Positions 1 through 64,000 of a stretch of DNA of 64,000 nt are shown one piece after another. The translations under genes and the position numbers were made by a program. This DNA is from an uncultured Nitrosomonadaceae bacterium (lineage in GTDB: Bacteria; Pseudomonadota; Gammaproteobacteria; Burkholderiales; Nitrosomonadaceae): NCBI GenBank assembly GCA_943787405.1, contig CALSMH010000001.1, forward strand, positions 186,001 through 250,000, read 5' to 3'. The notes under the pieces were generated by a model. The model made no database searches and was not told where the DNA came from. It saw nothing but the letters and a program-made list of their open reading frames with translations. Numbering within the stretch: position 1 is the stretch's first letter; each line of letters opens with the position of its first letter.

Positions 1-484
1 CGGCATTCGCATTTTCCCACCCATCTAATTTTACCCATTTATCTGCTTCTAGGTCTTTGTAATGGGTAAAGAAATGTGAAATTTGCTCCAGAAGGATATC
101 AGGCAAATCAGAATATTCTTTTACGCTGGTATAGTACGGGTGCAGTGCATCTATGGGAACAGCAAGGATTTTTTCATCGAAGCCTTTCTCATCCTTCATT
201 TTTAGTACTCCAATTGGGCGTGAACGCACAACAGAGCCAGAGATGAATGCCACGTTACTAGCCACTATTACATCAATCGGATCGCCATCTTCTGAAAGTG
301 TATGCGGTATAAAACCATAATTACAAGGATAGCGCATCGAAGTATGCATAATGCGATCTACGAATAGGGCGCCTGACGCCTTATCCATTTCATATTTAAC
401 AGGCTCTTTTCCTAGAGGGACTTCGATGATTACATTAATGTCCCATGGGGGCGTAGTGCCAATTTGTATTTTACTTATATCCAT
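1..484 (-). CDS. ppa: Inorganic pyrophosphatase, family I (C-terminus cut by window edge)
   Basis: This cytoplasmic enzyme hydrolyses pyrophosphate to phosphate and so pulls biosynthetic reactions forward. The reading frame starts at the ATG at 484 and stays open to base 1, giving about 161 residues; the family is usually about 175, so only the last few residues are missing. The family I signature DGDPID, whose aspartates bind metal, is present, as are the substrate-binding segments KYEMDK and CNYGFIPHT. The 89-bp gap to the upstream cytochrome gene on the same strand leaves it open whether the two are co-transcribed. The identification is secure. Confidence 0.95.
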   Translation of the reverse strand, partial: MDISKIQIGTTPPWDINVIIEVPLGKEPVKYEMDKASGALFVDRIMHTSMRYPCNYGFIPHTLSEDGDPIDVIVASNVAFISGSVVRSRPIGVLKMKDEKGFDEKILAVPIDALHPYYTSVKEYSDLPDILLEQISHFFTHYKDLEADKWVKLDGWENANA

Positions 485-573
485 ATCATTTCCTGAGAGT
501 TCTTAGTTTAAGAAGTGCATCTCAGGTATCTGCTGAATAAAATAACTCCTGGGCAGGCAGCTTCAGAAAGAAT

Positions 574-879
574 TTACTTGGGTTTGCTGTTCTCTAATAT
601 GTATTTTGCTAGCCGCTCCCCTGGCTCCCCTTTAATATTTGGGAAGGCGGGCATAGACATGCTACCGGATTGAATTTGTTTTAGAATAGCTTCTTTACTT
701 GTTTTACCTGAGCTGAGCCGTATAACAGCACCAATTTCTGGCTTATGGCATTTAGTGCAATTGAGATTGAATATTTCTTCCCCACTAATTGTATCTGATG
801 GAGTATAGGTATCAGTTTTTGAACAGCCAGCCAAAATAATAAGCGCACAACTTGCTAACATTAAAGATATTTTTTTCAT
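574..879 (-). CDS. Small lipoprotein c-type cytochrome
   Basis: The protein has 101 residues. It begins with a lipoprotein signal peptide whose lipobox is LAGC (Cys19), so it is probably anchored to a membrane on the periplasmic side. One haem-binding motif, CTKCH at about residues 41-45, is followed by a candidate axial methionine in SMPAF near residue 78, as in class I cytochromes c. It would carry single electrons between respiratory complexes; the partner cannot be read from sequence. NirK lies 1.4 kb away on the same strand, with two opposite-strand genes between, so a donor role for NirK is only a guess. The class is certain and the role unknown. Confidence 0.85.
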   Translation of the reverse strand: MKKISLMLASCALIILAGCSKTDTYTPSDTISGEEIFNLNCTKCHKPEIGAVIRLSSGKTSKEAILKQIQSGSMSMPAFPNIKGEPGERLAKYILENSKPK

Positions 880-1316
880 TTTTTATGGGTCAGTTTATAT
901 TATTCGAGAATTGAGAATGGGTTCTTTGTCAAATTTTTAGGATAAGATGATGTATCCATTATCTTATAATATTAACATTAATCGTTGTTTAGTTCTGTAG
1001 GAATTCGTACAGGTTATATTAAGCCTTTTTAGCATATAACAAGTAGAGGTTGGTGGCAGGAGGTCATGGTAAAATTGCCTAATAGAAAGCCATAAAAGCA
1101 GAGTCACTCATTAGTCTTCTTGCTTAATAAGCAAAATGGGAATTTTCAAAAAGCGCTCACATTATAAGGAGCAATGAAAAACCTTAGTCAGGAATTAGCA
1201 TACTAGAATGTAGATGGACTATTATGCTGATTTCTATTTTTAGAACTTGTAAGATAATTATCTTAATTATGTTACAGTTTTCTTTTTTTATTAGAATGTA
1301 AAAATATATTATGGAT
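880..1316. other. Intergenic region, no gene recognised
   Basis: This stretch separates the divergent cytochrome c and DUF3460 genes and should hold both promoters, but I see no clear -35/-10 pair. A short perfect inverted repeat with TTGCTTA arms lies at 1120-1134. An 85-codon frame on the minus strand at 1184-1441 overlaps the DUF3460 gene and has no recognisable features, so I do not call it. Confidence 0.5.
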
Positions 1317-1499
1317 ATGTACGAATCTGAGCATACTAAATTTATGCGGGAGCTCTTCAATAAAAGCCCAGAATTAGTTGAGAAACAGAAAGAAGCGCGT
1401 GCTATTTGGTGGGATAAGAATCTTGATAAAGAGGAGCGCAAACGTTTTAAAGAATCAAGTATTCCACAGAAATCCTATGTCTATTTTGGGCAAAAATAA
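1317..1499 (+). CDS. DUF3460 family protein
   Basis: This is a 60-residue, charged, soluble protein. It matches the small DUF3460 family as I remember it: the start MYESEHTKFMREL, a central AIWWDK segment, and an ending close to PQKSYVYFG. The family has no established function and is known mainly from Betaproteobacteria, so it is useful as a taxonomic marker. An ATG two codons upstream at 1311 would add only Met-Asp; I prefer the ATG at 1317 because family members start with MYESEHTKF. It stands alone, with no co-directional neighbour within 300 bp. Confidence 0.8.
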   Translation: MYESEHTKFMRELFNKSPELVEKQKEARAIWWDKNLDKEERKRFKESSIPQKSYVYFGQK

Positions 1500-1836
1500 T
1501 CAAGCAAAAAATTTCTTGAAGAATAGAATAAAGATATCTTGTATACTTATTTAAAATTCACAATGCCTTTTTAGGTAGGCCACTGTTCTGAATTCATTCT
1601 AGTTTCATTTCCTGTTATTTAATAAGCTCCTTGTTCTAATGGTAGGAACTAGTAACGCGTTAACATGGGCCTACACACGACCGATAGGCAAGCCATTATT
1701 TGGTATTTTGTGACAGATTTGTACGAATAAGTTGCCAAAAAATAAGGCAATGGAAGTATTATTTTTTAGAGCGTTTCATAGTAATAGTAAAGATAGGCTG
1801 GCGCTTGACTAAAAAAACTAAAATAGCGGAGTAATT
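1500..1836. other. Intergenic region, no gene recognised
   Basis: About 340 bp separate the DUF3460 gene from the acyl carrier protein. I see no tRNA, no strong terminator hairpin and no credible coding frame. The promoter of the acyl carrier protein gene presumably lies in the right half. A sequence GGAG at 1828-1831 is a usable ribosome binding site for the ATG at 1837. Confidence 0.45.
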
Positions 1837-2088
1837 ATGGATAACCTTGATAAGGTGAGAGATATTTTATCTGAGACGCTCGGGATGGGTGAGCGAAAAT
1901 ATTCTATAACTACTGAATCCAATTTACTTGGAAGTATCCCTGAATTAGACTCGATGGGAGTTGTTAGCGTGATTACTGCGTTGGAAAAGCATTTTAACAT
2001 CACGATTAACGACGATGAAATTAGTGCTAAGACCTTCGAGACTTTGGGAAGTCTTGTGTCTTTTGTTGAGCAGAAATTAGCAAACTAA
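1837..2088 (+). CDS. Acyl carrier protein, type associated with exosortase A (XrtA/PEP-CTERM) loci
   Basis: The 83-residue acidic protein has the phosphopantetheine attachment motif LDSMG (Ser near residue 40) in a typical four-helix carrier-protein length. Its pattern, starting MDNLDKVRDIL and including GSIPELDSM and ISAKTFETLGSL, matches from memory the carrier proteins found next to exosortase A and an AMP-forming ligase in betaproteobacterial polysaccharide/PEP-CTERM loci, rather than the fatty-acid-synthesis AcpP. No exosortase, ligase or glycosyltransferase lies next to it here, so it is an orphan in this window. It would carry an acyl or aminoacyl group on a thioester arm; the substrate is unknown. 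Confidence 0.8.
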   Translation: MDNLDKVRDILSETLGMGERKYSITTESNLLGSIPELDSMGVVSVITALEKHFNITINDDEISAKTFETLGSLVSFVEQKLAN

Positions 2089-2228
2089 AAAAGTTCGCTA
2101 GAAACTATTTTAACGAGCTACTAGTTTTTAATCTGTTAACTGCAAGTCCTTTGTCTTACCTCTACCTCTACTTGCTTGCAATTTGTTGGTAAGAACTAAA
2201 TGCAGTCTCTAGGTGTCGTGTTGATATA

Positions 2229-2266
2229 AAAAAACGGCTTCAACCATATGGCTGAAGCCGTTTTTA
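2229..2266. terminator. Bidirectional intrinsic terminator
   Basis: A hairpin with AAAAACGGCTTCA and TGAAGCCGTTTTT arms (2230-2242 and 2253-2265) lies between the convergent acyl carrier protein gene and nirK. It has an A-run on its left and a T-run on its right, so it can end transcription from both sides. It lies about 20 bp past the nirK stop codon. Confidence 0.88.
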
Positions 2267-2284
2267 TAAAGCAAAGGTCTTTAT

Positions 2285-3370
2285 TTATTTCTTAGTAATA
2301 GGACCTGGTGCTTTGGTTTGTTCCATTACTTCGTTATCCCACTCGCCTTCAACCATCATATGAGCAGCTGCACCTAGCAGAACTGCCTCAATTAGGTTGT
2401 GACTAAGATAAACGTATAGTCCTGGTTGAACAAACTCGTATCCAGCTGCGACAGCAGATCCACCTGGAACGAACCAAGTTTCATAGTTGGTGGCAGGTTT
2501 GTCACCAAATGAACCGCCAGTCCATACTAAGTCAGCATGACCACCGATCAGATGCGGACGGGAATCACGATTAGCTTGAGAGTGGATGAAAAGAACTTTT
2601 TCGCCTACTTTGCCTTTGAGTGCATTGTCGCCTGTTAATGCGCCTGCAGTGCCGTTAAAGACAACGTGAGATGGAACTAAGCCCTTTGCGGTTTCTAACA
2701 TGTCAGCCATACCTTCTAGTGGTTGAGCATATTCTTTGTATTTGCCATCCTCACCCTTAGGTAGATAAAGATCCTGTTCACCTATGTAGTAAGCACGGTC
2801 ATAATGCCATGGCTTGCCATTAGCGTCTGTCAATCCTTTACGAGGAAGGATCATGATAGCGCCATTCATTCCAGAAATGGTATGGAAAGGAATCATGGTT
2901 CCGCCTGGAGCACAATGATAGACAAATACGCCTGCTTTCTGTGCTTGCCAAGTTAGAACAACTTCTTCACCAGGAGCTACCTTATCTTTCATTGCGCCAC
3001 CTAATGCACCGGTTGCAGCATGAAAATCTAGGTTATGTGACATTGAGTTGCTTTTTGGGTTAACTAGAGTCATTTCAACCCAGTCACCTTCGTGTGCAAC
3101 AATCATAGGAGCTGGTACTGAACCATTGAATGTTAATGCCCAATAGCTTGTATTGGCATCAGCTTTCATTAGTTTTTCTTCAACTACTAAACGAATAGCG
3201 ACAACCTTAGGTTTTCCTTTGGCTACCTGATTATGCTTAGGTAGAAATGGTGGAGCAACTAAGTCTTGAACTACACGAGGGGTTCCAGCAGGAGCATTGG
3301 CCATGGCTTGAGTTGCTCCAAGGCATATAAGACTTGCACCTACAAGTGATTTAATTAATGCTTTATTCAT
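2285..3370 (-). CDS. nirK: Copper-containing nitrite reductase (NO-forming), NirK/AniA family
   Basis: This periplasmic enzyme reduces nitrite to nitric oxide. The 361-residue protein has a Sec signal peptide ending in QAMA (about residue 24) and two cupredoxin domains. All copper ligands can be placed: type 1 copper by His112, Cys153, His163 and Met168; type 2 copper by His117, His152 and His324. The catalytic Asp115 and His273 are present. The segment YHCAPGG and the rest of the second cupredoxin domain are intact, so it should be active. It stands alone: no norCB, nirV or multicopper oxidase partner is adjacent. The ribosome site GGAG lies just before the ATG. In ammonia oxidisers such enzymes handle nitrite formed by respiration; that role here is inferred. 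Confidence 0.95.
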   Translation of the reverse strand: MNKALIKSLVGASLICLGATQAMANAPAGTPRVVQDLVAPPFLPKHNQVAKGKPKVVAIRLVVEEKLMKADANTSYWALTFNGSVPAPMIVAHEGDWVEMTLVNPKSNSMSHNLDFHAATGALGGAMKDKVAPGEEVVLTWQAQKAGVFVYHCAPGGTMIPFHTISGMNGAIMILPRKGLTDANGKPWHYDRAYYIGEQDLYLPKGEDGKYKEYAQPLEGMADMLETAKGLVPSHVVFNGTAGALTGDNALKGKVGEKVLFIHSQANRDSRPHLIGGHADLVWTGGSFGDKPATNYETWFVPGGSAVAAGYEFVQPGLYVYLSHNLIEAVLLGAAAHMMVEGEWDNEVMEQTKAPGPITKK

Positions 3371-3722
3371 AAATTCTCCAAAATTTAGTTTGGTAAGACA
3401 TTTAAATTTGCTGCTTATAAGCTTAGATAGTTTGAGGTGGTTTGCTTTAAATTTTGCAAGAAAAGCTCGCTACCGAAACAACTTATTTAAATTTTAAAAG
3501 GAGCAAAGCGTAATATACCTACTCAAATATTATTTGTCTAGAAAAAAGCGACAATTTGCCGCACCAGATAATGCTTTAATTATGAGACGTAACTATTTGT
3601 ATAAAGTTCATGGTGCTAATAATGTATTTTTGCACCCGACCCAAGCCTTGGAGAAGATTTTAGGGGTGCGCGGGTTTTTCGGCGTTGGCGTTTAGGTCGT
3701 TCTGTTTGATTCGGCAATTATA
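3371..3722. other. Intergenic region upstream of nirK
   Basis: This region carries the nirK promoter and the tail of the thioesterase operon. I see no FNR-type TTGAT-N4-ATCAA site. An imperfect inverted repeat at 3395-3416, beginning AAG and ending CTT, resembles an NsrR site only weakly. At 3632-3670 GCACCC and GGGTGC arms could pair across a 27-base loop that itself contains CCAAG/CTTGG, a possible weak terminator. No coding frame is credible. Confidence 0.45.
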
Positions 3723-4139
3723 TTATTCCTGCGGCACCATCCGAGACCTGCGTTTTTCATCTACCGCCACATAAGTTAGTACTGCCTCGGTTACCTTAAT
3801 GCATATTTCTTTATTTCCTTCGCGAGGTCCCCGCTGCGCATACACGGCAACATCTATAGTAATTGAAGTGCGCCCAATTTTAGTAATTTCAGTATAGAAG
3901 CTGACAAGGTCACCGATAAATACAGGATGTTTAAATACAAAACTATTTACTGCAACTGTGGCTACCCGCCCACCTGTACGGCGGATCGCTAAAATACTAC
4001 CGGCTATGTCAACCTGTGACATTATCCAACCCCCGAACACATCTCCTGCATGATTAGTGTCTGTTGGCATGGGAACAATCCTTAGCGTTGGATCGCAGCC
4101 TTTTGGTAATGAAGTATAAATTTCCTTGTTATTAACCAT
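3723..4139 (-). CDS. yciA: Acyl-CoA thioesterase, YciA-like hotdog fold
   Basis: This cytoplasmic enzyme hydrolyses acyl-CoA to free acid and CoA. The 138-residue protein has the hotdog-domain segment MPTDTNHAGDVFGGW at about residues 24-38, where the Asn and Asp lie at the active site, followed by MSQVDIAGSI, as in YciA. It is the last gene of a leftward group, 47 bp after the acyl-CoA synthetase gene. This pairing suggests that the two enzymes set the balance of CoA-bound and free fatty acids. The family is secure; the exact chain-length preference is unknown. Confidence 0.88.
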   Translation of the reverse strand: MVNNKEIYTSLPKGCDPTLRIVPMPTDTNHAGDVFGGWIMSQVDIAGSILAIRRTGGRVATVAVNSFVFKHPVFIGDLVSFYTEITKIGRTSITIDVAVYAQRGPREGNKEICIKVTEAVLTYVAVDEKRRSRMVPQE

Positions 4140-4186
4140 TTTAGTTATACCTTATTGCTTTTAGTTAGGTAGTAGTAAGCTATATT

Positions 4187-5989
4187 CTAGTGCCCTTCAT
4201 AGAGTTTATTTACCGTGGCCTGATAATGATTTAAAACCTTTATCCGTTTAAGTTTCAGAGTGGGGGTTAGCATACCATTCTCAACGGTCCACGGTTCCAG
4301 CGCCAGCGCTACGCGGCGTATTTTGGCATAACCTGGAAACTCGCGTATCTGTACTGTAATTCGCTCTAGAATAATTTTTTCTATTTTTTTGTTATGTACC
4401 GAGCGGCCTACTTTTAGATCAAGGTTATGCTGACGCGATATTTTCCCCCAGTAGTGAGGATTCATAACCACCAATACACTAAGGTATGGGCATCCCTCGC
4501 CTATTAGCATCACTTGTTCAAATAACCGGTCACGTAAAATTGCTGCCTCCATATCAGCCGGCGGAATTTTTTCACCAGTTGACATGACAATAATTTCTTT
4601 CAAGCGTCCAGTTATCGTTATTATTTCGCCGTCGATACGGGCCATATCACCAGAGTTGAGCCACCCGTCCGGGGCTAGAGTTGCCGCAGTAGCCTCAGGA
4701 TTATTCCAGTAACCCAGCATAACGTTTGGGCCATGAATCAGGAGGGTATTATTTTCATCGAGTTTTGCTGTTACACCGGGAATAACACGGCCTACGCTTG
4801 ATGGCACATTATTATCTAGACTATTGACGCAGGCTACCGGGCTACATTCAGTCATGCCATAACCTTGTAGGATTGGTAATCCAAGCCCAATAAACATACG
4901 TGAAACTTCAATTGACAACGGAGCGCCCCCTCCCATGGCAAGTCGTAGTCGGCCGCCCAGTTTGCCCATTACTTCTTTTGCCACCAGTAAATTTAGAAGA
5001 GGCCATAATAGGTGAGATATTTTCTTAGGCCCTCTCTGTTGCTGAAATTCAAAGCGACTGTATCCCACTTCAACAGCATAATTGAAAATAAGGCGACTAA
5101 GTGCTGATTTCTTTTCTAGCTTGGCATGAATTGCAGCATAAACTCGGTCATAAATTCGTGGGACCGACATAAGAATTGAGGGGCGAATGGTTACCAGGTC
5201 TTCTTGTAACTGTTGTATTGAGCGCGCATAAGCAACTGTAGCTCCAGCCATTACAGGAAGGTAATAGCCTACGGTACGTTCAAATGCGTGAGAAAGTGGT
5301 AGGAAAGAGAGAAAAAGGTCATCTTGAGAAACCGATACAATTTGTAAGCAGCTATTTGCATTGGTTAGCAGATTATGATGGCTAAGCATTACCCCCTTAG
5401 GGCGACCTGAGGTTCCAGAGGTGTACATAATTGTAGCAAGATCATTTGGTTCATGGTTCGCGTGCTGTACTTCTCCAGCTTCTTTCGGTAGCCAGTCACG
5501 GAGTGTGCTCAAATCAGCACCCACCGCATCTTTGGTAAGATTTTCAAATGGATTAATCGTTATGATTCTAAACAGATTGCCCATTTGGGAACGTAGTTCT
5601 TTTAATGGTTGCCACTGTTTTTGATCTTCAAGTAGCAATAGTCTGGCACCAGAGTCGTCTAAAATATATGCTGCATTCTCAGCTCGATCATCTGTATAAA
5701 GAGGTACAACTACAAGTCCTAATCCCAGTGCAGCTTGGTCAAATATCACCCATTCCGGACAATTTCTTGACATTATTGCTACACGGTCACCGGTTACTAA
5801 ACCCTCTTTAGTCAAAGCAGTCTGCCAGCGTGCCACCTCTCTATCTACCTGTTCCCAAGTATGATCATGCCAGTTCCCGGCAACTTGATCATAACTACGA
5901 TAGGCTACCATCTGGGGCGAACGGCGCACCCGCTCACTGAATAACCCGTCTAGTGTTTTTGCTACTTCTGTTGGAATTATATTTTCCAT
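4187..5989 (-). CDS. Long-chain acyl-CoA synthetase (AMP-forming)
   Basis: The enzyme activates fatty acids with ATP and CoA. The 600-residue protein has the adenylate-forming signature YTSGTSGRPKG at residues 189-199, the GYGMTE motif near residue 375, and the hinge and Asp-containing WLNSGDMARIDG followed by GRLKEI near residue 455. The overall form, including the carboxy-terminal lysine-rich end, is that of the FadD15/FAA1 type rather than the E. coli FadD type. It sits 23 bp downstream of miaA and 47 bp upstream of the thioesterase gene, so all three are probably one transcript. The chain length used is not deducible. Confidence 0.9.
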   Translation of the reverse strand: MENIIPTEVAKTLDGLFSERVRRSPQMVAYRSYDQVAGNWHDHTWEQVDREVARWQTALTKEGLVTGDRVAIMSRNCPEWVIFDQAALGLGLVVVPLYTDDRAENAAYILDDSGARLLLLEDQKQWQPLKELRSQMGNLFRIITINPFENLTKDAVGADLSTLRDWLPKEAGEVQHANHEPNDLATIMYTSGTSGRPKGVMLSHHNLLTNANSCLQIVSVSQDDLFLSFLPLSHAFERTVGYYLPVMAGATVAYARSIQQLQEDLVTIRPSILMSVPRIYDRVYAAIHAKLEKKSALSRLIFNYAVEVGYSRFEFQQQRGPKKISHLLWPLLNLLVAKEVMGKLGGRLRLAMGGGAPLSIEVSRMFIGLGLPILQGYGMTECSPVACVNSLDNNVPSSVGRVIPGVTAKLDENNTLLIHGPNVMLGYWNNPEATAATLAPDGWLNSGDMARIDGEIITITGRLKEIIVMSTGEKIPPADMEAAILRDRLFEQVMLIGEGCPYLSVLVVMNPHYWGKISRQHNLDLKVGRSVHNKKIEKIILERITVQIREFPGYAKIRRVALALEPWTVENGMLTPTLKLKRIKVLNHYQATVNKLYEGH

Positions 5990-6012
5990 GTTTATTTGAC
6001 TGCTCTGTATAT

Positions 6013-7038
6013 CTAATCCGAACTGGATTTGTAATTCTTATCTTCAAATCCTTTTTCTTGCAAGAAGTCTAAAATCAGTTTCGATAAGTTTTCTGCAAAA
6101 CAATTAAATTCTTTAGATTCTTGCATTGACCGGAGCCAGGTAAGCTGTCTTTTTGCTAGCTGGCGCGTGGCAGCAAGGCCCATCTCGTGCATTTCGGTCA
6201 GGCTAATTTTATTGTCTAGATACATACACGCCTGTCTATAGCCTACACATCGCATTGAAGTGGCGTTAGCATCGAGACCAAATTTATTCCGTATGGCACG
6301 AACTTCATCAATTAGCCCTAGTTCTACCATTTTCTTGAAACGGAGGGCAATGTGTTTATGAAGGGCGATACGATCATCGGGGATCAGGGCAATACTACTT
6401 ACATGATAAGGAAGATATACATGCCTTGGTTTTTTCAGTAACTCGGACATAGGTTCATCAGTAAGATAATATACTTCCAATGCACGTTGAATGCGTTGAC
6501 TGTCAGTAGGTTTAATACGTGTTGCAATGATTGGGTCAAATTGTTGTAATTTTTTGTGCATCTCTGGCCATCCAATATCTTTAGCCTTATTTTCAATTGT
6601 CATACGCACGCCGCTGTCAGCCGGTGGAAGTTCAGACATGCCCTCCAGTAATGCTCGGAAATAAAGCATAGTGCCCCCAACTAGCAGCGGGATCTTTCCC
6701 CGCTCGGTAATTTCTTTCATCGTAATGAGGGCGTCTTCTCTGAACTGTGCAGCAGAATAACGTTCGTATGGTTCAATCAGATTGATAAGGTGATGCGGTA
6801 TTGATAGCATTGTTTCTGCGCTTGGCTTGGCGGTTCCAATATCCATATGTCGATATACCTGAGCGGAATCTACGCTAATTATTTCTACAGATAGATGTTT
6901 GGCAATTTCTAAGGCAATATTACTTTTTCCACTTGCAGTGGGGCCCATCAAAAAAATAGCAGGCGGGTAGCCCAAGGAGCTTTTATTTTTTTGTGCTGAT
7001 GCAGAATTTTTTTTAGATAATAAAGAAGTCAATTGCAT
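6013..7038 (-). CDS. miaA: tRNA dimethylallyltransferase
   Basis: MiaA transfers a dimethylallyl group to A37 of tRNAs that read codons starting with U. The 341-residue protein has the P-loop GPTASGKS at 32-39, the DSAQVYR segment that holds the catalytic Asp, and the RQLAKRQLTWLR segment near the end. The amino end is about 20 residues longer than usual and Ser/Lys-rich, so the true start could lie further in, although no better Met with a ribosome site is obvious. In many Betaproteobacteria mutL precedes miaA; here the preceding 440 bp hold no gene. Confidence 0.95.
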   Translation of the reverse strand: MQLTSLLSKKNSASAQKNKSSLGYPPAIFLMGPTASGKSNIALEIAKHLSVEIISVDSAQVYRHMDIGTAKPSAETMLSIPHHLINLIEPYERYSAAQFREDALITMKEITERGKIPLLVGGTMLYFRALLEGMSELPPADSGVRMTIENKAKDIGWPEMHKKLQQFDPIIATRIKPTDSQRIQRALEVYYLTDEPMSELLKKPRHVYLPYHVSSIALIPDDRIALHKHIALRFKKMVELGLIDEVRAIRNKFGLDANATSMRCVGYRQACMYLDNKISLTEMHEMGLAATRQLAKRQLTWLRSMQESKEFNCFAENLSKLILDFLQEKGFEDKNYKSSSD

Positions 7039-7477
7039 ATTTATTACAGAAATCTACTTTTTAAGTAAGGATTTAAGTTCGACAAACGGACTATAAGTAC
7101 ACAGTAGCTCTCAATTTCTGTCATCAGCGGATTATATTTTAACGATTATGATTTCTGTGGCGCGCTATAAAAGAATGAATATTTATATGGGTAAGCTCGC
7201 GTGTAGGTGCCTGTAGCTCAGAAATAATTTTATCCGTCTCGCTCTGCTGCCTGATAAGGATTTTTTGGATAGCATGGGGCGAGAATAAGTAAAGATTTTC
7301 CCTGCAAAGCCTAGTGCGCCAGAAGTTGCGATTAAACGCTATATTCAATTACATGGCAAGTAATGGTCATTTCAGTTAAAATTCAGGCCAATCTAATGTA
7401 ATTGTGCTGTATAATACACAATCATGCAACTTAGTTGCATTTACTCATATAACTATAACTAATTTACATCAAATTCT
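7039..7477. other. Intergenic region with possible decayed coding remnant and aroF leader
   Basis: The region separates the divergent miaA and aroF genes. A 69-codon minus-strand frame (7139-7348) starting MNIAFNRNF has no recognisable domain. On the plus strand, two coding-like stretches share one frame and are separated by a stop codon (about 7217-7290 and 7291-7363); the second ends in IKRYIQLHGK. They may be the worn end of a lost gene. The right side holds the aroF promoter and an operator-like palindrome, listed separately. Confidence 0.4.
7410..7440 (+). promoter_or_regulatory. Probable aroF -10 element and adjacent operator-like inverted repeat
   Basis: A perfect TATAAT lies at 7410-7415, about 60 bp before aroF. 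A perfect 17-bp inverted repeat with ATGCAAC and GTTGCAT arms around TTA follows at 7424-7440, which would cover the first transcribed bases. No good -35 hexamer is visible. The palindrome could bind a repressor or form a small hairpin; which factor would bind is unknown. Confidence 0.5.
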
Positions 7478-8596
7478 ATGATTCTCATCCTGAACCCTGA
7501 CGCTTGCGCGACCAAACCTGATTATAGGCAACTAATGGAGCATCTTGCTAGCCTTCCTGGTATTTCTACCCGCGTACATGCTGAAGCCGGTGTTGAACAA
7601 ACGCTAACAGAAGTATATTTGATTGGTGATACCAAATCGCTACCTTTAGAAGACATGCAAAGTTTACCTTGTGTAGACAGAGTAGTGCGGATCTCAGAGG
7701 AGTATCGAGTTCTCGGGCGGCACAAAAATGATGACCGCCCTACTCATTTTGATTATAACGGAGTACGTTTTGGGCAAGATACATTAAATATATTTGCAGG
7801 ATTGTGCGCAGTTGATACGCCGGAACATGTAGAATTAATGATGAAAGCGTTGAGAGACAATGGTTTAAACTGTACACGAATGGGCGCTTATAAGCCTCGT
7901 ACCAGTCCATACTCCTTTCAGGGTCACGGCAAGGCCTGTCTACCTTATGTATTTGATTTGGCAGGTAAATATGGAATCAAAGTTATTGCTATGGAGGTCA
8001 CGCATGAATCCCATGTTGATGAAATCCGTGAAGCGCTGGCGCAGGCTGGTAATCCTACGGGGGTAATGCTACAGATTGGCACTCGAAACACACAGAATTT
8101 TGAATTATTGAAAATTGTCGGGCGCCAGCAGGATTTTCCGGTACTTATCAAACGTGGTTTTGGCATCACGTTAGATGAGTCACTAAATGCCGCAGAATAT
8201 TTGGCATCTGAGGGAAATAGCAGAGTGGTGTTTGGTCTTCGGGGGATGAAGACCACAGGTGCTGATCCTCATCGTAATTTTGTAGATTTTGCCCATGTGC
8301 CTGTAGTGAAACGTCTGACACGTATGCCAGTTTGTATTGATCCTTCACATTCGGTCGGTGCCCGCACATGCTCTCCAGAAGGTATACTGGATATTATGCA
8401 GGCTACTGCTCAGGGTGTAATTGCCGGTGCAAATATGATTCTAGTGGACTTTCACCCGGTACCAAGTAAGGCGTTGGTGGACGGACCACAAGCACTGAAG
8501 ATGAATGAGTTGTCACATTTTTTGGAAGACATTTCCATTGCCCGCGAAGCTTATGTGCAGCGTACAGCCTTAGCTGAGAGATACCCAGATAAATAA
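7478..8596 (+). CDS. aroF: 3-deoxy-7-phosphoheptulonate synthase (DAHP synthase), AroF type Iβ
   Basis: This enzyme condenses phosphoenolpyruvate and erythrose 4-phosphate, the first step of the shikimate pathway to aromatic amino acids. The 372-residue protein has an amino-terminal ferredoxin-like regulatory domain (about 1-70), seen in type Iβ enzymes, followed by the barrel. Substrate-binding motifs are KPRTSPYSFQG at 139-149, LIKRG near 230 and DPSHSVG near 287. The amino-terminal domain implies feedback control by an aromatic amino acid, but which one cannot be told. It has its own promoter and is followed after about 110 bp by thiO. Confidence 0.93.
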   Translation: MILILNPDACATKPDYRQLMEHLASLPGISTRVHAEAGVEQTLTEVYLIGDTKSLPLEDMQSLPCVDRVVRISEEYRVLGRHKNDDRPTHFDYNGVRFGQDTLNIFAGLCAVDTPEHVELMMKALRDNGLNCTRMGAYKPRTSPYSFQGHGKACLPYVFDLAGKYGIKVIAMEVTHESHVDEIREALAQAGNPTGVMLQIGTRNTQNFELLKIVGRQQDFPVLIKRGFGITLDESLNAAEYLASEGNSRVVFGLRGMKTTGADPHRNFVDFAHVPVVKRLTRMPVCIDPSHSVGARTCSPEGILDIMQATAQGVIAGANMILVDFHPVPSKALVDGPQALKMNELSHFLEDISIAREAYVQRTALAERYPDK

Positions 8597-8707
8597 GTAT
8601 TCGCTATGAAAAGTGAATATCTGCAGCGAAACCACTGAGCAGCTCGTCAGAGAAAGTCTGTTTTCATTTGTCTAAAATGTAAAGTGTTCTAAGTGGGGAA
8701 TAATTTC

Positions 8708-9811
8708 TTGGCAGATGATATTGTTGTTATAGGTGGAGGGGTGATCGGGCTTACCGTGGCAAATGAGTTTTTGCGGTTGGGCGCGAAAGTACGGATTTTA
8801 GAACGAAATTACTGCGGAAGAGAGTCTTCTTGGGCAGGTGGCGGCATACTTTCGCCATTGTTGCCATGGGATTATCCGGACCCAGTGACAGAATTAACAC
8901 AGTTTAGTAACCGATTACTACCGAGCTTGGCTGAAACTCTCCGACAAGAAACAGGGATTGATCCAGAATACCGAGCTTGTGGCATGCTTGCTCTTCCTGA
9001 TATGAATAATAAGGAAGGCACCAAATTTATCGGGGCTAGGGATTGGTGTACACGTAACACTTTTCCTTTGAAGGAAGTGTATCCGAATGAAGCCTTTCCA
9101 AGGCTCACATTTGGCAAATTTGCAGATAAACTAGCATTATGGCTTCCCTCAGTTGCACAAGTGCGTAGCCCCAGATTATTACAGGCGCTGAAAATCTCAG
9201 TAGAATCATCTGGCGGTTCTATCGTAGAGCATACTAAAGTTACGGGTTGGCGGATGGGTCAAGGTCGGGTCGAGTCGGTTATTACCGATCGGGGAGATTA
9301 CTCTGGCACGAATTATATTGTTGCAGCTGGAGCGTGGAGCCGTGAAGTACTTGATAGATATGCTTCAAAAATTAACATTTACCCTGTGCGGGGGCAGATG
9401 TTGCTTTTTAAAGTAGAAGCTAGTTTGCTTGATACAGTTGTGTTCCAGAATGGGTTTTATCTGATACCGCGACAAGACGGATATATACTTGCAGGGAGCA
9501 CCGTAGAGGATTCTGGGTTTGATAAAAATACTACTACAGATGCGCGTAAGCAATTATTTGAGAGGGCCCATGATTTTTTACCCGAACTGACTGAAAAAAC
9601 TCTAGTCGGGCACTGGGCAGGGCTTCGCCCTGGGTCTCCTGAAAATATACCCGTTATTAACCGTCACCCCGTATTTGATAATCTTTATTTAAATAGCGGC
9701 CATCACCGCTATGGAGTAACTATGGCGCTCGGGAGCGCACATCTTTTATCAAACATGATCATGAAAAATCCTCAGCCATTTGATGTCGCCCCCTATAGGT
9801 GGCATTTATAA
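8708..9811 (+). CDS. thiO: Glycine oxidase ThiO (FAD-dependent, thiamine biosynthesis)
   Basis: ThiO oxidises glycine to iminoglycine, which supplies the thiazole ring of thiamine. The FAD-binding motif GGGVIG lies right at the amino end, followed by the DAO-family segment ESSWAGGGILSPL and the carboxy-terminal GHHRYGVTMALGSA. A GTG at 8693 gives 372 residues, but I prefer the TTG at 8708 (367 residues): a GGGGA ribosome site at 8695-8699 stands 8 bases before it and the protein then begins MADDIVVIGGG, as related proteins do. No other thiamine gene or TPP riboswitch is nearby. A related D-amino-acid oxidase activity cannot be excluded. Confidence 0.85.
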   Translation: MADDIVVIGGGVIGLTVANEFLRLGAKVRILERNYCGRESSWAGGGILSPLLPWDYPDPVTELTQFSNRLLPSLAETLRQETGIDPEYRACGMLALPDMNNKEGTKFIGARDWCTRNTFPLKEVYPNEAFPRLTFGKFADKLALWLPSVAQVRSPRLLQALKISVESSGGSIVEHTKVTGWRMGQGRVESVITDRGDYSGTNYIVAAGAWSREVLDRYASKINIYPVRGQMLLFKVEASLLDTVVFQNGFYLIPRQDGYILAGSTVEDSGFDKNTTTDARKQLFERAHDFLPELTEKTLVGHWAGLRPGSPENIPVINRHPVFDNLYLNSGHHRYGVTMALGSAHLLSNMIMKNPQPFDVAPYRWHL

Positions 9812-9903
9812 ATACTAGGAAATATTGTTTCTGATCTTCCCCGCTTTATCCACAGAGAACGGGGTGGTAATATTAACGTACACTAACAAAAAATATAGAC
9901 ATC

Positions 9904-10629
9904 ATGGCAGGGCACAGCAAGTGGGCAAATATCAAGCACAAGAAAGCAGCAACAGATGCCAAGCGTGGTAAGATTTTTACTCGGGCGATTAAGGAAATAA
10001 CAGTTGCTGCACGACTGGGTGGTGGTGAAATAGCAAGTAATCCGAGATTACGTTTAGCGGTTGATAAGGCTTATGATCAAAACATGCCTAAGGCCAATGT
10101 AGAGCGCGCAATTAAACGTGGTAGCGGTGATTTGGAAGGTGTAAGTTACGAAGAAATTCGTTATGAAGGTTATGGCACTGCAGGTGCGGCTGTAGTGGTA
10201 GATTGTATGACAGACAATCGTGTACGAACTGTTGCAGACGTACGACACGCTTTTACTAAACATGGCGGCAACTTGGGCGCTGATGGGTCGGTTCTGTTTT
10301 TATTTAAACATTGTGGCCAGCTCTTCTTTGCTCCGGGTACTAACGAAGAGGAACTATTGGAGGCTGCTTTAGAGGCAGGTGCCGAGGATGTAATCAATAA
10401 TGATGACGGGAGCATTGAGGTTATTACCCCGCCGTATGAATTTATAGCTATTAAAGCTGCTTTGGAGAAAGCTGAGTTCAAAGCAGAGTTAGCTGCTGTG
10501 ACCATGAAATCAAGCAATGAGATTATATTAACAGGTGAAAATGCAGTAAAAATGCAAAAGTTATTGGATGCCCTTGAAAATATAGATGATGTTCAGGAAA
10601 TTTTTACCTCAGCAGTAATTGATAGTTAA
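9904..10629 (+). CDS. yebC: YebC/PmpR-family protein
   Basis: The 241-residue protein starts [22 protein letters not shown], cut here to its diagnostic [14 protein letters not shown], and has the [11 protein letters not shown] and [10 protein letters not shown] segments of the family. Members are described as DNA-binding regulators and, more recently, as factors that relieve ribosome stalling; which applies here is not known. It directly precedes ruvC (22 bp) as in many Proteobacteria, so yebC–ruvC–ruvA–ruvB is probably one operon. Confidence 0.95.
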
Positions 10630-10651
10630 TTTATTATCTGATAGGTGACAT

Positions 10652-11170
10652 ATTCGCATTCTAGGTATTGACCCAGGCTTGCGCATAACTGGTTTTGGGG
10701 TTATCGATATAACTGGCAAAAAATTAACTTATGTCAGCAGTGGTCGCATCAAAACTTTAGATGCCGAGCTGCCATTACGTCTAAAATCAATCATGAATAA
10801 CCTCAATGAAGTTATTGCGCAACATCATCCTGATCAGGTTGCAGTGGAGCAGGTATTCGTTAACATTAACCCAAAATCAACACTGATGCTCGGGCAGGCG
10901 CGAGGTGCAGCAATTTGTGCGGCTGCATTAAATGATCTTTTTGTTGCAGAATATACTGCATTGCAAATCAAACAGGCAGTTGTCGGTAACGGTCATGCAA
11001 AGAAAGAGCAGGTTCAGGAAATGGTGAGTCGTTTATTAGGACTTTCTTCTAGGCCGGGTTCGGATGCGGCGGATGCGCTTGCTTGTGCTATTTGTCATGC
11101 TCATGGTGGTTTGGGCTTGGGTAACACATCAACCCAAGGGTACAGTATGAAACGCGGAAGACTGGCATGA
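10652..11170 (+). CDS. ruvC: Holliday junction endonuclease RuvC, probable ATT start
   Basis: RuvC cuts Holliday junctions resolved with RuvAB. Read from the ATT at 10652, the protein begins MRILGIDPG and has 172 residues. The four metal-binding acids then fall at Asp7, Glu66, Asp138 and Asp141, exactly the classical positions. The first standard start codon in frame, TTG at 10679, would remove Asp7 and leave an inactive enzyme. A TGA lies in frame at 10646-10648, so no ATG, GTG or TTG further upstream is possible. AGGTGA at 10643-10648 is a usable ribosome site. Either ATT is the real initiator, as in E. coli infC, or there is a one-base sequence error. The gene overlaps ruvA by ATGA. Confidence 0.88.
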
Positions 11171-11751
11171 TTGGAAGATTAACGGGTACATTATTAGAGA
11201 AGCAGCCACCTTTAGTGCTACTTGACGTGCAGGGTGTGGGATATGAAGTTAATGTTCCGATGAGTACATTCTATACCCTGCCAGATACTGGAGAGGTAAT
11301 TATTCTTCATACTTATCTTGTGGTGCGGGAAGATGTGCATTTGTTGTTTGGCTTTGCAACTGAAACTGAACGACAGGCTTTTCGTCAACTTGTAAAAATT
11401 TCCGGTGTGGGAGCAAGAACTGCATTAGCAGTATTATCAGGTTTGAGCGTCTCTGATTTATACCAGGCGGTGGTAGATCAGGATAGCAGGGAGATCATTC
11501 AGGTTCCAGGAATTGGCAAAAAAACTGCTGAGCGTTTGCTGTTGGAATTGCGGGACAAGCTTAGTTCTGACATGATTGGTGCTGATGGTCATGCATCCTC
11601 TTCAAAAGTAAATAATGACGTACTCAATGCCTTGTTAGCATTGGGCTATAATGAGCGCGAGGCTAGTTGGGCAATTAAAAAACTGTCCCTAGATATTAGT
11701 GTGTCTGAAGGGATACGAGAGGCTCTTAAATTTCTTTCAAAGGAAAGATAG
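11167..11751 (+). CDS. ruvA: Holliday junction branch migration protein RuvA
   Basis: RuvA binds the four-way junction and loads the RuvB motor. The 194-residue length is normal. An OB-fold amino-terminal domain (about 1-62) is followed by helix-hairpin-helix segments with SGVGARTAL and [18 protein letters not shown], and the carboxy-terminal domain that contacts RuvB (about 150-194, with [12 protein letters not shown]). It starts inside the ruvC stop (ATGA overlap), so translation is probably coupled. Confidence 0.97.
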
Positions 11752-11777
11752 TGTGAATATTCATTCTATACAGTTGA

Positions 11778-12809
11778 ATGATTGAAACTGAGAGATTAAT
11801 AACTGCTGCTCCCGTTTCCTCTCAAGAAGAGGTTGTAGAGTTAGCTTTGCGCCCGAAGCGCCTAGACGAATATGTTGGTCAGGAAAAGATACGTGGACAG
11901 TTGCAAATATTTATTGACGCTGCAAGGAATCGAAAGGAAGCGCTTGATCATGTGTTGTTGTATGGTCCTCCCGGACTAGGTAAGACTACCCTTGCTCATA
12001 TAATTGCAAAAGAAATGGGGGTGAGTTTGCGTCATACGTCTGGCCCAGTTCTTGAGCGACCTGGTGATTTGGCGGCACTTCTGACTAATCTTGAGCCTAA
12101 TGACGTATTATTTATTGATGAAATACACCGCCTTTCTCCGGTGGTAGAAGAGATTCTTTATCCGGCGCTCGAGGATTATCAACTTGATATCATGATTGGT
12201 GAAGGTCCTGCGGCACGCTCAGTTAAGCTTGATTTGCCTCCTTTTACTTTAGTGGGGGCCACTACCCGTGCTGGTATGCTGACTAATCCTCTACGTGATC
12301 GTTTCGGCATTGTTTCGCGGCTGGAATTCTACTCTTCTGATGAACTTACCAGAATCGTAACTCGTTCAGCCCGGGTGATGAATGTAGAGATTTCTCCTGA
12401 TGGTGCGACAGAAATTGCTATTCGTTCACGCGGAACGCCAAGAATTGTTAATAGACTCTTGCGCAGGGTACGAGATTTTGCTGAAGTTAAAGCAGAGGGA
12501 ACCATCAGTCAGGTTGTGGCAGATTCTGCACTGACTATGCTGGATGTAGATAGTATTGGTCTTGATGTGATGGATAGAAAGTTACTTTTATCAGTAATAG
12601 AAAAATTTGATGGCGGCCCCGTCGGAGTTGATAATCTGGCTGCGGCCATTAGTGAGGAGCGCGATACTATAGAAGATGTACTAGAGCCATACTTGATACA
12701 GCAGGGATTCCTGAAACGCACACCACGCGGACGTATGGCCACTAGTATTGCTTACCAGCATTTTAGAATACCATTGAAAAATGGGTTGAGCGGTGATACG
12801 AGTGAATAA
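11778..12809 (+). CDS. ruvB: Holliday junction DNA helicase RuvB
   Basis: RuvB is the hexameric AAA+ motor of branch migration. The 343-residue protein has Walker [10 protein letters not shown] at about 63-71, Walker B IDEIHR near 114-119, the sensor segment [18 protein letters not shown] and a carboxy-terminal winged helix. It lies 26 bp after ruvA and completes the operon; ybgC and the tol genes follow at 12 bp, so transcription may continue into them. Confidence 0.97.
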
Positions 12810-12821
12810 AAATACTAGAAC

Positions 12822-13259
12822 ATGGAGAAAGGTATTAGAACTAATCTGAAAACAGATCCTGCTTTTACTCTCCCTACCCGAGTCTATTATCAAGATACGG
12901 ATGCGGGGGGCGTAGTTTATCATTCCACCTATTTAAACTTTATGGAGCGTGCCCGTTACGAATGGATGCGCGGACTGGGCTTGGATGTAAAAGTATTAGC
13001 TGAGATTCATAGGGTGATATTCATGATACGTTCGCTGAATATTGAATATTTTAAGCCAGCTATACTAGATGATCTACTCGATGTAACAGTACAGGATGCT
13101 GATCTTGGAAGAGCCCGTATTACAATTTCCCAGAATGTTCTTCGCGGACAAACTACACTAGTCAGCGCAACTACTCAGGTGGTATGTGTAGGCGCTGATA
13201 CACTTAAGCTAGCAAGTTTACCTACTTCATTACGAAATAAATTTGGAAATCAATTATGA
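12822..13259 (+). CDS. ybgC: Tol-Pal system-associated acyl-CoA thioesterase
   Basis: This is a 145-residue hotdog-fold protein with the 4-hydroxybenzoyl-CoA thioesterase-type motif YYQDTDAGGVVYHSTYLNFMER split around the catalytic Asp (YYQDTDAGGVVYH) near residue 27. YbgC acts on acyl-CoA or acyl-ACP and is encoded with the Tol-Pal genes in most Proteobacteria, pointing to a link with phospholipid synthesis. Its stop codon overlaps the tolQ start (ATGA). Confidence 0.93.
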   Translation: MEKGIRTNLKTDPAFTLPTRVYYQDTDAGGVVYHSTYLNFMERARYEWMRGLGLDVKVLAEIHRVIFMIRSLNIEYFKPAILDDLLDVTVQDADLGRARITISQNVLRGQTTLVSATTQVVCVGADTLKLASLPTSLRNKFGNQL

Positions 13260-13942
13260 ATGCAACCGTTACTCAAGATATGTCTATATTTACACTTATT
13301 AGTTCTGCTAGCATACCGGTACAGCTAGTAATGGCAATGTTGTTAATTACTTCTTTTTTATCCTGGTGGTTTATTTTTAGAAAATTTTATACTATCAGAG
13401 AAGAAACAAAACAAAGCGATGAGTTTGAGGATATTTTTTGGAAGGGCGCCGACCTAAATGAACTATACCAAAGCGTCTTAAGTGCACGGTATACAACAGG
13501 TGGCATGGAAAGAATTTTTGAAGCGGGATTCCGAGAATTTATCAAGCATGATCACCGACCAGGATCAGATGTAAGCGCAGCAATGGATGGTACCCGCCGC
13601 GCAATGAGAGCGACGTATCAACGTGAAATGGACAGACTTGAATCACAGTTATCTTTTCTTGCTACAGTAGGGTCAGTAAGTCCATACATTGGTTTGTTTG
13701 GTACCGTGTGGGGGATTATGAACTCTTTTCGCAGCCTATCAAATGTTACGCAGGCAACCATTTCCCATGTTGCGCCGGGCATTGCTGAAGCATTAATTGC
13801 AACAGCAATGGGATTGTTTGCTGCGATTCCTGCAGTTATCGCCTATAACCGCTACGCTACTGATATTGATCGACTTTCAACACGCTTTGAAAGTTTTATG
13901 GAAGAGTTGTCAAATGTATTGCAGCGTCAGGCCAATGGATAA
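13256..13942 (+). CDS. tolQ: Tol-Pal system proton channel subunit TolQ
   Basis: TolQ is an inner-membrane protein of the MotA/TolQ/ExbB family that, with TolR, uses the proton gradient to power TolA during outer-membrane constriction. The 228-residue protein has three membrane segments at about 16-38, 135-157 and 170-192, with the family segment GSVSPYIGLFGTVWGIM before the second and GLFAAIPAVIAYN in the third. It overlaps ybgC by 4 bp and tolR follows after 24 bp. Confidence 0.96.
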   Translation: MNATVTQDMSIFTLISSASIPVQLVMAMLLITSFLSWWFIFRKFYTIREETKQSDEFEDIFWKGADLNELYQSVLSARYTTGGMERIFEAGFREFIKHDHRPGSDVSAAMDGTRRAMRATYQREMDRLESQLSFLATVGSVSPYIGLFGTVWGIMNSFRSLSNVTQATISHVAPGIAEALIATAMGLFAAIPAVIAYNRYATDIDRLSTRFESFMEELSNVLQRQANG

Positions 13943-13966
13943 GATTAGATTAATAGGAACAGTTTC

Positions 13967-14383
13967 ATGAGTATGCGCCGAGCAAAGCGACGCTTGATGA
14001 ACGAAATTAACGTTGTGCCATATATTGACGTAATGTTGGTGTTATTGATCATTTTTATGATTACAGCGCCGCTGGTTAATTCTGGCCAGATTGAATTGCC
14101 TCAGATTGGTAAATCACTGAAGCCAACGATTGCGCCCCTAGAGGTGATTATTAAGGCTGATAAAAGCTTAGCCATACGTGATCTTGCATTGACGACTACA
14201 GAACGGAAGGTTAACCGTGATGAATTGATAGCTGTAATTAAGAAAAAACAGGAAAAAAATAAAGATCAACCCGTAGTAATTGCTGCTGATAAGAATGTAC
14301 GATACGAAGAAGTAATAAAAATGATGGATATTCTACAAAAGCAGAGGGTTACCAAAGTGGGTCTTCTGGCTAAACAAAAATGA
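13967..14383 (+). CDS. tolR: Tol-Pal system protein TolR
   Basis: TolR (138 residues) has one membrane segment near 19-38 containing the proton-carrying Asp in [11 protein letters not shown], followed by a periplasmic ExbD-type domain. It pairs with TolQ and TolA. The start is supported by the Arg/Lys-rich cytoplasmic end (MSMRRAKRR) typical of the family. The tolA gene begins 16 bp downstream. Confidence 0.95.
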
Positions 14384-14399
14384 TCAACACGAATATTCG

Positions 14400-15434
14400 A
14401 TGAGAGGGAAATCACCAGTATCTGCTAACCGGGATCAGAAGTGGATTAAGGCAGGAGTGCTAGCTTTATTGGTGCACGTAGTATTTTTTATTTTTATGAC
14501 TTTTGGGCTTAGTTGGAAAACTAATCCACCGGAAGGGATAGTGGTGGATTTATGGAGTGATTTGCCTCAGCCTGAGCAAAAACCAACTAAAAAAATTAAA
14601 GCGCAGCCACCAAAGCCAGCACCATCAAAAAAAATTAAGTCAGTGCCGCCAAAAAAAGTTAAAGTAGTGCCACCAAAAAAAGTAGAATCATTGCCGTCAA
14701 AGGCCGATATAGTACTTAAAAAAGAAAAAGAAAAAGAAAAAGAAAAAGAGAAAAAGGCAAAGTTAGCTAAGGAGAAGAAAGAAAAAGAGAAAAAGGCAAA
14801 ATTAGCTAAAGAGAAAAAAGAAAAAGAGAAAAAGGCAAAGTTAGCTAAAGAGAAGAAAGAAAAAGAGAAAAAGGCAAAGTTAGCTAAAGAGAAGAAAGAA
14901 AAAGAGAAGAAAGCAAAGTTAGCTAAAGAGAAGAAAGAAAAAGAGAAGAAAGCAAAGTTAGCTAAAGAGAAAAAAGAAAAAGAGAAGAAAGCAAAGTTAG
15001 CTAAAGAGAAAAAAGAAAAAGAGAGAAAAATAAAAGAGCAGAATGCCAGAGTGGCAGCTGAAACAGAGAGATTTCAGAAGGAGCTACGAGAAGAAGAGGA
15101 AAGAAGAAGGCTTCAAAAACTGGCTTATGCAAAAGCAGCAGCTAAGCGAAACCTGATAGATGAATATAAGGCAAAGATTCTGGCAAAGATCAAAAGTAAA
15201 CTAGTGCTGCCACCAGATTTACCAAATGATCCTGTTGCCGAGTACAATATTACATTGCTGCCAGGTGGAGAAATTTTGAGTGTTAAATTACGAAATAGCA
15301 GTGGATTTCGTTCGTTCGATGAGGCCGTAGAGCGTGCAATTATATTAGCCAGGCCGTTACCTTTACCAAAGGATAAATTATTATTTCCAAATTTTCGGGA
15401 TTTAGGTGTTAAGGTACATTATCTCGATGATTAG
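14400..15434 (+). CDS. tolA: Tol-Pal system protein TolA with long Lys-rich helical repeat
   Basis: TolA spans the periplasm between the TolQR motor and TolB/Pal. The 344-residue protein has one membrane helix at about 16-37, a Pro/Lys-rich stretch (45-100), a very charged helical domain II, and a carboxy-terminal TonB-like domain (about 245-344, with ILAKIKSKLVLPPDLP). Domain II includes seven near-identical 13-residue units (AKLAKEKKEKEKK). This is the expected long helix in an unusually pure repeated form. The gene ends inside the tolB start (ATGATTAG). Confidence 0.93.
   Translation: MRGKSPVSANRDQKWIKAGVLALLVHVVFFIFMTFGLSWKTNPPEGIVVDLWSDLPQPEQKPTKKIKAQPPKPAPSKKIKSVPPKKVKVVPPKKVESLPSKADIVLKKEKEKEKEKEKKAKLAKEKKEKEKKAKLAKEKKEKEKKAKLAKEKKEKEKKAKLAKEKKEKEKKAKLAKEKKEKEKKAKLAKEKKEKEKKAKLAKEKKEKERKIKEQNARVAAETERFQKELREEEERRRLQKLAYAKAAAKRNLIDEYKAKILAKIKSKLVLPPDLPNDPVAEYNITLLPGGEILSVKLRNSSGFRSFDEAVERAIILARPLPLPKDKLLFPNFRDLGVKVHYLDD
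14757..15029 (+). repeat. Seven tandem 39-bp units inside tolA
   Basis: Seven 39-bp units encode the 13-residue unit AKLAKEKKEKEKK in the periplasmic helix of TolA. The copies differ mainly by silent A/G changes in Lys and Glu codons; the last copy changes K to R. A shorter GAAAAA repeat (KEKEKE) precedes them. The copy number is likely to vary between strains by slippage or recombination, changing the helix length in steps of 13 residues. Confidence 0.9.
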
Positions 15435-16785
15435 TATAATTTCTCCCTATAAAATATTTTTTTCGAAAATTAACTCTATGTGGAATTCTTTACATCAATC
15501 TTCCGGCTCTATACTTGTTCTAATATTTTGTTTGTTTAGTTCTCCGCTTCATGCTGCTCTCGATATCGAGATCTTTGGCGGCGGAGCCTCTCAGATTCCC
15601 ATTGCTATTATTCCATTTGCTGCTGAGGAAAGACTCGCGCAAAGTGTAACAGCAGTTGTGAGATCTGATCTGCAGCGGAGTGGACTGTTTAGAATGGTTG
15701 ACTCAGTTAGCTCCATTCCTCATGAGCCTAGTGAAATTATTTATCCTGATTGGCAAATGCGGGGGGTAAATGCAATGGTTATTGGAGCCACTAGGCTATT
15801 GCCTAATGGGCAAGTAGAGGTACGATATCGTCTTATGGATATAGCAAAACAGCAAATATTGATTAGTGATATGGAAACTGTTTCTGTAAAGCAATTACGT
15901 GCTGTTGCCCACCGAATGGCTGATAGTATTTATGAAAAATTAACAGGTGATATAGGGGTCTTTAGCACCCGCATTGCTTATGTGGCAAAACAGGGAGAAA
16001 GGTATGCATTAAAGGTTGCCGATGCAGACGGGTTCAATGCGCGGACAGCAATTGAATATACTGAACCAATTATTTCACTTGCATGGTCACCGGACGGTAC
16101 TAAAATAGCTTATGTTTCTTTTGAGAACAAAAAACCAGTTATTCACGTACAGACCCTTTCAACTGGAGAGCGTAGGGCCATAGCAAGGTTTAGGGGGAGC
16201 AATAGTGCTCCGGCTTGGTCCCCTGACGGTAAAAAAATTGCAATAGTTCTAAGTAAGAAGGGTGGCTCACAAATTTTTTTAATAAATTCTGATGGAAGCG
16301 GGTTGAGAAGGCTTACCAAGAGTTCCAGTATTGATACTGAGCCTAATTTTTCGCCAGATGGAAAATCAATTATTTTTACTTCTGACCGTGGTGGTAGTCC
16401 TCAAATTTATCGAATGGCAGTAGCAGGGTCTGCATCAAGGGTGGCTGAACGTCTTACTTTTGAAGGTAGTTATAATGTAAGTCCACAATATCATCATGAT
16501 GGTAAGAATTTTATCTATATACACCGGAACGATTCACAATTTAATGTAGCTATACAGAGCCTGGAAACTCGTCAAGTACAATTACTAACTGACTCTGCAT
16601 TTGATGAATCTCCTAGTTTTGCACCGAATGGCAAGATAATCCTGTATGCTACTGAAATTAAAGGACGTGGTATTTTAGCTGCAGTATCAAGTGATGGTAG
16701 AACAAGGCAGGAATTATCAACACAAGAAGGAGATATAAGAGAGCCGGCATGGGGACCTCTACCAAAGTGGCGCCGTAAGTTCTAA
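15427..16785 (+). CDS. tolB: Tol-Pal system periplasmic protein TolB
   Basis: TolB is a periplasmic six-bladed β-propeller that links Pal to TolA. The protein has an amino-terminal domain (ALDIEIFGGG onward) and repeated propeller motifs of the type AWSPDGKKIA, FSPDGKSIIFTSDR and SFAPNGKIILY. Possible starts are GTG 15406, ATG 15427 and ATG 15478. I chose 15427 because it overlaps the tolA stop and gives a signal peptide with positive charges before the hydrophobic core that ends in PLHA; 15478 gives a shorter signal peptide without Lys or Arg. The identity is secure; the start is not. Confidence 0.93.
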   Translation: MISIISPYKIFFSKINSMWNSLHQSSGSILVLIFCLFSSPLHAALDIEIFGGGASQIPIAIIPFAAEERLAQSVTAVVRSDLQRSGLFRMVDSVSSIPHEPSEIIYPDWQMRGVNAMVIGATRLLPNGQVEVRYRLMDIAKQQILISDMETVSVKQLRAVAHRMADSIYEKLTGDIGVFSTRIAYVAKQGERYALKVADADGFNARTAIEYTEPIISLAWSPDGTKIAYVSFENKKPVIHVQTLSTGERRAIARFRGSNSAPAWSPDGKKIAIVLSKKGGSQIFLINSDGSGLRRLTKSSSIDTEPNFSPDGKSIIFTSDRGGSPQIYRMAVAGSASRVAERLTFEGSYNVSPQYHHDGKNFIYIHRNDSQFNVAIQSLETRQVQLLTDSAFDESPSFAPNGKIILYATEIKGRGILAAVSSDGRTRQELSTQEGDIREPAWGPLPKWRRKF

Positions 16786-16830
16786 TTTTGTTTGGTCGTG
16801 TAGATTGGTAAATTTATAAGGGAGAGAATC

Positions 16831-17334
16831 ATGAGAAAAATTTTAAGCATTGCTCTAGTTGTTTTGTTGTCAGCATGCGCCAATAAAACTATTAATCCAG
16901 ATGGGGAAGAAGGAAATCAGGCCAATAAAGGCAATATGTCCGGAGAGAATACCTCAGGTAGCCCTACTGTAAATCCATTGGTTGATCCAACTAATATATT
17001 ATCAAAGCGCAGCATATATTTTGAGTTTGATGAATATGTAGTTAGTGACAAATATAAATCTATGGTGCTATCACACGCCCGGCATTTGCGTGATAATTCT
17101 AATTTGAACATTCGTGTGCAGGGTAATACCGATGAACGCGGTAGCCGTGAATACAATCTTGCATTGGGTCAGCGTCGCGCTGATAGCGTCAAGAGGGTGA
17201 TGACATTGGCAGGCACTCAAGACAGTCAGATTGAATCTGTTAGCTATGGAGAAGAAAAGCCACGGGCTGTCGGCCACAATGAAGCCTCTTGGACTGAGAA
17301 TCGTCGCGTAGATATTCGTTATCAGGGTGAATAA
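16831..17334 (+). CDS. pal: Peptidoglycan-associated lipoprotein Pal
   Basis: Pal is anchored in the outer membrane and binds peptidoglycan. The 167-residue protein has a lipoprotein signal with lipobox LSAC (Cys16) and an OmpA-like domain with IYFEFDEYVV, GNTDERGSREYN and LGQRRADSVK, the peptidoglycan-binding residues. A GGGAGAG ribosome site precedes the ATG. cpoB begins 2 bp after its stop. Confidence 0.97.
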   Translation: MRKILSIALVVLLSACANKTINPDGEEGNQANKGNMSGENTSGSPTVNPLVDPTNILSKRSIYFEFDEYVVSDKYKSMVLSHARHLRDNSNLNIRVQGNTDERGSREYNLALGQRRADSVKRVMTLAGTQDSQIESVSYGEEKPRAVGHNEASWTENRRVDIRYQGE

Positions 17335-17336
17335 CC

Positions 17337-18158
17337 ATGTATTTACGCTCTCTCTTGTTATTGTCAGTGCTGATCAGTTGCAATACGAGCTACGCCGCAT
17401 TATTTGATGATGAGGATGAGCGGAAGAAGTATCGTGCCGCTCAACAAGAGCAGTCGAGACTTCAAGAAGCACGAATTGCTAAGCTAGAGGAAGTAACTAA
17501 CCAAGCAATTATCGGACTTCACAACCAGATTGAAGAATTAAGGCGTGAATTTAGTAAATTAAATGGTCAAATTGAGGTATTAGCATACGATATTAAGTTG
17601 TCCCAGAACAGACAGAAGGATTTTTATATTGATCTAGATAGCAGGCTAAGGAGAATTGAGCAGCCTGCTGTTGGATCAGATACAAACCCCTCTGTTGTTG
17701 AAGGAATTCCAGCAGCTCCAGCAGTCTCAGCGGCTCCAGCAGTCTCAGCGGCTCCAGCAGTCTCAGCAGCTAGTGATACGGTGGAAACTGATGCTGAGAA
17801 TAGCGACTATCAGGAAGCTTTTAATATGTTCAAAATTGGCAGATTTAAGGGTGCCGTATCTAAATTTAAAAGCTTTAACGAAAACTATCCCACATCAGAA
17901 CTCTTACCTAGTTCACACTACTGGATTGGAAACTCTTATTATGCAATGCGTGATTTCAAGCGCGCAATATTTGTACAGGAAGAATTAATCAAGGATTTTC
18001 CAGATAGTGATAAAGTTCCTGATGCTATGCTTAACCTTGCCAGTAGCCAGAAAGAAATAAACTATATAACAGCTTCACAGAAAACCTTGAAAGATTTAAT
18101 TACAAAATATCCCATCAGTGAAGCAGCAAAAAAAGCTAAATTACGATTAGTCGATTAA
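17337..18158 (+). CDS. cpoB: Cell division coordinator CpoB (YbgF), TPR protein
   Basis: CpoB couples peptidoglycan synthesis with Tol-Pal outer-membrane constriction. The 273-residue periplasmic protein has a signal peptide ending TSYA (about 20), a coiled coil (about 35-105), an Ala/Pro/Val/Ser linker and a carboxy-terminal TPR domain (about 150-270, with YWIGNSYYAMRDFKRA). The linker is built from three exact or near-exact 18-bp repeats at 17715-17768 (APAVSA). It closes the tol-pal cluster. Confidence 0.93.
   Translation: MYLRSLLLLSVLISCNTSYAALFDDEDERKKYRAAQQEQSRLQEARIAKLEEVTNQAIIGLHNQIEELRREFSKLNGQIEVLAYDIKLSQNRQKDFYIDLDSRLRRIEQPAVGSDTNPSVVEGIPAAPAVSAAPAVSAAPAVSAASDTVETDAENSDYQEAFNMFKIGRFKGAVSKFKSFNENYPTSELLPSSHYWIGNSYYAMRDFKRAIFVQEELIKDFPDSDKVPDAMLNLASSQKEINYITASQKTLKDLITKYPISEAAKKAKLRLVD
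17715..17768 (+). repeat. Three tandem 18-bp repeats in the cpoB linker
   Basis: Three copies of an 18-bp unit encode APAVSA between the coiled coil and the TPR domain of CpoB. Only the last base of the third copy differs. The number of units can change without breaking the frame. Confidence 0.9.
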
Positions 18159-18191
18159 AAATTTATAATTTATGTAGTCAGTTACTCTGCA

Positions 18192-18208
18192 GCCTTATAA
18201 AATAAGGC
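18192..18208 (+). terminator. Small hairpin after cpoB
   Basis: GCCTTAT and ATAAGGC arms around AAA form a short hairpin 34 bp after the cpoB stop. There is no T-run after it, so termination would need Rho or be weak. Confidence 0.35.
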
Positions 18209-18273
18209 ATGAATCTTCAGCTATCTGGGCAATATAGTAATATTGGGGTAATCGTTTCTAGAGGGGAGTTTAG

Positions 18274-19617
18274 ATGAGATACAAAAGTTTTCAGGAATTC
18301 TGTGCTTATATAGCTAAAAATAATCCACAGCAGCCTGAATACCACCAAGCAGTTAATGAAGTTATAGAAAGTATTTGGCCTTTTATTGTTGACCATCCTG
18401 GCTATGCTGAGCATGGCATTCTGGACCGTCTTGTTGAGCCGGAGAGAGCGATTATATTTCGTGTGTCCTGGGTAGATGATCAGAATGAGGTTAGGGTAAA
18501 CCGTGGTTATCGGATACAGCATAATTCTTCTATTGGGCCTTATAAAGGGGGCACGCGCTTTCACTCATCTGTGAACCTTTCTATTCTCAAATTCTTGGCC
18601 TTTGAACAGACTTTTAAGAATGCTCTGACTACTTTGCCTATGGGTGGGGGTAAAGGTGGCGCAGACTTTGATCCAAAAGGGAAAAGTCAGGGGGAGGTAA
18701 TGCGATTCTGTCAGGCTTATGTAAGTGAATTATTTCGTCATATTGGTTCTGACACTGATATACCTGCTGGAGACATAGGGGTCGGTGGTAGGGAGGTAGG
18801 TTTTATGGCTGGGATGTTAAAGAAACTTTCAAATCGATCCGATTCTGTTTTTACAGGAAAAGGATTGAGTTTTGGGGGGTCATTGATTCGTTCAGAGGCC
18901 ACAGGTTACGGTACAGTATATTTTGCAGAGGAGATGTTAAAGCATGCTGGTCGTTCTTTTGATGGCTTGAGAGTTTCTGTTTCAGGCTCAGGTAACGTTG
19001 CTCAGTACTCTGTCGAAAAAGCGATGATGCTAGGCGCAAGAGTGATAACAGTTTCTGACTCAAGTGGTACGGTGGTTGATGAGGATGGTTTCACAATTGA
19101 GAAACTTGCGATATTAATGAATGTAAAAAATAATTTAAGAGGTCGAGTTAGTGAATACGCTGAAAGAGTAAAGGCTACTTTCATACCTAATGTACGGCCA
19201 TGGCATGTTCCAGTTGATGTTGCGTTACCTTGTGCAACTCAAAATGAATTAGATGAAGAAGATGCCGCCACTTTAATAAAGAACGGAGTATCCTGTGTTG
19301 CTGAGGGGGCAAATATGCCGTCTACAGCAGCTGCTATAAAACTTTTTGGTGAAAGTGGAGTTATGTTTGCTCCGGGCAAGGCCAGTAATGCTGGTGGAGT
19401 TGCTACCTCTGGGCTGGAAATGAGTCAAAATGCCATACGCCTTTCCTGGCCACGCGAAGAAGTAGATGCTCGTTTGCTAGAAATTATGAAGGCTATTCAT
19501 GGTTCCTGTCTTCAATATGGAAAAAGAAAAGATGGGAGTATTAATTATGTCGATGGGGCAAATATAGCAGGCTTTGTCAAAGTAGCAGATGCAATGCTTG
19601 GTCAGGGTGTAGTCTAG
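18274..19617 (+). CDS. gdhA: NADP-type glutamate dehydrogenase
   Basis: GdhA makes glutamate from 2-oxoglutarate and ammonium. The 447-residue length and the segment LPMGGGKGGADF at 121-132, with catalytic Lys127, are typical of the hexameric NADP-dependent enzyme, as is the Rossmann segment VSGSGNVAQYS near 237. In an ammonia-rich or ammonia-oxidising cell this would be a main assimilation route. A strong GAGGGGAG site precedes the ATG. The gene is probably transcribed alone: hairpins lie on both sides. Confidence 0.95.
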   Translation: MRYKSFQEFCAYIAKNNPQQPEYHQAVNEVIESIWPFIVDHPGYAEHGILDRLVEPERAIIFRVSWVDDQNEVRVNRGYRIQHNSSIGPYKGGTRFHSSVNLSILKFLAFEQTFKNALTTLPMGGGKGGADFDPKGKSQGEVMRFCQAYVSELFRHIGSDTDIPAGDIGVGGREVGFMAGMLKKLSNRSDSVFTGKGLSFGGSLIRSEATGYGTVYFAEEMLKHAGRSFDGLRVSVSGSGNVAQYSVEKAMMLGARVITVSDSSGTVVDEDGFTIEKLAILMNVKNNLRGRVSEYAERVKATFIPNVRPWHVPVDVALPCATQNELDEEDAATLIKNGVSCVAEGANMPSTAAAIKLFGESGVMFAPGKASNAGGVATSGLEMSQNAIRLSWPREEVDARLLEIMKAIHGSCLQYGKRKDGSINYVDGANIAGFVKVADAMLGQGVV

Positions 19618-19645
19618 GTATCATTCAACCAGATAGAGGGTGCTT

Positions 19646-19675
19646 TCTTCCATTTATATTTGATTAAATGGAAGA
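19646..19675 (+). terminator. Hairpin downstream of gdhA
   Basis: TCTTCCATTTA and TAAATGGAAGA arms (11 bp, perfect) enclose an 8-base loop about 30 bp after the gdhA stop. A T-run does not follow, so this is a probable rather than certain terminator. Confidence 0.5.
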
Positions 19676-19890
19676 CTAAAAGCCTTCAATTTTCAAATTG
19701 TCATGGTGATGGATTTTTTACTCGAGAACGTTATGCGAGGGTCTTTTATCAAAGACAAATTCTTCAGTCCTGCAAAAGGCTAGATGTATTGTGTTGGTAG
19801 CCTGATGAATAAAATTTTGCCTGGAGTTAATCTTTTGTGTGTTTTCCATGTTGGATCAAAACTATATATCTTGACGCGGGAATCGGATTA

Positions 19891-21828
19891 ATGAGAAATA
19901 TTCTTCTGACATTATTATTTTTCTGTTGTGCCGATATAGTTACAGCCAGTCAGGATCTCGATTTTATTGCAGCACGTAAAGCATTCAAGGCAGGAGACTC
20001 TAAGAAATTAGCTATTAAAATCCCGCGCCTGCGAGGTCATATACTAGAGTCTTATGGGGCTTATTATCAGCTGCAACTGCAGTTGGATGAAGCAAGATCA
20101 GATAAGAAAATGAAAGTAGACATAACGGCGGTTAGGAAATTTCTTACTAGCTATCAAGGTAGTTTTCTCGCTGATAGGATACGTGGCCAGTGGCTAAAAA
20201 TACTTGGGGAAACAGAACAATGGAAGTTATTTGCTAAGGAGTATCGATCTCTTATTAAAGAGGATACAGAGCTTAGTTGTTACTCATTGCAGCAACGGCT
20301 ATATATAAATGATAGTGGTATACGAGATGATGCGCTTTCATTGTGGCTCAATGAGAAAAAAATGCCGGAAAATTGCACTTCATTATTTGATTCTCTTATT
20401 TCGGCTAAGCTTTTAACGGAAGAAGATGTGTGGAAACGAATACGCCTTGCTCTTGAAAAAGCTAAGGTAAATGCTGTAAAAAAAATCAATCAGTATCTTC
20501 CTAAAAAGCACGCGCTCAGCGAACGAAAATTGAATTCTGCTAATAAGAATCCATTGCGTTACTTAGGTAGGCACAGGAAAAAAATTAAAACTCGTGCTGA
20601 TCGTGAAGTTATTTTATTCGCAATGTTTCGTCTACTTCGTAGTGATCTGGGTCGGGCTTATGCATTCTGGCCCAAGGTGCGTGAGAAATTCTCGCCCAGT
20701 GAGCAATCATACTTTATGGGGAAATTAGCAAGCAGGGCAGCATATAAGCATGATTCTCGTGCGCTCGCCTGGTTTGACGAGGCTACTAATACTAGTGCTC
20801 CGGCTCTCCTTTCAGATAAACAAATTAAATGGAAAGCGCGTGCTGCCCTACGTGCAAAAGAATGGGTGACCGTACTGGAAAGTATCAAGGCTATGTCTCG
20901 TCTTGAACAGCAGGCAGCAGTATGGAGATATTGGAAGGCGCATGCTTTGAAGAAGCAAGGTAAAATTGTAGAATCTCGAGTTATTTTTGAGCCATTAAGT
21001 ACCGAATATCATTTCTACGGACAGCTTGCAAAAGAGGAGCTGGGAATTGCGAGCGGGACCCTTCCCAAGTCTTATAAAATTAAGGAAGAAGAAATCGCAG
21101 CTATTCAGAATCTGCCTGGAATCAAAAGAATGCTTGTGCTCTATCGTCTTAATCTGAGAATAGAAGCCACACGTGAGTGGATATGGGCAATACGTGGGTT
21201 TGATGATAGGCGGTTATTGGCCGTAGCTGAAACTGCACGACGCAATAATCTATATGATATAGCTATTAATACGGCTAATAAAACCATAAAACTTCATAAT
21301 TTTAGCCTGCGATATCTTTCCCCTTATCGTGGCGCGATGAAAAAAGCTTTAAAACAAAAAGATCTTGATGAGGCCCTTATTTATGGCTTGATTCGGCAGG
21401 AGAGCCGCTTCGTTTCAAGAGCTAAATCTGGGGCTGGAGCAATCGGATTGATGCAGTTAATGCCGGCTACTGCTAAGTGGATAGCAAAGAAATCAGGCGT
21501 GCGAAATTATCGAAAAAAACTTGTCTCTCAGGTGGGAACCAATCTAATGTTGGGAACATATTACCTTGAGTACGTGTTAACTTTATTTGATAATAAGTCA
21601 TTATTAGCATCAGCTGCTTACAATGCCGGACCCAGTCGGGCAAAGAAGTGGCAAGGTGAGGAATTATTGGAAGGTGCAATTTATGCCGAAACTATTCCTT
21701 TCAAAGAAACACGTAATTATGTAAAAAAAGTCATGAGTAACTCCATGTACTATGCCAGTATCTTTGGACATAAAGCACGAACCTTGAAGGACCGTCTGGG
21801 TACAATTGAGCCCAGATCAAAAAAATAG
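19891..21828 (+). CDS. slt: Soluble lytic murein transglycosylase (Slt70-like)
   Basis: This periplasmic enzyme cleaves peptidoglycan glycan strands, forming 1,6-anhydro ends. The protein has a signal peptide (MRNILLTLLFFCCADIVTA), a long α-superhelical region and a carboxy-terminal GEWL-type catalytic domain with ESRFVSRAKSGAGAIGLMQL: the Glu of QESRF is catalytic and AIGLMQLMPATA is the family motif, and AAYNAGPSR follows. An upstream start at 19837 would add 18 residues before the signal peptide, so the ATG at 19891 (645 residues) is preferred. Confidence 0.92.
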   Translation: MRNILLTLLFFCCADIVTASQDLDFIAARKAFKAGDSKKLAIKIPRLRGHILESYGAYYQLQLQLDEARSDKKMKVDITAVRKFLTSYQGSFLADRIRGQWLKILGETEQWKLFAKEYRSLIKEDTELSCYSLQQRLYINDSGIRDDALSLWLNEKKMPENCTSLFDSLISAKLLTEEDVWKRIRLALEKAKVNAVKKINQYLPKKHALSERKLNSANKNPLRYLGRHRKKIKTRADREVILFAMFRLLRSDLGRAYAFWPKVREKFSPSEQSYFMGKLASRAAYKHDSRALAWFDEATNTSAPALLSDKQIKWKARAALRAKEWVTVLESIKAMSRLEQQAAVWRYWKAHALKKQGKIVESRVIFEPLSTEYHFYGQLAKEELGIASGTLPKSYKIKEEEIAAIQNLPGIKRMLVLYRLNLRIEATREWIWAIRGFDDRRLLAVAETARRNNLYDIAINTANKTIKLHNFSLRYLSPYRGAMKKALKQKDLDEALIYGLIRQESRFVSRAKSGAGAIGLMQLMPATAKWIAKKSGVRNYRKKLVSQVGTNLMLGTYYLEYVLTLFDNKSLLASAAYNAGPSRAKKWQGEELLEGAIYAETIPFKETRNYVKKVMSNSMYYASIFGHKARTLKDRLGTIEPRSKK

Positions 21829-21859
21829 AATAACTTAAATATGAGAAGAAACGATCGCA

Positions 21860-22807
21860 ATGGAAATTAAAAATGTTTGTATTATTGGTGGAAGTGGCTT
21901 TGTAGGGCAGCATATTGCACATCTGCTAGCTGCACGAGAAATTAAGGTGCGTATTCTGACTCGTCGCCGTGAATATGCTAAATCACTTTTGGTATTGCCA
22001 ACTGTCGATGTGATAGAAACTAATATTCATGATCCCAGGGAGCTTGGTCAATTGTTAGTTGGGGTAGATGCGGTTATTAATTTAGTTGGTATTTTGGATG
22101 GAGATTTTATCTCTACACATATTGAGTTGCCCAGAAAGATTGTGGGGGCATGTGAACAAAATGGCGTGTCTCGTTTACTACATATGAGTGCTTTACATGC
22201 TAGTACTAACGGTACAAGTGCCTATCTGCGCTCTAAGGGTGAAGGTGAAAAAGTCATAATAGAGTCGAATTTGGAAACTACTATTTTTAGGCCATCTGTA
22301 ATTTTTGGGCCAGGGGATTCTTTCCTCAATTTGTTTGCTAATCTGGTGAAGAGGTTGCCTGTATTTCCACTGGGATCACCTAATGCAAAATTTCAACCAG
22401 TATTTGTAGAAGATGTGGCGGAAGCAATTATAGCAAGTCTTTCTACCCCCACAACTTTCGGTCAAAGCTACAATTTATGTGGGCCAAAAATTTACTCTCT
22501 AAGACAACTCGTAGAGTATGTGTCTACTATAACTAAAAATAAACTTAGTATTATAGGATTGGGTGACCGGCTATCCTATTTACAAGCGATGTGTTTGGAA
22601 TTCTTACCAGGTAAACTTATGACGCGTGATAATTATCTTTCAATGAAGATGGACAGTATATGTGACTGTAATGATGAGAGTGATTTAATAAAAATATTTG
22701 GAATCTGTCCCACAGAGCTGGAAGAAGTGGCGCCTCTATACTTGGTACATAATACACCACGTGGCAGGTACGCTGGTTTTCGTGACAGAGCGGGGCGAAA
22801 AAATTAA
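21860..22807 (+). CDS. NAD(P)-binding SDR-type protein, complex I NDUFA9-like
   Basis: The 315-residue protein is an atypical short-chain dehydrogenase/epimerase-fold protein. It has the nucleotide-binding motif GGSGFVG at 10-16 and the segments INLVGIL and FRPSVIFGPGD, which mark the NDUFA9-like group, related to an accessory subunit of respiratory complex I. In bacteria these proteins are often next to cca or other housekeeping genes and their reaction is unknown. The catalytic Tyr-x3-Lys seems replaced by YLRSKGEGE (Tyr-x3-Lys is present as YLRSK), so activity remains possible. Its end overlaps or abuts cca. Confidence 0.8.
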   Translation: MEIKNVCIIGGSGFVGQHIAHLLAAREIKVRILTRRREYAKSLLVLPTVDVIETNIHDPRELGQLLVGVDAVINLVGILDGDFISTHIELPRKIVGACEQNGVSRLLHMSALHASTNGTSAYLRSKGEGEKVIIESNLETTIFRPSVIFGPGDSFLNLFANLVKRLPVFPLGSPNAKFQPVFVEDVAEAIIASLSTPTTFGQSYNLCGPKIYSLRQLVEYVSTITKNKLSIIGLGDRLSYLQAMCLEFLPGKLMTRDNYLSMKMDSICDCNDESDLIKIFGICPTELEEVAPLYLVHNTPRGRYAGFRDRAGRKN

Positions 22808-22814
22808 TTCCTCA

Positions 22815-24047
22815 TTGGAAACTTATTTGGTTGGGGGCTCAGTACGTGATGAGCTGTTGCAGCTTCCTGCTAAAGATCATGACTATGTCGTCGTCGGGTC
22901 AACTCCAGAGGAGATGGAGAAACTTGGCTATCGTTCAGTAGGCAAAGATTTCCCAGTTTATCTTCATCCCAAAAATCATGATGAATATGCGCTTGCAAGA
23001 ACTGAACGTAAAGTTTCACGCGGGTATAGAGGGTTTGAGATTTATGCGTCTCCTAAAGTTACGTTAGAGGAAGATTTGGTGAGAAGAGATCTCACCATAA
23101 ATGCAATTGCAAAAGATAGATTTGGGAAAATTATTGATCCGTTTAATGGAATAGCAGATCTTAGAGAGGGCTTGTTGCGGCATGTATCTCCTGCATTTTC
23201 AGAGGACCCAGTTCGTGTATTACGGACAGCACGTTTTTCCGCGAGATTTGGTTTTCGTGTTGCGCCGGAGACTCTTTTATTGATGAGTGAAATGGTACGC
23301 AATGGTGAGGTTGATACCTTGGTGCCAGAAAGAGTATGGCAGGAGATTTCTCGAGGGCTAATGGAAAATAAACCTTCTCGCTTATTCTCTGTACTACGAG
23401 ACTGTGGTGCGTTGACAAGAATTTTACCAGAGATAGATGTATTATTCGGGGTTCCCCAACCAGAAAAATGGCACCCCGAAATTGATACGGGTGAGCATAT
23501 AATGCAGGTTATTGACTATGCTGCATCAAAAAATTATTCTCTGCCAGTACGTTTCGCTGCTTTAACTCACGATCTTGGCAAAGGAGTTACACCTAGAAGC
23601 TTATGGCCAAGCCATACTGGACATGAGAAAAACAGTGTGAAATTAGTTAAAAGTCTGTCCGAACGTATCAGAGCACCTAAAAAAAATCGTGATCTTTCGT
23701 TACTGGTGGCACGTTTTCATAGTAATGTACATCGTATAGCAGAGTTAAATCCAACAACTATAGTAGATATGTTGTTAGCAGTAGATGCATATCGTAAGCC
23801 GGAACGTTTCGGGGAATTTATTCACGCTTGTGAATGCGATTTTCATGGGCGATCTGGTTACATTGATAAACCTTATCCACAGGCGACATGGTTACGCGAG
23901 GCATTTAATGTGTCCAATAAAATTAATTGTGGTGCAATAGCGGCTAGTCTTGCAAGTACTATTTCTGATCCTGCTTGCTTATCAAATTCAATTAATGCAA
24001 AAATTAGAGAGGCACGTGTCGCTGAAATAAAAGATCATTTAACCTGA
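22815..24047 (+). CDS. cca: CCA-adding tRNA nucleotidyltransferase (multifunctional CCA protein)
   Basis: The enzyme adds or repairs the 3' CCA of tRNAs. It has the class II nucleotidyltransferase segment YLVGGSVRDELL, catalytic KDHDYVVVG, the RRDLTINAIA motif, and an HD phosphohydrolase domain (ALTHDLGKG) as in the bacterial multifunctional form. The start is uncertain: an ATG at 22698 would overlap the previous gene by 110 bp. GTG 22782 and TTG 22815 are in frame; TTG 22815 gives METYLVGGSVRD and 410 residues, matching the family (E. coli 412), so I use it. Neither has a strong ribosome site. Confidence 0.9.
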   Translation: METYLVGGSVRDELLQLPAKDHDYVVVGSTPEEMEKLGYRSVGKDFPVYLHPKNHDEYALARTERKVSRGYRGFEIYASPKVTLEEDLVRRDLTINAIAKDRFGKIIDPFNGIADLREGLLRHVSPAFSEDPVRVLRTARFSARFGFRVAPETLLLMSEMVRNGEVDTLVPERVWQEISRGLMENKPSRLFSVLRDCGALTRILPEIDVLFGVPQPEKWHPEIDTGEHIMQVIDYAASKNYSLPVRFAALTHDLGKGVTPRSLWPSHTGHEKNSVKLVKSLSERIRAPKKNRDLSLLVARFHSNVHRIAELNPTTIVDMLLAVDAYRKPERFGEFIHACECDFHGRSGYIDKPYPQATWLREAFNVSNKINCGAIAASLASTISDPACLSNSINAKIREARVAEIKDHLT

Positions 24048-24079
24048 TTTTTTATTTTTTAAAGGAAGGGGTTTGGTTT

Positions 24080-24565
24080 CTAATAGCTATTATCGTCATG
24101 ATTATTTATGAGATTGTTTTTCTCAAAGTATTTCTGATGATATTCTTCCGCACGATAAAACTCTGTAGCAGGTAGTATTTCCGTTACGATAGGTTCGCAT
24201 CTTTTTGGCTGTAATTTTATCTTAGAAGAGCGCGCTATAATCTTCTGCTCCTCCGTAAAATAAAATATTACTGAGCGGTATTGTGATCCTATATCTGGGC
24301 CTTGTTGATTGAGGGTGGTTGGGTTATGACAATTCCAGAATGCATCCAGAATTCCATCATAAGTGATTTGCGAGGGATCATATTCTACCTGAACAACTTC
24401 AGCATGACCAGTTTCACCTGAGCATATATCATTATATGTAGGATTATTAGTAAGGCCGCCAGAATAACCACATGTTGCTTCACTGACACCAGGAATTTTA
24501 CGGAAAAAAGCTTCTACGGACCAGAAGCAACCCGCTCCAAAAAGTCCTTTTTCTTTAAGTGCCAT
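24080..24565 (-). CDS. msrA: Peptide methionine sulfoxide reductase MsrA
   Basis: MsrA repairs oxidised methionine (the S-sulfoxide) in proteins. The 161-residue protein has the active-site motif GAGCFW with Cys13 near the amino end, GYSGG, GHAEVVQVEYDP and the QYRSVIF segment. It is the last gene of the ten-gene leftward run, 34 bp after the short-chain dehydrogenase gene. The carboxy end is Asn-rich and lacks an obvious recycling Cys pair. Confidence 0.94.
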   Translation of the reverse strand: MALKEKGLFGAGCFWSVEAFFRKIPGVSEATCGYSGGLTNNPTYNDICSGETGHAEVVQVEYDPSQITYDGILDAFWNCHNPTTLNQQGPDIGSQYRSVIFYFTEEQKIIARSSKIKLQPKRCEPIVTEILPATEFYRAEEYHQKYFEKNNLINNHDDNSY

Positions 24566-24599
24566 TTTTACCTCAGAAAGTTAGCTGGAAAAAATTTAT

Positions 24600-25361
24600 C
24601 TATCCTCTAGGCTTACGAGGCATAATGCTAAATAGGCGATCGTAAACAAAGTTAGGAAGTAACCTCAGAATACGTGCAACAATTCCCATTTGCCAGGGAA
24701 TAACAGAGAATATTTTCTTGTGATTGATAATATGCACAATCTTTTTAGCGGCAGTTTCTGCTGTCATAATAAAAGGCATCTGGAATGGATTGTTGGCTGT
24801 CATTGGTGTAATAATGTAACCAGGGCAAATTGTTATTACGGAAACACCACTTCTAAACATTTCTACACGTAGACTTTCAAGGTATGAATTTGCAGCAGCT
24901 TTAGATGCAGAATAAGCGCTTCCACCTGGAAGCCCGCGACAACTTGCTACACTTGAGATCCCGACTAAATTACCTTTACCCTGCGTTCTCATGACAGCAA
25001 CAAATGGTTGAAAAGTATTTACTATGCCAGTGACATTAGTTGCTAAGATAGACTCAAAAATTTTACTATCTTCGGCATACTCTGTGAGAGTGCCCTGACT
25101 AATCCCAGCATTGCCGATCACAATATCAGGGCATCCGTAGCGTTGTATGAAATCACTTGCAGCAGATTGCATAGACTCTGCATCACGAACGTCAATAGCA
25201 TAAAAGACAGAAACAGTGTCAGGTAGTTCATTAACGAGAGACTCTAAAGAGGTTTTGTTTCTCGCTATCAGCCCAAGAATTGCACCTAATGATGCATAGT
25301 GCTTAGCTAATGCCTTCCCTAGTCCACTGGAGGCTCCGGTTATTATAATTTTTAAGGGCAT
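24600..25361 (-). CDS. Short-chain dehydrogenase/reductase
   Basis: This is a classical SDR of 253 residues. It has the cofactor motif TGASSGLG at 8-15, NAG at 84-86, catalytic Ser137, Tyr150 and Lys154 (YSASK), and PGYI after the active site. The substrate cannot be told. A hydrophobic carboxy-terminal segment (about 223-245) could bind to a membrane, as in some lipid-acting SDRs. It is co-directional with dsbA (34 bp gap) and msrA. Confidence 0.88.
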   Translation of the reverse strand: MPLKIIITGASSGLGKALAKHYASLGAILGLIARNKTSLESLVNELPDTVSVFYAIDVRDAESMQSAASDFIQRYGCPDIVIGNAGISQGTLTEYAEDSKIFESILATNVTGIVNTFQPFVAVMRTQGKGNLVGISSVASCRGLPGGSAYSASKAAANSYLESLRVEMFRSGVSVITICPGYIITPMTANNPFQMPFIMTAETAAKKIVHIINHKKIFSVIPWQMGIVARILRLLPNFVYDRLFSIMPRKPRG

Positions 25362-25395
25362 GGAAAGAGATTTTGTAATTAATAAGCAAAATTAA

Positions 25396-26049
25396 TTATA
25401 GATTATTTTGTTTTTCTTTTCGCACCTTATTGATTAATTGATCTAATGTTCTGATTGTTTCCTGTGGCGTACCACCCATTCTTCCACTAATTAGGTATTT
25501 GCCGTCTACAACTAACGAAGGAACACCCTTTAGACCATATTTTCTGGACATTTGAGAGGATTGAGAAGATTTATTTACAACGGAAAAAGAGTTGTAAATA
25601 CTTATAAATTTTTTTCGATCTATCCCTTGTTTTTCAATCCAACTAAATAATATTTTTTCATTAAATAAATCAATTTTTTCTATATGGATGGCGTCGTAAA
25701 TTTTATCGTGTAGGTTATTTTTTTTATCTAATATTTCTAATGTATAAAATGTTTTTGTAGCAGGGATCCAGTTTTTACGAAAAATTGTTGGGATATATCT
25801 AAGGCTTACATCCTTAGGTATTTTTTCCTGCCAAAGCTTGATTTGAGGATGGAGTTTGTAGCAACTTGGACAGCCATACCAAAAGAATTCAAGAACTTCA
25901 ATCTTGTCGCCGCTTGTAGTAGGTTGGGGATTGAGTAGTAAAGCGTAGTCGCGGCCTTTAACAAGTTCAGCATGAGCGCCTGAGGTAACAGTAAATCCGA
26001 TGCCAATAAACAAAGATAGGACCGTAAAGAATTTTATAGTAGGGCTCAT
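25396..26049 (-). CDS. dsbA: Thiol:disulfide interchange protein DsbA, CPSC active site
   Basis: DsbA introduces disulfide bonds into periplasmic proteins. The 217-residue protein has a signal peptide ending GAHA (about 27), the thioredoxin-fold active site at Cys60-Pro-Ser-Cys63, and the cis-proline segment GVPSLVV. The usual DsbA dipeptide is Pro-His; Pro-Ser removes the His that raises the oxidising power, so its redox potential may differ. The helical insertion between the two halves is present. It lies 60 bp after the SPOR-domain gene, in the same run. Confidence 0.88.
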   Translation of the reverse strand: MSPTIKFFTVLSLFIGIGFTVTSGAHAELVKGRDYALLLNPQPTTSGDKIEVLEFFWYGCPSCYKLHPQIKLWQEKIPKDVSLRYIPTIFRKNWIPATKTFYTLEILDKKNNLHDKIYDAIHIEKIDLFNEKILFSWIEKQGIDRKKFISIYNSFSVVNKSSQSSQMSRKYGLKGVPSLVVDGKYLISGRMGGTPQETIRTLDQLINKVRKEKQNNL

Positions 26050-26108
26050 TTTTACCTTTGGAGAAGTTCTATAATTCTTATCCTGCTAACTCTTCAGGAT
26101 AAAATAGT

Positions 26109-26717
26109 TTACTGAGTTTTTGCATGTATTTTAATAAGATTTGCCTTAATACCACTCTGCAGTAGAGATGATCTCGTCTTTTTGATGGTGTCGATTTTCG
26201 TAAAGGGGCCCACTCGAACCCTGTGCCACATACCTTTTTCAGATAAATCTGCCGACTGAACGTATGCTTCCATGCCAAGCATGGCAATCTTTGCCTTAAG
26301 GCTTTCTGCGTCCTCTGTATCCTTGAAGGACCCTACCTGAAGGTAATATTTATCTTTAAGGATCGGTTGTTCTGCGGCTTTCTGTAACTCTATTTCAGTG
26401 ACCGGTTCCTCATTACCCGGCAGCATCTCGTAAAATTCAAATCGTGTTTTTTCATTTGGATCTTTATTTTGGCCCTGACTATTATCTAGTATTAGCATTT
26501 CTTGTAAGGCTATATTTCCATTTTTAGAAGGTTCTATTTTTGTGTTAACTTCAGGCTTCTCATTCTGAATGAATGGGCTGGGCGCTTGATGAATATACAT
26601 CCATACACCAATAGCGCTAACAAGACCGAGTGCATAGCCTATGAATAATCCTAAAAAAAGATTTGAGCCTTTTTTTCTAGAATTAGATCTTGATGGGGAC
26701 TTGTAGTCTCTACTCAT
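26109..26717 (-). CDS. SPOR-domain protein (FtsN-like)
   Basis: The 202-residue protein has a short basic cytoplasmic end, one membrane helix at about 21-42, a low-complexity periplasmic linker and a carboxy-terminal SPOR domain (about 125-200; YYLQVGSFKD and VRVGPF). SPOR domains bind peptidoglycan stripped of stem peptides at the division site, so a cell-division role like FtsN is likely. It follows argS by 23 bp, an arrangement common in Betaproteobacteria. Confidence 0.88.
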   Translation of the reverse strand: MSRDYKSPSRSNSRKKGSNLFLGLFIGYALGLVSAIGVWMYIHQAPSPFIQNEKPEVNTKIEPSKNGNIALQEMLILDNSQGQNKDPNEKTRFEFYEMLPGNEEPVTEIELQKAAEQPILKDKYYLQVGSFKDTEDAESLKAKIAMLGMEAYVQSADLSEKGMWHRVRVGPFTKIDTIKKTRSSLLQSGIKANLIKIHAKTQ

Positions 26718-26740
26718 AAATTTTTTGCAGCTTTATATGC

Positions 26741-28495
26741 TTACATTTTATCAGGTGCGCTTACACCTAGCAGAGTTAATCCATTAACAAGTACTTGCCG
26801 TATTGATGAAATTAGTGCCAGCCGGGCAAGTCGAATCGGTATTTCCGGCACAAGAAATCGGGAAGAATTATAATAACTGTGGAACTCAGCTGCTAGCTCC
26901 CTAAGATAGAATGCAACCAGATGAGGAGAAAGGTCTCTTGCTGATACCGCCACTATTTCAGGGTAATCGATCAGTTTCTGTAGTAGTGATAATTCTGCGG
27001 CACTAGAGAGTTGGCTTGTATCTGCTGCGGTCAAAAGTGAAGGGTTCTCACCCCACTGCTTCATAACACTGCACACTCGTGCATGGGCATATTGTATATA
27101 ATATACTGGGTTATCATTATTTTGTGATTTCGCCAGGTCCAGATCAAAGTCTAGGTGTTGATCACTTTTACGTAACAGGTAAAAGAATCGAGCGGCATCA
27201 TTACCTACTTCCTTACGTAATTCCCGTAAAGTTACAAATTCTCCGGAACGGGTAGACATGGGTACCTTAACACCCTCGCGGTAAAGTACTGCAAATTGGA
27301 CCAATGCTATTTCGAGTTTTGTTGGGTCAAGTGTTAATGCTTGCATTGCCGCTTTCATGCGTGGAATATAGCCGTGATGATCGGCGCCCCATACATTAAT
27401 TATTTGCTCAAAGCCACGTTGAAATTTATTGAGATGATAGGCAATGTCGGAAGCAAAATATGTGAATTTCCCGTTCTCTCGTTGCACAACTCGATCTTTT
27501 TCATCACCAAAATCAGTTGAGCGAAACCAGGTGGCACCATTTTTCAGATATAAGAAATTATTTTTTTTAAGTGAGGCAATAACTTTAGATACTGCATCAT
27601 TTTCAAATAGAGACAATTCTGAGAACCATTCATCAAAAACTACTCCGAATTCCATTAAATCATTACGGCAGTCACTCAACTGCTCAGTTAATACGAAATT
27701 ATGAATATATACATAGTCCTGCCCAAGGCTATTTTTGGCCTCTGATATTAATTGATCAAGTAGTATTTCGGCGGCACCTTCTTCTTTTATTTCGCTAGTA
27801 ACTGTTGACGTAAGCATCTCATGCTGCGGCACATAGTTGGACCCATGGGCCTTGTATATTAATTTTGCCATGTCACGAACGTATTCCCCTTGATAGCCAT
27901 TACTTGGAAAGGGTATATTTTGGCCATTTAATTCAAGGTAACGCAACCAAACAGAAGTCGTCAGAATATCCATTTGCCTTCCTGCATCATTAACGTAGTA
28001 CTCGCGTGATACTGAAAAGCCTGCTGCAGTAAGTATGTTGGAAAGGCTTGCGCCAAATGCTGCACCACGCCCATGCCCAACATGTAATGGACCAGTAGGA
28101 TTTGCTGAAACGAATTCCACCTGAATTTTTTTTTCTGAACCAAAGGTTCCGTAGCCAAATTTTTTACCACTCTCCAGCACAATTCGCGGAAATTGTTGCT
28201 TAGAAGCCGTCTTTAGAAATAGATTAATGAATCCAGCTCCCGCAATTTCAACCTTCTCAAGATGGGGTGAGGCAGGCATCGCATTTATTAATATCGTAGC
28301 AATATCACGTGGACTTTTACGCAGCGGTTTTGCCAGTTGCATTGCAAGATTACAGGAGTAGTCTCCGTGATCAATTTGTTTTGGGCGAGAAAACTCGATA
28401 TTAATACCTAAGTCTGCGGCTGATAGTGTGCACAACGCGTGGCGTAGAAGATCTTCAAAATGAGACTTAAAGTTAGTATGGTTTGGTAGGCTCAT
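26741..28495 (-). CDS. argS: Arginyl-tRNA synthetase
   Basis: ArgS charges tRNA-Arg. The 584-residue protein has an amino-terminal tRNA-recognition domain, the class I HIGH-type motif HVGH in TGPLHVGHGRGA, and the segment KVPMSTRSGE in the place of KMSKS, normal for this enzyme. The DALR anticodon-binding domain lies at about 455-584 (starting near YAHARV). It lies 74 bp downstream of hslU. Confidence 0.97.
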   Translation of the reverse strand: MSLPNHTNFKSHFEDLLRHALCTLSAADLGINIEFSRPKQIDHGDYSCNLAMQLAKPLRKSPRDIATILINAMPASPHLEKVEIAGAGFINLFLKTASKQQFPRIVLESGKKFGYGTFGSEKKIQVEFVSANPTGPLHVGHGRGAAFGASLSNILTAAGFSVSREYYVNDAGRQMDILTTSVWLRYLELNGQNIPFPSNGYQGEYVRDMAKLIYKAHGSNYVPQHEMLTSTVTSEIKEEGAAEILLDQLISEAKNSLGQDYVYIHNFVLTEQLSDCRNDLMEFGVVFDEWFSELSLFENDAVSKVIASLKKNNFLYLKNGATWFRSTDFGDEKDRVVQRENGKFTYFASDIAYHLNKFQRGFEQIINVWGADHHGYIPRMKAAMQALTLDPTKLEIALVQFAVLYREGVKVPMSTRSGEFVTLRELRKEVGNDAARFFYLLRKSDQHLDFDLDLAKSQNNDNPVYYIQYAHARVCSVMKQWGENPSLLTAADTSQLSSAAELSLLQKLIDYPEIVAVSARDLSPHLVAFYLRELAAEFHSYYNSSRFLVPEIPIRLARLALISSIRQVLVNGLTLLGVSAPDKM

Positions 28496-28569
28496 GGATG
28501 CATCAATAGTCTTGTGCGTAGCTAGAAAATTATCATAGTATCAATGTAAATGGTTGGCACATGGTTTTT

Positions 28570-29901
28570 TTAGAGTACGTACCGGGCCAAATCTTCTCTT
28601 TGAGACAAGTCTTTGAGTCTTTTATCTACATAAGAAGAATCTATAGAGACATTAGTTCCACTGTGACTTGAAGCATCAAAGGAAATTTCCTCCAAAAGTT
28701 TTTCCATGACAGTGTGAAGTCTCCTTGCCCCAATATTTTCAGTTTTCTCATTAACTTCAAAAGCGATTTCGGCTAAGCGCTGAATTGCTTCTGGTAGAAA
28801 TTCTAATTTAATTTTTTCGGTCTTCATAAGCGCTTCATATTGACGCGTCAGGCAAGCGTCAGTGTTAGTAAGTATCTGTACAAAATCAGCAGTATTAAGG
28901 CTAGCTAGTTCGACACGTATTGGAAACCGCCCCTGCAATTCAGGTATGAGGTCAGAAGGTTTGGAAAGATGGAAAGCCCCACTGGCTATAAATAATATAT
29001 GGTCAGTTTTGATCATGCCATATTTGGTGGAAATAGTAGTCCCCTCAACTAGTGGCAATAGGTCACGTTGTACACCCTGACGAGAAACATCACTTCCTGA
29101 CGTTTCAGACCGACTGGTTATTTTGTCAACTTCATCTAGAAACACAATTCCATTCTGTTCAACTGTCTGTATTGCCTTTAACTTTAATTCTTCATCATTA
29201 ATTAGTTTCGAAATTTCTTCTTCTGCGATAATTTTTTTTGCTTCTTGGATTCTTAGTTTTCGGGGTTTTTTTCTTTCTCCGCCTAAGTTCTGAAACATAC
29301 CCTGGATTTGTGAGGTAAGGTCTTCCATTCCAGGTGGGGCAAATATTTCCGCCTGTGTTTGTGTAGTTGAAATTTCTATTTCTATTTCCTTTTCATTGAG
29401 CGTGCCCTCACGTAATTTCTTTCTAAACTTTTGACGGGTGGCGTTATCATTCTCTTCATTTTCTGTTTGTGAACTCAGATCCCGTGCGGGTGGTAGCAGT
29501 ACGTCAAGAATTCGTTCTTCTGCATGGTCTTCAGCTCTTGGACGTATAATGTGAGCTTCCTGCTCACGTAATTGTTTGATAGCAGATTCTGCTAAATCCC
29601 GAATGATGGAATCAACATCACGCCCAACATAACCCACTTCAGTAAACTTGGTTGCTTCAACTTTAATGAATGGAGCATTTGCTAGTTTGGCTAATCGGCG
29701 CGCTATTTCAGTTTTGCCAACGCCAGTAGGACCTATCATTAAAATATTCTTCGGGGTAATTTCCTGTCGTAGAGGGTCTGCTACCTGCTGCCTACGCCAA
29801 CGATTTCTGAGCGCGATAGCAACAGCCTTTTTAGCAGAATTTTGACCAATAATATGTTTATCGAGTTCTTCTACAATTTCTTGTGGGGACATTTGGGACA
29901 T
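28570..29901 (-). CDS. hslU: ATP-dependent protease ATPase subunit HslU
   Basis: HslU is the AAA+ unfoldase that feeds the HslV protease. The 443-residue protein has Walker A GPTGVGKT at 57-64, Walker B VFLDEVDK near 250, a variable I-domain between them and the carboxy-terminal RYVL that inserts into HslV. It follows hslV after 53 bp. A heat-shock promoter was not identified. Confidence 0.97.
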
Positions 29902-29954
29902 AGATTCAAATATTTGTTAAAAAATGTAATAGATATTCTGTATCTGGGTCCAGA

Positions 29955-30476
29955 TTATTCTAAGACCTCGATATTATGGTTTTGATTAGTATAAATACAC
30001 AAGTCTCCAGCGATAGAGAGTGATCTCTTGACAATTTCCAGGGCCTCCAGATCTGTATTCTCGAGTAGTGCTCGAGCGGCCGAATGAGCATAGCTACCCC
30101 CGCTGCCAATTGCAGCAAGCCCTAATTCAGGCTCAATTACATCACCTGCTCCTGTAATGATGAGAGTAGTTTCTTTGTCGGCTACGACGAGCATTGCTTC
30201 TAAGCGACGCAAAACACGGTCGGTACGCCAGTCTTTTGCCAGCTCTACTGCAGAACGCATAAGGTGACCGTGGTGTTTTTCTAGTTTACCTTCAAAGCGT
30301 TCGAATAATGTGAAGGCATCCGCAGTGCCACCAGCAAATCCCGCAAGAATTTTCTCATGATAGAGCCTGCGAATTTTTCTGGCACTGGCCTTGCCTACTA
30401 CAGCGCCTAGGGTTACCTGGCCGTCACCGCCAAGCGCAACTTGTGAGCCTCGTCGTGCTGAGAGTATGGTTGTCAT
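29955..30476 (-). CDS. hslV: ATP-dependent protease peptidase subunit HslV
   Basis: HslV is the proteasome-like peptidase of the HslUV complex. After Met removal the amino-terminal Thr ([10 protein letters not shown]) is the nucleophile; GDGQVTLG and the [14 protein letters not shown] segment are typical. 173 residues is the normal length. It is encoded directly before hslU and 84 bp after xerC. Confidence 0.97.
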
Positions 30477-30560
30477 GAAATTGGTCCGTTGAATGGGATT
30501 GAGCTTGAGTAAACATTGAATTATAGCGCCAATTTGCTGAGAAAAGTATTTCTGTCGGCT

Positions 30561-31460
30561 TTAGCCTTTCTTTTTTGCTCTTGGATGCGTAGCATCGTAG
30601 ACCTTAGCTAGGTGTTGGAAATCAAGATGGGTATAAATTTGTGTGGTACTGATATTTTCGTGTCCTAGCATTTCTTGTACAGCACGTAAATCCGCGCTAG
30701 ATTGTAGCAAATGAGAGGCAAATGAATGTCTTAATACATGGGGATGTACATTCAGGCTGATACCTTGTTGCAATGCTCTCATTTTCAGGCGCTGACTAAC
30801 TGACCGCGAACTGATGCATTTGCCATTTCGCGAGAGAAACAGCGCATTCTCCCCGGGCTTGAGTAATGCTGGACGCCATTTCATCCATTCTCTTAGCGCC
30901 TGAAGCGCCTTACTGCCAACTGGAACGATACGAGTTTTATCGCCTTTTCCATGAATACGTACGGTACTTTCGGTAAAATTTAAGTCCTCAGGTGTAAGGC
31001 TAATGAGTTCGGTTAAGCGTAGGCCAGAAGAATAGAACAATTCAAATATAGCTCTATCTCGCGATGTGATTAAATCATTAGTCTTAAATTCCAGGAGCTT
31101 GGCAGCTTCGTCAGGTGATAGAACATGGGGCAGAGGTTTTGTAGATTTTGGCGCACGTAAACCTGCACAAGGGTTATGAGTGTAACCATGGTCACGCGCT
31201 AGGTAATTATAGAGGCCGCGCCATGCTGATAGCATTCTTGCCAGGCTTCTCCCAGAGAGCCCTTTGCTATGAAGTTGAGCTACAAAGCGACGGATGTGAT
31301 GAATTTTTAGTTGGTAAAGGGGGGTTTCTGCAGCGAGCTTTAGTAGGGCCGCCATGTCACGCGTATAACTTTCACAAGTTAGTGGCGATAATCGTCGTTC
31401 ATTTGTAAGGTGAGAGATATAGGCTTCGACCAGCGAGGTTGGATTATTACTAGATATCAT
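30561..31460 (-). CDS. xerC: Tyrosine recombinase XerC
   Basis: XerC, with XerD, resolves chromosome dimers at dif. The 299-residue protein has the amino-terminal SAM-like core-binding domain and a catalytic domain with Arg (SSGLRLTEL), HVLRHSFASHLL and the nucleophilic Tyr in TQIYTHLD. It sits between DUF484 (8-bp gap) and hslV, the usual betaproteobacterial context, so it is the cellular recombinase and not an integrase. Confidence 0.94.
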   Translation of the reverse strand: MISSNNPTSLVEAYISHLTNERRLSPLTCESYTRDMAALLKLAAETPLYQLKIHHIRRFVAQLHSKGLSGRSLARMLSAWRGLYNYLARDHGYTHNPCAGLRAPKSTKPLPHVLSPDEAAKLLEFKTNDLITSRDRAIFELFYSSGLRLTELISLTPEDLNFTESTVRIHGKGDKTRIVPVGSKALQALREWMKWRPALLKPGENALFLSRNGKCISSRSVSQRLKMRALQQGISLNVHPHVLRHSFASHLLQSSADLRAVQEMLGHENISTTQIYTHLDFQHLAKVYDATHPRAKKKG

Positions 31461-31468
31461 ATTTATCT

Positions 31469-32140
31469 TTATTTATTACATTTGGCTAGACGATATCGCG
31501 AAATAGCAGTGCTTATAAGATCCCCCATCCGTTGTAAATAGAGTGTTCCCATTTCGGGGTAGAACCGTTGAGGGTCTTCACTTGCTAGGACCAAGAGGCC
31601 AATGGTCTGTTTAGTTTTCAGAGGGACTATTGAGAAAGAACGCAAATTGGTAGCGCTCTCACCAAACCATTGCTTAATTTCATCGGTCAACTGAGGCCCA
31701 CAGTATGGGTGAAGTAAGTTATTGGCCATTGTATGAATTTCTGTGTTGGTGTTAATGAATTTAGAGGCTTCTAGATTGTCATAGTCTATATTCCATAAAC
31801 GGAGTTCCACATGAGGTATTAAAAAATTATCCTGTAGAATCGAATTAAGCTCATTCAGTAAATCATTCAGATGGGAGAAGGCAAGAAGCATGATAGACAA
31901 ATGATGCATTTTCTCGCTAATAACATCATTTTCTTCGCCAAATTTAACCAATTCACGTAATTTATCCTGCAGAATTTGGTTGTTATCTCGCAAGGTGACA
32001 ATTTGTCGTTGGCTGATGGGAATAGCCCTGCCACCATGAGGATGTGGAACATAAATATCAGATAACATATCAGCATATTCATCAAAGAATTGTGGGTGTT
32101 GTTTAAGATATTGAGCCACGTCTTCTGAACTAAACTTCAT
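31469..32140 (-). CDS. DUF484 family protein
   Basis: The 223-residue protein starts with a short helical segment that includes YLKQHPQFFDEYADML and then a GAF-like fold (about 75-215, with SFSIVPLKTKQTIGLLVLAS). This is the DUF484 family, nearly always encoded between dapF and xerC in Proteobacteria; function unproven. Gaps are 19 bp from dapF and 8 bp to xerC. Confidence 0.92.
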   Translation of the reverse strand: MKFSSEDVAQYLKQHPQFFDEYADMLSDIYVPHPHGGRAIPISQRQIVTLRDNNQILQDKLRELVKFGEENDVISEKMHHLSIMLLAFSHLNDLLNELNSILQDNFLIPHVELRLWNIDYDNLEASKFINTNTEIHTMANNLLHPYCGPQLTDEIKQWFGESATNLRSFSIVPLKTKQTIGLLVLASEDPQRFYPEMGTLYLQRMGDLISTAISRYRLAKCNK

Positions 32141-32159
32141 ATTCCCTCCTTAGTTAAAT

Positions 32160-32987
32160 TTATAGCTCAATTTCTCCGTCAAATACAGAAATAGCGGGCC
32201 CTGTCATCCAGACTGGATTATTGCCCCCTTCCCAACAAATACTTAAATTACCCCCAGTAGTCCTTACCGTAACTTTTGAATCTAGTAGTCCTCGAGTAAT
32301 TCCTGCTACTACAGCAGCACATGCACCAGTGCCACAAGAAAGGGTTTCGCCAACGCCTCTTTCGTACACTCTTAAACTAATATGTTCACGGTTTACTATC
32401 TGCATATACCCAGCGTTTACATGTTTAGGGAAGCGTGAGTGGCTTTCTATTAAGCTGCCTTCAGATAATACTGGTGATTGATTGATATCTTCAACAATTT
32501 GTACCGCATGTGGATTTCCCATAGAAAGAATACTAAACTCTATTTGTTTCTCATTGACCTCTAACAGATATGTGAGCATACGTTTATCGGCGATAAAGGG
32601 AATTTTTTCTAGCTCGAACTTAGGGGTACCCATATTCACAGTCACTTCGCCATTAATTTCTAATTTAGAAAAAATGATTCCGCCAAGCGTTTCCACACTA
32701 ATTTCTTTTTTTTGAATCATTCCTTTGTCATAAACATAGCTTACTAGACAACGTGCACCATTACCGCATTGTTCTACTTCGCCACCATTAGAATTGAAAA
32801 TACGATACCGGAAATCAGCATCGCTTTCTGTCCTTTCTATTAACAGAATCTGATCACAGCCTATGCCAAGACGACGGTTCGCAAGGTAACGTAATTGCTC
32901 CAGACTTAAATTTACAGATTGATTCACACAATCAATAAGAACAAAATCATTGCCCAAGCCATGCATTTTAGTAAATTTATATTTCAT
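32160..32987 (-). CDS. dapF: Diaminopimelate epimerase
   Basis: DapF converts LL- to meso-diaminopimelate for lysine and peptidoglycan. Both catalytic cysteines are visible: Cys74 in EQCGNGARC and the second in LSCGTGACA near residue 218. 275 residues is the usual length. It is the first gene of the leftward run dapF–DUF484–xerC–hslV–hslU–argS–SPOR–dsbA–SDR–msrA and is divergent from metK. Confidence 0.96.
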
Positions 32988-33057
32988 TATTTAAGCTCAA
33001 TATTTTTAGACAAAGTATCAGCTATCTTTTCTTAATTACGATAAATATTGCCAAATC

Positions 33058-33066
33058 TGGTATAAT
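33058..33066 (+). promoter_or_regulatory. Extended -10 promoter for metK
   Basis: TGGTATAAT at 33058-33066 is a perfect extended -10 element in the 136-bp gap between dapF and metK. No good -35 is found 17 bp upstream, as expected for extended -10 promoters. Transcription would start near 33073, leaving a leader of about 50 bases. Confidence 0.6.
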
Positions 33067-33123
33067 GTAGGGTGCATGAAAGATTATAACTAACTAAATA
33101 AAATCCCATATAAAAGAAATAAC

Positions 33124-34305
33124 ATGAGCGAGTATATATTTACTTCAGAATCTGTCTCCGAAGGCCATCCAGACAAAGTGTCGGATCAGGTTTCTGATGC
33201 GGTCTTAGATGCAATTTTAACCCATGATAGTGACGCACGGGTAGCCTGCGAAACGTTATGTAGTACTGGCCTAATAGTTATGTCAGGAGAGATTACTACT
33301 AATGCCTCAGTAGATTACAACGTAATTGCCCGCGAAACTCTTAAAAGCATTGGCTATACCAGTTCAGATATTGGTTTTGATGCTAGTACTTGTTCGGTAT
33401 TAACCGCTTTTAATAAGCAGTCCCGAGATATTGCGCAAGGAGTCGATCGTACCAAAGAAGATGAATTAGATCAGGGTGCGGGTGATCAGGGGTTGATGTT
33501 TGGTTATGCATGTAATGAGACGCCTCAATTAATGCCGATGCCGATTCACTATGCGCATAGGCTGGTAGAGAGACAGGCAGAGATGAGAAGAAGCGGACGT
33601 ATGTCGTGGTTGCGTCCAGATGCTAAATCGCAGGTATCAGTTAATTATAAAAACGGAAATCCACAAAGCATTGAAACTGTTGTAATTTCTACACAGCATA
33701 ATCCTGAAATCTCACATGCTGATTTAACTGAAGCTGTAGTTGAGGAGATTATTAAACCGGTTCTTCCAAAGGGAATGCTAGATAGCAATATCCGCTACCT
33801 AGTTAATCCTACCGGGCGGTTTGTAGTTGGTGGACCAATGGGGGACTGTGGGCTAACTGGACGTAAAATTATTGTAGATACTTATGGCGGTGCAGCACAT
33901 CACGGTGGAGGTGCTTTTTCTGGCAAGGATCCTTCCAAGGTAGACCGATCAGCGGCATATGCTGGACGTTATGTGGCCAAGAATATTGTTGCAGCTGGAA
34001 TTGCAAGCAGGTGTGAAGTACAGATAGCATATGCAATTGGTGTAGCGCATCCGGTTTCCTTGATGGTTGAAACTTTTGGTACCGGTAAGATGTCTGATGT
34101 TAAAATTGCAAAATTAATTGAGCGGAATTTTGATTTGCGGCCACGCGCGATTATTCACTCGCTTGATTTATTGCGCCCAATTTATCTTAAAACTGCTTCT
34201 TACGGTCATTTCGGGCGGGATGAGCCAGAATTTACTTGGGAGGCAACTGATAAAGCTGCGCAACTTAGTGACGATGCCGGCATTAAGAGAGCGGTAGAGT
34301 CGTGA
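33124..34305 (+). CDS. metK: S-adenosylmethionine synthetase
   Basis: MetK makes S-adenosylmethionine from methionine and ATP. The 393-residue protein has the amino-terminal motif GHPDKVSDQ (His15, Asp17), [12 protein letters not shown] near 120 and [16 protein letters not shown] near 265. It begins the methyl-cycle block metK–ahcY–metF. The ribosome site is weak (AAAGAA). Confidence 0.97.
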
Positions 34306-34351
34306 GAGATAGCAGGACTAGTTTTAAGTTATATTAGTTTCCCCCCCTTAT

Positions 34352-34422
34352 GCCGAGGAGCGCTGCAGTGGGTATAACCCCTCGAGGCTTGGTATATAAG
34401 GGCACTGTAACAACTGCGCTCT
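34352..34422 (+). ncRNA. S-adenosylhomocysteine (SAH) riboswitch
   Basis: The 135-bp space between metK and ahcY carries the conserved SAH riboswitch core. CCGAGGAGCGCTGCAG starts at 34352; CCGAG (34352-34356) pairs with CTTGG (34387-34391) with one G·U pair; a small GGGT/ACCC hairpin lies between (34369-34379); and GAGCGC (34357-34362 region) can form the pseudoknot with GCGCTC at 34415-34420, after AACAACT. Known members sit before ahcY and raise expression when SAH accumulates. The ahcY ribosome site (AGGAAA) follows about 10 bp later. Confidence 0.9.
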
Positions 34423-34440
34423 CTCATCTTAGGAAATCTT

Positions 34441-35874
34441 ATGAACGTTGAGCTTAAATCTATTAGCACTAAAAATACCGAATATAAAATTGCTGATATA
34501 TCTCTTGCAGGGTGGGGTCGCAAGGAAATCGCTATTGCTGAAAATGAAATGCCTGGTTTGGTGGGGCTACGTGAAGAATACGCGGGACAAAAGCCCTTAA
34601 AGGGCGCTCGTATTGCGGGCTCGCTTCACATGACAATTCAGACCGCCGTATTAATAGAGACGTTAGTTGATCTAGGGGCAGAAGTACGCTGGGCTTCATG
34701 TAATATTTATTCAACTCAGGATCATGCGGCAGCAGCAATGGCGGCTGAAGGCATTCCAGTATTTGCCTTTAAGGGTGAATCATTAGATGAATATTGGGAA
34801 TATGCTCATGAGATATTCAATTGGTCTGGCGACGGAGAGTTAAGTGCACCTAACATGATTCTTGATGACGGTGGTGATGCGACACTTCTAATTATCCTTG
34901 GAAGTAAGGCGGAAAAAGACCTATCAGTTCTTGATAACCCTGGCAATGAAGAGGAGGAGGTTTTATTTGCATCAATCAAAAAACGACTGGAGGTTCAGCC
35001 AGGGTGGTATTCCAACGTATTGGCTAATATTCAAGGGGTGACGGAAGAAACCACTACCGGTGTTCATCGTTTGTACGAAATGCAGAGAGACGGGGAGCTT
35101 CCGTTCCCTGCTTTCAATGTGAATGACTCAGTTACAAAGTCAAAATTTGATAATTTATATGGTTGCCGTGAATCACTAGTGGACGGAATCAAGCGTGCAA
35201 CCGATGTAATGATTGCAGGTAAAATTGCTTTAGTGTGTGGTTTTGGGGACGTAGGCAAGGGCTGTGCTCAGTCCTTGCGAGGACTTGGGGCTACCGTATG
35301 GATTGCTGAGATAGATCCGATTTGCGCTCTTCAGGCGGCGATGGAAGGTTACCGTGTTGTTACTATGGATCAAGCCTGCGATCAGGCTGATATTTTTGTT
35401 ACAGCAACGGGTAATTTACGTGTTATCGCTCATGATCACATGCTGAAAATGAAAGATCAGGCCATCATTTGTAATATTGGACACTTCGATTCAGAGATAG
35501 ATATTGCCTCCGTTCAGAAATATCAGTGGGAGAATATTAAACCACAGGTAGATCATGTAATTTTTCCAACAGGTCGCCGGATCATCGTGTTGGCACAAGG
35601 GCGTCTGGTAAATTTGGGTTGTGCTACAGGCCATCCATCTTTTGTAATGTCCTGTTCATTTGCTAATCAGGTGTTAGCTCAAATAGAGCTATGGAAAAAT
35701 GGAGAAAATTACCAAAATAATGTTTACGTATTGCCAAAGCAACTAGATGAGAAAGTTGCACGCTTGCACATTAAAAAGCTAGGAGTTAATCTCACTGAAT
35801 TAACCGATGAGCAGGCTAAGTACCTAAATATGGATAAAAATGGGCCATTCAAGCCAGAGGCGTATCGGTATTAA
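34441..35874 (+). CDS. ahcY: Adenosylhomocysteinase
   Basis: AhcY hydrolyses S-adenosylhomocysteine to homocysteine and adenosine, removing the inhibitor of methyltransferases. The 477-residue protein has the substrate segment [15 protein letters not shown] near 61, the NAD-binding GFGDVGKG near 266, and ends in KPEAYRY, the conserved carboxy-terminal loop. It is controlled by the SAH riboswitch in front of it and followed by a terminator and metF. Confidence 0.97.
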
Positions 35875-35888
35875 TACCTAGTTGTAGG

Positions 35889-35937
35889 AATATGGAGAAA
35901 AGCTAACGTTAGTAGTAGCTGCTTTCTCCATATTTTT
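35889..35937 (+). terminator. Intrinsic terminator between ahcY and metF
   Basis: AATATGGAGAAA (35889-35900) pairs perfectly with TTTCTCCATATT (35923-35934), with two further pairs inside; T residues follow. It lies only 15 bp after the ahcY stop and 7 bp before the metF ATG, so it may attenuate read-through into metF. Confidence 0.75.
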
Positions 35938-35944
35938 CATATTT

Positions 35945-36823
35945 ATGGGTATAGTAAAAATGGAATCGCAAAAACAACCTATACGTGCTTTTAGTTTTGA
36001 GTTTTTTCCACCACAAACGCCAAAAGGTGTGGAGAAATTGCGTGTTACACGTCAACAATTAGCACAATACAATCCAAAGTTTTTTTCTGTAACTTTTGGT
36101 GCTGGGGGTTCTACACAAGACCGCACGTTTGAAACAGTTTTAGAAATTCAGGCTGAGGGATATGCTGAAGCCGCCCCTCATCTTTCTTGTATTGGCTCAA
36201 CCAGTGAAAACATTCGTTCCCATCTCCAGAATTATTTGGATAATGGTATCAATTATATAGTTGCACTACGCGGGGACCTTCCTTCAGGGATGGCTCAACC
36301 AGGAGAGTTCCGCTATGCCGCAGAATTGGTTAAATTTATTCGCAGAGAATTTGGAGATTCTTTTCATATTGAAGTAGCTGCTTATCCGGAATGCCACCCT
36401 CAGGCAAATTCTGCTCAGGATGATTTGCAGAATTTCAAGCGTAAAATAGAAGCAGGAGCTAATTCTGCCATCACTCAATATTTTTACAATGCAGAGGCAT
36501 ATTTTAAATTTTTAGATTCCTGTGAAACTGCAAACATAAACGTTCCTATCGTACCAGGTATTATGCCAATAAATAGGTTTGCTCAATTAGCTAGATTTTC
36601 AGATGCATGTGGTGCAGAGATTCCACGTTGGCTTAGGAAAAAGATGAACGGGTATGGAGATGACAGTGCATCAATTCGAGCATATGGAATAGATGTTGTA
36701 ACTGACTTATGTAGTCAATTACTTGCTGCGGGCGCACCAGGGTTACATTTCTATACGATGAATTCTTCAGATCTGACAACTGAAATTTGGAACAGGTTGG
36801 GATTACAAGTAAGACCCAAATAA
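35945..36823 (+). CDS. metF: 5,10-methylenetetrahydrofolate reductase
   Basis: MetF reduces methylene-THF to methyl-THF, the methyl donor for methionine synthesis from homocysteine. The 292-residue barrel protein has FSFEFFPPQTPKG at the amino end (catalytic Glu), TFGAGGST, ALRGDLP, ITQYFYNAEAYFKF and PGIMPI. An inner ATG at 35963 (MESQKQ) is also possible. The clear context with metK and ahcY completes the methyl cycle except for methionine synthase, which is not in the window. Confidence 0.95.
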   Translation: MGIVKMESQKQPIRAFSFEFFPPQTPKGVEKLRVTRQQLAQYNPKFFSVTFGAGGSTQDRTFETVLEIQAEGYAEAAPHLSCIGSTSENIRSHLQNYLDNGINYIVALRGDLPSGMAQPGEFRYAAELVKFIRREFGDSFHIEVAAYPECHPQANSAQDDLQNFKRKIEAGANSAITQYFYNAEAYFKFLDSCETANINVPIVPGIMPINRFAQLARFSDACGAEIPRWLRKKMNGYGDDSASIRAYGIDVVTDLCSQLLAAGAPGLHFYTMNSSDLTTEIWNRLGLQVRPK

Positions 36824-36872
36824 ATAATACTTGGCACAAGCACGGGTTTAAATCTTTTAGAGTCACACCTTT

Positions 36873-36911
36873 TTATTAGGTGGGATAATTATGAATTATC
36901 TCACCTAATAA
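36873..36911. terminator. Strong hairpin between convergent metF and aminotransferase genes
   Basis: An 18-bp stem (outer arms TTATTAGGTG and CACCTAATAA) with a 3-base loop lies midway between two convergent genes. No clear U-tract is present on either strand, but the stem is strong enough to serve both. Confidence 0.65.
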
Positions 36912-36935
36912 ATCGGGTAGCGAATGAGGCTATAT

Positions 36936-38171
36936 TTAGATTGTCTTTACTGGTACGGCATTTAGTGTATTTTCTTCATAAACCTTATGTGCCGCAGTCT
37001 GAGCTGAACCAATATCAACCTTCTTGCCCATATCCGAGAAGACTGTTTCTAGAGCATTTAAACATAGCATGACGTTGTCTATTTTGCTTGAGTAGCCCAT
37101 TAAACCAAATCGCCATATTTTTCCAGCAAAATCCCCAAGTCCTGCGCCAATTTCAAGGTTGTATTCAGCAAGTAGTCTGTGACGCACTTCCTTTTCATCC
37201 ACACCATCAGGTATATATACTGAATTTAACTGTGGTAGGCGGTATCCCTCATCAACTAGGTACTTAGTACCAAAGGTCTCTAGTCCTGCTTTCAATGCCT
37301 CATGGTTACGCTGATGACGAGCCCAAGAATGTTCTAGCCCTTCTTCATAAAGTATAACCAGAGCCTCATGTAATGCGTAGAGTGCATTAGTTGGGGCGGT
37401 GTGGTGATAGGTTCTAGTTTCACCCCAATAGCCCAGTACTAAATTTAAATCCATAAACCAGCTCTGTACTTTTGTCTTGCGATTCTTAACAAGCTCTATA
37501 ACGCGCTCCGAAAAGCTTACTGGGGATAGGCCTGGTGGACATGAAAGACATTTTTGGCTACCAGAATAGATTGCATCTATTTTCCATTCATCGACTAGTA
37601 GTGGGGAACCGCCTAAAGAAGTAACCGCATCAACAATGGTCATACAGTTATAGCGCTGGGCAATTTCACAAAGTGTTTTTGCATCTGAAAGAGCGCCTGT
37701 AGATGTCTCGGCATGAACAAAAGCAATAATTTTCGTATCAGGATTTTGTTTCAGCGCATCTTCTACTTTCTGTGGATCAACGGGCTCTCCCCAGTTGTTA
37801 TCCACTAAGATAGCTACACCACCGCAGCGTTGTACATTTTCCATCATACGGGATCCAAATACGCCATTACGACAGACAATTACCTTATCACCGGGGCTTA
37901 CCATGTTGACGAAACACATTTCCATTCCAACTGAACCGGGTCCAGATACGGGAAAGGTCATTAGATTGGTAGTTTGGAAAGAATATCGAAGAAGGCTTTT
38001 TAATTCTTCCATCATGTCAGTGAATACTGGATCAAGATGTCCTAAGGTTGGGCGAGCCATGGCAGATAGTACTCGCGGATGTGTGTCTGATGGACCGGGG
38101 CCCATCAGGGTACGTTGTGGTGGATAGAATGTACTTATTTTCTTAGTAGGGTAACAAGCTGTAGAAGTCAT
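36936..38171 (-). CDS. Aminotransferase class V, serine/alanine–glyoxylate type
   Basis: The 411-residue PLP enzyme has MGPGPSD near 23, the SGPGS loop near 77, ETSTGA near 155, VDAVTSLGG near 180 and the PLP lysine Lys207 in SGSQKCL. These mark serine–glyoxylate or alanine–glyoxylate aminotransferases, which make glycine from glyoxylate. The amino acid donor cannot be told. Lying beside folate/methyl-cycle genes, it could feed glycine/serine one-carbon metabolism or detoxify glyoxylate from photorespiration-like reactions. It is transcribed alone. Confidence 0.85.
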   Translation of the reverse strand: MTSTACYPTKKISTFYPPQRTLMGPGPSDTHPRVLSAMARPTLGHLDPVFTDMMEELKSLLRYSFQTTNLMTFPVSGPGSVGMEMCFVNMVSPGDKVIVCRNGVFGSRMMENVQRCGGVAILVDNNWGEPVDPQKVEDALKQNPDTKIIAFVHAETSTGALSDAKTLCEIAQRYNCMTIVDAVTSLGGSPLLVDEWKIDAIYSGSQKCLSCPPGLSPVSFSERVIELVKNRKTKVQSWFMDLNLVLGYWGETRTYHHTAPTNALYALHEALVILYEEGLEHSWARHQRNHEALKAGLETFGTKYLVDEGYRLPQLNSVYIPDGVDEKEVRHRLLAEYNLEIGAGLGDFAGKIWRFGLMGYSSKIDNVMLCLNALETVFSDMGKKVDIGSAQTAAHKVYEENTLNAVPVKTI

Positions 38172-38428
38172 AAATGATCCTGAATGAGAAGACGCGACTG
38201 ATTAATTAAAAGAAAAGGATTGATTTTATCAAGTGATTGAGTAATTTGCTATCAATGGTGCTGAACTAATCTATAGTTAAATTTGGTATGGCAGGATAAT
38301 ATATAATTTTTTGTTGTAATTTGTAACTTAATGCTTCATTAGATGTAAAGGTACCATGAGGAGATTCCAGAATTAGAGAGTGTAGTAGCAATAGAGTAAG
38401 GCATTACTGGGCTTAGAATAATTTCTCA

Positions 38429-39535
38429 TTATGTTTTTACTAATTTAGGGTGCATTTGTATGCTCATCAAAATACCAAAACCTAAAAGCATTGTCACCAT
38501 AGATGTGCCACCATAACTGATAAGTGGAAGTGGTACACCTACCACCGGAAGTATGCCAACAACCATTCCTATATTAACAAATATATAAGTGAAAAAAGTT
38601 AATGTGATTGACCCTGCAATAAGCCGAGTAAATTGAGTTGAAGCATTGGCAGCGATAACCATCCCGCGGCCAATTATTACCAGATACAATACTAGCAGCA
38701 ACGAATTGCCAACGATTCCAAATTCTTCAGAGAATACTGCAAAAATGAAATCAGTACTTTTCTCAGGGAGAAAATCTAAATGGGTCTGCGTACCGTTCTG
38801 CCATCCTTTTCCAATAATGCCGCCAGAACCTATTGCAATGGACGACTGTATGGTGTGGTAACCTGCCCCTAATGCATCTTGCGCCGGATCAAATAAAGTC
38901 ATAACACGTTGTTTTTGATAGTTATGCATCATCGACCAGAGTAATGGCAGGCTGCCTGCCCCGGCAATTACTAGCCCAATCATTATGCGCCATGATAATC
39001 CCGCAAGAAACAAAACATAGAAGCCGCTAGAGATAATTAGTAAGGTAGTTCCTAAGTCTGGCTGGCGTAAAATAAGTGCTGCCGGTAAGAATAGAAGCAT
39101 TGTCGCTACTACGTAGTCTCGGGCCAGTAAAGTAGTTTCGTGTTTATCAAAATACCAAGCCATCATTAGTGGCACGGCAATTTTCATCAGTTCTGAGGGT
39201 TGAATACGAGTAACGCCTATATCTAGCCACCTTCTCGCTCCATTGTTAATTTCACCAAATAGCGCTACACAAATTAGAAGAATTAGACCGACTACATATA
39301 TTGGTAAAGCAAGTCGCATCATGTGCTGAAGTGGAATGTTAGCGACTAGCCACATGATGACCAGTGCTGCAACCATGTTAACTGCCTGATTGGTTACGCG
39401 AGCTAAATTTCCTCCTGTAGCACTGTAAAGCGTTGCAAGACCAAGCGCCATTACTAGAAGGATGCTAAATAATAAGAAGCTATCTATATATCGCGTGAAG
39501 TAGTGCCATAGACGCAAAGATCTAGTCATGCTCAT
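38429..39535 (-). CDS. rodA: Rod shape-determining protein RodA (SEDS glycosyltransferase)
   Basis: RodA polymerises peptidoglycan glycan strands for cell elongation with PBP2. The 368-residue protein has about ten membrane segments and SEDS motifs such as GARRWLDIG, IQPSELMKIA, LRQPDLGTTLL and, near the end, GVPLPLISYGGTSM. The start overlaps the mrdA end by up to 14 bp, indicating coupled translation. It is the last gene of mreBCD–mrdA–rodA. Confidence 0.95.
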   Translation of the reverse strand: MSMTRSLRLWHYFTRYIDSFLLFSILLVMALGLATLYSATGGNLARVTNQAVNMVAALVIMWLVANIPLQHMMRLALPIYVVGLILLICVALFGEINNGARRWLDIGVTRIQPSELMKIAVPLMMAWYFDKHETTLLARDYVVATMLLFLPAALILRQPDLGTTLLIISSGFYVLFLAGLSWRIMIGLVIAGAGSLPLLWSMMHNYQKQRVMTLFDPAQDALGAGYHTIQSSIAIGSGGIIGKGWQNGTQTHLDFLPEKSTDFIFAVFSEEFGIVGNSLLLVLYLVIIGRGMVIAANASTQFTRLIAGSITLTFFTYIFVNIGMVVGILPVVGVPLPLISYGGTSMVTMLLGFGILMSIQMHPKLVKT

Positions 39536-41429
39536 TTTCCCTGTTTCTATCTACAGGTTTTTCTTCCATGTTGGCTGGCAATTTACCAAGTAGGGCATAA
39601 TCCATTACTTGTCTCGCAATTGGAGCGGCAGCAGAGCTGCTATGGCTAACATTTTCTACTAATACTGATAGTGCAATACTTGGATTTTCTGCTGGGGCAT
39701 AGGCTATAAACAACGCGTGATCACGATGCCGTTCATTTATAGCATCTTCATCATATTTTTCTCCCTGCTTAATACTTATTACCTGAGATGTCCCGGTTTT
39801 TCCGGCAAAGGTATAACCTGCTCCTACTCCTGCCTTTGCTGCAGTACCTCCTGTTTTGGTGACACCTATAAGTGCATTTCTTACTATCGCAAGATTGTCT
39901 GGATTGAGATTGAGTTGATACAATATTTGCGGGGCCCTTTCAAATATTTGACCGGTTTTACTATTTTGTATTCGCTTTACAAGGTGTGGGCGGAATGCAG
40001 TTCCTTTGTTCGCAATTATTGAAGTGGCAAAAGCGAGTTGGAGTGGTGTGGCCAGATTGTATCCCTGGCCAATACCAATAGAGATAGTGTCACCTGGCCA
40101 CCATTTTTGTTTATGACGCCTCATTTTCCACTCACGTGAAGGCAATAAACCTGAGGCCTCTCCCTCTATATCAATACCAGTTTTCTTACCTAAACCAAAT
40201 CGCCCAATAAATTTAGATATATTGTCTATACCAAGCTCATTAGCAAGTTCGTAATAATATGTATCACATGAAACCACTAGTGATTTATGAACATTCACTT
40301 TTCCATGGCCGCCCGCTTTCCAGTCCCGGTATCGGTTGCTGCTACCAGGCAATTGATAGTACCCGGGGTCACTGATCGCATATCCGGGTGTTCGTAAATT
40401 TAGCTCTAGACCTGCTAATGCCATAAACGGCTTAAATGTAGAGCCTGGTGGATAAACGCCGCGTAATGCGCGATTATTCAGTGGCCTGTCGATAGAGTTA
40501 TTGAGCCGATCCCAATTCTTAAAATCGATACCATTTACAAAAAGATTAGAGTCAAACCCTGGCTTACTGACAAACGCAAGTACATCGCCATTATTAGGGT
40601 TAATTGCTACCAGAGCACCCCGTCGGTCACCGAAGGCCCTTTCAGCAATCTCTTGTAATTTAGTGTCAAGAGTCAATGTAAGGTTATTGCCAGAGACCGG
40701 TGGTGTGCGCGATAAAACTCTTATTTTACGCCCTGCTGAATCAGTCTCTATTTTCTCAAAGCCAGCTATACCGTGCAGTTCTTTCTCGTAGCTTTGTTCG
40801 ACACCAATTTTTCCAATATGGTTGGTTCCTTTGTAATTTGCTAAATCTTTGTTTGCTTCTAACTCTGCAAGATCTTTATTATTAATACGGCCTATGTAAC
40901 CAACGACATGTGAAGAGCTCTTTCCTTTTGGGTATTGTCGGAACAGGCGAGCCTTTATCTCTACGCCGGGGAAACGATAGCTGTTAGCAGCAAAACGCGC
41001 TACTTCTTCTTCAGATAGGCGGGTTCGAATAGGCAAACTTTCAAACTTATTACTTTCTTCCATAAGTTTTTTAAAGCGTCTGCGATCTATTTCCTTAATG
41101 GGAATAATGGTGGTGAGCTCATTTATTGTGGCTTCAAAGTCAGCAAGCTTACTGGGTACAAATTCAAGCGTATAGGCAGAATAATTTTGTGCTAAAACAT
41201 TGCCATTACGATCTAGAATCAGACCCCTATTAGGAACAATAGGAGAGATGGATATGCGATTGGCTTCCGCCAGAGTGTGATAACGCGTACTTTCTAAAAC
41301 CTGCAAATAAAAGAAGCGAGCAAAAAGTATTAGGAATAGGAATAATACAAAGCCTGCGCTGATAGCAAGTCGGTTCTGGAAATGATGCAACTCACTAAGG
41401 TGATCGCGAATCTCTATCGTTCGTTTCAT
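39522..41429 (-). CDS. mrdA: Penicillin-binding protein 2 (elongation transpeptidase)
   Basis: PBP2 cross-links peptidoglycan in the elongasome. The 635-residue protein has a membrane helix at about 22-44, a dimerisation domain and a transpeptidase domain with nucleophile motif STFK (in PPGSTFKPF), the SCD triad motif (VVSCDTYYY) and KTG (AGKTGTSQV). Its ATG overlaps the mreD stop by 4 bp. Confidence 0.96.
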   Translation of the reverse strand: MKRTIEIRDHLSELHHFQNRLAISAGFVLFLFLILFARFFYLQVLESTRYHTLAEANRISISPIVPNRGLILDRNGNVLAQNYSAYTLEFVPSKLADFEATINELTTIIPIKEIDRRRFKKLMEESNKFESLPIRTRLSEEEVARFAANSYRFPGVEIKARLFRQYPKGKSSSHVVGYIGRINNKDLAELEANKDLANYKGTNHIGKIGVEQSYEKELHGIAGFEKIETDSAGRKIRVLSRTPPVSGNNLTLTLDTKLQEIAERAFGDRRGALVAINPNNGDVLAFVSKPGFDSNLFVNGIDFKNWDRLNNSIDRPLNNRALRGVYPPGSTFKPFMALAGLELNLRTPGYAISDPGYYQLPGSSNRYRDWKAGGHGKVNVHKSLVVSCDTYYYELANELGIDNISKFIGRFGLGKKTGIDIEGEASGLLPSREWKMRRHKQKWWPGDTISIGIGQGYNLATPLQLAFATSIIANKGTAFRPHLVKRIQNSKTGQIFERAPQILYQLNLNPDNLAIVRNALIGVTKTGGTAAKAGVGAGYTFAGKTGTSQVISIKQGEKYDEDAINERHRDHALFIAYAPAENPSIALSVLVENVSHSSSAAAPIARQVMDYALLGKLPANMEEKPVDRNRENEHD

Positions 41430-41947
41430 AGTGCATTTGGATCATGTTTTGAACTATGGGACATTTTAAGTAGAAGCGAGATCAGCGGCCATAGCAGCAT
41501 ACCAGTAAAACTGGCAAGAAAATAATGCCAACCTGGAAAATCAGATCTTTTTAATAGCTCAGTTAAAAGCATTATAAATTGGGCAAAGAGTAACAGTAGT
41601 CCAATTTGAGGTGCTTGTTTTAGTAATCCAAATACATGTATACGTCGGCGTAGTAACAATACAATGAAAATCATCACACTGTATGCTAAAGCATGTTGTC
41701 CAAACATGCTGCTATTCACTACGTCCATTAAGAGACCCATAACAAAAGCAACACTCATGCCAACTCGCTGTGGCTGATAAGCACCCCAAAATAGCAGTAC
41801 CAAAGCAACAAAATCTGGTCGTAATATTAGCAGGGATTCATTTACTGGTAGCAGGTTTAGTAATAGTCCTACCAATAGACTAAGGATGATAAACCAACTT
41901 TTTGCAGGAAGAGTGATCTCTTCTTTGGAATAATTAGTGGGCGTCAT
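41426..41947 (-). CDS. mreD: Rod shape-determining protein MreD
   Basis: MreD is a small inner-membrane protein of the elongasome. It has about five membrane segments and the conserved RPDFVALVLLFW and GLLMDVV segments. The Met at 41947 (MTPTNYSKEE) gives 173 residues and only a 14-bp overlap with mreC; a start at 41971 would overlap by 38 bp. It is encoded between mreC and mrdA as usual. Confidence 0.9.
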   Translation of the reverse strand: MTPTNYSKEEITLPAKSWFIILSLLVGLLLNLLPVNESLLILRPDFVALVLLFWGAYQPQRVGMSVAFVMGLLMDVVNSSMFGQHALAYSVMIFIVLLLRRRIHVFGLLKQAPQIGLLLLFAQFIMLLTELLKRSDFPGWHYFLASFTGMLLWPLISLLLKMSHSSKHDPNAL

Positions 41948-42833
41948 TTTTTTCTGATTCCTTATCCTCAAGATAGATATTAGCTGAGTCCATCAGATTT
42001 TCCGGAGGGAGCTGTGGAGAAAGAATCAAAACCTGTTTATTGCGATCGACACCAGCAATAGTTGTACAGATGATATAAGCAAAAGCAGAAGATATATCAC
42101 GTTTTATTTTTGATACCAAAGCTACTGGTAGGCCAGAAGGGTAAACGCCGCCTATACCTGAAGTAACTATTTGATCCCCTTCCTGGATATCGACATTGTT
42201 TGCCATATAATTTAATTCAAGTGTTTTGTATTTCCCGGTACCAGATGCTACTGAGCGTAGACCATTACGTAAGATCTGGACTGGTATTGAGTGATCTTTG
42301 TCAGTAATCAGTGTGGCCTCTGAAGACCACGGATAGGCATGTGTAATTTGTCCTATTACCCCTAAATGGTCTACTATAACTTGGCCATTTTGAGCGCCAT
42401 TCTGGAAGCCTTTGTCGAGTATAACTGTAAGGTTAAAAGGGTCTCTTGGAATAGAGCGAATTTCCGCCAAAATAGTCTTACTCTTATTTTTTTGGGTAGC
42501 TTCCAACAAGTTACGAAGATGTTCATTCTCAATTGTCAGGGCTGAAAGTTGTTGTAGCTTGCCTGAGTCAATAAGGTGCTGTTGTTTAAAGCGCGCATTT
42601 TCATCAGCTAAGTCCTGAGTAATAAAAAAATCATTTGCTAAATTGGAAATTGCGGTTGGCAAGTGGGCCAAATTCTGTATCGGGTATAGTGCTACAGCAA
42701 TAGTTTGGCGAGCCTCATAGAGATATTTAAAGTGAGTATCAACTACCATCAGTGCTAATGATAGCTGAATAAAAAAAACCAGCCGGACTAGCAAGCTAGG
42801 GCCATGTCTAAAAAATTGTGGGGTTGTTTCCAT
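41934..42833 (-). CDS. mreC: Rod shape-determining protein MreC
   Basis: MreC is a bitopic periplasmic scaffold for RodA–PBP2. The 299-residue protein has a membrane helix at about 15-33, a coiled coil (about 65-110) and two β-barrel domains with VILDKGFQNGAQNGQVIVD and VDIQEGDQIVTSGIGGVYPSGLP-type segments (for example GDQIVTSGIGG). The carboxy end is short and acidic. It lies 73 bp after mreB. Confidence 0.94.
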   Translation of the reverse strand: METTPQFFRHGPSLLVRLVFFIQLSLALMVVDTHFKYLYEARQTIAVALYPIQNLAHLPTAISNLANDFFITQDLADENARFKQQHLIDSGKLQQLSALTIENEHLRNLLEATQKNKSKTILAEIRSIPRDPFNLTVILDKGFQNGAQNGQVIVDHLGVIGQITHAYPWSSEATLITDKDHSIPVQILRNGLRSVASGTGKYKTLELNYMANNVDIQEGDQIVTSGIGGVYPSGLPVALVSKIKRDISSAFAYIICTTIAGVDRNKQVLILSPQLPPENLMDSANIYLEDKESEKNDAH

Positions 42834-42906
42834 TACATGCGCGGTGTTTCATGGATTCTAACTAGTATCCGGTTCATTGGTACTAACACTTCAATCCTGG
42901 ATACTG

Positions 42907-43989
<1,083 letters not shown>

Positions 43990-44108
43990 TTAAAATTACA
44001 CAAAAAGACTACGTTTTAAAGATTATTTATTGATGCTCTATAACGGCGGTTTTAAACCGTAACTTTATGATACTCTATTATGTTTTTGAACGTAAGGGGT
44101 GTTAGCTG

Positions 44109-44396
44109 ATGGCAGTGACTCTTGAAGATGTAAAACGTGTGGCAAATCTTGCTCGGATTGAAATTAGTAATGATGAAGCCAATACTACGCTGGATCAAAT
44201 AACAGGGATTTTCTCCTTAATTGAGCAAATGGAGCTAGTAGATACGTCCAAAATCGCCCCCATGTCTCATGCCCAAGGTGTTGAGCAGCGATTGCGTAAA
44301 GATGAGGTAACAGAGATAGATCAGCACAAATTATTTCAATTGCAGGCACCTAAAACAGAGGCTAAATTATATCTAGTGCCAAAAGTTATTGAATGA
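44109..44396 (+). CDS. gatC: Asp-tRNA(Asn)/Glu-tRNA(Gln) amidotransferase subunit GatC
   Basis: GatC (95 residues) stabilises the GatCAB complex. The motif VKRVANLARIEIS at the amino end and LRKDEVTE near 76 are typical. AAGGGGTG precedes the ATG. gatA follows at 51 bp and gatB at 18 bp, so the three form one operon. The presence of GatCAB implies that Gln-tRNA, Asn-tRNA or both are made by amidation. Confidence 0.96.
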   Translation: MAVTLEDVKRVANLARIEISNDEANTTLDQITGIFSLIEQMELVDTSKIAPMSHAQGVEQRLRKDEVTEIDQHKLFQLQAPKTEAKLYLVPKVIE

Positions 44397-44447
44397 GATT
44401 TTAAGAATAAATGCAATATTTTATAATTTCTCCATATTTTATATACC

Positions 44448-45908
44448 ATGTTTAATTCTAGCCTAAATCAGCTTTCTACATTACTTGCTACTAAGCGGGT
44501 ATCGAGCATTGAACTAACCAGAGATTTTCTTAGAAACATTAAAAGTTTAAACAAAGAATATAATGCATTCATTACAGTAAATGAAGAAATGAGTCTTGAT
44601 CAGGCCCGTATTGCTGATGCAATGATTGCTTCAGGAGAAGGAAGCCCGTTAACTGGAATCCCTATTGCTCATAAGGATATTTTTTGTACTAAAGGATGGC
44701 TTACTACTTGTGGGTCAAAAATGTTATCAAACTTTATTTCGCCTTATGACGCACATGTAATTGAGCTCTTCAATAAGGCTGGCACAGTAAATATTGGTAA
44801 AACTAACATGGATGAATTTGCTATGGGGTCTAGTAATGAGACCTCTTTTTATGGACCAGTTAAGAATCCGTGGGATATTTTATCAGTACCAGGAGGAAGC
44901 TCTGGAGGTTCAGCCTGTGCAGTAGCTGCACGTATGGCCCCAGCTGCTACTGGCACTGACACAGGAGGGTCTATTCGCCAACCAGCATCATTATGTGGCG
45001 TATCTGGTATAAAACCAACTTATGGTTTGGTATCAAGATATGGAATGATTGCTTTTGCTTCGAGTCTTGATCAGGGAGGGCCAATAGCAAAGTCAGCTGC
45101 AGATTTAGCATTAATGTTAAATGTTATGGTGGGTTTTGATGCCCGTGACTCAACAAGCTTGCAACATGAGAATGAGGACTATACAAGAGAATTAAAAGGG
45201 CCAATAGAAGGTCTGCGTATTGGTCTGCCAAAAGAATATTTTGCCGAAGGATTAAGTGATGATGTATCACGCGCTGTAGATGCAGCTGTTGCAGAATATA
45301 GTAAACTTGGCGCAAAAATAATTGAGGTGTCATTGCCAAATACTAAACTCTCGATTCCGGTTTACTACGTGCTAGCTCCAGCAGAGGCATCAAGTAATCT
45401 ATCCCGTTTTGATGGAGTTCGTTATGGCCACCGCTCCGAAGAATATAATAACCTTGATGATATGTACCTGAAAAGTCGTACTCAGGGTTTTGGCGCTGAA
45501 GTAAAGAGGCGTATTTTAATTGGAACATATGTGTTATCACATGGATATTACGATGCTTATTATATAAAGGCACAGAAATTAAGGCGTCTAATCGCTCAGG
45601 ATTTTACTGGAGTATTTAAGCAATGTGACGTAATAATGGGACCAACCTCACCTTCAGTTGCATTTTCCTTAGGCGAGAGAAGTAATGATCCTTTGCAGAT
45701 GTATTTATCAGATGCATATACAGCTGCAGCCAGTTTAGCTGGGCTGCCAGGGATGTCCATTCCTGTTGGATTTGGTAAGAAAAATAGGCCGGTAGGATTG
45801 CATATCATTGGTAATTATTTTGCTGAAGCAAAAATACTAAGCATTGCACATCAATTTCAGCAGGTAACAGATTGGCATACAAAAATGCCGGATATAAAGA
45901 AATTCTAA
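44448..45908 (+). CDS. gatA: Asp-tRNA(Asn)/Glu-tRNA(Gln) amidotransferase subunit GatA
   Basis: GatA is the amidase that releases ammonia from glutamine. The 486-residue protein has the Ser-cisSer-Lys triad: Lys in IAHKDIF near 78, and the two serines in PGGSSGGSA and [13 protein letters not shown]. It is an amidase-signature protein of normal length. Confidence 0.97.
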
Positions 45909-45926
45909 ATTAATAAAGAAAATAAT

Positions 45927-47414
45927 ATGCAATGGGAAGTCGTAGTCGGTCTTGAGATACATACCCAGCTCCTGACCCAATCAAAATTATTCTCTGGCGC
46001 TTCAACAACTTTTGGGGGCGCTCCCAATTCCCAGGCTTGTGCGGTTGATATAGCGTTGCCAGGGGTTTTGCCTGTATTAAATCGTGGCGTTGTTGAGCTA
46101 GCAGTTAAATTTGGCCTATCAATAGACGCAAGGATCAACTCGCCCTCAATATTTGCACGTAAGAATTATTTTTATCCAGATCTTCCAAAAGGATATCAGA
46201 TAAGTCAATTTGAACTGCCAATTGTTGAAGGCGGGCAAATTAATATACAAACAGGTAAAAATAATGAGGAAGATGAGAGAATAATAAATATTACTCGTGC
46301 TCACCTTGAGGAAGATGCAGGAAAATCATTACATGAGGATTTTCATGGCATGACTGGCATTGATTTAAATCGTGCTGGCACACCTTTATTAGAAATTGTT
46401 TCAGAGCCAGATATGCGTAGTAGCGCTGAAGCAGTTGCTTTTGCTAAAAAAATACACACTTTGGTGCGTTGGCTTGGTATCAGCGATGGAAATATGGAAG
46501 AAGGTTCATTTCGTTGTGATGCGAATGTGTCAGTTCGTAGATTAGGGGACGATACACTTGGTACTCGTCGTGAAATTAAAAACTTGAACTCTTTCCGTTA
46601 TTTACAACAGGCTATTGAATATGAAGCTGAGTTTCAAAAATATATTCTTGAGACCGGGGGCAAGATTAAACAGGCAACGGTCCTATTTGATTCTGAAAAG
46701 CGTGAGACCCATGTTATGCGTACTAAAGAGGATTCACATGATTATCGCTATTTTCCCGACCCAGACCTGTTGCCACTAATAATATCTTCTGATTGGATAG
46801 AAGAGATCAGAGCATCTATGGTAGAGCCTCCAGATTTATGCTTCTCACGGTTTATAGATTCAGAAATTGGTTCGAATGGCAAGGAAACCTATGCGTTATC
46901 AAAATATGATGCAACCATGTTAACTGTCGATATAGATATAGCTACTTATTTTGAAAAAGTAGTAAGAATTATTGGCAGAAAAGAAGCGAAACTTTGTGCT
47001 AATTGGGTAATTGGAGAGGTTGCTACACGTTTAAATCAAGATAATAAAAATATTACGGCTTCACCAATTTCTCCACAACAGTTGGCAGAATTAATTCTTC
47101 GTATTTGCGATGGAACTGTTTCAGGTAAAACTGCTAAAGATATATTTAACACAATGTGGGATGGAGAGAGTCACACCTCAGCTGATGAAATTATTAAAAT
47201 AAAGGGCTTGAGGCAAATCTCAAATAGCGATGAAATAACAAAACTCGTTGACATGGTTCTTATTGAAAACCCTCAGCAGGTAGCTGATTTTTGTAGAGGG
47301 AAAGAAAGAGCATTTAATTCCTTGGTTGGTCAAGTTATGAAGAAAACTAAAGGAAAAGCAAATCCCGCCCAGGTTAATGATATTCTAAAGGAAAGACTTA
47401 AAAAGAAAAATTAG
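45927..47414 (+). CDS. gatB: Asp-tRNA(Asn)/Glu-tRNA(Gln) amidotransferase subunit GatB
   Basis: GatB activates the mischarged tRNA with ATP and passes on the amide. The 495-residue protein has [13 protein letters not shown] at the amino end, the GRAN-type segment [17 protein letters not shown], the RCDANVSVR motif, and a carboxy-terminal YqeY-like tail domain. It ends the gatCAB operon, followed by a long perfect palindrome. Confidence 0.97.
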
Positions 47415-47423
47415 GAATAAGAT

Positions 47424-47463
47424 CTGTGAACAAATCATGCTATATAGCATGATTTGTTCACAG
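47424..47463. terminator. Perfect 40-bp palindrome between gatB and the histone H1-like gene
   Basis: The arms (20 bp each, beginning CTGTGAACAAATCATGCTAT) are perfectly complementary with no spacer. It lies 10 bp after the gatB stop and 27 bp past the stop of the convergent lysine-rich gene. RNA from either strand would form a long hairpin; there is no U-tract, so it may act with Rho or protect 3' ends. Confidence 0.6.
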
Positions 47464-47489
47464 TAATGGCTTTGTGTTGGCATTGCTTC

Positions 47490-48530
47490 TTAGGGGCGCT
47501 TACCCGAAAGCGGAAATGGCCAGCTTGTAGCTATACTAGGTACTATCGGAGCAGGCTTTACTGCCGGTTTCTTCTTAGCGACTACTTTCTTTTTAGCTAC
47601 TGCTTTTTTAGCCACTGGTTTCTTCTTAGCGACTACTTTCTTTTTAGCTACTGCTTTTTTAGCCACTGGTTTCTTCTTAGCGACTACCTTCTTTTTAGCC
47701 ACTGGTTTCTTCTTAGCGACTACCTTCTTTTTAGCTACTGGTTTTTTCTTAGCAACTACCTTCTTTTTAGCCGCTGGTTTTTTCTTAGCAACTACCTTCT
47801 TTTTAGCCGCTGGTTTCTTCTTAGCAACTACCTTCTTTTTAGCCACTGGTTTTTTCTTGGCGACTACCTTCTTTTTAGCCGCTAGTTTTCTCTTAGCTAC
47901 TACCTTCTTTTTAGCTACTACCTTCTTTTTAGCTACTGCTTTTCTAGCCACTGGTTTTTTCTTAGCAACTACCTTCTTTTTAGCCGCTGGTTTTTTCTTA
48001 GCTACTACCTTCTTTTTAGCTACTACCTTCTTTTTAGCTACTGCTTTTCTAGCCACTGGTTTTTTCTTAGCGACTACCTTCTTTTTAGCCACTGCTTTCT
48101 TAGCCACTGGTTTCTTTTTAGCCACTGGTTTTTTCTTAGCGACTACCTTCTTTTTAGCCACTGCTTTCTTAGCCACTGGTTTCTTTTTAGCTGCTACTTT
48201 CTTTTTAGCTACTGCTTTTCTAGCCGCTGGTTTTTTCTTAGCTACTACCTTCTTTTTAGCCACTGCTTTCTTAGCCACTGGTTTCTTTTTAGCTACTACT
48301 TTCTTTTTAGCTACTGCTTTTCTAGCCGCTGGTTTTTTCTTAGCAACTACCTTCTTTTTAGCCACTGGTTTTTTAGCCGCTGGTTTCTTCTTAGCAACTA
48401 CCTTCTTTTTAGCCACTGGTTTTTTAGCCACTGGTTTCTTCTTAGCGACTACTTTCTTTTTAGCCACTGGTTTTTTCTTAACTATTATTGGTTTCTTTTT
48501 AGCTGCTGGTTTTTTCTTGGTAGTTGCCAT
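47490..48530 (-). CDS. Histone H1-like lysine/alanine-rich DNA-binding protein
   Basis: The 346-residue protein is almost entirely Lys, Ala, Val and Pro with a few Arg, in units such as [12 protein letters not shown] and KKAVAKKK. Only the first few residues ([13 protein letters not shown]) and the last 25 (ending PFPLSGKRP) differ. Such proteins resemble the carboxy-terminal tail of eukaryotic histone H1 and occur in several Betaproteobacteria and in pseudomonads (AlgP); they are thought to bind DNA non-specifically. The ATG at 48530 has a clear GGAGG site, so I reject the start at 48542. Copy number of the repeat is probably variable. Confidence 0.88.
47560..48500 (-). repeat. Degenerate tandem repeat encoding KKK-V/P-V-A units
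   Basis: The coding region of the lysine-rich protein is a long array of 15- to 36-bp units such as those for VAKKK and PVAKKA, mixed in irregular order. Synonymous changes (Ala and Lys codons) separate the copies, so the array is old enough to have diverged yet is kept at the protein level. Confidence 0.85.
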
Positions 48531-48913
48531 CTCAACCTCCAAATTAAAATTATATGAAATTATAACTTGTTACGCTTACTACTCCCATACCACATGCTCA
48601 ATTATAGAGTAACTAATAATTATTAGATATTTTTTTCCTTAAATTGCGCGGCAGCATTTTTAATAAAGCATAGCTTTTTGAGCTTTGCTAACAAGATATT
48701 CATGGGAGCATTTGAGCATAAATTAATACAACCTTCCCATGACATCATTTTAATTTTTAGATCAATATTGTTTTCTTAAATGTCTTTATATTTTTCGTAT
48801 ACTATTTTCTAACATAATATAAATTTATTATTCTTTCATCAAGGTTTGATTGCTGGCTGTAATCATTATTAGTATAAAAGATATAATCTGATTTATCGTT
48901 TGATCTTTTTGTT
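48531..48913. other. Intergenic region between the histone H1-like gene and nrdB
   Basis: About 380 bp of AT-rich sequence lie upstream of the lysine-rich gene and downstream of nrdB. ATTATA at 48601-48606 is a perfect -10 (TATAAT) on the minus strand about 70 bp before the lysine-rich gene, without a good -35. No gene or tRNA is visible. Confidence 0.45.
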
Positions 48914-50071
48914 CTAGTCCCAGTTTAGTGCGCCACCAGTCTGATACTCAGTAACTCTGGTTTCGAAAAAGTTTTTCTCCTTATTTAAATCCATCATTTC
49001 AGACATCCATGGGAATGGATTATTGGCCCCTGGATAAATAATATCTAGGCCAATCTGCTGACACCTGCGATTAGTAATAAAGCGCAAATACTCTTTAAAC
49101 ATTGGCGCATTCATACCTAAAACACCGCGTGGCATTGTGTCTTCAGCATAGCGGTATTCTAGTTCTACACCTTTCTGCATAATAATTCTAATTTCGTCAC
49201 GAAATTCTTTTGTCCAAAGATGTGGGTTTTCCATCTTTATTTGATTAATCACATCAATACCAAAATTACAGTGCATAGATTCATCACGTAAAATATATTG
49301 ATACTGTTCCGCTGAGCCAGTCATCTTATTTTGCCTTCCTAAGGCTAGAATTTGAGTAAAGCCAACGTAGAAAAATAAACCCTCCATAATACAGGCAAAT
49401 ACGATTAAGCTTTTTAATAGCTGCTGATCAGATTCTGGTGTGCCGGTTTCAAATTGTGGGTCGGTAAGCGTATCAATGAATGGAATAAGAAACTCATCTT
49501 TATCACGGATTGATTTTATTTCATGGTAGGCATTAAAAATCTCACCCTCATCTAATCCAAGGGATTCGGTAATATACTGATATGCATGTGTATGAATTGC
49601 TTCTTCAAATGCCTGGCGTAACAGATACTGACGACATTCCGGATTAGTGATATGACGGTAAGTCCCAAGTACAATATTATTAGCTGCTAAAGAATCAGCA
49701 GTAACAAAAAATCCAAGATTACGTTTGACTAAACGACGCTCATCTTCAGTTAATCCATTAGGATCTTTCCAGAGAGAAATATCGCGACTCATATTAACTT
49801 CTTGGGGCATCCAGTGATTGGCACAGGCCGCAAGATATTTTTCCCAGGCCCATTTATATTTGAATGGCACGAGCTGATTTACATCTGATTGGCAGTTAAT
49901 AATTTTCTTGTCTTCTACGGCCACACGACGATGGGAGGCATTATCTACAGGTTGCTCACTACTTGCACTAGTTGCTGAGCTAACAATTCTCAAATTTTGA
50001 TCAGTATTTTTTAACACTCCCTCACGTATTGGTTGTTCTGGTTGTGAGTTTTTGTCTTCAAATGTCAGCAT
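48914..50071 (-). CDS. nrdB: Ribonucleoside-diphosphate reductase class Ia, β subunit
   Basis: NrdB holds the di-iron/tyrosyl radical used by class Ia ribonucleotide reductase. The protein has the ligand-bearing segments [12 protein letters not shown] and [13 protein letters not shown]. An AAGGAG site stands 8 bp before the ATG at 50071, which gives 385 residues; a start at 50143 would run into nrdA by 38 bp, so it is rejected. It follows nrdA by 34 bp and shares its transcript. Confidence 0.95.
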
Positions 50072-50105
50072 ATTTTTTCTCCTTTTATCCTTTATATAAT
50101 ATTCA

Positions 50106-52970
50106 TTACTGGCAAGACTCACATTCCTCGTCATCAATTGCACAATATTTCAGGTCTGTTACGACTGGTTCTGCGCTCATTGCAGTTATCCCCCCATCTG
50201 CCGGCACCGCATTTAAGGCTCCTGTTTTGACTGTAGATTTTTCGGCTGATGTTGCACCTAGTGTACGAAGATAGTAGGTGGTTTTTAGACCACGTAGCCA
50301 AGCGAGTTTATAGGTTTCATCCAGCTTCTTTCCTGAAACTCCTGCCATATATATATTGAGTGACTGTGCCTGATCAATCCATTTCTGTCGTCTTGCCGCA
50401 GATTCAATTAACCACTGTGGATCGATCTCAAAAGCAGTAGCATAAAGTTCACGAATATCAGCTGGTACCCGGTCTATTTTGCTTAAAGCCCCATCAAAAT
50501 ATTTAAGATCTGCGATCATTACTTCGTCCCAAAGGCCAAGTTTTTTAAGGTCCCCCACTAAGGATCCATTGGCGATAGTGAATTCCCCTGATAAATTGGA
50601 TTTTACATAGAGGTTTTGGTATGTAGGTTCGATACTGGCAGATACGCCAATAATATTAGAAATAGTTGCAGTCGGCGCAATTGCTAAACAGTTGGAGTTG
50701 CGCATACCATATTTTTTTATGCGTTTTCGTAGTTCATCCCACTCTAATGTAGATGAGTTGTCTATTTCCACATAGCCCCCACGTTCCTCTTTTAAAACTT
50801 CAAGAGAGTCTTGTGGCAGAATTCCTCGGTCCCATAGACTCCCTTGATAGGAAGTATATGGCCCACGTTTTTCAGCCATTTCTGTAGAGGTCCAGTAGGC
50901 ATAGTAAGCTACTGCTTCCATAGAACGGTCAGCAAACTCTACTGCTTCGTCAGAAGCGTAGGGAATTTTTAACATGTGCAGGCAGTCTTGGAAGCCCATG
51001 ACACCCAACCCTACCGGGCGATGCCTGAGATTAGAGTTGCGTGCTTTTTCAACAGGGTAAAAATTTATATCAATTACATTATCCAGCATACGCATCGCTG
51101 TACGGATGGTTTGTTGGAGCTTATGCATGTTTAGCTCTCCGTCTTTGATATGCGCCACTAAATTGACAGATCCCAGATTACATACAGCTATTTCTTGATC
51201 ATTCGTATTTAAGGTAATCTCGGTACAAAGGTTAGAACTATGCACGATACCCACATGATTCTGAGGCGACCGGATATTGCATGGGTCTTTGAAAGTAATC
51301 CATGGATGTCCAGTTTCGAATAACATGCTTAGCATCTTGCGCCACAATTGTGTCGCAGGTATTTTTTTATAGAGACCAAATTCACCGCGTTTGATTTGTT
51401 CTTCATAAGCAAGATAAGATTTTTCAAATTCTTTGCCAAATTTCTCATGAAGATCAGGTACGTCCGAAGGTGAGAATAAGGTCCATTCACCACCGTCCAT
51501 TACTCGCTTCATGAATAAATCAGGAATCCAATTTGCCGTATTCATATCATGAGCTCGGCGGCGGTCATCGCCAGTATTTTTACGCAGCTCAAGAAACTCC
51601 TCTATATCTAGGTGCCATGATTCCAAATAAGAGCAAACAGCTCCTTTGCGTTTGCCGCCCTGATTTACTGCTACTGCAGTATCAGAGACAACTTTTAGGA
51701 ATGGCACCACTCCTTGCGATTTTCCGTTAGTTCCTTTGATATAAGAACCCATTCCCCGTACAGGAGTCCAGTCATTTCCTAATCCTCCAGCATATTTAGC
51801 AAGCAGGGCATTTTCTTTAATTGATTCAAAGATGCCATTAAGATGATCCGGTACCGTTGAGAGATAGCATGAAGATAGCTGGGAGCGACGGGTGCCCGAA
51901 TTAAATAAAGTTGGCGTTGAGCTCATAAAATCAAAATTAGACAGAATATGATAAAACTCAATAGCCCTTTCTTCTCGGTCATCTTCATTAATTGATAGCC
52001 CCATTGCCACGCGCATAAAGAATGCCTGTGGTAGCTCAATGCGTTGATTCTGCACATGTAAGAAATAGCGATCATATAAGGTTTGCAGACCAAGATAATC
52101 AAATTTAAGGTCACAGGAAGCATCTAGCGCTTTAGCCAAACGTGGGATATCAAACTCTGCGAGACGTTTATCCAGCAACTCAGCATCAATACCGCGCTTA
52201 ATGAAACTAGGAAAATAATCTGAATAACGGGATGTCATCTCTTGCTGAGCTACTTCTTCTCCCAGCACCTCTAGGCGAATACTGTGTAATAAAAGTCTTG
52301 CAGTTACATAGCGGTAAGCCGGCTCTTTTTCGATCAAGGACCTGGCTGAAAGAATAATTGATTTTCTTACCTCTTCTACCGGCACCCCATCGTACAGATC
52401 TTTTAATGATGAATTTAATACCAGTTCGCTACTTACTGTATCTCCGAGATCTATGCATGCAGTTTCAATTAATGCAAGCAGTAACTTCTTGTCTAATGGA
52501 ATTTTTCGACCATTTTCTAGCATATGCAGGGCACTATCTGACGTGTCTGCCGTAGCGTTTTCTTTTTGTTTTTCTCGTTCACGTGTCCGATCTTCACGGT
52601 ACAGCACATAAGCGCGTGCCACGTCATGCTCACCAGAACGCATTAGAGCGAGTTCTACCTGATCTTGAATATCTTCTATATGAAAAGTCCCACTTACAGG
52701 TTGATGACGTATTAATGCGCTAACCACATTACCTGTAAGGTGGACTACTGCTTCTCTTACTTTCGCAGATACGGTGCTTTGACCATCATTAACAGCAATA
52801 AATGCTTTAGTTAGAGCAATCGAAATTTTATTCGGTGTGAATGCAACTACTGAACCATTGCGACGAATAATTTTGTATTGGGAGTAATGTGAATCTTGGT
52901 AAGGAGAGGCAGAGGAGGAATCGTAACCAGACGCTACTGTGGAGCTGGTACTTTCTGTTGCAAGTTGCAT
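50106..52970 (-). CDS. nrdA: Ribonucleoside-diphosphate reductase class Ia, α subunit
   Basis: NrdA reduces ribonucleoside diphosphates to deoxy forms. The 954-residue protein has an amino-terminal ATP-cone (about 32-125, starting [17 protein letters not shown]), active-site segments including SSNLCTEI and [14 protein letters not shown], and a carboxy-terminal redox pair Cys950 and Cys953 (ECESC) reduced by thioredoxin or glutaredoxin. The length is greater than E. coli NrdA (761), owing to the long amino-terminal part. An ATP-cone implies dATP feedback. A probable NrdR site lies 80 bp upstream. Confidence 0.95.
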
Positions 52971-53050
52971 AATTTGACTTCTCCCCTATTAGTTCTAATA
53001 TTTTTACGGGGGGAAATTGCAATTCCCCATCAATTTAATCAGTCGTTTCT

Positions 53051-53092
53051 TTGACTTTACTAACCACTATATATAGTGGTTAGTAAAGTCAA
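53051..53092 (-). promoter_or_regulatory. 42-bp perfect palindrome with NrdR-box core upstream of nrdA
   Basis: Each 21-bp arm begins TTGACTTTACTAACCACTAT and the two arms are perfectly complementary. The centre, CACTATATATAGTG (53065-53078), matches the known NrdR box (consensus ACACTATATATAGTGT) at every core base. NrdR represses ribonucleotide reductase genes when deoxynucleotides are plentiful. The palindrome lies 81 bp upstream of the nrdA ATG. TTGACT in the arm could also be a -35 element, so the promoter may be inside. Confidence 0.8.
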
Positions 53093-53106
53093 CCAGAACT
53101 AACTAT

Positions 53107-53142
53107 AGTTGATTTTATAATTCCAGTTGATTTTCTAATTCT
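53107..53142. repeat. Two tandem 18-bp repeats beside the NrdR palindrome
   Basis: Two copies of an 18-bp unit (AGTTGATTTTATAATTCC at 53107; AGTTGATTTTCTAATTCT at 53125) are followed by a partial third beginning AGTTAGTTG at 53143. The AACTATAGTT at 53101-53110 could be a weak second NrdR-like site. The function of the repeat is unknown. Confidence 0.7.
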
Positions 53143-53426
53143 AGTTAGTTGAAAAAAAATTGCAAGCGTTTCTTGTAATAATATTTCAAAAGTAAAATTG
53201 ATGCGGATGTAACTTAACCAAGAGTTAATTAAGTCAGGGAGAGATTTGCTGGTTATCAGATATATTCTTCAGAACATATCTGGCAAATGGGCCTTGGTAT
53301 GCAGGGGAGAATAAGTAGTTTTGTAAGGGCATTTACATTAAATTTGGCCTGCTGATTATGAACCAGCAGGCGTGCCAACTAAACTATTAGTCTAAGTATA
53401 GATATTAATTTTTCTGTTACATTATT

Positions 53427-53798
53427 TTAGTGGCCGGGGGCCGGCTTTGACTTGCTTCTAGATACGTAGCCATCGGCCTCATTTTTGTCAACGGAGCCAT
53501 CATGATTAGCATCTACTTTATCAAATATAGCCTCATTATATTTGAGAAACTCCTCCTTAGTGACTTTGGCATCTTTATTTGTGTCCATTAATGACATCCC
53601 ATATCCGCCACCACCTGATTTTGCCCCTTTAGATTTATCCGCCTCTGCTAAATCAGCATAGGCAAGCATGACTCCTTTCGTGTTTTTAGGTTGTGAGGTA
53701 AAAATACCGTCAGCTGCAAAGCTTAGTGAAGCACTGCTCAGTGCTATTGCAAAAATAGGGCTCAAGGTAATATAGGTGATAGTTTTTTTGTTGTACAT
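53427..53798 (-). CDS. Periplasmic EF-hand calcium-binding protein
   Basis: The 123-residue protein has a signal peptide ending SFAA (about 29) and two EF-hand loops: DTNKDAKVTKEE at 72-83 and DANHDGSVDKNE at 96-107, both with acidic residues at positions 1, 3, 5 and 12. A Gly/Ser-rich segment precedes them. It should bind Ca2+ in the periplasm; the partner is not known. It is not close to the thioredoxin-like gene (95-bp gap) but has the same direction. Confidence 0.82.
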   Translation of the reverse strand: MYNKKTITYITLSPIFAIALSSASLSFAADGIFTSQPKNTKGVMLAYADLAEADKSKGAKSGGGGYGMSLMDTNKDAKVTKEEFLKYNEAIFDKVDANHDGSVDKNEADGYVSRSKSKPAPGH

Positions 53799-53893
53799 AA
53801 TGTTCTCCTACAGACATGCATGAAATAGAAATTATAATTTGTGGATGTGGTATCGGGTGTAAGCTCTAATGTAAGTATTCTTGTGGCTTTCTA

Positions 53894-54133
53894 CTAACCC
53901 TTCAATGCAGACATCGGTGCGCCAAAATTGATATGGAAGGGTGTACCGTCAATTACTATTGCCGGGACTGATTTAACTCCAGCTGCCTCAGCTGCTTCAA
54001 TCTCTTTCTTCTGCTCCCCTAGATGTACGGTTCTTACATCGTAGCGGGAAGGGTCTAAGGCCTCAGCAACTTGATGTTCTGCTTCAATACATACAGGGCA
54101 CCCAGCATGATAAAAAATAGCAGATGTTTTCAT
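53894..54133 (-). CDS. Thioredoxin/glutaredoxin-like small protein
   Basis: The 79-residue protein has a redox motif Cys12-Pro-Val-Cys15 (HAGCPVC) near the amino end and the cis-proline segment SVPAIVIDG, so it is a minimal thioredoxin-fold protein. It lacks a signal peptide and should be cytoplasmic. It may reduce NrdA, encoded 1 kb upstream on the same strand, but this is only a suggestion from position. Confidence 0.8.
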   Translation of the reverse strand: MKTSAIFYHAGCPVCIEAEHQVAEALDPSRYDVRTVHLGEQKKEIEAAEAAGVKSVPAIVIDGTPFHINFGAPMSALKG

Positions 54134-54311
54134 AGATGGTCTCCAAAAAAATTAAAATAAATGGGTAAGCTCACATTCTCAATAAACAACTTGGATGCGA
54201 CACAGTGATACTGTAATTATAATCGATACCACTATAGATATGCCTAATTTAGAAATGAATATAGTGTGATATTTTATTTTTTTATTAAATAAATAAATTT
54301 TAAATATGAAG

Positions 54312-55478
54312 CTATACTGCTCTTAAAGAATCCACAATACTAAGATGGGCAGCCTTTACTGCAGGAAGAAAACCTCCAATCAATCCCATAATTAATGCAA
54401 ATACAAATGACTTTATTATGATTGAAGAATTTAATGTAAAACCAAAAGCGAGCTCAGAGAATGATTGCCAATTCATTGTTGAAATAGTAAAGAATTGCAT
54501 GAATGATGCCAGTACTAGGCCGATTACCCCGCCCACTGCCCCAAGAATTAATGATTCCGTCAAAAAAGCGGACAGAATATTATTTCTACGAAATCCGAGC
54601 GCACGTAATGTTCCTATTTCCATTATGCGGTTGGCAACTGAAGCATACATAGTAATCATTGCTCCTATAATCGCTCCAACAGAGAAAAACCCTGATAATG
54701 CCACCCCTAAATAACGGATAAAATTTGATAGCACTTGTGATTGCTCGGCATAGAAAATACTTTCCTTTTTAGCCCCAAGAGTAAGTCTAGGATCGCCTTC
54801 AATACGTGCTTTAAGGGCTTGAAATTTTGTTGGATCATTCATCTTAAGTATAATTGAAGAATAAACTGGCCTACGAAATGCCTGCATTAATTGATCTACA
54901 TCTCCCCAAATTTCTGAATCGAAACCTGTGTTACCTGCATCAAAAATACCGACTACCGTCCACTCACGCTTACCAAAATACAACTTCTCACCGATCCCCG
55001 CGCCATTGTATCGATCTGCAATACTTTTGCCTGCAATTATTTCTGATAGACCTGGTTTGAGCATACGCCCACTAACAATTTTTACTTGTGGACGCAGTAG
55101 AATTCCAGTTTTTCCGACTCCACGGATCAATACATTTGAAGATTTATCAGAACCCCTGCGAATAAGAGAAATTAACACAACAGATTCTTTTGAAGTTAAC
55201 CGTACATTATTAATGCCATATGCCACCTCTGGTTGACTTTCAACAATAGCCGCTTGATCACGATTTATGACACTTTGTATCTCAGTTTCAGCAGATCGGC
55301 GTGTAACTACAACATTATCAGGCGACCCTGTTTCAACTAAAGTTTTTCTAAGGCCCTCCTCCAGCATTAGTACTGTAGCAAATACAAATACTACTAACGC
55401 CATGCCGCCGGCAGTAAGTAGTGTAGTAAGTTTACGTGTTATTAAATTACGAATTATGTATGAGAATGGAATGGCCAT
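54312..55478 (-). CDS. ABC transporter permease, MacB/FtsX type (second permease)
   Basis: The 388-residue protein has an amino-terminal membrane segment (about 16-38), a large MacB-type periplasmic domain (about 40-245) and three carboxy-terminal membrane segments with the FtsX-family GTLRALGFRRNNIL motif. It is the last gene of the adaptor–ATPase–permease–permease cluster, 20 bp after the first permease gene. Confidence 0.9.
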   Translation of the reverse strand: MAIPFSYIIRNLITRKLTTLLTAGGMALVVFVFATVLMLEEGLRKTLVETGSPDNVVVTRRSAETEIQSVINRDQAAIVESQPEVAYGINNVRLTSKESVVLISLIRRGSDKSSNVLIRGVGKTGILLRPQVKIVSGRMLKPGLSEIIAGKSIADRYNGAGIGEKLYFGKREWTVVGIFDAGNTGFDSEIWGDVDQLMQAFRRPVYSSIILKMNDPTKFQALKARIEGDPRLTLGAKKESIFYAEQSQVLSNFIRYLGVALSGFFSVGAIIGAMITMYASVANRIMEIGTLRALGFRRNNILSAFLTESLILGAVGGVIGLVLASFMQFFTISTMNWQSFSELAFGFTLNSSIIIKSFVFALIMGLIGGFLPAVKAAHLSIVDSLRAV

Positions 55479-55498
55479 ATTTTATATTCACAGAACTT

Positions 55499-56665
55499 TT
55501 ATCCTATGCTCCTTAAGCCCTCTACAATCGGAACCTGTGCTGAGCGAAATGCCGGAATGACTGCTGCTGTAATGCCAATTAAAAGTGCAACTATAGCTTG
55601 CATGTAAATTGTTTCTAGTGATACGCCAAATACAGGAAAAAGTGTCCCAACCTTTGCACTAAACATGGCGGCAACGGGGAAAGTTAATAGAATGCCAATT
55701 AATGTGCCTAAAAATGCAATGATCATAGATTCGCCATAAATCAATCCTGAGATAAATAGATGGCTAAATCCTAATGCTTTCAAAGTAGCATATTCACTTG
55801 TTCGCTCACGTGCTGTCATTGCCATAGTGTTAGCCATAACAGCAAGGATAATTAAGATAACTACATATGAAACAATTCGAATAGCCACCACTATTGCCTC
55901 GGTCATAGAAACGAACCCCAGCTGAAAAGCTTTTTCTGTTTCTGTACGAGTCTCTGCAAGTGAATTTTTAAACAATTTATCAACTTCACCTGATATTTCA
56001 GATGCTCTGCTTGGCTCTGAGATATTGATAGCATATACACCTACCCAATCAGTAGTACGGGCTGAGCGGGCTATTACTCTTTTTCTCGATTCATTTAGAT
56101 AGTCCCAATGAAAAAAAAACTGAGAGGTATCCGTTTTTGCTTCGGCACCATCATAGATGGCACGCACATTAAATTTCCATGTGCCAGGATAGATGGTGCC
56201 TCGTATGGGCACCGTATCTCCTATTTTCAAACCGTATACATCCGCTAACTTACGCCCTATTACGCAGCCTTTGCGGTCAGTTGTGAAGGCAGTTAGCTCT
56301 TTTGGTGGAATAATATATTCAGAGTAAACATCAAAGTATGTTTTGGCATCAATCGCGAATTGAGGGAAAAAATTCTTTTCGGTAATATAAACTCCCCCAA
56401 ACCAACTGGCATGAGTAACTTCTGTAACTCCCCGGAGTTTTTTTATCCTGTCCTGATATTTGATGGGCAAATGGAATACTAGTGAGATAGCATTACGTGT
56501 TACTAACCTTGTTTCTGAAGAGCCCTCGGCACCGGAATACCAAGCATCTACTACTGTTCGCAACAGTCCAAAAGCTACTATTGCTACTATAATTCCCAGA
56601 ATAGTCAAGCCAGTCCGCAACTTGTGACGTAAAGTATTACGAAGAATAAGTTTTAAAAAATGCAT
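55499..56665 (-). CDS. ABC transporter permease, MacB/FtsX type (first permease)
   Basis: Same architecture as its neighbour: 388 residues, one amino-terminal helix (about 15-37), a periplasmic domain and three membrane helices at the end with ERTSEYATLKALGFSH. The two equal-length permeases probably form a heterodimer. It lies 74 bp after the ATPase gene. Confidence 0.9.
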   Translation of the reverse strand: MHFLKLILRNTLRHKLRTGLTILGIIVAIVAFGLLRTVVDAWYSGAEGSSETRLVTRNAISLVFHLPIKYQDRIKKLRGVTEVTHASWFGGVYITEKNFFPQFAIDAKTYFDVYSEYIIPPKELTAFTTDRKGCVIGRKLADVYGLKIGDTVPIRGTIYPGTWKFNVRAIYDGAEAKTDTSQFFFHWDYLNESRKRVIARSARTTDWVGVYAINISEPSRASEISGEVDKLFKNSLAETRTETEKAFQLGFVSMTEAIVVAIRIVSYVVILIILAVMANTMAMTARERTSEYATLKALGFSHLFISGLIYGESMIIAFLGTLIGILLTFPVAAMFSAKVGTLFPVFGVSLETIYMQAIVALLIGITAAVIPAFRSAQVPIVEGLRSIG

Positions 56666-56739
56666 TTTTTGTAGTACATATGCAATGAAAAAAGATTCTT
56701 CTCCAAAATAAATAAAATAATAAATTTCATTTATATGAA

Positions 56740-57432
56740 TTAATTTTCCACATCTAATTCCCCTTTTTCCAGATGTCGAATTAAATGTGCGGTTTTAGCG
56801 GCATGGGGATCATGTGTAACCATGATAATAGTCTTCTCCATCTCTTTATTTAGACGATCAAGTATGGCGAGAATCTCTTCTGCTGATGTGCGGTCCAAGT
56901 CACCTGTAGGCTCATCTGCAACTAATATCACCGGATCAGAAATAAAGGCACGAGCAATCGCCACACGTTGCTGCTGTCCACCAGATAATTCAGATGGATA
57001 ATGCTCCATACGATCAGAAAGCCCGACCATTACTAATGCTAATTCCACACGCTCCTGCCGCTCTTTAAATGAAAGTGGTGTTAATAATAATGGCAGCTCC
57101 ACATTCTCAAATGCTGTTAATACCGGCATCAAATTGTAGAACTGAAAAATAAAACCAATATTAGCCGCCCTCCAGTCAGCCAACTCCCCCTCAGATAAAA
57201 GGGCAATATCCGTTCCTCCTACTTTCAATATTCCGCTATCAGGCTTATCAATTCCTGCAATCAAATTGAGTAAAGTACTTTTACCAGAACCAGATGGCCC
57301 CATTAAAGCAATAAATTCTCCTGTGGGAATATCAAAAGTAATATCAGTTAATACAGGTACTGTTTGCTCACCTCGGCGATAAGATTTTGTGAGATGTTTA
57401 ATATGGACAATAGCTTCTGAAGAGTTTCCCAT
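56740..57432 (-). CDS. ABC transporter ATP-binding protein, MacB/LolD type
   Basis: The 230-residue ATPase has Walker A GPSGSGKST at 45-53, the signature ELSGGQQQRVAIARAF near 152, and Walker B VILVADEPTGDLD. This group powers mechanotransmission exporters such as MacAB and LolCDE. It lies 19 bp after the adaptor gene. Confidence 0.93.
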   Translation of the reverse strand: MGNSSEAIVHIKHLTKSYRRGEQTVPVLTDITFDIPTGEFIALMGPSGSGKSTLLNLIAGIDKPDSGILKVGGTDIALLSEGELADWRAANIGFIFQFYNLMPVLTAFENVELPLLLTPLSFKERQERVELALVMVGLSDRMEHYPSELSGGQQQRVAIARAFISDPVILVADEPTGDLDRTSAEEILAILDRLNKEMEKTIIMVTHDPHAAKTAHLIRHLEKGELDVEN

Positions 57433-57451
57433 GTTACTAATTTGATTCCAT

Positions 57452-58669
57452 TTATTTCACTATAGCTTTAACTATGTCGTCATTATCAAGATCCTTACTT
57501 GGTCTTAATACTATTTTATCTCCTGGCTTTGGGCCATTTAATATTTCTATCATATCTCCAATTTCTTGGCCGGTTTCAACTGGCATTTCAGTTACTTTCC
57601 CTTCTTTAATAAGAAATACTATTTTTTTATCATCTCGCTTAGCTATAGCGTCAGGTTGTATTACTGTACGAGAAGTACGCTGACCAGCCGGCATTTCTTT
57701 CTCAAGGAATGCTATTTTTGCGCTCATTTCTGGCAATATATTAGGGTCATGATCAACAAATCTTACCTTTACAAGTACAGTTGCTTTTGAGCGATCTACT
57801 GTCGGAACTATACGCTGTACAACACCGCGTAATCTTGTTTCTGGAAGGGCGTCCAGCTGAATCTCACATGGCTGATCAAGTCTTACTTTATGTAGATTTG
57901 ACTCAGATACGTCAGCTTCAACCTCTAGCGTATCCATGTCTGCCATAGTTACCACAGCACCTTTTGCATTAAGTGCAGAAGAAAAGGGCGTTACTACATC
58001 GCCAATATTGGCACTTTTTGTCAAGACTACCCCGTCAAATGGCGCACGTATTAATGTATGTTCCACTGAGATTTGTGCCACATGGTATGCCGCTTGAGTC
58101 GCTCCGACTGCGGCTTGATACCCAATGACTGCGGCCTTTGATTTGCGAGAACGAGCTATAGCCTCATCATATATAGCCTGAGAAATAAAATTTTTTGCTA
58201 ACAAGTCCTCGGTTCGTTTAAGTGATTCCTGTGCATTTATTAGTTCAGCCTCTCCCTGGTGAAGGTTTGCTTCAGCTACTTTAATATTGGCTGCCGCCTG
58301 TTCCATAGTGGCAGAAACATCTTTATTTTCTAGCTGCGCAATTACCTCTCCTTTTTTTACTTTACTACCTTCAGTTACACCTAGCCACTCAACGCGTCCA
58401 GTTGCCTTAGACGCTACAGCTGCCTTTCTTTGTGCAACTACATATCCTGTGGCATTAAGTAGTGTGAAGGATTGTGAGGGGTAAGCTGTAGTAACAGTAG
58501 CAGACTCTATCTCAATAGCTGTGATACTTCTGAAATATAGAAACAAAAATAACGCCAATGCTGCGGCAGCTATAAGAGTAACCATGGGGCGTTTTCTTCT
58601 TTTGCGTTTAGTTACGTCAGTGCTTCCGCCCCTGTCAATTTTTAATTTGGATAAATCTTCGTTAGCCAC
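57452..58669 (-). CDS. Periplasmic adaptor (membrane fusion) protein, MacA/HlyD type
   Basis: The 405-residue protein has a basic cytoplasmic end, a membrane helix at about 28-48, a lipoyl/barrel-sandwich hybrid (KVKKGEVIAQLEN near 100 and IRAPFDGVVL near 208) around a coiled-coil hairpin, and β-barrel domains. It would link the ABC permeases to an outer-membrane channel; no TolC homologue lies here. It is the first gene of the exporter cluster. The cargo is unknown. Confidence 0.9.
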   Translation of the reverse strand: MANEDLSKLKIDRGGSTDVTKRKRRKRPMVTLIAAAALALFLFLYFRSITAIEIESATVTTAYPSQSFTLLNATGYVVAQRKAAVASKATGRVEWLGVTEGSKVKKGEVIAQLENKDVSATMEQAAANIKVAEANLHQGEAELINAQESLKRTEDLLAKNFISQAIYDEAIARSRKSKAAVIGYQAAVGATQAAYHVAQISVEHTLIRAPFDGVVLTKSANIGDVVTPFSSALNAKGAVVTMADMDTLEVEADVSESNLHKVRLDQPCEIQLDALPETRLRGVVQRIVPTVDRSKATVLVKVRFVDHDPNILPEMSAKIAFLEKEMPAGQRTSRTVIQPDAIAKRDDKKIVFLIKEGKVTEMPVETGQEIGDMIEILNGPKPGDKIVLRPSKDLDNDDIVKAIVK

Positions 58670-58699
58670 AAGAACGCCTTTGAAATTTTAATGTATTAA

Positions 58700-60040
58700 T
58701 TATGGTGCAGAACTTACGATTTTTGAGCGTGAAAGGGGTGGATTTTTAGAAAAGTAACGTTTAATCCCATCGAGCACTGCTTGGGCCATTTTGTTCTGAT
58801 AGGATTTCTTTAGAAGCTTTCTCTCTTCATTTGGGTTACTAATAAAAGCAGTCTCCACTAAAATTGAAGGAATATCAGGAGATTTAAGCACAGCAAATCC
58901 TGCCTGCTCTACATCACTCTTATGTAAATGATTTATTTCACCAATTTTTGATAATACTTCCTTAGCAAGAGTATGACTATCCTCTCTTGTCTGTGATAAC
59001 GAAAGATCCAGAAGAGTTTTATTAAGGTAGGGATCCTTGGTATCAAGATTAACACCGCCAATTAGATCGGCATCATTTTCTCTTTTTGCTAGCCAGCGCG
59101 AAGCTGCTGAAGTTGCGCCACGCTCAGATAACGTAAATACAGAAGAACCTCTTGCATGAGGTTTAACAAAAGCATCGGCATGAATTGATACAAATAAGTC
59201 TGCTTTTAGTTTTCGTGCCTTTTCTAGGCGCATTGGTAGTGACAGGAAATAATCCCCGTCCCGAGTTAACGCTGCTCGCATATTGGGTTCGGCATCTATT
59301 TTAGCTTTTAATTTCCGCGCAATGGCAAGGACAATATTCTTCTCGTGCGTACCCCTCTTACTCACTGCTCCAGGATCTTCTCCCCCGTGACCGGGATCAA
59401 TTGCAACAGTTATGACTCTTATGGCTGTAGAAGGTTCCTTGCTGCCAGCTATAGTTGTATTTGGTTTTCTATCGGACTGGATATGCTCAGAAGCACTAGC
59501 CTGTGCGGATTTTATTGCCCCTTCATTTATTAATGCCATTAAAGGGTCTGGTGGAGAAGTAGGGTAAATATCTAGGACCAAGCGATGACCATAATCTCCT
59601 ACAGGTTTAAGTGTAAACGCCTGTGGTTTAACCTCACTTTTTAGATCCAGTACAAGCCGTAAAACTCCTAATTTAAATTGGCCAACACGAAGTGCACGAA
59701 TATATAAGTTATCGGCACTTACCTTTCCAGGTAATTTTTTTATTTCAGATGTGAGCGTAACATCTATTAAATCCAGAACCACTCGATCTGGGTTCTTAAG
59801 TAAAATAAGGGAGTAATTTATAGGGCCATCTGATTCTAGTGTAAGGCGGGTATATTCTGATGCCGGCCAAATACGAGTAGAATTAACCGTTGTGTTAGCA
59901 GAAACAGAAGAAACAAATAAAGAGAGCTGGGATACCACTAGAATCAATAGGGCATAAAATTTTGCTGAAAACAGAGCCCTCAGACAATCAATTGATGTTC
60001 TAATTAAGGACTCCTTTTGACTTGCCAATCTTTCAAACAT
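58700..60040 (-). CDS. amiC: N-acetylmuramoyl-L-alanine amidase AmiC with AMIN domain
   Basis: The enzyme cuts the bond between muramic acid and the stem peptide during daughter-cell separation. The 446-residue protein has a signal peptide (core ALLILVVSQLSLF, end SVSA near 48), an AMIN domain (about 55-150) for septal targeting, and an Amidase_3 domain with zinc residues in IDPGHGGEDPG, THEKN and SIHADAF, and the catalytic Glu in LVETAFISN. The start overlaps tsaE by 37 bp. In many relatives mutL and miaA follow; here a MacAB-type exporter does. Confidence 0.94.
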   Translation of the reverse strand: MFERLASQKESLIRTSIDCLRALFSAKFYALLILVVSQLSLFVSSVSANTTVNSTRIWPASEYTRLTLESDGPINYSLILLKNPDRVVLDLIDVTLTSEIKKLPGKVSADNLYIRALRVGQFKLGVLRLVLDLKSEVKPQAFTLKPVGDYGHRLVLDIYPTSPPDPLMALINEGAIKSAQASASEHIQSDRKPNTTIAGSKEPSTAIRVITVAIDPGHGGEDPGAVSKRGTHEKNIVLAIARKLKAKIDAEPNMRAALTRDGDYFLSLPMRLEKARKLKADLFVSIHADAFVKPHARGSSVFTLSERGATSAASRWLAKRENDADLIGGVNLDTKDPYLNKTLLDLSLSQTREDSHTLAKEVLSKIGEINHLHKSDVEQAGFAVLKSPDIPSILVETAFISNPNEERKLLKKSYQNKMAQAVLDGIKRYFSKNPPLSRSKIVSSAP

Positions 60041-60498
60041 TGTCTGCCAACCTCCGTGCCAGCCTGAATTTCAATTTTGCGTCCTGTTTCGATTATAGTA
60101 AAAGAAATCTGTATATCGGCTATAGGCAATAGTTTTTCGGCTTTTTCGGGCCACTCCACCAGACAAATTGAATTTTCATTAAAATATTCACGAAAACCAG
60201 CTTCTTCCCATTCTATCGGGTCAATGAAGCGATAGAAATCAAAGTGATAGAAGTATAACCTAGATATTTTATAAAGCTCAACCAAATTATATGTAGGACT
60301 TTTTACTTTTCCCTCATAACCTAAGCCACGTAAGATTCCTCTTGCAAGTGTTGTTTTGCCTGCGCCAAGGTCGCCCTTTAGAAAAATAATAAGCCCTGGA
60401 CGCAATATAGTTGCAATTTCTGCACCAAAAGTCAGAGTTATAGGCTCACTCTCAAGGTGGCATGTTGTACCTGAATTGTTATGATAAGAACTATGCAA
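60004..60498 (-). CDS. tsaE: tRNA threonylcarbamoyladenosine biosynthesis protein TsaE
   Basis: TsaE is the ATPase of the TsaBDE complex that makes t6A37 in tRNAs. The 164-residue protein has Walker A GDLGAGKTT at 42-50, SPTYNLVELY near 83 and LVEWPEKAE, all family motifs. Its 5' end overlaps that of the divergent queG, and its 3' end overlaps amiC, forming a very compact block. Confidence 0.94.
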   Translation of the reverse strand: MHSSYHNNSGTTCHLESEPITLTFGAEIATILRPGLIIFLKGDLGAGKTTLARGILRGLGYEGKVKSPTYNLVELYKISRLYFYHFDFYRFIDPIEWEEAGFREYFNENSICLVEWPEKAEKLLPIADIQISFTIIETGRKIEIQAGTEVGRQCLKDWQVKRSP

Positions 60499-61599
60499 AA
60501 TAATATTTCCAATTATCCTCTTACAGACTTAGTCTCTTTGACAAGTGATATCAAAATTTGGAGCAGAGAGCTTGGGTTTCAAGAAACCGGTATCTCTGAT
60601 GCCAAGGCCGAGAAATCACATGTTGAGAGGGGTTTGTTGGCGTGGTTAAATGAAGGTTATCACGGCAACATGGATTATATGGCAAAACATGGCATTAAGC
60701 GCTCTCATCCAGATAAATTAATACCAGGCACGCTGCGAGTAATTTCGGTACGGATGAATTATTCGCCGCCTAAAACAAAAAACAGCTGGCAAGTGATAGA
60801 AGATAGTGAGAAAGCATTTATATCTCGTTATGCTCTTGGCCGAGATTATCACAAGGTGTTGCGTGGTCGATTACAAAAGCTTGCTGATAAAATAACCGCT
60901 CAAATAGGCCATTGTAACTATCGTGTGTTTTCTGATAGCGCTCCTGTTATGGAGGTGGAGTGGGCGCAAAGGTCTGGCCTTGGATGGCGCGGGAAGCACA
61001 CTCTATTGCTTTCGCGTGAAGCTGGTTCAATGTTTTTCCTTGGGGAAATATATACTGATTTGCCGCTACCTGTAGACGATCCGATCGATAACCACTGCGG
61101 AACTTGTAGGAAGTGTATTGATATATGTCCTACTAAAGCCATCATAGGGCCCTACCGATTAGACGCAAGGCGATGCATTTCCTATCTTACTATCGAAAAT
61201 AAAGGCAGTATTCCAGAATCCTTGCGCCCGCTTATTGGAAACCGGGTCTATGGGTGTGATGATTGCCAGCTAGTTTGCCCTTGGAATAAATATGCTGAGG
61301 TTACCGGGGAAAGTGATTTTTCTGTACGTAATGGCTTGGATAACGCATCCCTAGTTGAGTTATTTAGCTGGAACAAAGAAGAATTTAATACTAGGCTTGC
61401 TGGTAGCCCAATCCGCCGAATCGGGTATGAACAATGGCTCCGAAATTTGGCAGTAGGATTAGGCAACGCTTCATCTTCCAAAAATATCTCTGATGCATTA
61501 AAAGCTCGATATAACGATGATTCGCCTTTGGTTCGTGAGCATGTGCAATGGGCTTTAAAGCAACAGAGCTTACAGACGAATCGAAACAAAATTATCTGA
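60481..61599 (+). CDS. queG: Epoxyqueuosine reductase QueG
   Basis: QueG reduces epoxyqueuosine to queuosine in tRNA using cobalamin and two [4Fe-4S] clusters. The 372-residue protein has CGTCRKCIDICPTKAI and CDDCQLVCPWN for the clusters and a carboxy-terminal HEAT-like repeat. The ATG at 60493 (MQNN) would reduce the overlap with tsaE from 18 to 6 bp. A hairpin follows the stop. Confidence 0.95.
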   Translation: MIRTMQNNISNYPLTDLVSLTSDIKIWSRELGFQETGISDAKAEKSHVERGLLAWLNEGYHGNMDYMAKHGIKRSHPDKLIPGTLRVISVRMNYSPPKTKNSWQVIEDSEKAFISRYALGRDYHKVLRGRLQKLADKITAQIGHCNYRVFSDSAPVMEVEWAQRSGLGWRGKHTLLLSREAGSMFFLGEIYTDLPLPVDDPIDNHCGTCRKCIDICPTKAIIGPYRLDARRCISYLTIENKGSIPESLRPLIGNRVYGCDDCQLVCPWNKYAEVTGESDFSVRNGLDNASLVELFSWNKEEFNTRLAGSPIRRIGYEQWLRNLAVGLGNASSSKNISDALKARYNDDSPLVREHVQWALKQQSLQTNRNKII

Positions 61600-61605
61600 T
61601 CTAAA

Positions 61606-61638
61606 TAGGACAGAACAGATTTAATCTGATCTGTCCTA
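61606..61638 (+). terminator. Hairpin after queG
   Basis: TAGGACAGA (61606-61614) and TCTGTCCTA (61630-61638) are perfectly complementary, with a second CAGAT/ATCTG stem inside. It lies 6 bp after the queG stop; no T-run follows. It is probably a terminator of moderate strength. Confidence 0.6.
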
Positions 61639-61767
61639 ACAAGCCAGACCAGAGACTAGCTAAAAATAACTTGATACAAAACAATGGTTTCAGAATATAT
61701 AAGGCTTAAGGTCTTCTATTGGAAACCAGCCTACAGTTTCATCAATAGTTGAGCCCAGATTGAAGTA

Positions 61768-62646
61768 TTATTTAATCATTTCTGTTTCTTCGTGCTTAGG
61801 ATCAAATGGCATTTGATTAGTTGTGGCAGCGTTATTAACCATATTTTCATTATCAATTTGCAGTCCCTGGAAATCATAAAGTACATTATCGACCAAGTGT
61901 GAGGGTTGCACGTTACGTAAGGCAGTAAACATAGTTTCCAGTCTTCCTGGAAATTTTTTGTCCCATTCCCGCATCATGTCTTTAATTACCTGACGCTGTA
62001 AGTTATTCTGTGATCCGCATAAATTACAAGGAATAATGGGAAATTCCTCAGTATCTGCATAAGCTTCTAGGTCTTTTTCTTTACAATAAGCAAGTGGACG
62101 AATCACAATGTGCTGCCGGCTATCATTTATTAATTTAGGGGACATAGCCTTAAGCTTTCCACCATAAAAAAGATTAAGAAACAATGTTTCAAGAATATCA
62201 TCTCGGTGATGGCCTAACGCAATTTTAGTTGCACCAATTTCACTCGCCACACGATATAGTACACCGCGCCTTAGGCGTGAACATAGACTGCAGGTGGTCT
62301 TCCCTTCAGGAATGATTTTTTTTACTACACTATAAGTATCTTGTTCAATGATACGAAAAGGAACGCCAATTTTAGTGAGGTACTCTGGCAATATATGTTC
62401 AGGAAATCCGGGCTGCTTCTGATCCAGGTTTACGGCAATCAATTCAAATTTTAATGGCGCATGTATCTGAAGATTCCGCAGTATGTCTAGCAACGCATAG
62501 CTGTCCTTGCCTCCGGATAGGCACACCATGACTCTGTCTCCTGCTTCAACCATATTGAAATCTGTGATCGCTGTACCTACAAGACGCCTTAATCTTTTAT
62601 GAAGCTTATTGGTATCATATTTTTCTTTTCTGGATTTTATTTCCAT
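61768..62646 (-). CDS. ttcA: tRNA 2-thiocytidine(32) synthetase TtcA
   Basis: TtcA thiolates C32 of some tRNAs. The 292-residue protein has the PP-loop SGGKDS at 44-49, and the cluster-binding cysteines CSLC and CNLCG. A [4Fe-4S] cluster activates sulfur. It stands alone and is convergent with queG. Confidence 0.95.
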
Positions 62647-62906
62647 TGCAATCCTCTAATCTAAAAACAATTAATCATGCTGCTTTGGAGCAAATTACAG
62701 CATAGATCCTCACTTAATAGGAGATTTGGGCAAATCCAAGGCTATCCTTGTGATTTCATTATTAAACCAAGCTCGGTATTGCATACTTGTTAAATGGCTA
62801 GTATTCAAGCTATTCTTAAAGATTAAAAATAAAGTTGTTAAAGCAGTTGCCACAGTAAAGATTTTCCAGGCATGAATCTAGGCGGAAGCTAAAACACACC
62901 TAACGA

Positions 62907-62933
62907 AACTAAGGCAACTAAGGCAACTAAGGC
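62907..62933. repeat. Three tandem 9-bp repeats
   Basis: AACTAAGGC occurs three times without a break in a non-coding region upstream of coxB. No function is known. Confidence 0.8.
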
Positions 62934-63359
62934 ATGAATATAATCATAAAAGTAGCATATTTTAAATATTATGAACAAAATAGAGGAATTAGCTGTCTAC
63001 ATTTTTATTAAGAAAGCCATATCGAAAAAACCGAGTAATCAAACTAACTAAGATAGTTAGCGGGCCGGTTAACCTTATGTATGGCCAATAATTTTAAATT
63101 ATCTCTAATAAAAGATAAAACGTATTCTTTATTTCTGTCATTTAAACATCGCAAGAATACTTAATTTTGGATAAATTAATGCGACAATTCGTCATTTTTT
63201 AGTATCTAGTAATTAGTAGAAAGAAGTAATATTAAAGGCGCAATCCTTGCAGGCAAATAGGTTTCTCTCATTTGAGGTGAGAGTAGTGACAACGATATAA
63301 ATAGAGTTCTTTTATATCGATAATAAAACACACAAACTAAAAATCTTTCTTGTGCGAGC

Positions 63360-63389
63360 AATAGCGGCGTGATAAAATCCGCCGTTATT
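63360..63389 (+). terminator. Strong GC-rich hairpin upstream of coxB
   Basis: AATAGCGGCG (63360-63369) pairs with CGCCGTTATT (63380-63389), with one G·T pair, around a 10-base loop, and TATTTA follows. The stem is much richer in G and C than its surroundings and looks like a terminator for a rightward transcript, yet no gene on that strand ends before it; it may end a small RNA or attenuate coxB. Confidence 0.55.
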
Positions 63390-63559
63390 TATTTAACTAG
63401 GTGGGCAGGTAATTTTATAAAAATATTGGGCCCAATGAACCATAACTGAATCTGGCAAACGTTCAGAATAATAGATAAATACAGACATTAAATTAATAAA
63501 TTATATTCTTCACTACAAAAAGTAGAAATTTTAAGTGGAGAAATTAAGTGGGAGAAATT

Positions 63560-64000
63560 ATGGGCAGCAAAGTAACGGCTATATTGGTGTGGGTCTCAAC
63601 ACTTATTCTATACCCGAGCATGGCGACAGCTGAGAGAACTGATGGGATATTAAGTACAGTAAACTTACCAGCGCCAGGATCTCGAATTGCTAATGAAATG
63701 TATGACCTGCATATGTATGTACTGTGGATATGTGTGGTTATTTTTGTTGGTGTGTTTGGGACTATGTTGTACTCTGTAATTGTTCACAGAAAATCAAAGG
63801 GTTTCAAAGCGGCAAATTTTCACCATAGTACAACCGTTGAAATTATCTGGACTATTATCCCGTTCTTCATTCTCTTTGGTATGGCCTTTCCTGCTACGCA
63901 AACAGTTGTCGATATGAAGGATACTTCTACGCCGGATATTACTATTAAGGCTACTGGCTATCAGTGGATGTGGGGTTATGATTATCTTGCAGGGGAAGGA
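63560..64000 (+). CDS. coxB: Cytochrome c oxidase subunit II (cut by window edge)
   Basis: Subunit II of an aa3-type oxidase receives electrons from cytochrome c. The first 147 residues are present: signal peptide ending MATA (about 24), two membrane segments at about 53-75 and 91-110, with FHHSTTVEIIWTIIPFF between and into the second helix, and then the start of the periplasmic cupredoxin domain with the aromatic ATGYQWMWGYDY segment. The CuA ligands lie beyond the window. A GGGAG site precedes the ATG at 63560. Confidence 0.96.
   Translation, partial: MGSKVTAILVWVSTLILYPSMATAERTDGILSTVNLPAPGSRIANEMYDLHMYVLWICVVIFVGVFGTMLYSVIVHRKSKGFKAANFHHSTTVEIIWTIIPFFILFGMAFPATQTVVDMKDTSTPDITIKATGYQWMWGYDYLAGEG

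Follow-up and report, generated by a model that had tools for sequence, protein, structure and literature searches.

A near-cognate codon as the probable start of ruvC, near-fixed in Nitrosomonadaceae

The question of where translation of ruvC begins was raised by a stretch of DNA of 64,000 nucleotides (hereafter the window) from the genome of an uncultured Nitrosomonadaceae bacterium (1.45 Mb, 8 contigs, 97.65% complete). The window carries on its plus strand, in this order, yebC (9904-10629; ATG start; NCBIfam NF001030/TIGR01033), ruvC, ruvA (11167-11751; TIGR00084), the ATG start of which overlaps the ruvC stop codon, and a gene with an ATG start at 11778-12809, which we take to be ruvB from its sequence and place rather than from a family scan. 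When open reading frames were listed with ordinary starts (ATG, GTG or TTG), ruvC appeared as a 163-aa frame from TTG at 10679-10681; this TTG is the earliest ordinary start in frame with ruvC and would drop residues 1-9 including Asp7. The initial annotation had placed the start at the ATT codon at 10652-10654. A separate observation concerned 14400-15434, where a presumably TolA-like protein, so named from its place and look and not from a family scan, contained a KEKEKKAKLA stretch repeated many times.

The sequence from 10643 reads AGGTGA CAT ATT CGC ATT CTA GGT ATT GAC CCA GGC. The hexamer AGGTGA (10643-10648, plus strand) was assigned as a Shine-Dalgarno sequence, and its last three bases form an in-frame stop codon, TGA (10646-10648), with CAT as the only codon between this stop and ATT. 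The stop blocks any longer frame, no ATG, GTG or TTG occurs in frame before TTG 10679, which lies past Asp7, and GTG 10645 is out of frame and runs into TGA at 10669, all as the initial annotation had described. The stop codon of yebC, TAA at 10627-10629, is located 22 bases ahead of the ATT. Counted from this ATT, ruvC (10652-11170) encodes a crossover junction endodeoxyribonuclease of 172 aa, identified with TIGR00228 and with 1hjr and 6lw3. The TIGR00228 score was 188.1 bits (cut-off 100.65), with residues 3-151 matched to positions 1-149 of the 156 in the model, and the NF000711 score was 155.8 bits, below the cut-off of 163. Residues 3-152 aligned on residues 3-152 of E. coli RuvC (1hjr), and Asp7, Glu66, Asp138 and Asp141, which we take to be the catalytic residues, lay at exactly those numbers, bearing out the earlier claim that they fall at their classical positions when read from ATT. 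A promoter and terminator scan of 9750-11250 detected no terminator-like site and a single promoter-like site, which lies on the minus strand, and no fold beyond chance was found in the ruvC leader RNA (z -0.03).

The codon was then followed through 125 genomes, one per species, which were assigned to Nitrosomonadaceae by inference from the named relatives ranking high in the RuvC search, among them Nitrosospira, Nitrosomonas and Nitrosovibrio. A search for AT-N followed by the RuvC N-terminus gave 119 matches (ATC 70, ATT 46, ATA 2, ATG 1). The six genomes missed by this AT-demanding pattern were searched with Pfam RuvC, which rescued three (ATT in G100, ACC in G067 and ACT in G103) and detected no RuvC in G007, G031 and G143. 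As an aside, G031 (99% complete, 2 contigs) yielded neither RuvC, sought by protein and by Pfam search, nor RuvA, sought by protein search, which may be a natural loss. In the 122 genomes with RuvC, the Met1 codon was ATC in 70, ATT in 47, ATA in two, and ATG, ACC and ACT in one each; ATC, ATT or ATA (ATH) was consequently present in 119/122. ATG or GTG at this point in relatives had been named beforehand as the observation that would speak against an ATT start; ATG was found in one of the 122 and neither GTG nor TTG exactly at the codon in any. A first look at 30 family loci had likewise shown ATT or ATC in all 30.

The upstream DNA was read in all 122 family genomes, 121 of which were parsed by script and G100 separately. 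The distance from the yebC stop to ruvC codon 1 had a median of 24 bases (range 4-233) in the 121 scripted genomes, 23 of which had some in-frame ordinary start upstream. The other 98, one of which (G146) was read over 133 upstream codons only, had no in-frame ATG, GTG or TTG upstream and carried ATC (58), ATT (38), ATA (1) or ATG (1), that is, ATH in 97 of them; with G100 included, there were 99 such genomes among the 122, and 98 of these had ATH. Of the six genus relatives that have ruvC, five shared the arrangement of a stop, one codon and ATT seen in the window, and the sixth (G006) also has ATT, but in a longer frame with TTG five codons upstream. Isolate genomes with ATC and no upstream ordinary start were those of Nitrosospira multiformis Nl18 and Nl7, Nitrosovibrio tenuis Nv1 and Nitrosomonas oligotropha Nm75, and ATC or ATT with GTG or TTG 9 to 17 codons upstream was found in Nitrosospira briensis Nsp8, Nitrosospira sp. 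Nl5 and Nitrosomonas sp. Nm166. A 247-codon frame upstream of ruvC in Nitrosovibrio sp. Nv17 (L104) was rejected as a fusion; its translation is unlike YebC, and it is most likely an open wrong frame.

Outside the family, RuvC was found in 217/220 genomes of an order-wide sample. The upstream DNA was read in 42 non-family genomes, comprising 22 of a first sample and 20 picked mainly for short open frames, and ATH without any in-frame ordinary start was seen in six of them (G050, G195, G243, G290, G293 and G302), a share biased upward by this way of picking; in the remaining 36, an ordinary start (ATG, GTG or TTG) stood at this codon or before it. Beyond the family, the frame was often longer, with an ordinary start further upstream and Ile, Val or Thr at the position aligned with Met1. 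Among the named loci, Gallionella relatives either carried ATG or TTG as this codon or had a start upstream of it. Six Candidatus Nitrotoga loci (L109, L113, L115, L122, L124 and L137) had ATG, or GTG in L122, six codons upstream, and the residue aligned with Met1 was Ala, Thr or Ser; L119 was alike. ATC was found with no alternative start in a Sulfuricella MAG (L130) and with the frame open to the end of the locus in a Hydrogenophilales MAG (L091). Across 80 named loci of the family and beyond, 27 were without an upstream ordinary start, with ATC in 14, ATT in four, ATG in seven, and TTG and GTG in one each. The near-cognate ruvC codon is thus close to fixed in Nitrosomonadaceae and turns up only here and there in neighbouring groups of the order. 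It was also observed that two loci of the order but not of the family (L269 and L270, from G228 and G332) have TTG right after the apparent yebC stop, followed by TRILGIDPG or ARILGIDPG.

The region upstream of the codon was conserved at -10 to -5 and at -3 to -1, with AGGTGA-N-AAA as the prevailing sequence in the 121 genomes. AGGTGA is complementary to TCACCT in the 3' tail of the 16S rRNA of the window genome, GGATCACCTCCTTT. GGTGN was present in the last 22 bases before codon 1 in 83/121 genomes and absent in 38, and in these 83 its end was separated from codon 1 by 4 bases in 73, by 3 bases, as for the CAT of the window, in six, and by 8 to 16 bases in four. A loose Shine-Dalgarno pattern, which was devised after viewing the sequences and is thereby favoured, was present at -18 to -3 in 109/121 genomes, whereas four control stretches of 15 bases had it in 9, 20, 16 and 16 of the 121; the strict pattern (AGGTG or GGTGA) was present in 81/121, compared with 0, 6, 0 and 0 in the control stretches. 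Among the 100 genomes that lack an ordinary start within 13 codons, 98 had the loose pattern, compared with 11 of the 21 that have such a start, and the contrast was weaker for the strict pattern (72/100 versus 9/21); the Fisher p values, which ignore kinship, were 1.5e-7 and 0.02, respectively. The median predicted pairing energies in up to 35 loci were -8.1 kcal/mol for ruvC, -5.05 for yebC, -2.95 for ruvB and -8.2 for ruvA, so that ruvC had a stronger site than yebC and ruvB, but not than ruvA.

The genomes departing from this arrangement were inspected individually. Both genomes with a non-ATN codon, G067 (ACC) and G103 (ACT), have TTG or GTG a few codons upstream. G067 also belongs to a group of seven (with G013, G065, G066, G081, G082 and G097), called Nitrosomonas by inference, in which no Shine-Dalgarno sequence was found at the proper distance and the nearest TTG lies 5 to 7 codons upstream; six of the seven adjoin in the tip order of a 58-genome tree, from which the seventh is absent. 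The six members other than G067 keep ATC or ATT despite the missing Shine-Dalgarno sequence and may start RuvC at the upstream TTG, and the codon can therefore persist without being a start. The two genomes lacking the loose pattern among the 100 without a nearby ordinary start were G012 (ATC) and G016, the latter being the sole ATG genome of the 122. The combination of a strong codon and a weak site in G016, against a weak codon and a good site elsewhere, is suggestive only, as a single case.

The codons themselves were also informative. In 35 family loci obtained by protein search, residues 2-10 were RILGIDPGL in 34 and HILGIDPGL in one. These loci are the independent support for conservation of the N-terminus, as that of codons 2-9 in the large set is partly built in by search patterns demanding the RuvC N-terminal residues. 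Third bases varied within the conserved N-terminal codons of the 121 genomes, and the conserved residues together with these variable third bases indicated that RuvC is read as protein from codon 2. ATA was found at codon 1 in 2 of the 118 genomes with ATH, while the Ile codons 3 and 6 were ATA in 23/121 and 98/121, respectively; mutation bias and shared ancestry could partly contribute to the avoidance of ATA at codon 1. The 58-genome tree required at least nine changes at codon 1, ten at codon 3 and eight at codon 6, a warning that all these counts are of genomes and not of independent events.

The neighbouring genes and infC served as controls. The start was ATG in 34/34 loci measured for yebC and in 30/30 for ruvB, and ATG (30), TTG (3) or GTG (2) in 35 loci for ruvA. 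The infC gene was found in 58/61 genomes and read in 30. ATA preceded the conserved N-terminus in all 18 family loci, two of which had an additional in-frame TTG or GTG at a greater distance upstream. The remaining 12 loci of this set (L138-L167) had ATC or ATA, with an upstream ordinary start in four; in L150, ATG lies two codons before the ATC/ATA codon. Since the near-cognate start of infC was recovered, the approach detects a known example.

Taken together, the sequence comparisons indicate that ruvC is very probably translated from the AUU codon at 10652, and the competing readings were weighed against this. An assembly error hiding an ATG, or an extra base joining GTG 10645 to the frame, as the initial annotation had put forward as its alternative, might be suspected in a draft genome of 8 contigs; this reading lost its ground when five of the six relatives in the genus proved to share the stop-one codon-ATT arrangement and isolate genomes to have an ATH start, and we regard its probability as practically negligible. 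Translation might also begin at GTG 10645 and shift into the ruvC frame. An out-of-frame ordinary start within 75 bases does have a frame overlapping codon 1 in 83 of the 98 genomes that lack an in-frame one, but nine of the 98 have such a start in the frame of GTG 10645 only, 68 in the other frame only, six in both and 15 in neither, so that no single shift fits all, and the GTG is accounted for as a part of the Shine-Dalgarno sequence; such a frameshift is extremely unlikely. A short RuvC beginning at TTG 10679 or another downstream codon is exactly what the mechanical list of open reading frames reports. It would lose Asp7 and lower the TIGR00228 score from 188.1 to 170.5, and would leave residues 2-9, kept in 35/35 family loci apart from one R2H and encoded with variable third bases, outside the protein, and is hence very unlikely.

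There is also little chance that translation starts from another near-cognate codon close by, for example ATT 10658 (codon 3), or from a CTG-like codon upstream in the longer open stretches. Codon 3 is likewise ATH, and several upstream codons are open in many relatives, but CAT alone fits between the stop and ATT in the window, the Shine-Dalgarno spacing is nearly fixed with respect to codon 1, and codon 3 tolerates ATA in 23/121. The ATC or ATT could finally be a leftover Ile codon of a longer ancestral RuvC in a gene that is barely translated or dying. The Ile, Val and Thr residues found at this position within longer frames outside the family would suit this origin; however, the frame is open for at least 140 codons in 58/58 family genomes with a full locus, no internal stop occurred among the RuvC matches listed, and 98 of the 100 genomes without a nearby alternative have a Shine-Dalgarno sequence before the codon, leaving this possibility only a small probability.

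A partial screen for further near-cognate starts was carried out by comparing 207 stop-to-stop open reading frames of the window with stretches of G002, G003, G006, G008 and G035, with G005 excluded. A homologue was found for 85 of the 207, and 59 of these aligned ahead of the first ordinary start, many of them being shadow frames. Nine of the 59 were inspected by eye, and for most of them a relative had an ordinary start at the corresponding position or close to it; no second clear near-cognate start was found among these nine candidates. For the frame at 29955-30560, a stop falls within the extension in G006. A plus-strand stop-to-stop frame at 32158-32481, which matched G006 ahead of its first ordinary start, may be a shadow frame rather than a gene. 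On the minus strand, a TTG start shared with G008 is possible at 60004-60528, probably tsaE, so named from its P-loop sequence.

The translation of ruvC from AUU could proceed as follows. The Shine-Dalgarno sequence AGGUGA would place the ribosome at AUU at a nearly fixed short distance, and the initiator tRNA would presumably begin with formyl-methionine at AUU or AUC despite the third-base mismatch. Selection would then keep a near-cognate AUC or AUU start across Nitrosomonadaceae, and we somewhat favour the explanation that it acts for a low output of RuvC through the weak start. RuvC is active as a dimer that works together with many subunits of RuvA and RuvB. The weak start may hold this junction-cutting enzyme at a low level compared with RuvA and RuvB, the genes of which have ordinary starts; a low set point would be plausible for such a nuclease. 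In bacteria that have been studied closely, IF3 discriminates against near-cognate starts, as known from work on E. coli, and the ruvC output may for this reason track the IF3 level. That RuvC belongs to an IF3-sensitive regulon, with its level set by IF3 and growth state, is a tentative and rather doubtful extension; if true, it would couple the cutting of DNA junctions to the state of the translation machinery.

The parallel with infC drawn in the initial annotation was only partly sustained. Like ruvC, infC, the gene of IF3, has a conserved near-cognate AUU, AUC or AUA start, and the weak start thus held as a common feature. The infC gene limits itself at this start because its own product disfavours such starts, which closes a feedback loop. 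RuvC has no role in initiation, and self-limitation of this kind is impossible for ruvC since the loop needs a gene product that is IF3; the weak start would only limit ruvC, or tie it to IF3.

To our knowledge, few bacterial genes have a conserved near-cognate start. The ruvC gene would add a DNA-repair nuclease to them, in over 100 genomes with one per species, and the natural exceptions, namely the one ATG genome and the TTG group, make the purpose of the weak start testable. A literature search, in which subscription papers were thinly covered, found no earlier report of a near-cognate ruvC start. The present case also suggests that gene callers limited to ATG, GTG and TTG shorten RuvC and lose a catalytic aspartate, as the list of open reading frames in the window did. 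Another nuclease gene, rnhC, offers a comparison. According to PMC13068326, rnhC (ATC) and infC (ATT) of Listeria have fixed non-canonical starts, as does ruvC here, although rnhC encodes another enzyme and belongs to another phylum; the same paper reports non-canonical starts in six of 2265 conserved Listeria genes, and reduced rsbW expression from ATT and ATA starts. In Staphylococcus aureus, cvfC1 (AUU) and ccpN (AUA) combine a conserved near-cognate start with an extended Shine-Dalgarno sequence (PMC13009471); AGGTGA would probably count as extended in the sense used there. The same paper states that IF3 acts against near-cognate starts. Reporters with the S. aureus AUU and AUA starts reached about 10% of the AUG level in poor medium, and the ccpN AUA rose to 30% in rich medium while the cvfC1 AUU showed no medium effect (PMC13009471), a reason not to take growth-state control for granted at an AUU start. 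The S. aureus starts were mapped by experiment, whereas the one proposed for ruvC comes from sequence evidence. The chromosomal pcnB gene of E. coli is reported to be kept low by an inefficient AUU start (Binns and Masters 2002, as cited in PMC13009471); it differs from ruvC in gene and function, and the ruvC start has been traced across a whole family.
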